Shown here piece by piece: positions 1 to 34,621 of a stretch of 34,621 nt of DNA. Every line of letters begins with the position of its first letter. The stretch's first letter is position 1. The stretch is from Pseudanabaena mucicola FACHB-723 (GTDB lineage Bacteria > Cyanobacteriota > Cyanobacteriia > Pseudanabaenales > Pseudanabaenaceae), in NCBI RefSeq assembly GCF_014696385.1, contig NZ_JACJQB010000036.1:1-34621 (forward strand). The letters run 5' to 3'. Under the pieces are notes generated by a model, which was not told the origin of the DNA, did not search any database, and worked only from the letters and a program-made list of their open reading frames with translations. The position numbers and the translations under genes are program-made.

Positions 1-53
1 AGAGGTTCAATAATCTCCCACTCTTTATCGCTTAGGCTACTGCTATATCCCAT
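1..53 (-). mobile_element. IS5-family transposase, N-terminal fragment running off the window
   Basis: Reading leftwards from an ATG at 53, the first 17-18 codons give MGYSSSLSDKEWEIIEPL. This is the typical opening of cyanobacterial IS5-family (DDE) transposases. The gene continues beyond position 1, so only the start is visible and I cannot tell whether it is intact. The left end of the element should lie a few tens of bases to the right of 53, which would place it next to or inside the neighbouring IS630-type remnant. The family call rests on recognition of a short but distinctive N-terminus. Confidence 0.7.
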
Positions 54-97
54 GTTTGATCCCTTTCATTACTCTTCCTAAGATACCAAATGGGTTC

Positions 98-253
98 TAT
101 AGTCCCCAGTTGAACTTGATTGAAATTTTGTGGCGTTTCATGAAGTATGAGTGGATTGAACTCAATGCATATGAATCTTGGGAAAGTTTAGTCTCTTATG
201 TTGAAAAAGTTCTTCGAGACTTTGGTTCAACTTATGTAATTAATTTTGCTTAG
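98..253 (+). pseudogene. IS630-family transposase, C-terminal remnant
   Basis: The frame ending at the TAG at 251-253 encodes YSPQLNLIEILWRFMKYEW followed by a stretch ending in YVINFA. This is the C-terminal end of IS630/Tc1-type DDE transposases, and the E in LNLIE is the expected last catalytic acid. An open frame runs back to 56, but family resemblance starts only near codon YSP at about 98. The two earlier catalytic aspartates and the N-terminal helix-turn-helix are absent. It is a dead remnant of roughly 50 codons. Its end abuts the stop codon of the opposite-strand DUF433 gene, so the insertion probably trimmed that gene's last codons. Confidence 0.75.
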
Positions 254-465
254 CTACTTACCTCCTCAGATCGCCAAGCTGCATAGGACAACGCCGCCAT
301 AATATCTTCTTTCTCTAAATAAGGATAAGCATTTAAAATCTCTTCAAACGAATGTCCAACTGCCAATAGTCCAACCAATGTACCAACAGTCACCCGCATT
401 CCACGAATGCAAGGCTTACCACCCATCACATCAGAATCAAAAGTAATTCGCGCTAAATGTCTCAT
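250..465 (-). CDS. DUF433-family antitoxin-like protein, fused at its 5' end to VapC codons
   Basis: Starting at the ATG at 465, the 71-residue product has the DUF433 pattern: ARITFDSDVMGGKPCIRG, then a predicted helix-turn-helix-like stretch with EEILNAYPYLEKEDI and ending ALSYAAWRSEEV. DUF433 proteins are generally small antitoxins next to PIN-like (DUF5615) toxins. No such toxin follows here, because the IS630 remnant begins at the stop codon. The last residues (SS) probably come from the inserted DNA. The same frame stays open upstream to an ATG at 519, which is the start codon of a VapC remnant. The protein may therefore be translated as an 89-residue VapC-DUF433 fusion. Confidence 0.75.
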   Translation of the reverse strand: MRHLARITFDSDVMGGKPCIRGMRVTVGTLVGLLAVGHSFEEILNAYPYLEKEDIMAALSYAAWRSEEVSS

Positions 466-519
466 TGGTTTTGCTGGCTCCGAAAGCGTATTAGTATCAA
501 GCAAATATTGAAGGATCAT
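463..519 (-). pseudogene. VapC PIN-domain toxin, first 19 codons only
   Basis: The ATG at 519 overlaps the TGA of the upstream antitoxin frame (ATGA arrangement), as is usual for vapBC pairs. The product begins MILQYLLDTNTLSEPAKPM, the conserved first strand of PIN toxins with the metal-binding Asp in LLDTN. After the ATG at 465 the sequence switches without a frame break into DUF433, so the remaining ~110 residues of the nuclease are deleted. The junction is a CCAATG that could belong to either partner, which suggests deletion at a short shared sequence. Confidence 0.75.
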
Positions 520-791
520 AGAATAATTTCCCTGCCCACACTGCGATCGCACAAATCCGCAAAATCCTCATTAGCAAACCTCACTCTCTCATTTTGGATA
601 GTCAATCTAAATTTTTGCAATCCTTTCCAGAAACCAGATTTTGGTTGACCTTCTTTGAGATTTTCAGATTCTTAGTTAACTTGGCGATCGCCCAACTCAA
701 ACGCCAAAAATTCAATAAATCGCAAGACTTGTTGCTGTTGCTCAGTTGGTAATTTCTGCATCTTACTCAAAGCATTTTCTAGCACCGTCAT
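516..791 (-). pseudogene. VapB-like (DUF2281-type) antitoxin with an internal stop codon
   Basis: From the ATG at 791 the frame encodes MTVLENALSKMQKLPTEQQQ, continues with a hydrophobic IEFLAFEL segment, and hits TAA at 674-672 after 39 codons. The same frame then stays open for 51 more codons, giving SGFWKGLQKFR and later FADLCDRSVGREIIL, and ends in a TGA that overlaps the vapC start. Both halves look like one DUF2281/VapB antitoxin of about 90 residues interrupted by a single nonsense codon. A strong ribosome site (AGGAGG, around 799-804 on the minus strand) remains, so a 39-residue N-terminal peptide may still be made. No frameshift is needed to join the halves. Confidence 0.75.
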
Positions 792-951
792 TCTTTGAAT
801 CCTCCTGCATACTTAATCTACTGATATTTTACAAGTTTTTTAGATAGGCGATCGCCTTGCGAATAATGACATTTAAATTTGCTCTTAGGATGCACTTAGA
901 GCATGATTAAGAAATAATAGCTCTATTGCCTGAGGATCTCCGAGGAAAAAT

Positions 952-2043
952 ATGAACTCTACCTACAAAGCATTTTGGCTAAAAGATGGCGATCTGGTGG
1001 TCATTGACCAAACCCAACTTCCTTTTCAGATCGTTACCAAGACCCTAAAAACTAGTGGCGATGCGACCCTTGCCATTCAAGATATGACTGTGCGAGGTGC
1101 AGGAGTAATTGGCAATGTTGCAGCATTTGGAGTATATCTAGCAGCAAGGGAAAGCAAAGGTGATTTGAGCAAAATTAAGCCCCTTGCTGCGGTTATTCGT
1201 GGCGCTCGTCCTACCGCCGTGAACTTGATGTGGGCAGTTGATCGCATGATTGCAGTATTAGAAAAAGCCAATATCCAAAAGCAAGACCTCGTAGAAGTTG
1301 CGCTCGCCGAAGCGATCGCAATAGCCGATGAAGACGTGGTGGGAACACGCAATATTGGCAAATTTGGTTGTGAACTAATTGCTGCGATCGCAAATAATAA
1401 ACCTCAAGGCAAACCAGTAAATATCCTCACCCACTGCAATGCAGGATGGTTAGCTATTGTCGATCGCGGCAGTGCCTTAGCACCAATCTATGAAGCCTTT
1501 GAGCAAGGCATCAATATTCATGTTTGGGTCGATGAAACCCGTCCTCGCAATCAAGGCGCAAATTTGACCGCTTGGGAATTGGCGCAAGCAAAGATTCCCC
1601 ACACATTGATCACCGACAATACAGGTGGGCTATTGATGCAATATGGCAAGGTCGATCTTTGCATTGTCGGAACCGATCGCGTTACCCTCAAAGGTGATGT
1701 TGCCAATAAGATCGGCACCTATCTCAAGGCTTTGGCTGCCTTTGATAATCAGGTTCCCTTTTATGTAGCGCTGCCCAGTTCTACCTTTGATATGCAAATC
1801 TCCGATGGTGTAAAGGAAATTGCGATCGAAACCCGCAGTCCTGATGAAGTGCTGTACATCCAAGGCTTACAAGATGATGGCAAGGTCGGAAAGATTAGAG
1901 TTGCCCCACTCGAAACCCCAGCGTTAAATTATGGGTTTGACATTACACCTGCCCGATTAGTCACAGGCTTAATCACTGAACGGGGGATTTGCGATGCAGC
2001 CGAAACTGCGATCGCAGGAATGTTTCTTGACCTGATTCCGTAG
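952..2043 (+). CDS. mtnA: S-methyl-5-thioribose-1-phosphate isomerase
   Basis: This cytosolic enzyme of the methionine salvage pathway isomerises 5-methylthioribose-1-phosphate to methylthioribulose-1-phosphate. The 363-residue length is normal for MtnA. Visible family motifs are RGAGVIG near residue 50, the catalytic cysteine in THCNAG (C162) and the catalytic aspartate in GTDRV (D242). These positions match the known catalytic Cys/Asp pair of bacterial MtnA enzymes, and NKIGTY follows shortly after. The start ATG at 952 is preceded by a GAGGAAAA ribosome-binding region. No other salvage gene is adjacent, so it appears to be transcribed alone, and a strong hairpin lies just past the stop. 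Confidence 0.95.
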   Translation: MNSTYKAFWLKDGDLVVIDQTQLPFQIVTKTLKTSGDATLAIQDMTVRGAGVIGNVAAFGVYLAARESKGDLSKIKPLAAVIRGARPTAVNLMWAVDRMIAVLEKANIQKQDLVEVALAEAIAIADEDVVGTRNIGKFGCELIAAIANNKPQGKPVNILTHCNAGWLAIVDRGSALAPIYEAFEQGINIHVWVDETRPRNQGANLTAWELAQAKIPHTLITDNTGGLLMQYGKVDLCIVGTDRVTLKGDVANKIGTYLKALAAFDNQVPFYVALPSSTFDMQISDGVKEIAIETRSPDEVLYIQGLQDDGKVGKIRVAPLETPALNYGFDITPARLVTGLITERGICDAAETAIAGMFLDLIP

Positions 2044-2048
2044 ACATC

Positions 2049-2085
2049 GCAATGTTCATTTTGCCTACGGCAAAATGAACATTGC
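2049..2085. terminator. Bidirectional hairpin between convergent genes
   Basis: A perfect 17-bp inverted repeat (2049-2065 with 2069-2085) is closed by a 3-base loop. It lies 5 bases after the mtnA stop and about 10 bases beyond the stop of the convergent gene at 2096. The position and symmetry fit a terminator serving both strands. There is no long T-run, so it may act as a 3'-end stabiliser instead. Confidence 0.7.
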
Positions 2086-2095
2086 AAAACTGGAA

Positions 2096-2320
2096 TTACA
2101 AAAGCTGAAAATCTTTAATTTCGATCACATCACCAATCATTGCCATTGTCATCACATCATCCCGAACTTTAGCTGTAACTTGGACTTTTAACCCTTCTTG
2201 CAAGATCGCTTCAGGGGCAGGTTGCCAAATCTCATACTGTTCATCGGTATCAGTTACCAACGCCCAAGTACCTGTTCCCATATCGATATATTCTATTTTA
2301 CCGTCAACTTGAATATCCAT
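2096..2320 (-). CDS. Small conserved cyanobacterial protein, possible OB-fold
   Basis: The 74-residue acidic protein begins MDIQVDGKIEYIDMGTGTWA. It has alternating beta-strand-like segments (KIEYIDMG, TWALVTD, KVQVTAKV, MTMAMIG, VIEIKDFQ), an all-beta pattern that suggests a small OB-like barrel. I recognise the general style of a conserved cyanobacterial hypothetical but cannot assign a function. It has no signal peptide, membrane segment or cysteine pair. It is convergent with mtnA and follows the subtilisin gene at 2395 in the same direction, across a gap of about 75 bases, so co-transcription with the protease is possible. Confidence 0.7.
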   Translation of the reverse strand: MDIQVDGKIEYIDMGTGTWALVTDTDEQYEIWQPAPEAILQEGLKVQVTAKVRDDVMTMAMIGDVIEIKDFQLL

Positions 2321-2394
2321 TATTTAGTTCCATTCACAATAAGAATCCAGAAATGGTATGTGACACTAAATACTAGATGTCACATGCCGTTGAG

Positions 2395-4197
2395 TTAAAT
2401 ACTAGAAGTCTCTGACTTGAGTGATAGATAGGCAAATCCAGCGCAAAGTAAGGAATTAACACTCAGAAATGCGATCGCAGGCAAACCTTCGCCAATCCAC
2501 ATCATTTGTGGTGCAAGCACAGCACTGGTGGCTAAACAAGCCGAAGTCCCAATCGCTGAGCCGATCGCAAACCATTTCCATTGAGGATGTCCTAATAGAA
2601 TTAGCAATAATCCTAGAGGTAATAGCACACTCGCCGTAATTGGATTAAGTGCATTGGTATTAGAAAAAGCATTACCTAGCTCTGGCAAAGAACTTCCTAC
2701 AATACGGAAGGGAATTTGGGTGAGGTCAAACACATAAAATCCGCGTAAAAAGAATAGTCCTGCACCACCAAAGAAAATTCCATTTGAGAATGCCCAATTC
2801 CAGCGAAATGGAAATTGTCGCGTGAGTAACCATGCCAATAAATAGGAACCAATCACCATGATCAGTTTGGGAATAATGGCGATCGCACCACCATCAACCC
2901 AAAAGCGCGGACTCAGATAGCCATTGTCCCGCGCCCATCGCAAGAAATCATCTACACCCAGTTGACCCGCCGAGGCAATTCGCACTGCTTCCGCCGCATT
3001 CAAGCGTCCAGCCCCAAAATAATTCAGCGTGTCGTCAGTGACCTTACTTGATGACTGTTGCAAAATTTGAATTACCTTCGCAGGATCTTTGACTCCCAAG
3101 GCTTCGATTAGCGCCACTACGCCCGACACATGGGGTGCTGCCATGCTCGTACCCTGAAAAGCTCGAAATACTGATTCCTTAGTTTTCGGATCAATTGTAT
3201 TCTGCAAGATACCACCTGTAGTATCGCCACCTTTGGCGATCGCACCACCGGGGGCTGACACATCGATACCCGCACCATAGTTAGAATAGGGGGCTTTGTC
3301 TCCCGTAGAGCCTGTGGCAGATACAGCAATTACTTTTGGATAACGGGCAGGATAAAAGGCGGCATTGCGATTGGAATTACCTGCGGCGGCCACAATCACC
3401 ACCCCTTTTTTATAGGCATAGTCAATCGCTTCCTGCATCAGCTTACTTTCACCGCCACCACCTAAGCTCATATTAATTACATTTGCGCCATTGTCTGCCG
3501 CGAAGATAATCGCTTCAGCAATATCAGAAATCGTGCCACCACCTGATGCGCCCAATACTTTGAGCGGCATAATACTGGCTTCGTAAGCGATTCCCGCCAC
3601 GCCAAAATTGTTGTTTGTGGACTGGGCAATTGTTCCCGCCACATGGGTTCCATGCCCATTGTCATCACTAGCATCTTCACGATCATTCACAAAGTCATAG
3701 CCCTTGACAAAATTAGTATTTTTCAGATCTTCAACTCGACTTACGCCCGTATCGATAACTGCGATCGTAATTCCCTTACCTTTAGTTTTTTGCCAAGCCT
3801 TCTCAATCTCGATCGCCTTTAAATTCCACTGTTCCTGATATCTGGGGTCGTTAGGAGTTGTGCCACCGATAAAATCCACTGAGTAAACATAATTTGCTTC
3901 CATATACTCAGTCAATTCTCGCAATTCTTCCAACTGTTTTAGCTTGTCGAGGACTTGAGCATCACCTTTGACGATGTAGAGTCGCTTAGATTTGGAAAAG
4001 GAACTATTAAATTTAGGTTCAATTCCATATTTAGCGGCAATCGTCTTCAGTTCGCGATCAACCTGCTCCGATGAAATATCATTACGGAAGTTCAACACCA
4101 TGGAGTCATAATTTCCTTGAACTGCCAATCCTTGATAGTTGGAAAGTGCCCAAAATAGACCCACAAAAAATAAGCATGAGAGCAGAAACTTTTTCAT
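2395..4197 (-). CDS. Subtilisin-like (S8) serine protease with C-terminal membrane domain
   Basis: A 600-residue secreted or membrane-anchored peptidase. Residues 1-25 form a signal peptide (KKFLLSCLFFVGLFWALS). Residues ~30-110 resemble an inhibitor-I9-like propeptide. The S8 catalytic domain follows, with the triad D149 (AVIDTG), H182 (NGHGTHVAG) and S351 (GTSMAAPH), and the oxyanion Asn N274 in AAAGNS. All catalytic residues are present, so it should be active. After about residue 430 the chain has four or more hydrophobic helices, which are not part of the standard subtilisin domain and would tether the enzyme to a membrane. It is convergent with mtnA across the small gene at 2096; a terminator hairpin lies upstream at 4302. 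Confidence 0.93.
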   Translation of the reverse strand: MKKFLLSCLFFVGLFWALSNYQGLAVQGNYDSMVLNFRNDISSEQVDRELKTIAAKYGIEPKFNSSFSKSKRLYIVKGDAQVLDKLKQLEELRELTEYMEANYVYSVDFIGGTTPNDPRYQEQWNLKAIEIEKAWQKTKGKGITIAVIDTGVSRVEDLKNTNFVKGYDFVNDREDASDDNGHGTHVAGTIAQSTNNNFGVAGIAYEASIMPLKVLGASGGGTISDIAEAIIFAADNGANVINMSLGGGGESKLMQEAIDYAYKKGVVIVAAAGNSNRNAAFYPARYPKVIAVSATGSTGDKAPYSNYGAGIDVSAPGGAIAKGGDTTGGILQNTIDPKTKESVFRAFQGTSMAAPHVSGVVALIEALGVKDPAKVIQILQQSSSKVTDDTLNYFGAGRLNAAEAVRIASAGQLGVDDFLRWARDNGYLSPRFWVDGGAIAIIPKLIMVIGSYLLAWLLTRQFPFRWNWAFSNGIFFGGAGLFFLRGFYVFDLTQIPFRIVGSSLPELGNAFSNTNALNPITASVLLPLGLLLILLGHPQWKWFAIGSAIGTSACLATSAVLAPQMMWIGEGLPAIAFLSVNSLLCAGFAYLSLKSETSSI

Positions 4198-4301
4198 AAA
4201 TCCAAGACTCTGATTTGCAGTCCTCAGTCAATATTTCTGATCATATAGCCAGTAATCTCTCCATTGTTGTGATGTAACACAAGTTTATTGGTGATCAATA
4301 G

Positions 4302-4336
4302 AGCTTAAGCCGACCGCTATGCGGTCGGCTTAAGCT
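4302..4336. terminator. Hairpin downstream of the Rieske gene
   Basis: A perfect 16-bp stem (4302-4317 with 4321-4336) with a TAT loop lies 14 bases past the stop of the minus-strand Rieske gene and upstream of the protease gene. GC-rich stem centre, no long T-tract. It most likely terminates the Rieske transcript. Confidence 0.65.
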
Positions 4337-4350
4337 TCTAGGCGTTAAAT

Positions 4351-4797
4351 TTATGCGTTAACTAATACTTGCCCATTTTCAATTTTGGCAGTGTAGCGCT
4401 GTAGTGGTTTGTCTGCTGGCCCCCGACGTACAGCTCCATCCGCACCAAACTGAGCATCATGACAGGGGCAAACAAAAGCTTTGTCAGCAGATGTCCATTT
4501 CACTGTACAGCCCTTGTGAGTACAGGTTGGATTCACTGCCAATAACTTGCTGGCATCCTGCGGATCGCGTACCACTGCAACTTTCTTGTCAGCAGACAGC
4601 AAACTACCATCTTTTTCCAATTGAGCGACTGTGCCAACTGGTTTAAAAGTTCCACTAGGAGCGGCGGCGACACTTTCAGGTGCAGTAGGTGCAGTGGTCG
4701 AAGTCGCGTCACTACAGCCCAGTAGCGAAGAAGGAAGTAGACTCGCTAGCCATCCTAAACCAAACCAAGAGAGCAATTTGCGGCGATTTAGATTCAT
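4351..4797 (-). CDS. Rieske [2Fe-2S] lipoprotein with twin-arginine-like signal
   Basis: A 148-residue single-domain Rieske protein. Cluster ligands are C92 and H94 in CTHKGC (box I) and C110 and H113 in CPCHDAQF (box II). C97 and C112 are placed to form the structural disulfide of high-potential, bc-type Rieske domains. The N-terminus has NRRKLL, a hydrophobic stretch and then LLGC at residue 28. This combines a Tat-like twin arginine with a lipobox, so I infer folded export followed by lipid anchoring. An Ala/Thr/Pro linker (30-50) joins signal and domain. It lacks the transmembrane helix of cytochrome b6f PetC and is probably a small periplasmic electron carrier. The redox partner is unknown, and no oxidase subunit is adjacent. 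Confidence 0.88.
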   Translation of the reverse strand: MNLNRRKLLSWFGLGWLASLLPSSLLGCSDATSTTAPTAPESVAAAPSGTFKPVGTVAQLEKDGSLLSADKKVAVVRDPQDASKLLAVNPTCTHKGCTVKWTSADKAFVCPCHDAQFGADGAVRRGPADKPLQRYTAKIENGQVLVNA

Positions 4798-4964
4798 ATG
4801 TTCCTCTATGCGTTAGCTAAAAATATTCGGGATCAATGCAACTTCAGGACAATCCCTAGTATAGCGATCGCAAAAAGAGGTATGCCACATAATTCAGCAT
4901 TCATGCTGTATACAAATGCTCCCTTTGATCGCTATACATAATTGATGTTTACTAAGGTTGACAT

Positions 4965-5492
4965 ATGTCCATGCAAACATTTTTAGGCAATGCCGATCAG
5001 TCACAGGGGGAAACTCAAGACCAAAGTCAGGACGGCTGGGATCAAGAAATTATCACCTGTCTAAAATTTGCGATTAACTCGCAGACAATTGGCTTGTTGG
5101 AAAGTGAATTTACGCAGGAAGTGCTAACGGTCAAGGCTGACCATGTGATGCCTGTACCCAATAAGCCATCCTGTATTCTTGGTATCATCAGTCGCCGTCG
5201 TCGCGTTTACTGGGCAGTTGACTTGGCAATGCTATTAGGGCTAAAACCCCTAGCCTCTCAATTAGAGCTTTATGAGGTTATTCTGACTTCTTGCCAAGAT
5301 CTTTCCATCGCCTTGATTGTGCCGAGCATTTTGGGGGTTGTCAAGATTTCTGCCAATAGAGTCGATCGTAATATTATTTCGCTACAATCAACACTAAGAC
5401 CATATCTCAAGGGGTACATTAATGAGGGGGAAGATGTGTTGTATTTACTAAAAGCTGAAAATATTTTGAGATCGACGCTCTTACATTCGTAG
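4965..5492 (+). CDS. CheW-domain protein (PixI-like)
   Basis: A 175-residue soluble adaptor with one CheW domain covering about residues 25-170. The most recognisable part is VMPVPNKPSCILGIISRRRR, then VYWAVDLAMLLGL, matching the cyanobacterial PixI/PilI-type pattern in which the usual WRGE is here RRRR. Proteins of this type link membrane sensors to CheA-like kinases that drive type IV pilus motility and phototaxis. No cheA, mcp or patA-type regulator is in the window. Its gene is followed after 62 bases by the double-ComFB gene on the same strand, so the two are likely co-transcribed. A perfect 15-base tandem duplication covers its stop codon. Confidence 0.85.
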   Translation: MSMQTFLGNADQSQGETQDQSQDGWDQEIITCLKFAINSQTIGLLESEFTQEVLTVKADHVMPVPNKPSCILGIISRRRRVYWAVDLAMLLGLKPLASQLELYEVILTSCQDLSIALIVPSILGVVKISANRVDRNIISLQSTLRPYLKGYINEGEDVLYLLKAENILRSTLLHS

Positions 5493-5506
5493 CTCTTACA
5501 TTCGTA
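5477..5506. repeat. 15-bp perfect tandem duplication across a stop codon
   Basis: The unit at 5477-5491 is repeated exactly at 5492-5506. The CheW stop (TAG, 5490-5492) falls at the junction. Because the unit is five codons long, read-through would add LLHS and meet a second in-frame stop. Confidence 0.9.
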
Positions 5507-5554
5507 AAAACACACTGGCACTATCAATCACTCAATAGCTATTTAGTTAGACTC

Positions 5555-6568
5555 ATGGAATCTTGCCGTAACGTTTTAGTTGAATTTGTCTACCGAGAAG
5601 TGAGTGCTCAGATTCAAAAGCTAGGCAGTGGAATTCGCAATCAATACATTATTGAAGAGGTGGTTGCCTATGCCCTAAATCGATTGCCGCCAATGTTTGT
5701 TTCGACAACGACAGATTGGCATCAAAAAAGACGTGAATGTTTGACGATGGGGGATGAAATTAACAAAGTGGTGCGCCAAGCTTTGTTAGGAGTGCGCCGC
5801 GATCCCCTACGAGAAGTTAGTCCCCTTGATGATATTGAACTAGCCAACGCACCCTACGCCCTGTTGCGATCGCAAAAACTGTTGGGTTGGTCAAAGCTAA
5901 AGTGGTCTGATTTGCCCAAAGCCCTAGAAAACGCTTTAGAAAATGCCTTAGCTAAAGGTCAAGCGCAACAAAATTTTAGTCAAGCATCGCCACAGTTTCA
6001 AAAATATAAATCTTGGGTCAACAAGAAAAGCTCTACCACGCAAGAATTTAATGAGCCTGCGTATAAATACAGCATTTTCAGTCCTGCACAGCAGCATGAA
6101 TATGCGACTTACTTACTGGAAGCTAATTACTTAGTTCATGCCCTAGAGCGTTTGGTGATTAGAATGGCACAGAACCGTGCTAAGAGTTTTAATGAAACGG
6201 AACTAAAATTTATTCGGCTTGAGGATGTATTAGCGCAGACGTTAAATCGATTGCCCTCTATGTATGCGACTTCGACCAAAGGTTTAGGACATCTACGTTA
6301 TTACGCACAGTTAAATATTGGTTCTGAGGTGGCAATCATCGTGCATGATGTGATGATTGCCACTCGTAACCGTTCCTATCAAAGAATAGATCCTTTGTTA
6401 TTTATGGATATTCGACGTGAGCGAGAGAGTGCCATTGAAGATGTCAGTCATTTATTGGGGCAAGAGGTAAATTGGCAAAACTTAGCAGAAGCGATCGCCA
6501 ATGCCTTAGAAAGCGCTCAAGCTGGCAAAGTCTGCTGGTTGCGATCGCAAAATAATGTCATGGCATAA
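5555..6568 (+). CDS. Protein with two ComFB domains
   Basis: The 337-residue protein has two copies of the ComFB fold (late competence protein family). Copy one, about residues 1-100, contains EEVVAYALNRLPP (NRLPP at 42-46). Copy two, about 190-300, contains LEDVLAQTLNRLPSMYATS (NRLP at 231-234). Stand-alone cyanobacterial ComFB proteins have been described as cyclic-di-GMP receptors affecting competence and piliation. Binding by this protein is inference. The ~90-residue linker is Ala/Gln/Lys-rich with ALENALENALAKG. It has no signal peptide or membrane helix. The position 62 bases behind a PixI-like CheW gene suggests a role in pilus-based motility or DNA uptake. Confidence 0.8.
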   Translation: MESCRNVLVEFVYREVSAQIQKLGSGIRNQYIIEEVVAYALNRLPPMFVSTTTDWHQKRRECLTMGDEINKVVRQALLGVRRDPLREVSPLDDIELANAPYALLRSQKLLGWSKLKWSDLPKALENALENALAKGQAQQNFSQASPQFQKYKSWVNKKSSTTQEFNEPAYKYSIFSPAQQHEYATYLLEANYLVHALERLVIRMAQNRAKSFNETELKFIRLEDVLAQTLNRLPSMYATSTKGLGHLRYYAQLNIGSEVAIIVHDVMIATRNRSYQRIDPLLFMDIRRERESAIEDVSHLLGQEVNWQNLAEAIANALESAQAGKVCWLRSQNNVMA

Positions 6569-6580
6569 AAAATGTCATAA

Positions 6581-6611
6581 AAGAGAGGGGCTGCATTGCA
6601 GCCCCTCTCTT
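6581..6611. terminator. Bidirectional terminator between ComFB gene and ftrC
   Basis: Perfect 15-bp inverted repeat (6581-6595 with 6597-6611), GC-rich in the middle (GAGGGGCTGC) and A/T-rich at both outer ends. It sits 12 bases after one stop and 14 bases after the convergent ftrC stop. Confidence 0.75.
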
Positions 6612-6625
6612 CAGATAAAGATTAT

Positions 6626-6991
6626 TTAAGCGTCGTAAACAATTTCCACGACTTCTAATTCTTGCTTAGTACCAACAAATGGACTATCTTCGGTCAGGAA
6701 TAGCATACAGTGGCACTCTTTGCGTTCACGCATGGGTACGCAAGGACAGTTCCAGTAGGTATCTTTGACTTCAGCTTCCTTATCTTCATAATAGCGACAA
6801 GGACAGAGCGGAGAACCTAACTCTTCTTTGTGCTTTGCTAAACCTTCAATCACCGCATTGGTCACACTAGGGTCGGCACAGAAGAAAGTGCCTGTGTTTT
6901 TTGCGTATTTTTCGGAAAACTTTCGCATTGCCTCAAAACTTTTGGAGGAAGCTTTATTTTTCCCACGATCTGACTCTGGGGTAAGGGACAT
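6626..6991 (-). CDS. ftrC: Ferredoxin:thioredoxin reductase, catalytic beta subunit
   Basis: This subunit carries the [4Fe-4S] cluster and redox disulfide that pass electrons from photosynthetically reduced ferredoxin to thioredoxin. The 121-residue chain shows the exact family spacing CPC (63-65), 16 residues, CPC (82-84), 8 residues, CHC (93-95), plus C38. CPCRYYEDK is a family signature. All ligands and redox cysteines are present. The variable alpha subunit (ftrV) is not adjacent, as is common in cyanobacteria. The gene appears monocistronic, with a terminator at its 3' end. Confidence 0.96.
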   Translation of the reverse strand: MSLTPESDRGKNKASSKSFEAMRKFSEKYAKNTGTFFCADPSVTNAVIEGLAKHKEELGSPLCPCRYYEDKEAEVKDTYWNCPCVPMRERKECHCMLFLTEDSPFVGTKQELEVVEIVYDA

Positions 6992-7249
6992 AAGCTAACA
7001 AGATTGCCAAGAAACTATTAGTTACTACCTATAGCATGAAACCGCTACTATACCTTACTTTTCGGGGCAAAGCCTCAAATTATTACTGTTTATTGATAGA
7101 TCTCAAAGCTGGCAAAACTGAGTTAGAAACACTACAACTTGCACCAATGCTGTGTTATTTGTCACTTTTTGTCTGAATAAACAAGAATTTTTGCTAAAGT
7201 AGAAACATAATAATTAATGCTTCGTCATTGATGCCGTATAGGTGAGTGT

Positions 7250-7915
7250 ATGGCGGTTAAGGTTAAATTTCTATGTTTTAGTATGGCGATTGCATCTAGC
7301 CTCTTCACTGCGATCGCTGTCGTTCCTGCTGCTCAAGCAAATAATGCTGGTGATACCACTAATCAAAAATTAGGGACAGTACGCCGCTTACCGAGTTTGC
7401 AAACAAGAGCGCGAACGCCATTACAGGCAGAAACCTTACACCTTGGAATGCTCGAAAAGCAGTTTTTTAACTATGCTAAGGACAACAACTGGGCGGCGAT
7501 TACGACAGTGCATCGCGATCAATATACAATGCACCAGTTACAACCAGGGGGCGAAGGTCTGTATGCCCTGCCCGATCGCAAATTAGTTTATGTCAGAGGT
7601 TTTACGGCGAATATTTATTTTGATCGCGATCGCCTCGTGGGAATTCGCCTAACTCCCGATAATCGTGATCGCCCACTCAATAAAACTGAATTGTTAAATC
7701 TGGTTAGGGCTTGGTTTCCTGACGATATGCTCAGTGTGATTTATCAAGTTGCGCCATCTGATCCCAGTCAGAGTATAGTCGAAACGCTAATTGGTACAAT
7801 ACCAAAGGCTTTTGAGCAGGATTTAGGAAAAGTAAGCTTGCCATTCTGTCGAGCGATTGTTTTTCCTGCCCCTGTTCCTGTCAATACGTTATCGATCTGT
7901 AATCCAAACCTATAG
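7250..7915 (+). CDS. Secreted protein of unknown function
   Basis: A 221-residue protein with a clear Sec signal peptide: a basic start (MAVKVKF), a hydrophobic core and a probable cut after PAAQA near residue 29. The mature part has no cysteine pairs of a known family and no repeats. It contains several Tyr/Phe-rich segments (KQFFNYAKDNNW, LVYVRGFTANIYFDRD) and a PFCRAIVFP segment near the C-terminus. I do not recognise a domain. It is probably periplasmic or thylakoid-lumenal. It lies 27 bases upstream of the trpS start on the same strand, so the two may share a transcript. A GGTGAG just before the ATG supports this start. Confidence 0.75.
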   Translation: MAVKVKFLCFSMAIASSLFTAIAVVPAAQANNAGDTTNQKLGTVRRLPSLQTRARTPLQAETLHLGMLEKQFFNYAKDNNWAAITTVHRDQYTMHQLQPGGEGLYALPDRKLVYVRGFTANIYFDRDRLVGIRLTPDNRDRPLNKTELLNLVRAWFPDDMLSVIYQVAPSDPSQSIVETLIGTIPKAFEQDLGKVSLPFCRAIVFPAPVPVNTLSICNPNL

Positions 7916-7942
7916 CGCTTGGCGCAACGCTTATCACTTCCC

Positions 7943-8941
7943 ATGCAAAAACGAGTTCTATCTGGTGTACAACCAACTGGCAATCTCCATATTGGCAACT
8001 ATTTGGGGGCAATTCGCAACTGGGTAGAGACTCAGGCTGACTATGAAAATTTCTTTTGTGTGGTTGATCTGCACGCAATCACCGTTCCCCACGATCCGAA
8101 ATCTCTTGCCAGTAACACCCGCGATATTGCTGCACTCTATATAGCCTGTGGTATTGACCCCCGCATTTCCACAATTTTTGTGCAGTCCCATGTCTCGGCT
8201 CATGCTGAACTCACATGGCTTCTCAATTGCATCACGCCGCTAAATTGGCTAGAGCGCATGATTCAGTTTAAAGAGAAAGCAATCAAGCAAGGCGAAAATG
8301 TTGGTGTGGGGCTGTTGGACTATCCTGTGCTGATGGCAGCCGATATTCTGTTATATCAAGCCGATCTTGTTCCTGTTGGAGAAGATCAGAAACAACATTT
8401 GGAATTGACGCGAGATATCGCAGGTCGATTTAATGACCAATTTCAATCAGTTTTGAAAGTTCCTGAACCGCTAATTCGGAAGGAAGGAGCAAGGGTGATG
8501 AGTCTCACTGATGGAACTAAAAAAATGTCAAAGTCTGATCCTTCCGAAATGAGTCGGATTCATTTATTAGATCGTCCCGATGAGATTGCGAAGAAGATCA
8601 AGAAGTGTAAGACCGATGCAATTCGGGAGTTAGCTTTTGATGATAGTGAACGCCCTGAAGCTAACAATTTACTTGGGCTTTATTGCATTTTTGCCAATAA
8701 AACCAAGGAAGAAGTCCAAGCAGAAGCGACAACATGGCGCGGTTGGGGTGACTTTAAAAATGTGTTGACCGATGCGGCGATCGCCCATCTTCAGCCAATT
8801 CAAACTAAATATGATGAAGTGGTCAAGGAGTCTGGCTATCTAGATCGCATTTTAAAAGAAGGCCGCGAAAAAGCGTCAGCAACTGCTTTTAAAACCCTCA
8901 ATGCGGTCAAAGATGCAATGGGTTATTTACCACCTCTGTAA
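7943..8941 (+). CDS. trpS: Tryptophanyl-tRNA synthetase
   Basis: This class Ic aminoacyl-tRNA synthetase charges tRNA-Trp. I start it at the ATG at 7943 (MQKRVLSGVQPTGNLHIGNY), giving 332 residues, the usual length. The open frame reaches back to a TTG at 7919, but those extra residues are not family-like. The class I signatures are HIGN (16-19) and KMSKS (194-198). DLHAITVPHDP and the GLLDYPVLMAADILLYQ helix are also typical of bacterial TrpRS. All motifs are intact. Confidence 0.96.
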   Translation: MQKRVLSGVQPTGNLHIGNYLGAIRNWVETQADYENFFCVVDLHAITVPHDPKSLASNTRDIAALYIACGIDPRISTIFVQSHVSAHAELTWLLNCITPLNWLERMIQFKEKAIKQGENVGVGLLDYPVLMAADILLYQADLVPVGEDQKQHLELTRDIAGRFNDQFQSVLKVPEPLIRKEGARVMSLTDGTKKMSKSDPSEMSRIHLLDRPDEIAKKIKKCKTDAIRELAFDDSERPEANNLLGLYCIFANKTKEEVQAEATTWRGWGDFKNVLTDAAIAHLQPIQTKYDEVVKESGYLDRILKEGREKASATAFKTLNAVKDAMGYLPPL

Positions 8942-8956
8942 CTTGAGAACTATCTT

Positions 8957-9007
8957 GGTTATTTGCGATCGCAGTCTGCTGTAATGACACTGCGATCGCA
9001 AATAACC
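8957..9007. terminator. HIP1-containing hairpin after trpS
   Basis: 19-bp perfect arms (8957-8975 with 8989-9007) each contain a GCGATCGC octamer, with a 13-base loop. It begins 16 bases after the trpS stop. Two further HIP1 octamers follow before 9070. Confidence 0.6.
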
Positions 9008-9066
9008 ATAATTCCACAAAACAAGCGATCGCACCTCAACAAACCAACAACATCAAAAAGCGATCG

Positions 9067-9486
9067 CTATTTCAATAAACGAATAAATCCTGCTTGTTCA
9101 AAATGATGATCGTTTGTTAGAGATTCGGTGATTTTGCAATCTTGCATGACAATGAAACTGGAACAATCCACTAGACTCCATTCTTTATCTTGTCTGTTGA
9201 TTAAGAGTTCCCATGCTTTTGTATCTATTTCTTTGCTGATATGAATAACTTCTACATAGGGAGAAGTTTTTAGGCTTTGGATAAAAGCGATCACTTTTGG
9301 TCTAGGGATGCGAAGAGGACTATAAAGTAGTGCCACAAGCTCAGTGATGATATAGCTTGTCGTGATAATTTTATGTTTTTGAGAGCGCGCATTTTGATAT
9401 GCTTTCGCACTGAGAAGGTGAAAAGGCTGGCTGATATCAATTAGGTTTGCCCAGCCTGACGTATCGACAAATAGCTCAGGCTTCAT
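9067..9486 (-). CDS. PIN-domain ribonuclease-like protein, third gene of an RloA/RloB operon
   Basis: The 139-residue protein has the PIN fold acidic residues: D8 in FVDTSGW, E49 in ITELVAL, D107 in SLVDCSS and D126 in TNDHHFEQAGF. That is a complete metal-binding set, so it should be a nuclease of the VapC superfamily. Its start codon overlaps the last 11 bases of the rloB-like gene, which indicates translational coupling. No antitoxin-sized gene lies beside it. If it is a toxin, control would have to come from the RloA/RloB proteins or from elsewhere. It may instead be an effector of the upstream ATPase-TOPRIM pair. VapC-type toxin from a broken pair is the alternative. Confidence 0.85.
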   Translation of the reverse strand: MKPELFVDTSGWANLIDISQPFHLLSAKAYQNARSQKHKIITTSYIITELVALLYSPLRIPRPKVIAFIQSLKTSPYVEVIHISKEIDTKAWELLINRQDKEWSLVDCSSFIVMQDCKITESLTNDHHFEQAGFIRLLK

Positions 9487-10240
9487 GATTTTCTAGTAAT
9501 TCTTGTCCAAGATAGTGATCGTGATTTTCGCCCCAGTCGGTAATGTCGCTACGAAAAGTGCCAATAAAATCTGCTAGAGGATCATCAGCACAATTCTTGA
9601 TACTTTGCTCTAATAATAAATTTGAGGAGGGAATAAACTTATTAAGCTCCTGGACTAGTAAATGTACAGTTGTGGATGGATTATTCTTAACTGGAGTTTG
9701 AGAATCATATTGTTTTAGTAAGTTTTTTGCATTTTTAATAGCGATAGATTGCTTGTCTATTAACTCATCATAAATATCTTCACTATTTTTCTTATATTTG
9801 TGTCCAAGTAGACCATCTAATTTCTTGATGTAATCACTTCTAGGTATGCCACTGTTAAGAAATTCAAAGTGAAGAACATACCATAGCTCAAACGCTTCAT
9901 TAGAATAAGCTACCTTAATTTCTTGAATTTTAGAATTTGCGATCGCATTATTAAAGTCTTCAGCAGTCCAGTCATCTCGATCAAAAACACACCATACTTG
10001 ATCATAATATCCTTCCTCTTTCTGTTCTATTATTTTTTTTGTGCTGTTGACTAATTTGCTAGGATTTTGTCCTAACCCCCTTATATCTACCACATCCTTG
10101 GGGACAGGAAAGGCTTCAAAATATTTTGGCTCAGTTTTTTCTCCTTCGCACACAATCAAGAAATTCTGTCTAAGTTCTCTAGTGTCAATTTTTCTAGATG
10201 AATAGCCGCGAGAATCCACCTTCCTTTTAGCCATTAGCAT
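9476..10240 (-). CDS. rloB: RloB-like protein with TOPRIM-like acidic motifs
   Basis: A 254-residue RloB-family protein. The N-terminal part carries LIVCEGEKTEPKYF (E32), corresponding to the conserved glutamate motif of TOPRIM nucleases. VFDRDDW (D87, D89) corresponds to the DxD motif. SNEAFELWYVLHFE around 113-126 is typical of RloB. RloB proteins pair with AAA ATPases of the RloA type near restriction and defence loci. By analogy with the AAA15 plus TOPRIM pairs of PARIS-like systems, I infer a nuclease effector. Its start overlaps the rloA-like stop by 14 bases, or 8 if the second ATG at 10234 is used. It overlaps the PIN gene by 11 bases. Confidence 0.85.
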   Translation of the reverse strand: MLMAKRKVDSRGYSSRKIDTRELRQNFLIVCEGEKTEPKYFEAFPVPKDVVDIRGLGQNPSKLVNSTKKIIEQKEEGYYDQVWCVFDRDDWTAEDFNNAIANSKIQEIKVAYSNEAFELWYVLHFEFLNSGIPRSDYIKKLDGLLGHKYKKNSEDIYDELIDKQSIAIKNAKNLLKQYDSQTPVKNNPSTTVHLLVQELNKFIPSSNLLLEQSIKNCADDPLADFIGTFRSDITDWGENHDHYLGQELLENHEA

Positions 10241-11513
10241 CCACCAAATTATTTAAGCTCCTAATATATGGAATTGCTCCATATTTACCTTTGATATAGT
10301 CACTTTCAAAAGATGCGTCATTGCGGACTTTATATTCTACTAATGAGTAAACTGATGTTGATCCATATCTATTTTTCTCAGTAAACCAAACTTGATCCCT
10401 ACGGAAAAGTTTATTACTGAGTAAATTAGTATCGTGTGTCATAAAAACAAGTTGAGCATTATTAGGATTGCCTTCTTTGGAGTTAAACATTTCTACAATT
10501 GCAAGGCTAAGTTTAGGATGAAGCCTTGCGTCAAACTCATCAATGATCAACACCTTACCATTTTTTAAAGTGTCAATAAGAGGTCCTGCTAGAGAGAATA
10601 TTTTTTGAGTGCCTTCAGATTCATCATTTATATCAAATAGCTCATTAGATATAAAAATACCTTCTTCGTTAAACTTTTTATGTATAGTTTGTACTGAAGT
10701 TGCTTTACCTCCATCGCTATTTTTTAAAATAAATTTTTTTATTTCATCTGGTATTTCACGCGGTAAAGATTCAACATCGATATCATGTTCTTCCAATTTC
10801 AGTTCATCAAATCCTAATCCTAATTTTTTTAGGAAATTGAGAATTGATAATTCATTATTACTTTCCTTTAAACACTGGACTGTATACCCTCTATAACCAT
10901 CATCAGCTAAACCAGATATGAGGTTTATATTATTTATTAGAAAAGTTAATATTTTTTCTGCTATTTCAACACTAAACTGAGCAGAGACAGAGAGAAAAAG
11001 TGCATTTGGCCTTGTTTTTTGTTGAATTCCATCAGCTTTATATGTTTTAGCTACTGTAAAGCTATCAGCTTTACGTTCAAAAAGCCTAGTCTCTCTTAGC
11101 TTTGGAACATAAAATAACCATTCAGATAAAACTTCATTACGATTTGCTTCAAAACCATATCTGTACTTCTTTTGATCCATTAAGAACGAAATTTCAAAAA
11201 AGCTTGGTTTGGAATCAGTATCATTACTGAGCTTAAACTGCTCAACTTTTATTTTCTCTGAAATTTGAGTTTCTTTAGATGAATTAATCATAAACCATCT
11301 CATAAAACCCAAAGCTTTCGCTAAGTTGCTTTTTCCACTAGCATTCGCACCATAGATTGCGGCAGTTTTAAGTAGTGTAAGATCATCATCTACGGTAAAA
11401 ACATTGTTTTCGTCAAGAGATTTATCTTTTGACACAATATTAGCCGCTACCATACTAAAGGTAGCTATTTCCTTAAATGATCTATAATTTCCAACCCTGA
11501 ACTCTATAAGCAT
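10227..11513 (-). CDS. rloA: AAA15-type ATPase, RloA-like
   Basis: I start at the ATG at 11513 (MLIEFRVGNYRSF), giving 428 residues. The open frame extends to 11618, but that segment runs into the gltB terminator and is not family-like. Walker A is GANASGKS (55-62). The signature-like SEGTQ is at 299-303. Walker B is VLIIDEFD with D325 and E326, and the switch histidine is H360 in FMTHD. This layout is that of ABC/SMC-like AAA15 ATPases (COG1106). In defence systems such ATPases sense infection and control a partner nuclease. The gene is visibly AT-rich compared with its flanks and heads a three-gene overlapping operon with rloB and a PIN nuclease. Confidence 0.85.
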   Translation of the reverse strand: MLIEFRVGNYRSFKEIATFSMVAANIVSKDKSLDENNVFTVDDDLTLLKTAAIYGANASGKSNLAKALGFMRWFMINSSKETQISEKIKVEQFKLSNDTDSKPSFFEISFLMDQKKYRYGFEANRNEVLSEWLFYVPKLRETRLFERKADSFTVAKTYKADGIQQKTRPNALFLSVSAQFSVEIAEKILTFLINNINLISGLADDGYRGYTVQCLKESNNELSILNFLKKLGLGFDELKLEEHDIDVESLPREIPDEIKKFILKNSDGGKATSVQTIHKKFNEEGIFISNELFDINDESEGTQKIFSLAGPLIDTLKNGKVLIIDEFDARLHPKLSLAIVEMFNSKEGNPNNAQLVFMTHDTNLLSNKLFRRDQVWFTEKNRYGSTSVYSLVEYKVRNDASFESDYIKGKYGAIPYIRSLNNLVDANG

Positions 11514-11607
11514 TGGAGATTTATTAACCTTAAAATATAAATTTGTGAAAAAAACTCTCAAAATTACTTTAAGGCTAAAGGTGTTCGGCGTATATGTCAA
11601 GTCTTGA

Positions 11608-11644
11608 ACAAAAAACAAGGGGTTTAAGCCCCCTTGTTTTTTGT
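11608..11644 (-). terminator. gltB terminator
   Basis: 15-bp perfect arms (11608-11622 with 11630-11644). On the minus strand a GGGG/CCCC core is followed by a T-rich arm, just 3 bases past the gltB stop. This is a good intrinsic terminator. The promoter for the rlo operon must lie between 11514 and about 11607. Confidence 0.75.
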
Positions 11645-11647
11645 CAA

Positions 11648-14600
11648 TTAGCTGCCGCCAATGCGGGCGACATCGCGGGAGTTAGCTTCAAAGGCAGCGT
11701 TGAGAGCATCATCGCCACTCAAACCATCCTCTAATGCTTCCTTAATCGCTTGCAATACCCGCTTGTAATCCTTCGGCATTACCTTCACGAATTTAGGAAC
11801 ACTCGCATTCCAATCAGCGAGAACCTTCGCACCCTTAGCACTCTCCGTATAGTCAACGTGCTGTTGAATCAACTGCTTCAGATCTTTGATTTCTTCGGGA
11901 TCTTCGAGTTTCTCTAAGCCGACCATTGAGGTATTGCAACGGGTTGCGAAATCGCCAGACTCATCGAGAATATAGGCAACACCACCACTCATACCTGCGG
12001 CGAAGTTCCGTCCTGTTAGACCGAGAACGACGACTTTTCCACCAGTCATATATTCGCAACCATGATCGCCGATGCCTTCGACTACAGCATTTACGCCAGA
12101 GTTCCGCACGCAGAATCGTTCACCAGCGATGCCGCGAATGTAGGCTTCGCCACTAGTTGCGCCATAGAAAGCGACGTTACCTGCAATGATGTTCTCTTCG
12201 GCGACAAAGGTAGAAGCTTTGTGGGGATAGAGAATGATCTTACCGCCGCTTAGACCTTTGCCGAGGTAGTCGTTAGTATCGCCTTCCAGTTCCATCGTTA
12301 CACCAGAGGGAACGAATGCACCGAAGCTTTGACCAGCCGTACCTTGGAAATGCAGATGTACGGTGTCATCAGGCAATCCTTCCCAATGGCGTTTGGTGAT
12401 TTCGTTACCAAGGATAGTTCCGACTGCGCGATTGATATTTTTAATGGGAACTGTGGCATGGACAGGTTCACCATCAACGATTGCTGCTTGACATAAATCT
12501 AATAATACAGTCATGTCGAGGGACTTGTCTAAACCATGATCCTGTGGGATTTGGGCATAGCGTCCGACATCTTCACCAACTTCGGGCTGATAGAGAATCT
12601 TGGAGAAGTCTAAGCCTTTCGCTTTCCAATGCTCGACGGCTTGCTTGGCTTCGAGGACATCGGTACGACCGACCATTTCATCGAGAGTGCGGAAGCCTAA
12701 CTGTGCCATCAGTTCACGTACTTCTTGAGCGATGAAGGTCATGAAGTTGACGGTGTGGGCGGGATCGCCTGTGAATTTCTCACGCAATTGCGGATCTTGG
12801 GTGGCGACTCCGACTGGGCAGGTGTTGAGATGGCAAACGCGCATCATGATACAGCCAAGGGTGACAAGGGGAGCAGTGGCAAATCCAAATTCCTCTGCAC
12901 CAAGTAGAGCCGCGATCACGACATCACGACCTGTTTTCATTTGTCCATCGGTTTCTACAACGATGCGGCTGCGGAGGTTGTTGAGAACGAGGGTTTGGTG
13001 GGTTTCCGCGAGTCCGAGTTCCCAAGGTAAGCCTGCGTGCTTGATCGAAGTTTGGGGGGATGCGCCTGTGCCACCGTCGTAGCCTGAGATCAGCACCACA
13101 TCAGCATGGGCTTTAGACACGCCTGCGGCGATCGTGCCAACACCAACTTCCGAAACTAGCTTAACGCTGATACGGGCGGCGCGATTGGCATTTTTGAGGT
13201 CATGAATCAACTCGGCGAGGTCTTCGATGGAGTAGATGTCATGGTGAGGAGGTGGCGAAATCAAGCCCACACCGGGGGTGGAGTGACGGACTTTGGCAAT
13301 CCAAGGATAGACTTTCTTGCCAGGAAGTTGTCCGCCTTCCCCTGGCTTTGCGCCCTGCGCCATTTTGATTTGAATCTCTTTGGCTTGGGAGAGATAGAGG
13401 CTAGTTACACCGAAACGTCCAGAGGCAACCTGTTTGATGGCGCTATTTTTGGAATCACCTTGCTCGTTTGTCCATGTGTAGCGATCGGGATCTTCGCCAC
13501 CTTCGCCTGTGTTGGATTTACCGCCAATACGATTCATAGCGATCGCTAAAGCTTCATGGGCTTCCTTAGAGATCGAACCATAGCTCATTGCGCCAGTTTT
13601 GAATCGGCGGAGAATGCTTTCAATAGGTTCTACTTCCTCAATGGGAATTGATTCGCGAGATTTGAAATCAAGCAAGCCACGGAGGGTGAAATGCTGTTGG
13701 TTCTGCTCGTTGACTAGAGAGGAGTATTTCTTGAACTGCTCATAATTTCCTTCACGCACAGCCTTTTGCAAAGCATGGATGGTTTCAGGACTGAACAAGT
13801 GGGCTTCGCCTTCCTTGCGCCATTGGTATTCGCCACCGACATCGAGAGTATTACCACTAGCGGGACGGTCGGGGAAAGCATGGGTATGACGAGCGATCGC
13901 TTCTTTAGCGATTACTTCCAAGTTAGCCCCTTCAATGCGGGAGGCTGTCCAAGTGAAGTATTGCTTGATCACTTCTTGATTCAAGCCAACGGCTTCAAAG
14001 ATTTGAGCGCCGCGATAGCTTTGGATCGTGGAAATACCAATTTTAGAAGCAACCTTAGTTACACCCTTAGTGGCTGACTTGATGTAGTTCTTGACCGCAG
14101 TTTTGTAGTCAACATTCACGAGCAAGCCTTGCTTGATCATGTCATTGATACTTTCAAAGGCGAGATAAGGATTGATCGCCCCGCAACCATAGCCAATCAA
14201 GAGCGCAAAGTGATGGACTTCTCTAGGTTCGCCCGATTCGAGAACGAGTCCGACTCGAGTACGGGTTCCTGTGCGGATGAGATGGTGATGTAAGCCTGAT
14301 ACCGCCAATAATGCTGGGATTGGGGCATGGTCAGGATTTACACCCCGATCGCTTAAAATCAAAATATTCACACCATCGGCGATCGATTTATCAGCCTTAG
14401 CACAAATCTCAGTAATTGCTGCTTCTAATCCAGATACACCAGACTTAGGAGCAAACAGAGTGGAAAGTGTAACTGATTTAAAACCACCTTCATTAATATG
14501 CTTCAACTTCGCAAGTTCAGCATCACTGAGAATGGGAGTCTTTAGCTCGATCAAGTGACAGCTTTCTGGTTCAGGTTTGAGCAAATTTCGTTCTGCGCCA

Positions 14601-16240
14601 ATGGTCGTCTCTGCGGAAGTAATAATTTCTTCGCGAATGGAGTCAATTGGAGGATTCGTGACCTGTGCAAATAGCTGTTGGAAATAATCGTAGAGAAGTT
14701 TGGGACGATTAGAAAGAACGGCTAAAGGAGCATCATTACCCATTGCTCCTACAGCTTCCACGCCATCACGAGCCATTGGGGTTAACAGCAAGCGCAAGTC
14801 TTCAAAGGAATAACCAAACGCCATTTGCTTCTGGGTTAAAGGTGTTGCTTCTGGCTCACTAGCTATGCCATCCTTGAGACTGGCGATTTCTACCATATGC
14901 TGATTAATCCATTCGCGGTAGGGATGCTCGGTCGCAATTTGATGCTTGATCTCTTCATCAGCAACAATCCGACCTTCCTGCATATTTACCAGAAACATGC
15001 GTCCAGGTTGCAAGCGCCCCTTAGATTCGATGCGTTCGGGTTCAATTTGTAATACCCCTGCTTCCGAGGCGAAGATGACTAAATCATCCTTGGTGACGTA
15101 ATAGCGCGAAGGACGTAAACCATTGCGATCCAAGACTGCGCCGATCATCGTGCCATCAGTGAAAGCGATCGAGGCGGGACCATCCCAAGGTTCCATCAAG
15201 CAGGAATGGTATTCATAAAATGCTTTCTTCTCATCACTCATGGACTCATGGGCTGTCCAAGGCTCAGGAATCATCATCATCATCGCATGAGGTAGCGATC
15301 GCCCTGCCAGCACCAACAATTCCAACGCATTATCAAAAATCGTCGAATCGCTACCTTCGATGTTAATGACTGGCTTGATTTTGGAAATATCATCACCAAA
15401 CAAATCCGACTCAAACATCGACTGACGAGCGATCATCCAGTTGGTATTACCGCGCAGAGTATTAATTTCACCATTGTGGGCAATGTAGCGGTAGGGGTGC
15501 GATCGCTCCCAACTGGGGAAAGTATTCGTACTAAAGCGAGAGTGAACCAGAGCCAGAGCGCTCTCCATGTCGGGATCACGCAAATCATGGGCGTAGTACA
15601 TTCCCACTTGTGCCGTCATCAACATCCCTTTATAAACAATCGTGCGACAGGAAAGGCTAGAAGGATACCAGTAAGGATCAACGTTCGCGGCGCGAATGGC
15701 GGTATGGGCAAGTTTACGCAGTACAAATAATTTGCGATCAAAGGCGAGATCATCTGCAAGATCGGGCGATCGCTGAATAAATACCTGCTGCATGAAAGGT
15801 TCGCTAGACTGAGCGGTTGCTCCCAAAGATGAGTTATCGGTGGGTACATCACGCCAACCTAAAACTTTTAAGCCTTCAGATTCAACTAATTTTTCAAAAG
15901 CTTGTCTACCATTTTTGCGAGATGCGGGATCAGGAGAGGCATAAACCATGCCCACCCCATACTGCCCAACTTCGGGCAAGGTAATATTTGCTGCTGCCGC
16001 TACTTTCACCAAAAACTTGTGGGGAATCTGCATCAAAATCCCCGCACCGTCACCTGTATTCGTTTCGCAACCGCACGCGCCGCGATGTTCCAAGTTTTCC
16101 AAAATCGTCAAACCCTGTTCAACGATCGCATGGGATTTTTTTCCTGACTTATGGACGATAAATCCAACTCCACAAGCGTCGTGTTCAAACTGTGGATCGT
16201 ACAAACCTTGCTTTACGGGCAGTGCGTTGCTATTCATCAT
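11648..16240 (-). CDS. gltB: Glutamate synthase, large subunit, ferredoxin-dependent type
   Basis: A 1530-residue GOGAT that makes two glutamates from glutamine and 2-oxoglutarate. In order: a short propeptide ending before the catalytic N-terminal cysteine C23 (HDACGVGF), glutaminase domain to about residue 450, central domain, FMN/2-oxoglutarate barrel with [13 protein letters not shown] and [16 protein letters not shown], the [3Fe-4S] cysteine cluster in [12 protein letters not shown] (around 1130), and the C-terminal beta-helix (about 1270-1490). No small subunit (gltD) is adjacent. With the cyanobacterial context this favours the ferredoxin enzyme (also called gltS or glsF). Domain order is complete with no break. 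Two ATGs stand in tandem at the start, and neither has a clear ribosome site. Confidence 0.95.
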
Positions 16241-16544
16241 GGACGGAAAAGGTATGATATTTGATGGATTATGGTAGCTCGCACGTAATCAAAAGGTTAC
16301 GGGGGCTACATTGGATTGTACTCATAAATTTATGTCTTAGGTGGGATGTCTTAATGAAATGATCATATCAAGTGATAATTGTGGGGAGTTTCGGTTAATT
16401 TAGCTACCAAATTGATGACTTAGGGGAACTGTTAGTCATGGGGTGGTCAATCGCGTAAATTGAGCAAATAATTACGGACTCGTTTTTTCGGTTAGGATCG
16501 CTTTATGATGGTGAAAATTTAGCATTTCAAAATGCAGCTTTTGT
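16241..16544. other. Divergent intergenic region between gltB and an adenylate cyclase gene
   Basis: 304 bases hold the promoters of both divergent genes. The only symmetrical element I see is GTAA-N8-TTAC at 16285-16300, with spacing unlike a normal NtcA site (GTA-N8-TAC). No hairpin, small ORF or RNA gene is evident. Confidence 0.5.
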
Positions 16545-19500
16545 ATGTCTGCTCACCTCGACCACGACCAACCATTGCAACGTCGCCAGCTTTCTCTCAA
16601 GGTATTGCTGATAGTTCCCTTTGTGACGCAGGTAATTGCGGCCGTGGGAATTACGGGGTGGCTATCGGTGCAAAATGGACGGGAAGCCACGCAGGAGTTA
16701 GCACCACAGATTGGGCGAGAGGTGACGAAAACGATTGAAACCCATGTACGCGGCTATTTCGATGCGCCCCTAGAAATTTTGCAAGCCCATGGAGTATCAG
16801 CAAAGGTTGGCAATTTTAGTTTTGAGAATCTGGATCGGCTTGATAAATTGTTTTGGCAGCAGGTTCAACAATCGCCCAATCTTTACTTTTTCTATGCAGC
16901 TAATCCTAAAGGACAGTTTATCGGGGTCGAGAATAGAGACCAGAATAATTTAGTTTTACATCGTTCTACATCGTTCTCACCGCCACAAAAATCTATCTAT
17001 CGTTTAGATAAGCTAGGTAAGGTTCTCAACCGCATTGAAGTCAATGCCTATGATCCGCGGACTCGCCCTTGGTATCAGGGGGCAATTAAGTCAAAACAAA
17101 TGGTTTGGAGTCCGATTTATCTATTTGTGGCGCGTCCGATTTTAGGAATTACGGCTTCTGTGCCAATTTATGGGGAAGCGGGGGATTTGCGAGGGGTCTT
17201 GGGTGTAGATTTGACGCTTTCTCAAATTGGCGACTTTTTGAGACAGCTTACGATCGCAAAAACAGGACAAGCATTTATTTTGGAGCAGTCGGGGCAGCTT
17301 GTGGCGACCTCGACTGCGGAAATGCCCTATATTTCCACGGATAAGGGGCAACAACGCATTCATGCTACTCAAAGTGAAAACCCAATTTTGCGCCAAGCCT
17401 TTGAGGAACTCAAACGCAAATATCCTAATCCTGCGGATGTACCAAATTATCAGCAAATGCAACTGGATTGGGAGGGGGCAACTCAGTACATTCAGATTAC
17501 GAAATTAACTAGTAAGCAGGGTTTAAACTGGCTTTTGGTGGTAGTGGTGTCTGAGGCAGATTTTCGCGATCGCATTAATATCAACACCCGCAACACGATT
17601 GTTTTATGCGCCTTAGCGCTAATTTTTGCCAGCTTGACAGGATTTTACACCTCAAAGTGGATTGCCAAGCCCGTTGAGAAATTAATCGATGCGTCGCATA
17701 TGTTAGCAACAATTTCCGCCTCTGCGGATCTTGCTAGCGGACAGCCATATCATCCAATTGAAACTGCCAATGTGCGCGAATTGTCGATTTTGGCGGATTC
17801 CTTTAATCAAATGGCACATCAACTCCAAATTTCTTTTACGGCACTTGCTCAAAATAAAGAGGAACTGGAAAGACGAGTTGAGCGACGCACGGAAGCCCTT
17901 AAATCTAGTGAAACCAAGTATCGCACCCTCGTAGAAGCGGCAAATTGTATTATTTTACGCACGGATACAATCGGTACAATTAAATTTATCAATGAGTACG
18001 GATTATCTTTCTTTGGTTTTGCATCTGAAGAAGCGGTGGTGGGCAAAAATATTAATCAAACCATTGTCCAAGAATCTGATGACACCACGATTTCCAGTTT
18101 GATTGAATGGATGGGAAGTAGTAAGAATAGCTCTGATGTATCGATGTTTCAGGAGAGTCAGAATATCCGTAATGACGGTGAAAAAGTATGGATATCTTGG
18201 TCAAATCGTCCTATTCTCGATGATACGGGGCATTTAGTAGAAATTCTTTCGATAGGCATTGACATTACAGAACGTAAGCGAGTGGAATCTACTTTAGGAG
18301 AATTTGTGAGTTTGCAAAGGGCAACCTTTGAGTCTATTGCCGATGGAGTGGTTGCCATGGCGCAGACAGGAAATATCACTAACTATAATCAACGCTTTAT
18401 CGATATGTTCTCGCTATCACCAGAAGCTTTATCGACGATTGATCATGCCCTGAGACTAGAGTTTTTATCGGATAGAATTATTAATGCTGAACAGTTTATG
18501 TTGCGATCGCAAGAATTTCAACGGCATCCTGACCATGAAAGCTATGACCTGTTAGAGCTAGTTGATGACAGGGTAATCGAGTGTTATTCAAGACCTCAGA
18601 TGCTCGGTGATCAGATTATCGGGAGAGTGTGGAGTTTTCAGGATATTACGGCGCGGGTGCGTGCTGAGCAAGCCTTGGAAGAGCAAAAAACTTACTTGCG
18701 ATTGATCATTGATAGTATTCCGCAACAGATTTTCTGGAAGGATGTCGATCTGGTATTTCGTGGATGTAATAAAAACTGGGCAAGGTCGGCGCGACTAGAT
18801 AGCCCTGAAACGGTGATTGGCAAGACTGATTTTGACTTAATTGCGAATCCGCAACTAGCCGATGCTTTTCGGGAGCGGGATCTAAGGATTATGCAATCCA
18901 ATCAGCCTGAGTTACATATTATTCAACGGAAAGTCAATCCTGATCAGGAAGGAAGATTGATTTGGCTAGACATTAGCAAGTTGCCGATTATCAATGCTGA
19001 AGGTAAGACCATCGGCATCTTAGGTGTGCTTGATGACATCACCGAACGCAAGTTGGCGGAAGAAGCTCTCCATGCCGAGCAGGAGAAGTCAGAACGATTG
19101 CTGTTGAATATTTTGCCGAAAGCAATCGCCGATCGCCTCAAGCAAGCCCATGGCGTAATTGCCGATAGCTTTGAGTCGGTCACGGTTCTCTTTGCTGATA
19201 TTGTCGGCTTTACCCAAATCTCGTCACAGCTCTCACCACAGGATTTAGTTGATCTGCTCAATCGGATTTTCTCTAGCTTTGATATGTTGTGCGAAAAATA
19301 TGGATTAGAGAAGATCAAAACCATTGGCGATGCCTATATGTTAGCGGGCGGGATTCCTGTCCCCACGGAAACCCATGCTGAGGCAATCGCAGCTATGGCA
19401 TTGGAAATGATTGAAAAAGTAAATGAACTCCGCCATCAAACAGGACATCATCTCCAAATTCGCATCGGTATCCATACGGGATCTGTAATCGCAGGGGTAA

Positions 19501-19730
19501 TCGGCACGCAAAAATTTATTTACGATCTCTGGGGTGACACCGTTAATGTGGCAAGTCGGATGGAATCCCATAGTGAGGTTGGCAAAATCCAAGTGACGGC
19601 AGTAACCTATGAATTGCTCAAGGATAAGTTTGAACTGCGGAAACGCGGCGAGATCGATGTTAAGGGTAAGGGGATTATGCAGACCTATTGGTTGGTGGGC
19701 AAAAAGCCCCTCAATGAATTAAGTGCCTGA
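16545..19730 (+). CDS. Membrane adenylate cyclase: dCache - HAMP - PAS x3 - class III cyclase
   Basis: A 1061-residue sensor enzyme. A first membrane helix (about 18-40) precedes an extracytoplasmic dCache-like sensor (about 50-330) with DPRTRPWYQGA and GVLGVDLTL. A second helix near 345-365 is followed by HAMP, three PAS/PAC units (about 455-835, with DITERKR and DDITERKLAEEAL ends) and a class III cyclase domain from about 850. Metal-binding residues are D885 (LFADIVGF) and D929 (KTIGDAY). Substrate-specifying residues are K925 and D994 (YDLWGD), the adenylate rather than guanylate pair. N1001 and R1005 complete the site. It should make cAMP in response to an external ligand, which is unknown. 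Confidence 0.93.
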   Translation: MSAHLDHDQPLQRRQLSLKVLLIVPFVTQVIAAVGITGWLSVQNGREATQELAPQIGREVTKTIETHVRGYFDAPLEILQAHGVSAKVGNFSFENLDRLDKLFWQQVQQSPNLYFFYAANPKGQFIGVENRDQNNLVLHRSTSFSPPQKSIYRLDKLGKVLNRIEVNAYDPRTRPWYQGAIKSKQMVWSPIYLFVARPILGITASVPIYGEAGDLRGVLGVDLTLSQIGDFLRQLTIAKTGQAFILEQSGQLVATSTAEMPYISTDKGQQRIHATQSENPILRQAFEELKRKYPNPADVPNYQQMQLDWEGATQYIQITKLTSKQGLNWLLVVVVSEADFRDRININTRNTIVLCALALIFASLTGFYTSKWIAKPVEKLIDASHMLATISASADLASGQPYHPIETANVRELSILADSFNQMAHQLQISFTALAQNKEELERRVERRTEALKSSETKYRTLVEAANCIILRTDTIGTIKFINEYGLSFFGFASEEAVVGKNINQTIVQESDDTTISSLIEWMGSSKNSSDVSMFQESQNIRNDGEKVWISWSNRPILDDTGHLVEILSIGIDITERKRVESTLGEFVSLQRATFESIADGVVAMAQTGNITNYNQRFIDMFSLSPEALSTIDHALRLEFLSDRIINAEQFMLRSQEFQRHPDHESYDLLELVDDRVIECYSRPQMLGDQIIGRVWSFQDITARVRAEQALEEQKTYLRLIIDSIPQQIFWKDVDLVFRGCNKNWARSARLDSPETVIGKTDFDLIANPQLADAFRERDLRIMQSNQPELHIIQRKVNPDQEGRLIWLDISKLPIINAEGKTIGILGVLDDITERKLAEEALHAEQEKSERLLLNILPKAIADRLKQAHGVIADSFESVTVLFADIVGFTQISSQLSPQDLVDLLNRIFSSFDMLCEKYGLEKIKTIGDAYMLAGGIPVPTETHAEAIAAMALEMIEKVNELRHQTGHHLQIRIGIHTGSVIAGVIGTQKFIYDLWGDTVNVASRMESHSEVGKIQVTAVTYELLKDKFELRKRGEIDVKGKGIMQTYWLVGKKPLNELSA

Positions 19731-20357
19731 TTGCGATCGCAAATCTGCATCCATAAAACTGCGATCGCCTAACACCTTGAGCATGGGGCCAAGTGGGCCA
19801 AACTGGACAATACTTAGGGAGGCAGCAGGAACATCAATGCGATCGCGATATCTACCCATATCAATCCCCAATAAACCACAGAGAATTACTCGAATTGTGG
19901 CTTTGTGGGACACAATCAGCACATTTCCCGACGGATATTTTTCTTGAATTTCTGCGACCACTAAGGAAGCACGGCTAGCCAGTTGCACGGCCGTTTCGCC
20001 ACCCGTGGGCGGATTCCATGCAGGTTCGGTCAACCAACGCAAATAGTCATCACTATAATTCTCTTTCACAAATTCATTGGTGAGTCCTTCCCATTTGCCA
20101 TAGCGCAATTCTCGCAAACCATCACGAAATTGCATTTCTACAGCGATCGCTCTGCATAGTGGTGTCGCTGTGGCAATTGTGCGTTTCATGGGGCTAACAA
20201 ATACGGCATCCCATGAAATTGCTCGATGAGCATCCGCAAAGGCTAATGCCATTTTTTCGCCATTTTCCGTTAACTCAGGATCAAGATCGCCGCAATAGCC
20301 GCCAGTGCGACTATAGGCGGTTTCTCCATGACGGAGTAGATATAGTTTTAAGCTCAT
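19719..20357 (-). CDS. Histidine phosphatase family protein (phosphoglycerate mutase-like)
   Basis: A 212-residue member of the histidine phosphatase superfamily. The phospho-accepting H10 lies in LLRHGET. RELRYGKWEG and VSHKATIR supply the other active-site residues, and VSPMKRTIATA is the usual third motif. The set is complete, so it is catalytically plausible. The substrate cannot be told from sequence: phosphoserine, sugar phosphate and alpha-ribazole phosphate are all options in this family. Its last 12 bases overlap the convergent cyclase gene, with no room for a shared terminator. The start region faces the AT-rich divergent ORF at 20518. Confidence 0.9.
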   Translation of the reverse strand: MSLKLYLLRHGETAYSRTGGYCGDLDPELTENGEKMALAFADAHRAISWDAVFVSPMKRTIATATPLCRAIAVEMQFRDGLRELRYGKWEGLTNEFVKENYSDDYLRWLTEPAWNPPTGGETAVQLASRASLVVAEIQEKYPSGNVLIVSHKATIRVILCGLLGIDMGRYRDRIDVPAASLSIVQFGPLGPMLKVLGDRSFMDADLRSQSGT

Positions 20358-20517
20358 GATTTTTTCTAATTGTTTGAGTTTCTTTGCAAAAATACAGCCT
20401 CATACCACAAAAAATACTTTTAACTCATATTGTTACAAATCTTATAAATTATGTTATACTAAAACTATAGAAGAACTAAAAAGCTTTTATAACCGAAAAA
20501 TTACAGAGGTAAAAAAG

Positions 20518-20871
20518 ATGCTACAAACAATTGAAGATAACTTTACTATGAAGTTCTTATACCAATTAGCTAACGAAGATATATGGCAAAAAGAAACTTG
20601 CAGTATCAAAAGTCCACAAGAGTTTTTGAGATATATTGCCAAAAAGTTAAATGTTGATTCTTATTTAGTTAATGAAGATGACTTAACCAAAGCCGTGAAT
20701 TTGCTCACAAACCATGAGAAGGATAAGGAGAAGTTTTTCAAAGCGAAGTCTCCCATGCCAAATTTACCTTTTGTCGGCTTTTATAAATCTCCTATTTCTG
20801 ATATGGCAAACTACCATGCAGGATGGTTAACTTTATCTAACAAGCTACGTGAGCAGCTTAGTAAGCTCTAA
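20518..20871 (+). CDS. Small protein, weak Nif11-like N-terminal pattern
   Basis: I start at the ATG at 20518, which follows an AGAGG ribosome site, giving 117 residues. The open frame reaches back to 20356, but that stretch looks non-coding and overlaps the opposite gene's start. Residues 8-60 (FLYQLANEDIWQKE, then SPQEFLRYIAKKL, then EDDLTKAV) resemble the helical Nif11 / nitrile-hydratase-leader domain. The C-terminal part is Lys/Pro/Phe-rich (KSPMPNLPFVGFYKSP) and has no Gly-Gly cleavage site and no cysteines. If the likeness is real, it could be an orphan RiPP-type precursor or a degenerate relative. The gene is clearly more AT-rich than its neighbours. Function unknown. Confidence 0.55.
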   Translation: MLQTIEDNFTMKFLYQLANEDIWQKETCSIKSPQEFLRYIAKKLNVDSYLVNEDDLTKAVNLLTNHEKDKEKFFKAKSPMPNLPFVGFYKSPISDMANYHAGWLTLSNKLREQLSKL

Positions 20872-20937
20872 AGCTTCTTACCTATGAGGAATTTTTTATA
20901 GTTTTCCTTTGAGCCGAAAAATCTAATTTAATTAGCG

Positions 20938-20977
20938 GAAACTAGGAAGAAGTCCTTAAGGACTTCTTCCTAGTTTC
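20938..20977. terminator. 40-bp perfect palindrome at the end of the phosphoketolase gene
   Basis: 18-bp arms (20938-20955 with 20960-20977) around TTAA make a completely symmetrical 40-bp palindrome. It directly abuts the xfp stop codon at 20978-20980 and lies about 65 bases after the convergent small ORF. It probably ends both transcripts. Confidence 0.7.
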
Positions 20978-23425
20978 TTAATGCGGATAACGCCAGTTCA
21001 CAATCTCAGGCTTATCGATGCCATGCTCATAGGCATATTGGCGACACTCAATTTGTTGATCGAGTAACGCTTGCTTGGCATGAGCGCCAATCGTCCGCAA
21101 CTTTGGCACACGATCAATCACATCAATCGCCAAACTAAAACGATCAACTTGGTTATTAATCGCCAATTCCAACGGCGTATTGATATTGCCCTTTTCCTTG
21201 TAACCACGCACATGCAGATTTTTGTGGTTGTTACGGCGATAGGCGAGACGGTGAATCAGCCAAGGATAACCATGGAAGTTGAAAATGATCGGCTTATCGG
21301 TGGTGAATAGCGAATCAAAATCGCGATCGCTTAACCCGTGGGGATGCTCAGTATCGGGCTGTAATTTAAACAAATCGACCACATTGATAAAACGAATCTT
21401 CAACTCTGGGAAATGCTCCCATAGCAAGATAGTGGCGGCAAGGGCTTCTTGCGTGAGAATGTCACCACAGCCAACCATCACCACATCTGGTTCACAGCCT
21501 TGGTCATTACTTGCCCAGTCCCAAATGCCTAAGCCCTTGGTGCAGTGCTTGATCGCCTCATCCATGCTCAAGAATTGTAAGTGTGACTGCTTATCACAGA
21601 CAATCACATTCACATAGTCGGTGCTGCGTAGGCAATGATCAGAAACCGACAGCAAACTATTAACATCAGGTGGCAAATAGATACGGGTAACGGCAGCACT
21701 CTTGTTGACCACTACATCTAAGAAGCCGGGATCTTGATGGGTAAAGCCATTGTGATCCTGTCTCCAGACTGTGGAAGTAATCAACAAGTTCAGCGAAGAA
21801 ATGGGCGCACGCCAAGGAATGTCTTTGCTAATTTCTAGCCATTTGCAATGCTGGTTGATCATCGAATCAATTACATGTACAAAGGACTCGTAGGTAGAAA
21901 AGAATCCATGTCGACCCGTTAGCAAATAGCCCTCTAGCCAGCCTTCAAGGGTATGTTCGCTAAGAATTTCCATCACCCTACCATCGGTTGCTAATTCACC
22001 ACCATCGGCATCTTCGGGCAAATATTCAGCAATCCAGAACTTTTTACTGACTTCGTAAATAGCTTGGAGCTTGTTGGATGTATTTTCGTCGGGACCAAAT
22101 ACACGGAAGTTTTCCATGTTGTGACGCATGACATCGCGCAAAAATACGCCCAGAGGTTTGGTGTTTTCGGCTTCGCTAGTGCCTGCCTTATCAATCTTGA
22201 CACCATATTCACGGAAATCAGGCATTCGTAAGGCACGACGTACCAAACCACCATTGGCGATCGGGTTTGCACTCATCCGACGCTCACCGATGGGGGCAAG
22301 TTCTTTTAACTCAGGTTTTAACTTGCCTGTAGCATCAAATAATTCTTCAGGCTTATAGCTCCGCATCCAATTCGATAGCATTTGTAAATGCTCATCATTG
22401 TTATGCATTCCCGACAAAGGCACTTGGTGCGCTCTCCAGAAGCCTTCCACCTTGTGACCATCCACTTCCGCAGGCCCAGTCCAGCCTTTGGGAGTCCGCA
22501 ATACGATCATGGGGAACTTGGCGCGTTTGGGAATACCTGTGCTGCGAGATTCCTGTTGAATAGTTCTGATTTCATTGATGCAATGTTCGAGGGTGGCGGC
22601 GATCGCTTGGTGCATCGATTCAGGATCGGAACCTTCGACAAAATAGGGCTGATAGCCGTAGCCGATGAATAGACTTTCTAGCTCTTCATGGCTGATTCTA
22701 GCTAGAACCGTGGGGTTATTAATCTTGTACCCGTTCAAGTGCAGAATTGGTAATACAGCACCATCACGAATCGGATTGATAAACTTGTTAGAATGCCAAG
22801 CGGTGGCAAGGGGCCCTGTTTCCGATTCGCCATCACCGACCATGACGACAGAGATTAAATCGGGGTTATCAAAGACAGTTCCATAGGCATGGGAAACGCT
22901 ATAGCCGAGTTCACCGCCTTCATGGATTGAGCCAGGGGTTTCGGGTGTACAGTGGCTACCAATGCCTCCTGGAAAGGAAAACTGTTTGAAGAAACGCTTC
23001 ATCCCTTCTTCATCTTCACCAATGTCGTGATAGATCTCGGAATAGGTTCCTTCTAAGTAAACAGGGCCTAAAATGCCAGGTGCACCATGTCCAGGGCCGG
23101 CAAGAAAGATCGTGTTCAGATCATATTTTTTGATTAAACGATTGAGATGAGTATAGACAAAGCTCATCCCAGGACTAGACCCCCAATGTCCGAGCAGACG
23201 ATTTTTAATGTGTTCTGGCTTGAGTGGTTCGCGCAAGAGTGGATTGTCGCGCAGGTAGATCATGCCGATCGCCAGATAGTTGCAGGCTCTCCAGTAAGCA
23301 TCGATTTTTTGTAGTTCCTCGGTACTAAGCGGTGTACCTGTCACTGTCGCTCTGGCAGTGCCATAGCAGCTAATTGCTGAATTGGATAGGTTCATGTCAG
23401 TTGGTTTTAGAGGAGTTGATACCAT
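20978..23425 (-). CDS. xfp: Xylulose-5-phosphate / fructose-6-phosphate phosphoketolase
   Basis: An 815-residue thiamine-diphosphate enzyme that splits xylulose-5-P (and often fructose-6-P) with phosphate to give acetyl-phosphate plus glyceraldehyde-3-P or erythrose-4-P. It thereby bypasses part of glycolysis in cyanobacteria. Signatures are [10 protein letters not shown] (around 77-86), [11 protein letters not shown] (107-117) and the ThDP-binding GDGESETG (197-204). The length is typical and there is no frame break. A Met at 23395 could also serve as start. No acetate kinase or phosphotransacetylase gene is adjacent. Confidence 0.95.
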
Positions 23426-23632
23426 GAAATTAAGATTCCTGTCACTAAACTAATGTTTTGACTTCTGACTCCACAACTCTACATGGAAATTGAGAGAACT
23501 CCTATATATCTGCATATCTCCTTTAGATTCTTCTTGGGGATCACGATTGCCGCTCACAGCCTTATATCTAGGTATAGGGTATGGGTTAAATGTCTTAGTT
23601 CGCATCTATTCCAGAATTAGCATTTGGTAGTC

Positions 23633-23685
23633 CTAAATAGGTAAGGATAGGCGGAGCGAAGCGCCGCTCATCCTTACCTATTTAG
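23633..23685. repeat. Inverted repeat with GC-rich tip
   Basis: 16-bp perfect arms (23633-23648 with 23670-23685) enclose a 21-base tip containing GCGG and CCGC, which can extend the stem. It lies in a divergent promoter region, so it is unlikely to be a terminator of an annotated gene. It looks like a dispersed palindromic element. Confidence 0.7.
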
Positions 23686-23713
23686 CGCTACCTAGCACTT
23701 TGGGAAGTGGTTT

Positions 23714-23762
23714 AGATAAATTTTTGAAAGTGCTGCTTCACAACGCTTTCAAAAATTTATCT
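23714..23762. repeat. Inverted repeat, same family as 27476-27526
   Basis: 17-bp perfect arms (23714-23730 with 23746-23762). The core TTTTGAAAG ... GCTTC ... CTTTCAAAA closely matches the hairpin at 27476-27526. Two copies of a related palindrome in 34 kb suggest a dispersed repeat family. Confidence 0.7.
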
Positions 23763-24046
23763 GAGTTTTAAACCATGACCAAATGCTGTGTCCCGTATAA
23801 GTTGATGGATTTTAATTGCCTCGCATAGAATTTCAGATATACTTTATTTATTAGTCGTCATAATTTTTTAATTTCTGGGCAAACTAATAATTAACGGATA
23901 ATGCCAAAGCTAATCAATGGCGTTGCCATTGTTAAATTTAATAGCAAGATACTTTTGCTATATTGGCAAGTAATAGCTTCGGCAATTACTGGGGGTAGTA
24001 GCACAAAATGCAAAGTGTTAAATCTAAACTTTGAGATTTTTACTTC

Positions 24047-26434
24047 ATGGGCAAATTGATGTCAGAGTCTAAAGAGGAAAACCAATCGTTACAGGAACAG
24101 CAATTAGACAAATCGCTGCACATTTTGATCATTGAAGATGTTTCCTCTGACATCGAGCTAATTTTATTGGCACTCAAGTCTGCCCGATTGACTTTTACCT
24201 ATGACACCGTTGCCAATGCGATCGCATTTCAAAAATGTTTGCAGGAAAAGTCCTATGATGTTGTTTTTTCGGACTATCGACTGCCTAGTTTTAATGGGTT
24301 ACAGGCTTTTGAGCTATTAAAACAATCAGGGCAAGACATTCCTTTTATTTTGATCACGGGCAGTTTAGGGGAGGAGTCTGCGGTTGAGTGCATCAAAGCG
24401 GGCATGACGGATTATGTACTCAAGGATCGATTGTTTCGCCTGCCCAGTGTTTTAGAACGGGCTTTGCAAGAGTGTTCGCTACGGCGACAACAAAGAGCTG
24501 CGATCGCAAAAATTGAGGAACAGGCATGGCGAGAAAGGATCATTAATCGCATTGTGCAGGCGATGCGGGAAACGTTGGTTTTAGAGGATGTGTTACAAAC
24601 TACGGTTAATCTCTTGCATGAATCATTACAGGTTTGTCGATGTCTGATTTTTCAGAAAGACGAAGACGGTGTAATGCGCGTCAAATATGTCAGTGAAACG
24701 ACTGACGAATCCCAAAATCTGTACGGGTTAACCTGTCATTTTTTTGATGAATATCATGATCAATTGATTGCTGGCGAACAGATTGTCTTTGAGCAGATTG
24801 ACGAAGCTCTTCCTGAATATATGCAACAATCGGCGCAGGACTGCTCAATTCGCTCTATTGTGATTACGCCCCTAATTTACCGCCAAGCTTATCTCGGCGG
24901 CATTAGTATGCACCAATGCAACAGCGAGAGGTATTGGACTGAGGTCGAGCTATCTTTGGCGAAGGCAATTGCCGATCAATGTGCGATCGCAATTCATCAG
25001 GCGGAACTCTATCAAAATGCCCAAAATGAATTGCTAGAACGCAAAAAAATGGAAGCACAACTGCGCCATGATGCTTTCCATGATGCCCTCACAGGTTTAC
25101 CAAATCGGTCTTTATTTCTCGATCGCCTTAGTCATGCTTTTCAAGTCGCTAATCGCCATGCCCATAAATATACCGAAGATTTACCCTATCATTTCGCAGT
25201 GTTGTTTCTCGACCTCGATCGCTTTAAGGTGATCAATGATAGCCTCGGTCATTTGGCAGGGGATGAATTACTAAAAATCGTTGCCGATCGCTTAGTTGCT
25301 TGTCTACGAAGCGGCGATACCGTCGCCAGACTGGGGGGCGATGAATTTGTCATGTTACTTGAGGAAATCACGAACATTAGTGATGTGATTGAAGTTGCCC
25401 AAAGAATTCAAAACTCTTTAAAAACGCCCATTAACATTGAGGGCAACGAAATATTCATTAGTACCAGTATTGGCATTGCTCTCAATGCTGAAAACTATAC
25501 AAAACCCGATCAGTTGCTCCGTGATGCTGACACAGCGATGTATCGGGCTAAAGAAACAGGTCGCGAAAGATACGAAATCTTTAATCCCGCGATGCACACG
25601 GAAGCACTGCAAAAATTACGTCTAGAAAACGAATTACGCCGCGCCATCAATCAACAGGAATTTATTGTTTATTATCAGCCGATCGTTTGTCTCACCTCCA
25701 GACAGATTCTTGGTTTTGAAGCTCTGATTCGTTGGCAGCATCCCCAACGCGGCTTGGTCTATCCCGCCGCATTTATTCCCATCGCCGAAGATACAGGATT
25801 GATTGTGGGAATTGATCTTTGGGTTTTACATGAAGCCTGTTCGCAATTGAGTAGATGGCAGACACAGTTTCCCCATGCCAAGGATCTGACGATTAGTGTA
25901 AATCTGTCGGCGAAGCAGTTTACTAAGTATGACTTGATTCATCAAATTGAAGCAACCCTAAAGGCGACACATCTCAATAACGCTAATTTGAAAATAGAAG
26001 TGACAGAAAGTCTACTAATTGAGAAAACATCCCTAGCGACTCAAATTTTAGGAGAATTGAGTAAGCAAAATATTCAAACCTGTATTGATGATTTTGGGAC
26101 GGGTTATTCTTCCTTGAGTTATTTGCACCGTTTTCCGATTCATACGCTCAAGATCGATCGTTCCTTTGTGGCACGACTCAATCAAAATCCTGAAGATGGG
26201 GAAATTGTTAAGGCAATTATTACTTTGGGGATTAATCTCGGTCTAAACGTAGTGGCGGAAGGGGTGGAAAATGCTGCACAGTTAGATTTTTTGAGAAATA
26301 ATAATTGCCATGCTGGGCAGGGTTATCATCTCTTCAGACCCTTAAATGCTGAGGCAATCACAGAAATATTAGCGGCTGATCCAGTGATTACAGGGCAGAT
26401 CGATCCGCTCAAAATTGACTGCGATCGCAAATAA
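24047..26434 (+). CDS. REC-GAF-GGDEF-EAL protein (cyclic-di-GMP turnover)
   Basis: A 795-residue soluble signalling protein. The N-terminal receiver domain (about 22-150) has the phosphorylatable D76 in VVFSDYRLP. A GAF domain covers about 165-330. The GGDEF domain has an intact motif at 430-434 (RLGGDEF), and EAL at 558-560 (FEALIRW). EAL-type catalytic residues are present in VNLSAKQF, VTESLL, IDDFGTGYSS and VVAEGVE. Both the cyclase and phosphodiesterase halves look active, so net output probably depends on phosphorylation or GAF ligand. The cognate kinase is not nearby. ATG at 24059 is an alternative start. Confidence 0.93.
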   Translation: MGKLMSESKEENQSLQEQQLDKSLHILIIEDVSSDIELILLALKSARLTFTYDTVANAIAFQKCLQEKSYDVVFSDYRLPSFNGLQAFELLKQSGQDIPFILITGSLGEESAVECIKAGMTDYVLKDRLFRLPSVLERALQECSLRRQQRAAIAKIEEQAWRERIINRIVQAMRETLVLEDVLQTTVNLLHESLQVCRCLIFQKDEDGVMRVKYVSETTDESQNLYGLTCHFFDEYHDQLIAGEQIVFEQIDEALPEYMQQSAQDCSIRSIVITPLIYRQAYLGGISMHQCNSERYWTEVELSLAKAIADQCAIAIHQAELYQNAQNELLERKKMEAQLRHDAFHDALTGLPNRSLFLDRLSHAFQVANRHAHKYTEDLPYHFAVLFLDLDRFKVINDSLGHLAGDELLKIVADRLVACLRSGDTVARLGGDEFVMLLEEITNISDVIEVAQRIQNSLKTPINIEGNEIFISTSIGIALNAENYTKPDQLLRDADTAMYRAKETGRERYEIFNPAMHTEALQKLRLENELRRAINQQEFIVYYQPIVCLTSRQILGFEALIRWQHPQRGLVYPAAFIPIAEDTGLIVGIDLWVLHEACSQLSRWQTQFPHAKDLTISVNLSAKQFTKYDLIHQIEATLKATHLNNANLKIEVTESLLIEKTSLATQILGELSKQNIQTCIDDFGTGYSSLSYLHRFPIHTLKIDRSFVARLNQNPEDGEIVKAIITLGINLGLNVVAEGVENAAQLDFLRNNNCHAGQGYHLFRPLNAEAITEILAADPVITGQIDPLKIDCDRK

Positions 26435-26455
26435 CTAACTTTGACCAAATTAGCT

Positions 26456-26490
26456 TGTACCGCCCGCTATACGAGCGGTACAGATTTTTT
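26456..26490 (+). terminator. Intrinsic terminator of the GGDEF-EAL gene
   Basis: An 11-bp stem with one C/A mismatch (26456-26466 with 26472-26482) is followed at once by a run of seven Ts. It starts 21 bases after the stop. The T-run overlaps the stop end of the convergent fabD gene. Confidence 0.8.
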
Positions 26491-27370
26491 ACAGCGCCTC
26501 TGCCTGTTCTAAATTACTGACATTAACTAAGGCAATATTCGGTGCAGTCCGCTTAACTAAACCTGTCAAAACCTTACCCGAGCCAACTTCGATCGCTTGT
26601 TCATAACCTTGTTCCGCAAGGTATAAACAGATTTCGCGCCAACGTACTGGTGATGTCATTTGCTGAGCGAGGCGATCGCGTAAAACTTGCCCACTGGTGG
26701 TGGCATCCTGCGGCTCTACGTTAGAAATCACAGGAATTGAAGCATCATTAAAAGTTGTTTGCTGCACGATTTCCGCAAATTTTGCGGCTGCCTCAGCCAT
26801 CAATGGCGAATGGAATGCGCCACTGACGGCTAACGGAATTGCCCGCTTAGTTTTAATCTGTTCTACAACCGCTTTTACCCCTGCTTGCGTTCCTGAAATG
26901 ACCACCTGATCGGCGCTATTGTCATTTGCCAAAATTACATTATCGGTCGCTGCGATCGCAATTTCCAGAGCCGCCCGATCAAAACCAATCAAAGCCGTCA
27001 TTGCGCCGCCACTCGCCTCAGACATTAATTGTGATCGCTGTTTCACCAATTCCAAACCCGTCGCAAAATTGACCACATCCGCACAATAGAGCGCACTATA
27101 CTCCCCTAAGCTATGCCCCGTGACTGCATCAGGCTTTGCCCCTTTGGCTTTTAATACATCCGCAAGGATCGCCGAAATCACATACAAACAAGGCTGCGTA
27201 AATTGAGTCTTAGACAGTTCGGCTGCATCGGTTTGCACTTTTTCTAAAACTGACCAACCTAAAATTTGCGCTGCTTGCTCAAACTTGTCCTTGCCCACTT
27301 CTGCTAAGTCCAAACCCATCCCCACAGCCTGAGAGCCTTGTCCGGGGAATATCCATACATTTTTGGTCAT
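26489..27370 (-). CDS. fabD: Malonyl-CoA:ACP transacylase
   Basis: This enzyme loads malonyl groups onto acyl carrier protein for fatty acid synthesis. I use the ATG at 27370 (MTKNVWIFPGQGSQ), giving 293 residues, the family length. The frame is open to 27409 but the extra 13 residues are not conserved. The active-site serine is S87 in GHSLGEY, and the histidine is H187 in GAFHSPLM. The oxyanion Gln is in PGQGSQ. No other fab gene is adjacent. Confidence 0.95.
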   Translation of the reverse strand: MTKNVWIFPGQGSQAVGMGLDLAEVGKDKFEQAAQILGWSVLEKVQTDAAELSKTQFTQPCLYVISAILADVLKAKGAKPDAVTGHSLGEYSALYCADVVNFATGLELVKQRSQLMSEASGGAMTALIGFDRAALEIAIAATDNVILANDNSADQVVISGTQAGVKAVVEQIKTKRAIPLAVSGAFHSPLMAEAAAKFAEIVQQTTFNDASIPVISNVEPQDATTSGQVLRDRLAQQMTSPVRWREICLYLAEQGYEQAIEVGSGKVLTGLVKRTAPNIALVNVSNLEQAEAL

Positions 27371-27409
27371 TTTTATAAAATATTTATCTAGGTGTCTTTG
27401 TATTTTCAA

Positions 27410-27449
27410 AGTTTACAGCGCTTCGGACTGTATCAAAGCGCTGTAAACT
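27410..27449. terminator. Hairpin between HNH gene and fabD (proximal to fabD)
   Basis: 14-bp perfect arms (27410-27423 with 27436-27449) and a 12-base loop. It lies upstream of fabD and downstream of the HNH gene, so if it is a terminator it backs up the hairpin at 27476. Confidence 0.5.
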
Positions 27450-27475
27450 AGAGCCTATTGAAGATGAAAGTAATA

Positions 27476-27526
27476 CAGAGAAAATTTTGAAAGCATCGCT
27501 TCGCGATGCTTTCAAAATTTTCTCTG
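27476..27526. terminator. 24-bp stem hairpin after the HNH gene
   Basis: Perfect arms 27476-27499 and 27503-27526 with a 3-base loop, 31 bases beyond the HNH stop. The sequence resembles the repeat at 23714-23762, so it may be a dispersed palindrome used as a terminator. Confidence 0.65.
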
Positions 27527-27556
27527 GTTCTTAGTTCAGCGCCAAGCACTGCAAGG

Positions 27557-28051
27557 CTAATTAATAATATATTTCTTCCATTCGTCGTGATTTCCCGATC
27601 GCAAATATTTAGTTACCTCAAAATGCAAACCACTGTGGGGGCGACGGGGTTGTTTTTTGAGCGGCATTCCCGCTTCCTTAGGAGTACGGTTGCCCTTTTT
27701 AACATTGCAACGCACACAGGCTGTAATAATATTGTCCCAACTATCACCACCACCTCGCGATCGCGGCAACACATGATCGAGCGTCAGGTCATCACCTGTA
27801 TGCCCACAATACTGACAGGAATGCGAGTCACGGTGAAGAATATTGCGTCGAGTTAGGGGGATTTCTTTATAGGGAATGCTGATATATTGCAGCATTCGGA
27901 TCACTGTGGGCAGTGGCATATCTGGATAAACCATCTTGCCATTATGTTCAATCCGTTCAGCTTTACCTTTTATAACCAAGACAATAGCTCGCTGCCAATT
28001 GGTGATGTTCAGCGGCTCATAGGATGCGTTTAGTACAAGGACTTTTGCCAT
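27557..28051 (-). CDS. HNH endonuclease, stand-alone cyanobacterial type
   Basis: A 164-residue protein with one HNH nuclease domain near residues 70-120. Zinc ligands are C79 and C82 (SCQYC) and C112 and C115 (ACVRC). The catalytic region LDHVLPRSRGGG carries D92 and H93, and N107 follows in WDNII. The set is complete. The N-terminal 60 residues (VLVLNASYEPLNITNWQRA) are typical of a widely conserved group of small HNH proteins. It is not inside an intron, phage or restriction cassette here. The substrate is unknown; a DNA repair or housekeeping role is as likely as defence. Confidence 0.88.
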   Translation of the reverse strand: MAKVLVLNASYEPLNITNWQRAIVLVIKGKAERIEHNGKMVYPDMPLPTVIRMLQYISIPYKEIPLTRRNILHRDSHSCQYCGHTGDDLTLDHVLPRSRGGGDSWDNIITACVRCNVKKGNRTPKEAGMPLKKQPRRPHSGLHFEVTKYLRSGNHDEWKKYIIN

Positions 28052-28174
28052 TTACTATCAAGCGAACTTACAGGAGATGCTAGCACAGGTAAACCAAAAA
28101 AGGGAGGTAATTAGATTAGAAATTAAAGATCCCACCTAACTATCCATGTTTTTGACATCCAAATGACTAATCCC

Positions 28175-28229
28175 AAAACCGAAATAGAGGAAGGCGACGC
28201 AAAGCCTCACCTTCCTCTATTTCGGTTTT
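28175..28229 (-). terminator. Terminator of the arsenic-island permease gene
   Basis: 20-bp perfect arms (28175-28194 with 28210-28229) and a 15-base loop, beginning 6 bases past the permease stop. The arms end in A4/T4 at the outer side. Confidence 0.7.
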
Positions 28230-28234
28230 ATACA

Positions 28235-29242
28235 CTAAGCACCACTTACAAGAAGCAGATTAAAAATATAGCCAATACTAATAATACCGATGGTCATAAG
28301 ACCAACAAATACCGATAGCAATTGAGGACGGAGGACTTTTTTGAGAATGATAATTTCAGGAAGAGATAGGGCGGTAACTGCCATCGTAAAGGATAAAACT
28401 GTACCCATCGGCATTCCCTTATTAACTAAAGCCTCAGTAATTGGCATCACACCCGCTATGTTGGCATAAAGTGGCACGCCTAAAACTACCGCAAGTGGTA
28501 CGGCTAAAGGATTATTTGCACCTGCGTATTGAGTGATAAAGTCAGTCGGGACATAACCATGAATCCCCGCGCCGATCGCAATGCCCAGCACCACATACAG
28601 CCAAACCGATCGCACAATTTCACTAGATTGAAATCGACCCTGATCAAATCTTTGCTTCCAAGTCAGGGCAATGGGTTCTAGATGATCGTCTCCATCATCA
28701 ACCATCCCTTGGCGCGATCTTTGCAGTTCCCAAACAAATGGTTCAACCCATCTTTCTAATTTGAGCAGTCCAATGATGTATCCCGATGCGATCGCTAAAC
28801 CCACACCAAAGCCAATATAGAGCAACGTTACCTTCAGTCCAAATAGTCCCCATAGCAAGATTACCGCGACCTCATTCACCATTGGCGCTGCCATCAGATA
28901 GGAAAATGTCACACCTAAAGGTACACCTGCTTCCAAAAATCCAATGAATAAGGGAACTGCCGAACAAGAACAGAATGGAGTGACAATACCAACCATCGCC
29001 GCCAAAATATTTCCTAAAAATGTTCGCTTTCCTGCTAGCAGAGAACGGACTCGCTCTGGTTCTAAAAAGCTCTGAAATGTGCCAACGATAAAGCTAATCA
29101 CAATTAGCAATGTCAAAACCTTCGGCACATCGTAAAGAAAAAAGTGCAGACTTGCTCCTAAATGTGAGGCAATTTCTAACCCCAACAATTTTGTGACAAT
29201 CTGCGTTGCTAACCAATCAAAGGGATAGAAAGGATCAAACAT
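28235..29242 (-). CDS. DUF318 (UPF0718 / ArsP-like) permease
   Basis: A 335-residue integral membrane protein with about eight hydrophobic helices and a charged cytosolic loop near residues 180-215. The hallmark TPFCSCSAVPLF (C91 and C93) marks the DUF318 permease family, some of whose members (ArsP) export trivalent organoarsenicals. It forms a two-gene operon with the small thioredoxin-like gene upstream (12-base gap), a pairing common in arsenic-resistance loci. The promoter carries an ArsR-type operator. The exact substrate is inferred from context, and another thiol-reactive metal or metalloid is possible. Confidence 0.85.
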   Translation of the reverse strand: MFDPFYPFDWLATQIVTKLLGLEIASHLGASLHFFLYDVPKVLTLLIVISFIVGTFQSFLEPERVRSLLAGKRTFLGNILAAMVGIVTPFCSCSAVPLFIGFLEAGVPLGVTFSYLMAAPMVNEVAVILLWGLFGLKVTLLYIGFGVGLAIASGYIIGLLKLERWVEPFVWELQRSRQGMVDDGDDHLEPIALTWKQRFDQGRFQSSEIVRSVWLYVVLGIAIGAGIHGYVPTDFITQYAGANNPLAVPLAVVLGVPLYANIAGVMPITEALVNKGMPMGTVLSFTMAVTALSLPEIIILKKVLRPQLLSVFVGLMTIGIISIGYIFNLLLVSGA

Positions 29243-29254
29243 GGCTTTATCCTT

Positions 29255-29497
29255 TTAACGTTGCAATAGGGGCTGGATTTGTTCAGGACTGATGACTTGA
29301 CCTTTGCTGACCACCTTGCCATTAATCGCCATTGCTGGCGTTGACATCACGCCCCGCATCGCAATTTCCACAGGATCAGTGATATGTAAAACTTCTGCCA
29401 TGAGATTGAGGTTTGCCACAGCTTGTTTCGCATTTGCTTCTAACTGTTGGCACTTTTTACAACCTGTACCCAAAATTTCAATTTTGACAGTATCCAT
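29255..29497 (-). CDS. Small thioredoxin-like redox protein (MTH895/TM0996 type)
   Basis: An 80-residue single-domain thioredoxin fold. The redox motif is C13-K-K-C16 in GTGCKKCQQLE, and the cis-proline is P54 in MSTPAMAING. Proteins of this type often sit beside DUF318 permeases in arsenic operons and probably supply thiol reduction or deliver the substrate; that role is inferred. A good ribosome site (AAGGAGTG) precedes the ATG. Directly upstream lies a palindromic operator at 29513-29538, so expression should respond to arsenite through an ArsR protein. Confidence 0.88.
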   Translation of the reverse strand: MDTVKIEILGTGCKKCQQLEANAKQAVANLNLMAEVLHITDPVEIAMRGVMSTPAMAINGKVVSKGQVISPEQIQPLLQR

Positions 29498-29512
29498 AAT
29501 GCACTCCTTTAT

Positions 29513-29538
29513 ATATTGACATACATCAATATATTGAT
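29513..29538. promoter_or_regulatory. ArsR/SmtB-type operator upstream of the thioredoxin-permease operon
   Basis: Two overlapping dyads are present: ATATTGA (29513-29519) with TCAATAT (29526-29532), and the perfect palindrome ATCAATATATTGAT (29525-29538). AT-rich dyads built on ATATTGA/TCAATAT are typical of ArsR/SmtB repressor sites. A version with one mismatch, at 33601-33614, lies upstream of gap-arsJ. The operator lies in the divergent region with the Fic gene. Confidence 0.7.
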
Positions 29539-29702
29539 TATAGAAGCAATAAATATATAAACCTGATTTCGTTACAATTCCTACACATGACTTTCTAGCT
29601 TTTTGTAGTAAATCCGAGTCAAGCAGATTTGTAGGCGATCGCCAACTTATAGATAAAATCGCATAGACTAGACCTACTAGGATTAAGTTAAAAACTAACT
29701 CT

Positions 29703-31055
29703 ATGTCAAGAATTAGAGTGCCAAAACCTTTTGCCGATCTAGTGAATGAGGCAAATCACGAAAAAGTTGTAACACTACTCGGTAAATATCATGAGACAGA
29801 TCGTAAAGGTCGATATTTACATTGGGATGAGTTTAAATGGCGAGTAGAAAGAGGCGATGACGAAATAGCCGCATGGGTAGCGACTAAAATTACTAGAAAA
29901 GCCAGAGCCAAACATCTACAACAGTTACAAGCTGAAAAAGAATCCTGTTTTACTTACAGTGTCCCTGACTCCCTATCGGCAAGGTTATACTCCATTGACA
30001 AAATGATTGGAAAAGGTCAGGAGATTATAGATGGAAACAACTTCATCTCGTCAAGTGATAAGCAACATTATTTTGTGAAAAACTTAATGTTAGAAGAAGC
30101 AATCACTTCATCACAATTAGAAGGAGCTTCAACTACTCGCGAAGTTGCACAGGAGATGCTCAAAAAGAGGCTTGCTCCTAAAGATAAATCTCAACAGATG
30201 ATTTTCAATAACTACCAGTTAATGAAAAAAGCGATTGAGAGAAGAGATGAAGAGCTATCAATAGAATTTATATTAGAATTGCATAGGATCGCAACCTATA
30301 AAGCCATTGATAATGCCGCCATATCAGGACAATTCAGACAAGACAATAATATTATTGTGACTGATTTATATGGTGAAAAAGTATTCGAACCACCTGAAGC
30401 GCAGACAATTCAATCTAGGCTTAATTATCTATGCAACTTTGCAAATCAGGATCATAGTCAAGTTTCAGAATTTATCCACCCAATTATTAAAGCGATTATT
30501 TTACATTTCATGATCGCCTATATTCATCCTTTTGGTGATGGTAATGGTAGAACCGCAAGAGCAATTTTTTATTGGAGTATTCTTAGATCTGATGATTATT
30601 GGTTGTTTGAATATGTGTCAATCAGCAAATTTATCAAAGAAAAACGTGGGGCTTATGATAAAGCTTTTATCTATACAGAAACTGATGATTTTGACCTCAC
30701 ATATTTTATCTACAACCAAGTTGAAACTATCGAAAAAGCTATTAAATCTTTGTATGAGTACATAGATAGAAAAAGAGATGAGTTTAATCAATTTATACAT
30801 TGGGTTAATCGCAGTCCATTCGCCAAAACTCTGAATAGAGGTCATTTGGAAATTTTGAAAGAAGCTTTGAAATCTCCCGGACAAGAATTTACTGCCAAAC
30901 AAGTAGCGATTGATTTAGGAGTTACTGAGAACACTGCTAGAAATTATCTGGCGGTCTTGGTGGATAGAGATTTGTTAGTTCTCGCTCAATCTAAACGGGG
31001 TAAAGCACGTATTTATATTGCACCAGCTAACTTAAAAGCAAGATTGGCACTGTGA
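29703..31055 (+). CDS. Fic-domain protein with N-terminal inhibitory motif and winged helix
   Basis: The 450-residue protein contains the Fic core motif HPFGDGNGRTAR (H275 to R286), complete with catalytic His and phosphate-binding GNGR. That predicts transfer of AMP or a similar group from a nucleotide to a target protein. Upstream, SSQLEG (S136 to E140) fits the class II inhibitory helix [S/T]xxxE[G/N], whose Glu blocks ATP binding, so the enzyme is probably autoinhibited. The C-terminus (about 375-445) is a winged-helix DNA-binding domain (FTAKQVAIDLGVTENTARNY). The target is unknown. The AT-rich gene lies between two arsenic units and is convergent with arsJ, 14 bases apart, so it may be an insertion. 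Confidence 0.9.
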   Translation: MSRIRVPKPFADLVNEANHEKVVTLLGKYHETDRKGRYLHWDEFKWRVERGDDEIAAWVATKITRKARAKHLQQLQAEKESCFTYSVPDSLSARLYSIDKMIGKGQEIIDGNNFISSSDKQHYFVKNLMLEEAITSSQLEGASTTREVAQEMLKKRLAPKDKSQQMIFNNYQLMKKAIERRDEELSIEFILELHRIATYKAIDNAAISGQFRQDNNIIVTDLYGEKVFEPPEAQTIQSRLNYLCNFANQDHSQVSEFIHPIIKAIILHFMIAYIHPFGDGNGRTARAIFYWSILRSDDYWLFEYVSISKFIKEKRGAYDKAFIYTETDDFDLTYFIYNQVETIEKAIKSLYEYIDRKRDEFNQFIHWVNRSPFAKTLNRGHLEILKEALKSPGQEFTAKQVAIDLGVTENTARNYLAVLVDRDLLVLAQSKRGKARIYIAPANLKARLAL

Positions 31056-31069
31056 TAGAGGCAATCGCA

Positions 31070-32329
31070 CTATTCTCCGTCAGATTTCCATGCAATCGCA
31101 GTTTGTGTCTGCGGATCAGGTAACTTGCGCGTAATTATTGCAGCAGCTAAAACTAGAGCCGTTGATACCCACAGACATCCGACTAAACCTGCAAACTGAT
31201 ACACCAATCCTGATAAAACAGTCCCCGCCAAGCGTCCACCTGAATTTGCCATGTAGTAGAAACCCACATTTAGCGCCACTTTGTCATCATCGGTGAAGGC
31301 GAGAACTAAGTAGGAATGTACCGATGAATTAAAGGCAAAGACCACACCAAAAATGAGTAAACCAACAATGATCACTAGGTTTGCAGAGAGATTTAGCTGT
31401 AATGCGATCGCAATTATTGCAGGTACGGCAATTAGGGAAGTTGTCCAAAATCTCACAGTTTGCGATCGCGGCGGTTGACCAGATCCAAAGCGCTTAATTA
31501 ATGTCGGTGCGAGGGATTGAATCATCCCGTAGCCAATCACCCAACAGGCTAAGAATCCACCAACTTGATAAAATGACCAGCCTAAGACACTTCGCAAAAA
31601 TACAGGCAATCCCACCACAAACCAAACGTCTCTAGAGCCAAATAGAAAGAATCTTGCTGCGGATAGAAGATTGATTTCAGGGCTTTTAGAAAAGAGTTGT
31701 TTAAATTTGACTTTGGCTTTGATTTTACCCATACCCTTGGGCAGAAATAAGCCTGTGAATAAGAGCAAAAATAAACATCCTGCCATAATCCAGAGGGAAT
31801 TTACAAATCCACATAGTCCTAGTAAGGCGCTGCCGATAAAAAAGCCAACACCTTTAAGGGCATTTTTAGAACCTGTGAGAATCGCAACCCACTTGAATAA
31901 AGCTGATTGAGCATCCTGCGGCACGACTAGGCGAATTGCACTTTTGGTACTCATTTTCGTCAAGTCTTTGGCAATCCCTGAAAAAGCCTGCGCGATCATC
32001 ACATAGAGAACGGCTAACCATTGCGCCCATTCTGGATTGAGCAAAGACAACATTATGAGTGAGAATATCTGTAAGCCTATCCCTGTATAGAGTGTAACTT
32101 TCAGCCCCAATTGTGAACCAATCCAGCCGCCCAAGAAGTTGGTAACAACTCCAAATACTTCATAGAAGAGAAATAGCGAAGCGATTTGAATGGGGGTATA
32201 GCCAATATTATTGAAATAAAGCAATACCAATAGTCGCAAAGCCCCATCGGTAATCGTGAATCCCCAATAGGTGAGGGTGACAAGCACATAGTTCTTGAAG
32301 TTTGCTTGGGATGCAGTTGAGGAGGTCAT
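31070..32329 (-). CDS. arsJ: ArsJ-type organoarsenical MFS exporter
   Basis: I start at the ATG at 32329 (MTSSTASQANFKNYVL), giving 419 residues. The frame stays open to 32581, but that part translates repeat DNA (LIPPCEGG, PPLPKGRG) and overlaps gap. About 11-12 hydrophobic helices and the opening YWGFTITDGALRLLVLLYF fit the ArsJ branch of the major facilitator superfamily. ArsJ exports 1-arseno-3-phosphoglycerate, which GAPDH makes from arsenate, so the arsenate leaves the cell. The gene directly downstream of gap matches the known gap-arsJ arrangement. A 194-base repeat-rich spacer separates the two. Confidence 0.88.
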   Translation of the reverse strand: MTSSTASQANFKNYVLVTLTYWGFTITDGALRLLVLLYFNNIGYTPIQIASLFLFYEVFGVVTNFLGGWIGSQLGLKVTLYTGIGLQIFSLIMLSLLNPEWAQWLAVLYVMIAQAFSGIAKDLTKMSTKSAIRLVVPQDAQSALFKWVAILTGSKNALKGVGFFIGSALLGLCGFVNSLWIMAGCLFLLLFTGLFLPKGMGKIKAKVKFKQLFSKSPEINLLSAARFFLFGSRDVWFVVGLPVFLRSVLGWSFYQVGGFLACWVIGYGMIQSLAPTLIKRFGSGQPPRSQTVRFWTTSLIAVPAIIAIALQLNLSANLVIIVGLLIFGVVFAFNSSVHSYLVLAFTDDDKVALNVGFYYMANSGGRLAGTVLSGLVYQFAGLVGCLWVSTALVLAAAIITRKLPDPQTQTAIAWKSDGE

Positions 32330-32339
32330 GATCAATTTC

Positions 32340-32520
32340 TCACAGTTTAGATGTTTTGCCATCACCCCTAGCCCCTCTCCAAATAACACCTCCCTACCCC
32401 TCCCCTTTGGAAGGGGAGGGAACAAAATTTCTAATCTTCCCCCTTCGCAAGGGGGAATTAAAGGGGGTTTTTGAGACTTGTGTATATAGGAATAGCCCAT
32501 TGGAAGAGCGTGGGGTGAGG
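32340..32520. repeat. Dispersed intergenic repeat between gap and arsJ
   Basis: This spacer contains polypurine/polypyrimidine palindromes: CCCTCCCCTT at 32398-32407 with its complement at 32411-32420, and TTCCCCCTT at 32437-32445 with its complement at 32449-32457. Translated, it gives the PPLPKGRG / LIPPCEGG phrases often seen where cyanobacterial genomes carry dispersed intergenic repeats. It probably inserted into the gap-arsJ operon. It may form RNA hairpins that change relative expression of arsJ. Confidence 0.65.
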
Positions 32521-32523
32521 GGA

Positions 32524-33543
32524 TTAAATCGATAAAGCTACTTTTCTCGCTAATTCCGCCATGCGACAGGAATAGCCCCATTCGTTGTCATACCAAGCGA
32601 GAATCTTGACCTGAGTTCCATCAATAACCATTGTGGAGAGAGCATCAATAATCGATGATCGCGAATCATCTTTGTAATCAATGGAAACTAAAGGACGTTC
32701 TTCATAACCTAAAATCCCCTTCAATTCACCATCGGCGGCGGCTTTCAATAAACTATTTACTTCCTCAATTGTGGTTTCTCTTTCAACTTCAAATACACAA
32801 TCCGTCAGCGAAGCATTCAGCAAAGGTACACGCACGGCTAATCCATTTAACTTGCCCTTGAGTTCGGGATAGATCATTGCGATCGCTGTTGCCGATCCCG
32901 TGGTGGTGGGAATTAGTGATAAAGCCGAAGCCCTAGCGCGGCGCAGATCTTTGTGAGGTGCATCAACAAGGGTTTGCGTGTTGGTATTGTCATGAATCGT
33001 CGTAATTACGCCATGTTTAATTCCTAAACCTTCGTGGATGACTTTCACCACAGGCGCAAGGCAATTAGTAGTGCAAGAAGCAGCCGTGAGAATTTGATGC
33101 TGGGCAGGATCGTAGAGATGATCATTAATTCCCATCACAATATTTAGGGCTTCTTCCTTCACAGGAGCCGCCACGATCACTTTCTTTACGCCTTTGCGGA
33201 AATAGGGATTTAGGGTTTCGGGAGTGCGGAATTTGCCCGAACATTCCAGAATAATATCTACGCCTAATTCTTGCCAGTTGACTAGTTCGGGATTCTCATA
33301 TTCGCTAAAGCTAAGTTTTTGAATTGATTTCTGATCGTCAATGACAATGCGATCGCAATTTACTACGACATCAGGTAACCAACGACCATGCACCGAGTCA
33401 AACTTGAGTAAATGCGCGGCAGCTTCGATACCACCCTTGATTTCATTGATATGTACAAATTCTAATTCGGGAAAGTCCCAAGCAGCACGCAGAACCAATC
33501 TGCCAATTCTGCCAAAACCGTTAATACCAACGCGCACAGCCAT
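32524..33543 (-). CDS. gap: ArsJ-associated glyceraldehyde-3-phosphate dehydrogenase
   Basis: A 339-residue GAPDH with the NAD-binding [10 protein letters not shown] at 6-15, the catalytic C157 in ASCTTNC and H184 in [18 protein letters not shown] near residue 31 replaces the usual HxND of housekeeping enzymes, as in GAPDHs that sit beside arsJ. Besides phosphate it can use arsenate, giving 1-arseno-3-phosphoglycerate for export by ArsJ. Its position immediately upstream of arsJ and behind an ArsR-like operator supports this specialised role rather than central glycolysis. Confidence 0.9.
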
Positions 33544-33571
33544 AGATTATCTAAAGGTTAAGTATGTTTTA

Positions 33572-33614
33572 AATATTGATTAAGACAAATATTTATAGTA
33601 ATCAATATATTTAT
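33572..33614. promoter_or_regulatory. ArsR-type operator upstream of gap-arsJ
   Basis: ATATTGAT at 33573-33580 faces ATCAATAT at 33601-33608. The stretch 33601-33614 matches the 29525-29538 palindrome at 13 of 14 positions. It lies 29-71 bases upstream of the gap start codon, where a repressor would cover the promoter. Confidence 0.65.
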
Positions 33615-33673
33615 CTTGGCTGTATTTAGGGGAATCTGTCAACAATAAAATTTAGGAATGCTCCCAAAGAACG

Positions 33674-33709
33674 CATTGTAAGGGCAAGTCATGAATTGCC
33701 CTTACAATG
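33674..33709 (-). terminator. Terminator hairpin of the ACR3 gene
   Basis: 14-bp perfect arms (33674-33687 with 33696-33709) and an 8-base loop, 11 bases past the ACR3 stop. The core TGTAAGGGCAA...TTGCCCTTACA resembles a palindrome that recurs widely in cyanobacterial intergenic DNA. Confidence 0.65.
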
Positions 33710-33720
33710 AAAGGCGGGTC

Positions 33721-34542
33721 TTAAGTTATTTTTGCATCAAAGAAATTGCGCTTGAACCAAAAAGATAGATTGACAAGGCTAATTAAAACGGGAACTTCGA
33801 TTAGAGGACCAACAACCGCCACAAAAGCAGCACCCGAATTAATGCCAAATACACCCACCGCCACCGCGATCGCTAGTTCAAAATTGTTACTTGCTGCCGT
33901 GAAAGCAACACTCGCCGCTTTATCATAATCTGCCTTAATTAGCCAAGCAAAATAAAAGCTAACTACAAACATCGCAACGAAATAAATCAACAATGGAATC
34001 GAAATTCTGACAACATCCAAGGGGATTTTCAACATCAAATTCCCCTTGAGACTGAACATCACCACAATCGTAAACAGCAATGAAATCAGTGTGATTGGGC
34101 TAATTTTAGGAATAAATACATTGTGATACCAGCTTTTCCCTTTAATTTTGATCAGAAAAAAGCGCGTCAAAAAACCTGCGATAAAGGGAATACCAAGATA
34201 AATAGAAACAGTCTGTCCAATTTCAATGATACTGATATTCACCACGGTACTTTGTAAGCCAAAGAGCGGCGGTAATACCGTAATGAAAAACCAAGCATAA
34301 AAACTATAAAACAGCACTTGGAAAATGCTATTAAAGGCAACCAATCCCGCCGTATATTCAGAATTGCCCTTAGCGAGATCGCTCCATACAATCACCATCG
34401 CAATACATGGCGCAATGCCAATTAACATCAAGCCCACCATATAGTCGGGAGAGTCTCGAAAAAAGGCGATCGCTAATAAAAACATCAAACTTGGCGCAAT
34501 GATCCAGCTTTGAAATAGAGATAAGTAGCCATGCAGAATTAT
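33721..34542 (-). pseudogene. ACR3-family arsenite permease, N-terminus missing
   Basis: This is the C-terminal two-thirds of an ACR3 arsenite efflux carrier. [19 protein letters not shown] holds the conserved cysteine of the arsenite path, followed by [20 protein letters not shown] and further helices to the end. The homologous frame extends above the TTG at 34488 through [14 protein letters not shown] to about 34532, then meets TAA at 34543-34545. Roughly the first 90 codons of a normal ACR3 (first membrane helices) are gone. The arginine usually found before the cysteine (ARC) is proline here, consistent with decay but unproven. The upstream DNA carries 15-bp direct repeats that may belong to an inserted element. 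A frame starting at the TTG could still be translated but would lack essential helices. Confidence 0.85.
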
Positions 34543-34547
34543 TTACA

Positions 34548-34597
34548 CATATCCGAACTAATGGGAAGATTCTAAGAATCACCATATCCGAACTAAT
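34548..34597. repeat. 15-bp direct repeat pair flanking a small hairpin
   Basis: CATATCCGAACTAAT occurs at 34548-34562 and again at 34583-34597, 35 bases apart. Between them is the hairpin GATTC-TAA-GAATC (34568-34580). This begins right where the ACR3 gene loses homology, so it may be the end of a mobile element that continues past the window. Confidence 0.6.
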
Positions 34598-34621
34598 TAC
34601 TGTGAGACTAATTGAGCCACT

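Follow-up and report, generated by a model that had tools for sequence, protein, structure and literature searches.

The closest described relatives of the locus reported here are the ComFB receptors and the CheW adaptors of pilus-taxis operons. The ComFB family comprises receptors of cyclic dinucleotides, as the preliminary description of this DNA had supposed and as the structure of c-di-GMP-bound CdgR (PDB 8hja) and the available part of the Synechocystis report (PMC12313861) indicate. According to that part, the Synechocystis protein forms a dimer with affinity for both c-di-AMP (KD 2.6 uM) and c-di-GMP (KD 1.7 uM), and cells without it have lower levels of the taxis proteins PixJ1, PixL, PilJ and of a CheA (PMC12313861); the CdgR report, in the portion available, describes a dimer that binds two c-di-GMP (PMC13075795). 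In Thermosynechococcus, c-di-GMP switches the direction of phototaxis, according to the accessible text of that study (PMC9090330). The protein encoded in the DNA considered here shares the PF10719 domain with CdgR/ComFB (Anabaena Alr3277, Synechocystis Slr1970), on which its C-terminal half superposes; however, CdgR/ComFB is a single domain, whereas this protein consists of two, each of which has lost 6 of 16 conserved positions. The Bacillus subtilis ComFB (ComF operon protein 2, PDB 4wai) is matched weakly by profile (E 0.005) and by structure (Z 6.5), and it is likewise a single-domain protein in contrast to the tandem one. The neighbouring CheW shares its domain and, with moderate support, its lineage with the PixI-type CheW of tax operons, the comparison having been made with the CheWs of such operons, but the PixI-type CheW sits in a che operon, whereas this one lies outside any such operon, beside a tandem ComFB, and carries an SRRRR loop. 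The unit is a variant combination of known kinds, a ComFB receptor plus a CheW adaptor. A literature search, with subscription papers and preprints outside its scope, returned no paper containing both ComFB and CheW, and none with the phrase 'ComFB domain'.

Based on the comparisons below, we tentatively propose, with a probability of about 0.4, that the two genes constitute an accessory adaptor module, possibly gated by a cyclic dinucleotide, of the type IV pilus chemosensory (tax) system. Both lie on the forward strand of the window, by which we mean the whole 34,621-nucleotide stretch that was analysed, and open reading frames together with Pfam bear out the positions that the preliminary description had given them. 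The CheW gene (4965..5492) encodes 175 residues, with a CheW domain at residues 46-170 that scores 61.7 bits against PF01584 (cut-off 23.5, E 7e-17); its neighbours are a Rieske protein gene and the tandem ComFB gene, and it does not belong to an MCP/CheA operon. Two abutting copies of a 15-bp direct repeat, noticed by eye, span its stop codon at window positions 5477-5506. After an intergenic gap of 62 bp (5493..5554), the tandem ComFB gene (5555..6568) encodes 337 residues. In the interval 4800-6700, no terminator-like site was found where 1.6 were expected, and a promoter scan of both strands gave 8 sites against 4.3 expected (sd 2.3), of which the only one on the forward strand falls inside the CheW gene. 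We infer that the two genes are co-transcribed, which is not certain in all genomes because the gap between them exceeds 200 bp in 6 of 18.

The second protein does contain two ComFB copies with NRLPP and NRLPS cores, as first described from the letters, since both stretches exceed the PF10719 cut-off of 25 bits in the genome scan. With limits set by a domain HMM built in this analysis, the N domain covers residues 5-86 (5567..5812, forward strand; 105.4 bits to the domain HMM, 50.4 to PF10719), with NRLPP at residues 42-46 of the translation, and the C domain covers residues 194-276 (6134..6382, forward strand; 91.6 and 33.5 bits), with NRLPS at 231-235. The region between them, residues 87-193 (5813..6133, forward strand), had been taken for a long Ala/Gln-rich linker, a view that does not hold, as it is mostly predicted helix (residues 99-110, 120-143, 146-158 and 177-190), has low confidence in the AlphaFold model only at about 141-170, and varies in composition among relatives. 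NCBIfam gave no match for any of the four proteins submitted.

AlphaFold, run on the tandem protein with 47 aligned sequences, gives a model with a pLDDT of 88.2, whose pTM of 0.82, given without an inter-domain error estimate, suggests a reliable relative placement of the two ComFB halves. In VIA-align, the C half matches chain A of c-di-GMP-bound CdgR (8hja_A) with Z 9.0 and rmsd 1.7 A over 89 residues, a score to be read with the program's warning that helical folds may commonly give Z values of up to about 13. VIA-align gives one row per entry, and ComFB structures appear in its output on the C half only. The C half has the receptor fold by this comparison, and the same domain also matches 8hja by sequence, the profile of the tandem proteins reaching the 8hja sequence at E 1.3e-24. 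The best Foldseek matches were 8hja and 4wai as well, the top one being 8hja_A at E 2.1e-3, and nothing fell under E 0.001. These results support the fold without proving it, and the tandem protein may correspond to a ComFB dimer joined into one chain. When CheW and the tandem ComFB were modelled as one fused chain, the pTM was 0.60 and the pLDDT of CheW stayed below 50 over much of its length.

Gene-order conservation had been named as a check on the association of the two genes, and the linkage proved to be genus-wide. Among the 29 genomes searched, an orthologue of the tandem ComFB occurs in all 18 Pseudanabaena genomes, that is, the window's own and 17 of 17 others, this set consisting of Pseudanabaena species and MAGs and also including records named Phormidium tenue FACHB-1050, Oscillatoriales cyanobacterium and uncultured cyanobacterium. 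Among the 11 same-class genomes outside the genus, none has a full-length match and seven match by single-domain parts. In all 18 genus genomes, window included, a CheW gene immediately precedes the tandem ComFB gene in the same orientation, at a distance ranging from 6 to 396 bp; the shortest gap is that of G006, wherein the orthologue is split across two contigs, its ComFB gene starting 6 bp after CheW and being cut by the contig end (L057). In G218, an additional genome of the genus, the CheW and tandem ComFB matches are 20 bp apart.

The surroundings of the pair are less constant. At all 10 loci that have wide flanks, CheW and ComFB stay together. The Rieske gene is the immediate upstream neighbour of the pair at 2 of them and is separated from it by a single gene at 3 more, and the FTR-beta gene is the immediate downstream neighbour at 7 and is one gene removed at 1 more; one locus (L063) has neither Rieske nor FTR-beta in the stretch, and five others (L060, L061, L062, L064 and L068) have one flank changed, the pair being intact in all six. 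Therefore, the linkage of CheW to ComFB outlasts its surroundings, by a modest margin over the downstream FTR-beta gene. These counts bear directly on the possibility that the two genes are adjacent merely by gene order inherited within one genus, without any joint function: every example does come from a single genus, and FTR-beta, too, is kept directly beside the pair in 7 of the 10 loci, yet the persistence of the pair where one or both flanks have changed runs against it, and we consider such an explanation improbable.

In 3 of 10 relatives, a hybrid histidine kinase gene immediately precedes CheW in the same orientation (L059 3255-4799, L066 7362-8933 and L067 7560-9134), as called by Pfam for L059 and judged from sequence for the other two. 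The candidate reading of this gene as a diguanylate cyclase in L059 and L067, suggested by weak BLAST similarity to the GGDEF protein of the window, was dropped, as Pfam returns a hybrid histidine kinase in L059. In the stretches examined, no CheW adjoins the other tandem ComFB proteins of this genome. A tie between one of them (C1:42992) and a che cluster about 6 kb upstream (L058, L009) was likewise rejected for want of a conserved link, the two being far apart in G002, wherein the paralogue is at 3650745 and the corresponding CheA, paired by ORF length only, at 748524.

The CheW of the pair could be traced by comparison with genomes outside the genus. A profile of the pair CheWs matches 80 of 386 genomes at 1e-12, and in 20 of 20 outside loci the best-matching CheW is preceded by a gene of the response-regulator cluster and followed by one of the MCP cluster, CheA being present in 13 of the 20 stretches. 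One such operon (L166) reads in Pfam as DUF4388-REC, REC, CheW, dCache-HAMP-MCP and CheA, where DUF4388 is what we take to be the PATAN domain. An HMM of the 20 outside operon CheWs, all drawn from other families, scores the window CheW at 132.5 bits, the CheW of the host's own operon at 123.9 and the next host CheW at 77.3. In a tree that used 14 of the 17 pair CheWs, window-type and outside CheWs group together with support of 87/80, and the whole clade including the host's resident CheW with 91/81. The proposed PixI-like nature of this CheW is supported by that grouping, and the window CheW probably belongs, with moderate support, to the adaptor lineage of PATAN-REC/CheY/CheW/MCP/CheA pilus-taxis operons. 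An operon of this composition, complete with a CheW, is retained on contig C89 of the host genome, which makes the window CheW look like an additional adaptor copy; in the stretch that covers it (L186 1556-9655), this tax operon has CheY twice and ends in a further CheW-like gene. The resident operon CheW falls outside the group of window-type and outside CheWs in the tree, so the extra copy may derive from another lineage or from a lost operon and not from the C89 operon; at this moderate support, any of the three may be its source.

The notion that ComFB proteins are usually single-domain holds for the phylum among the matches listed, and it fails within the genus, wherein the tandem form prevails (four of five ComFB proteins in the host). 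The host genome (3.96 Mb) yields nine ComFB matches, which make up four tandem proteins and one single protein, the latter of the CdgR type and matching 8hja at E 1e-57; one of the tandem proteins, on contig C60, lies near the contig end. Another genome of the set (G002) yields 11 matches, namely five tandem proteins and one single. Across the phylum, 122 of 386 genomes have a ComFB match and 106 are matched by the tandem profile, but among the matches listed, full-length ones occur only in 4 genomes of the same genus and in 0 of 102 others, with up to five candidates scored per genome and matches listed down to about E 1e-25, so that a very diverged tandem may escape. One listed match outside the genus (G323) extends past the first domain, through seven stop codons. 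In this survey, tandem ComFB looks like a trait of the genus. Elsewhere, one genome (G149, L165 5268-6246) has two separate ComFB ORFs side by side, 169 and 106 aa long, and in G323 a single protein combines a ComFB domain with an RRXRR domain (L054 6964-8034).

A tree of 90 ComFB domains, resting on 83 columns and with many forks flagged by the tool as unresolved, unites the N halves of four tandem families (90/71) and, in a second group, the C halves of four (98/92), which fits one old duplication of the domain before the gene duplications. The N halves cluster with single and fused ComFBs that are not of the CdgR type (94/92), and the N half of family E and the C half of family D are placed elsewhere on long branches. 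The tree omits three A-type rows (L025, L028 and L029), L047 and L050 (the same genes as L095 and L091), the L043 fragment and the host protein on C60. For most tandem ComFBs, an origin by a single ancient duplication of the domain and later duplications of the gene is supported, but not proved.

How far the CheW-linked copy has diverged was judged by 16 positions of the domain, each conserved in 13 or all 14 of the non-tandem ComFBs examined, a criterion devised here and not a published one, which judges the pocket by family conservation. By this yardstick, the N half has lost 6 of 16 positions (M4, E5, L7, Y44, Q54 and V70) and the C half also 6 (N2, M4, E11, A36, Q54 and P81), giving 12 of 32 for the CheW-linked family against 8 in family E (two rows only), 7 in B, 7 in C and 4 in D; on these sequence counts the CheW-linked copy is the most derived of the tandem ComFBs. 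Therefore, binding of a cyclic dinucleotide cannot be assumed. Every other N half retains E5 and Q54, and N2 is missing from this C half alone; nearly all other ComFB families examined keep E5 and N2. Such divergence would suit a protein that has given up its ligand and acts purely as a scaffold or decoy for CheW, and the charged SRRRR loop of the pair CheWs, wherein K67, S76 and R79 are fixed in place of the M, N and S of outside CheWs, which have N.RS at that loop, would suit it as well. However, the C-half losses at E11, A36 and Q54 are common to the C halves of other families and Y44F is common to the N half of family E, the LN.LP core persists in both halves and YATS in the C half, which matches a c-di-GMP-bound receptor, and the lost positions, chosen by family conservation, may or may not touch the ligand; we regard a pure scaffold as unlikely.

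One further arrangement can be drawn from the same pattern of losses, and we hold it to be quite unlikely. The two halves could work as a heterodimer within a single chain and share one composite site for a cyclic dinucleotide, to which the N half would supply the invariant N2 and the C half the invariant E5. The protein would hold or release its own CheW, and the messenger would in this way directly control how much adaptor is available to one chemosensory array of the type IV pilus.

Outside the genus, ComFB and chemotaxis genes seldom meet. At 60 ComFB loci examined there, mostly from the top of the phylum match list, CheW is in the stretch at one only (L125, G097); at two of the 60 (L106 and L160) the ComFB ORF was masked by an overlap filter, and neither has CheW. 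At the single positive locus, CheW, MCP, CheA and a single-domain ComFB follow in a row on one strand (L125 348-6462), but this CheW is of another lineage (39.8 bits to the HMM of outside operon CheWs), and the proximity may be chance. A different joining of ComFB to a pilus-taxis part is found in three f22 genomes, wherein DUF4388 (PATAN) is fused to a C-terminal ComFB (L051 6083-7369, L052 5464-6762 and L053 7199-8464, the DUF4388 of the last scoring below cut-off). These proteins resemble the window unit in that they likewise connect ComFB with pilus taxis, and differ from it in having a DUF4388 fusion and one ComFB domain, whereas the window has a neighbouring CheW and two ComFB domains.

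The rarity of such neighbourhoods agrees with a reading in which the tandem ComFB binds CRP-type transcription factors and changes pilus gene expression, CheW being simply a co-expressed motility gene. Known ComFB partners point the same way, as the accessible part of a review describes complexes of Synechocystis ComFB with SyCRP1 and SyCRP2 (PMC13249358) and the available portion of the Anabaena report has CdgR working through DevH (PMC13075795). But it leaves unexplained why CheW stands beside this one paralogue in 18 of 18 genomes, even where the flanks have changed, and we judge it to be somewhat unlikely.

We return, therefore, to the accessory adaptor module as the preferred reading. The extra-copy CheW would plausibly enter an array of the PATAN-REC/CheY/CheW/MCP/CheA type, and the tandem ComFB would be its regulatory partner. 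Upon binding of a cyclic dinucleotide, or of some other partner if the pocket has decayed, the tandem ComFB could alter the amount of CheW that reaches the array, and the level of the messenger could thereby tune pilus-driven phototaxis or gliding. The physical interaction of the two proteins, the binding of a ligand and the effect on motility are what we infer here. The preliminary description had also drawn attention to a GGDEF gene in the same window, whose EAL and REC parts are read from sequence; a special role for it is not borne out, as it is one of about 21 GGDEF ORFs (22 matches) and lies about 18 kb away.

In the cyanobacteria, c-di-GMP controls pilus motility and the direction of phototaxis, and the route by which the message reaches the pilus machinery is left open in the part of the literature available to us (PMC9090330). 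The genus-wide occurrence of a CheW beside a doubled ComFB makes a direct link from messenger to motility testable in motile Pseudanabaena, the binding of a ligand by this diverged copy being a prediction. Beyond this pair, the tandem ComFB paralogues form a natural series for identifying the residues that are important to the receptor family.
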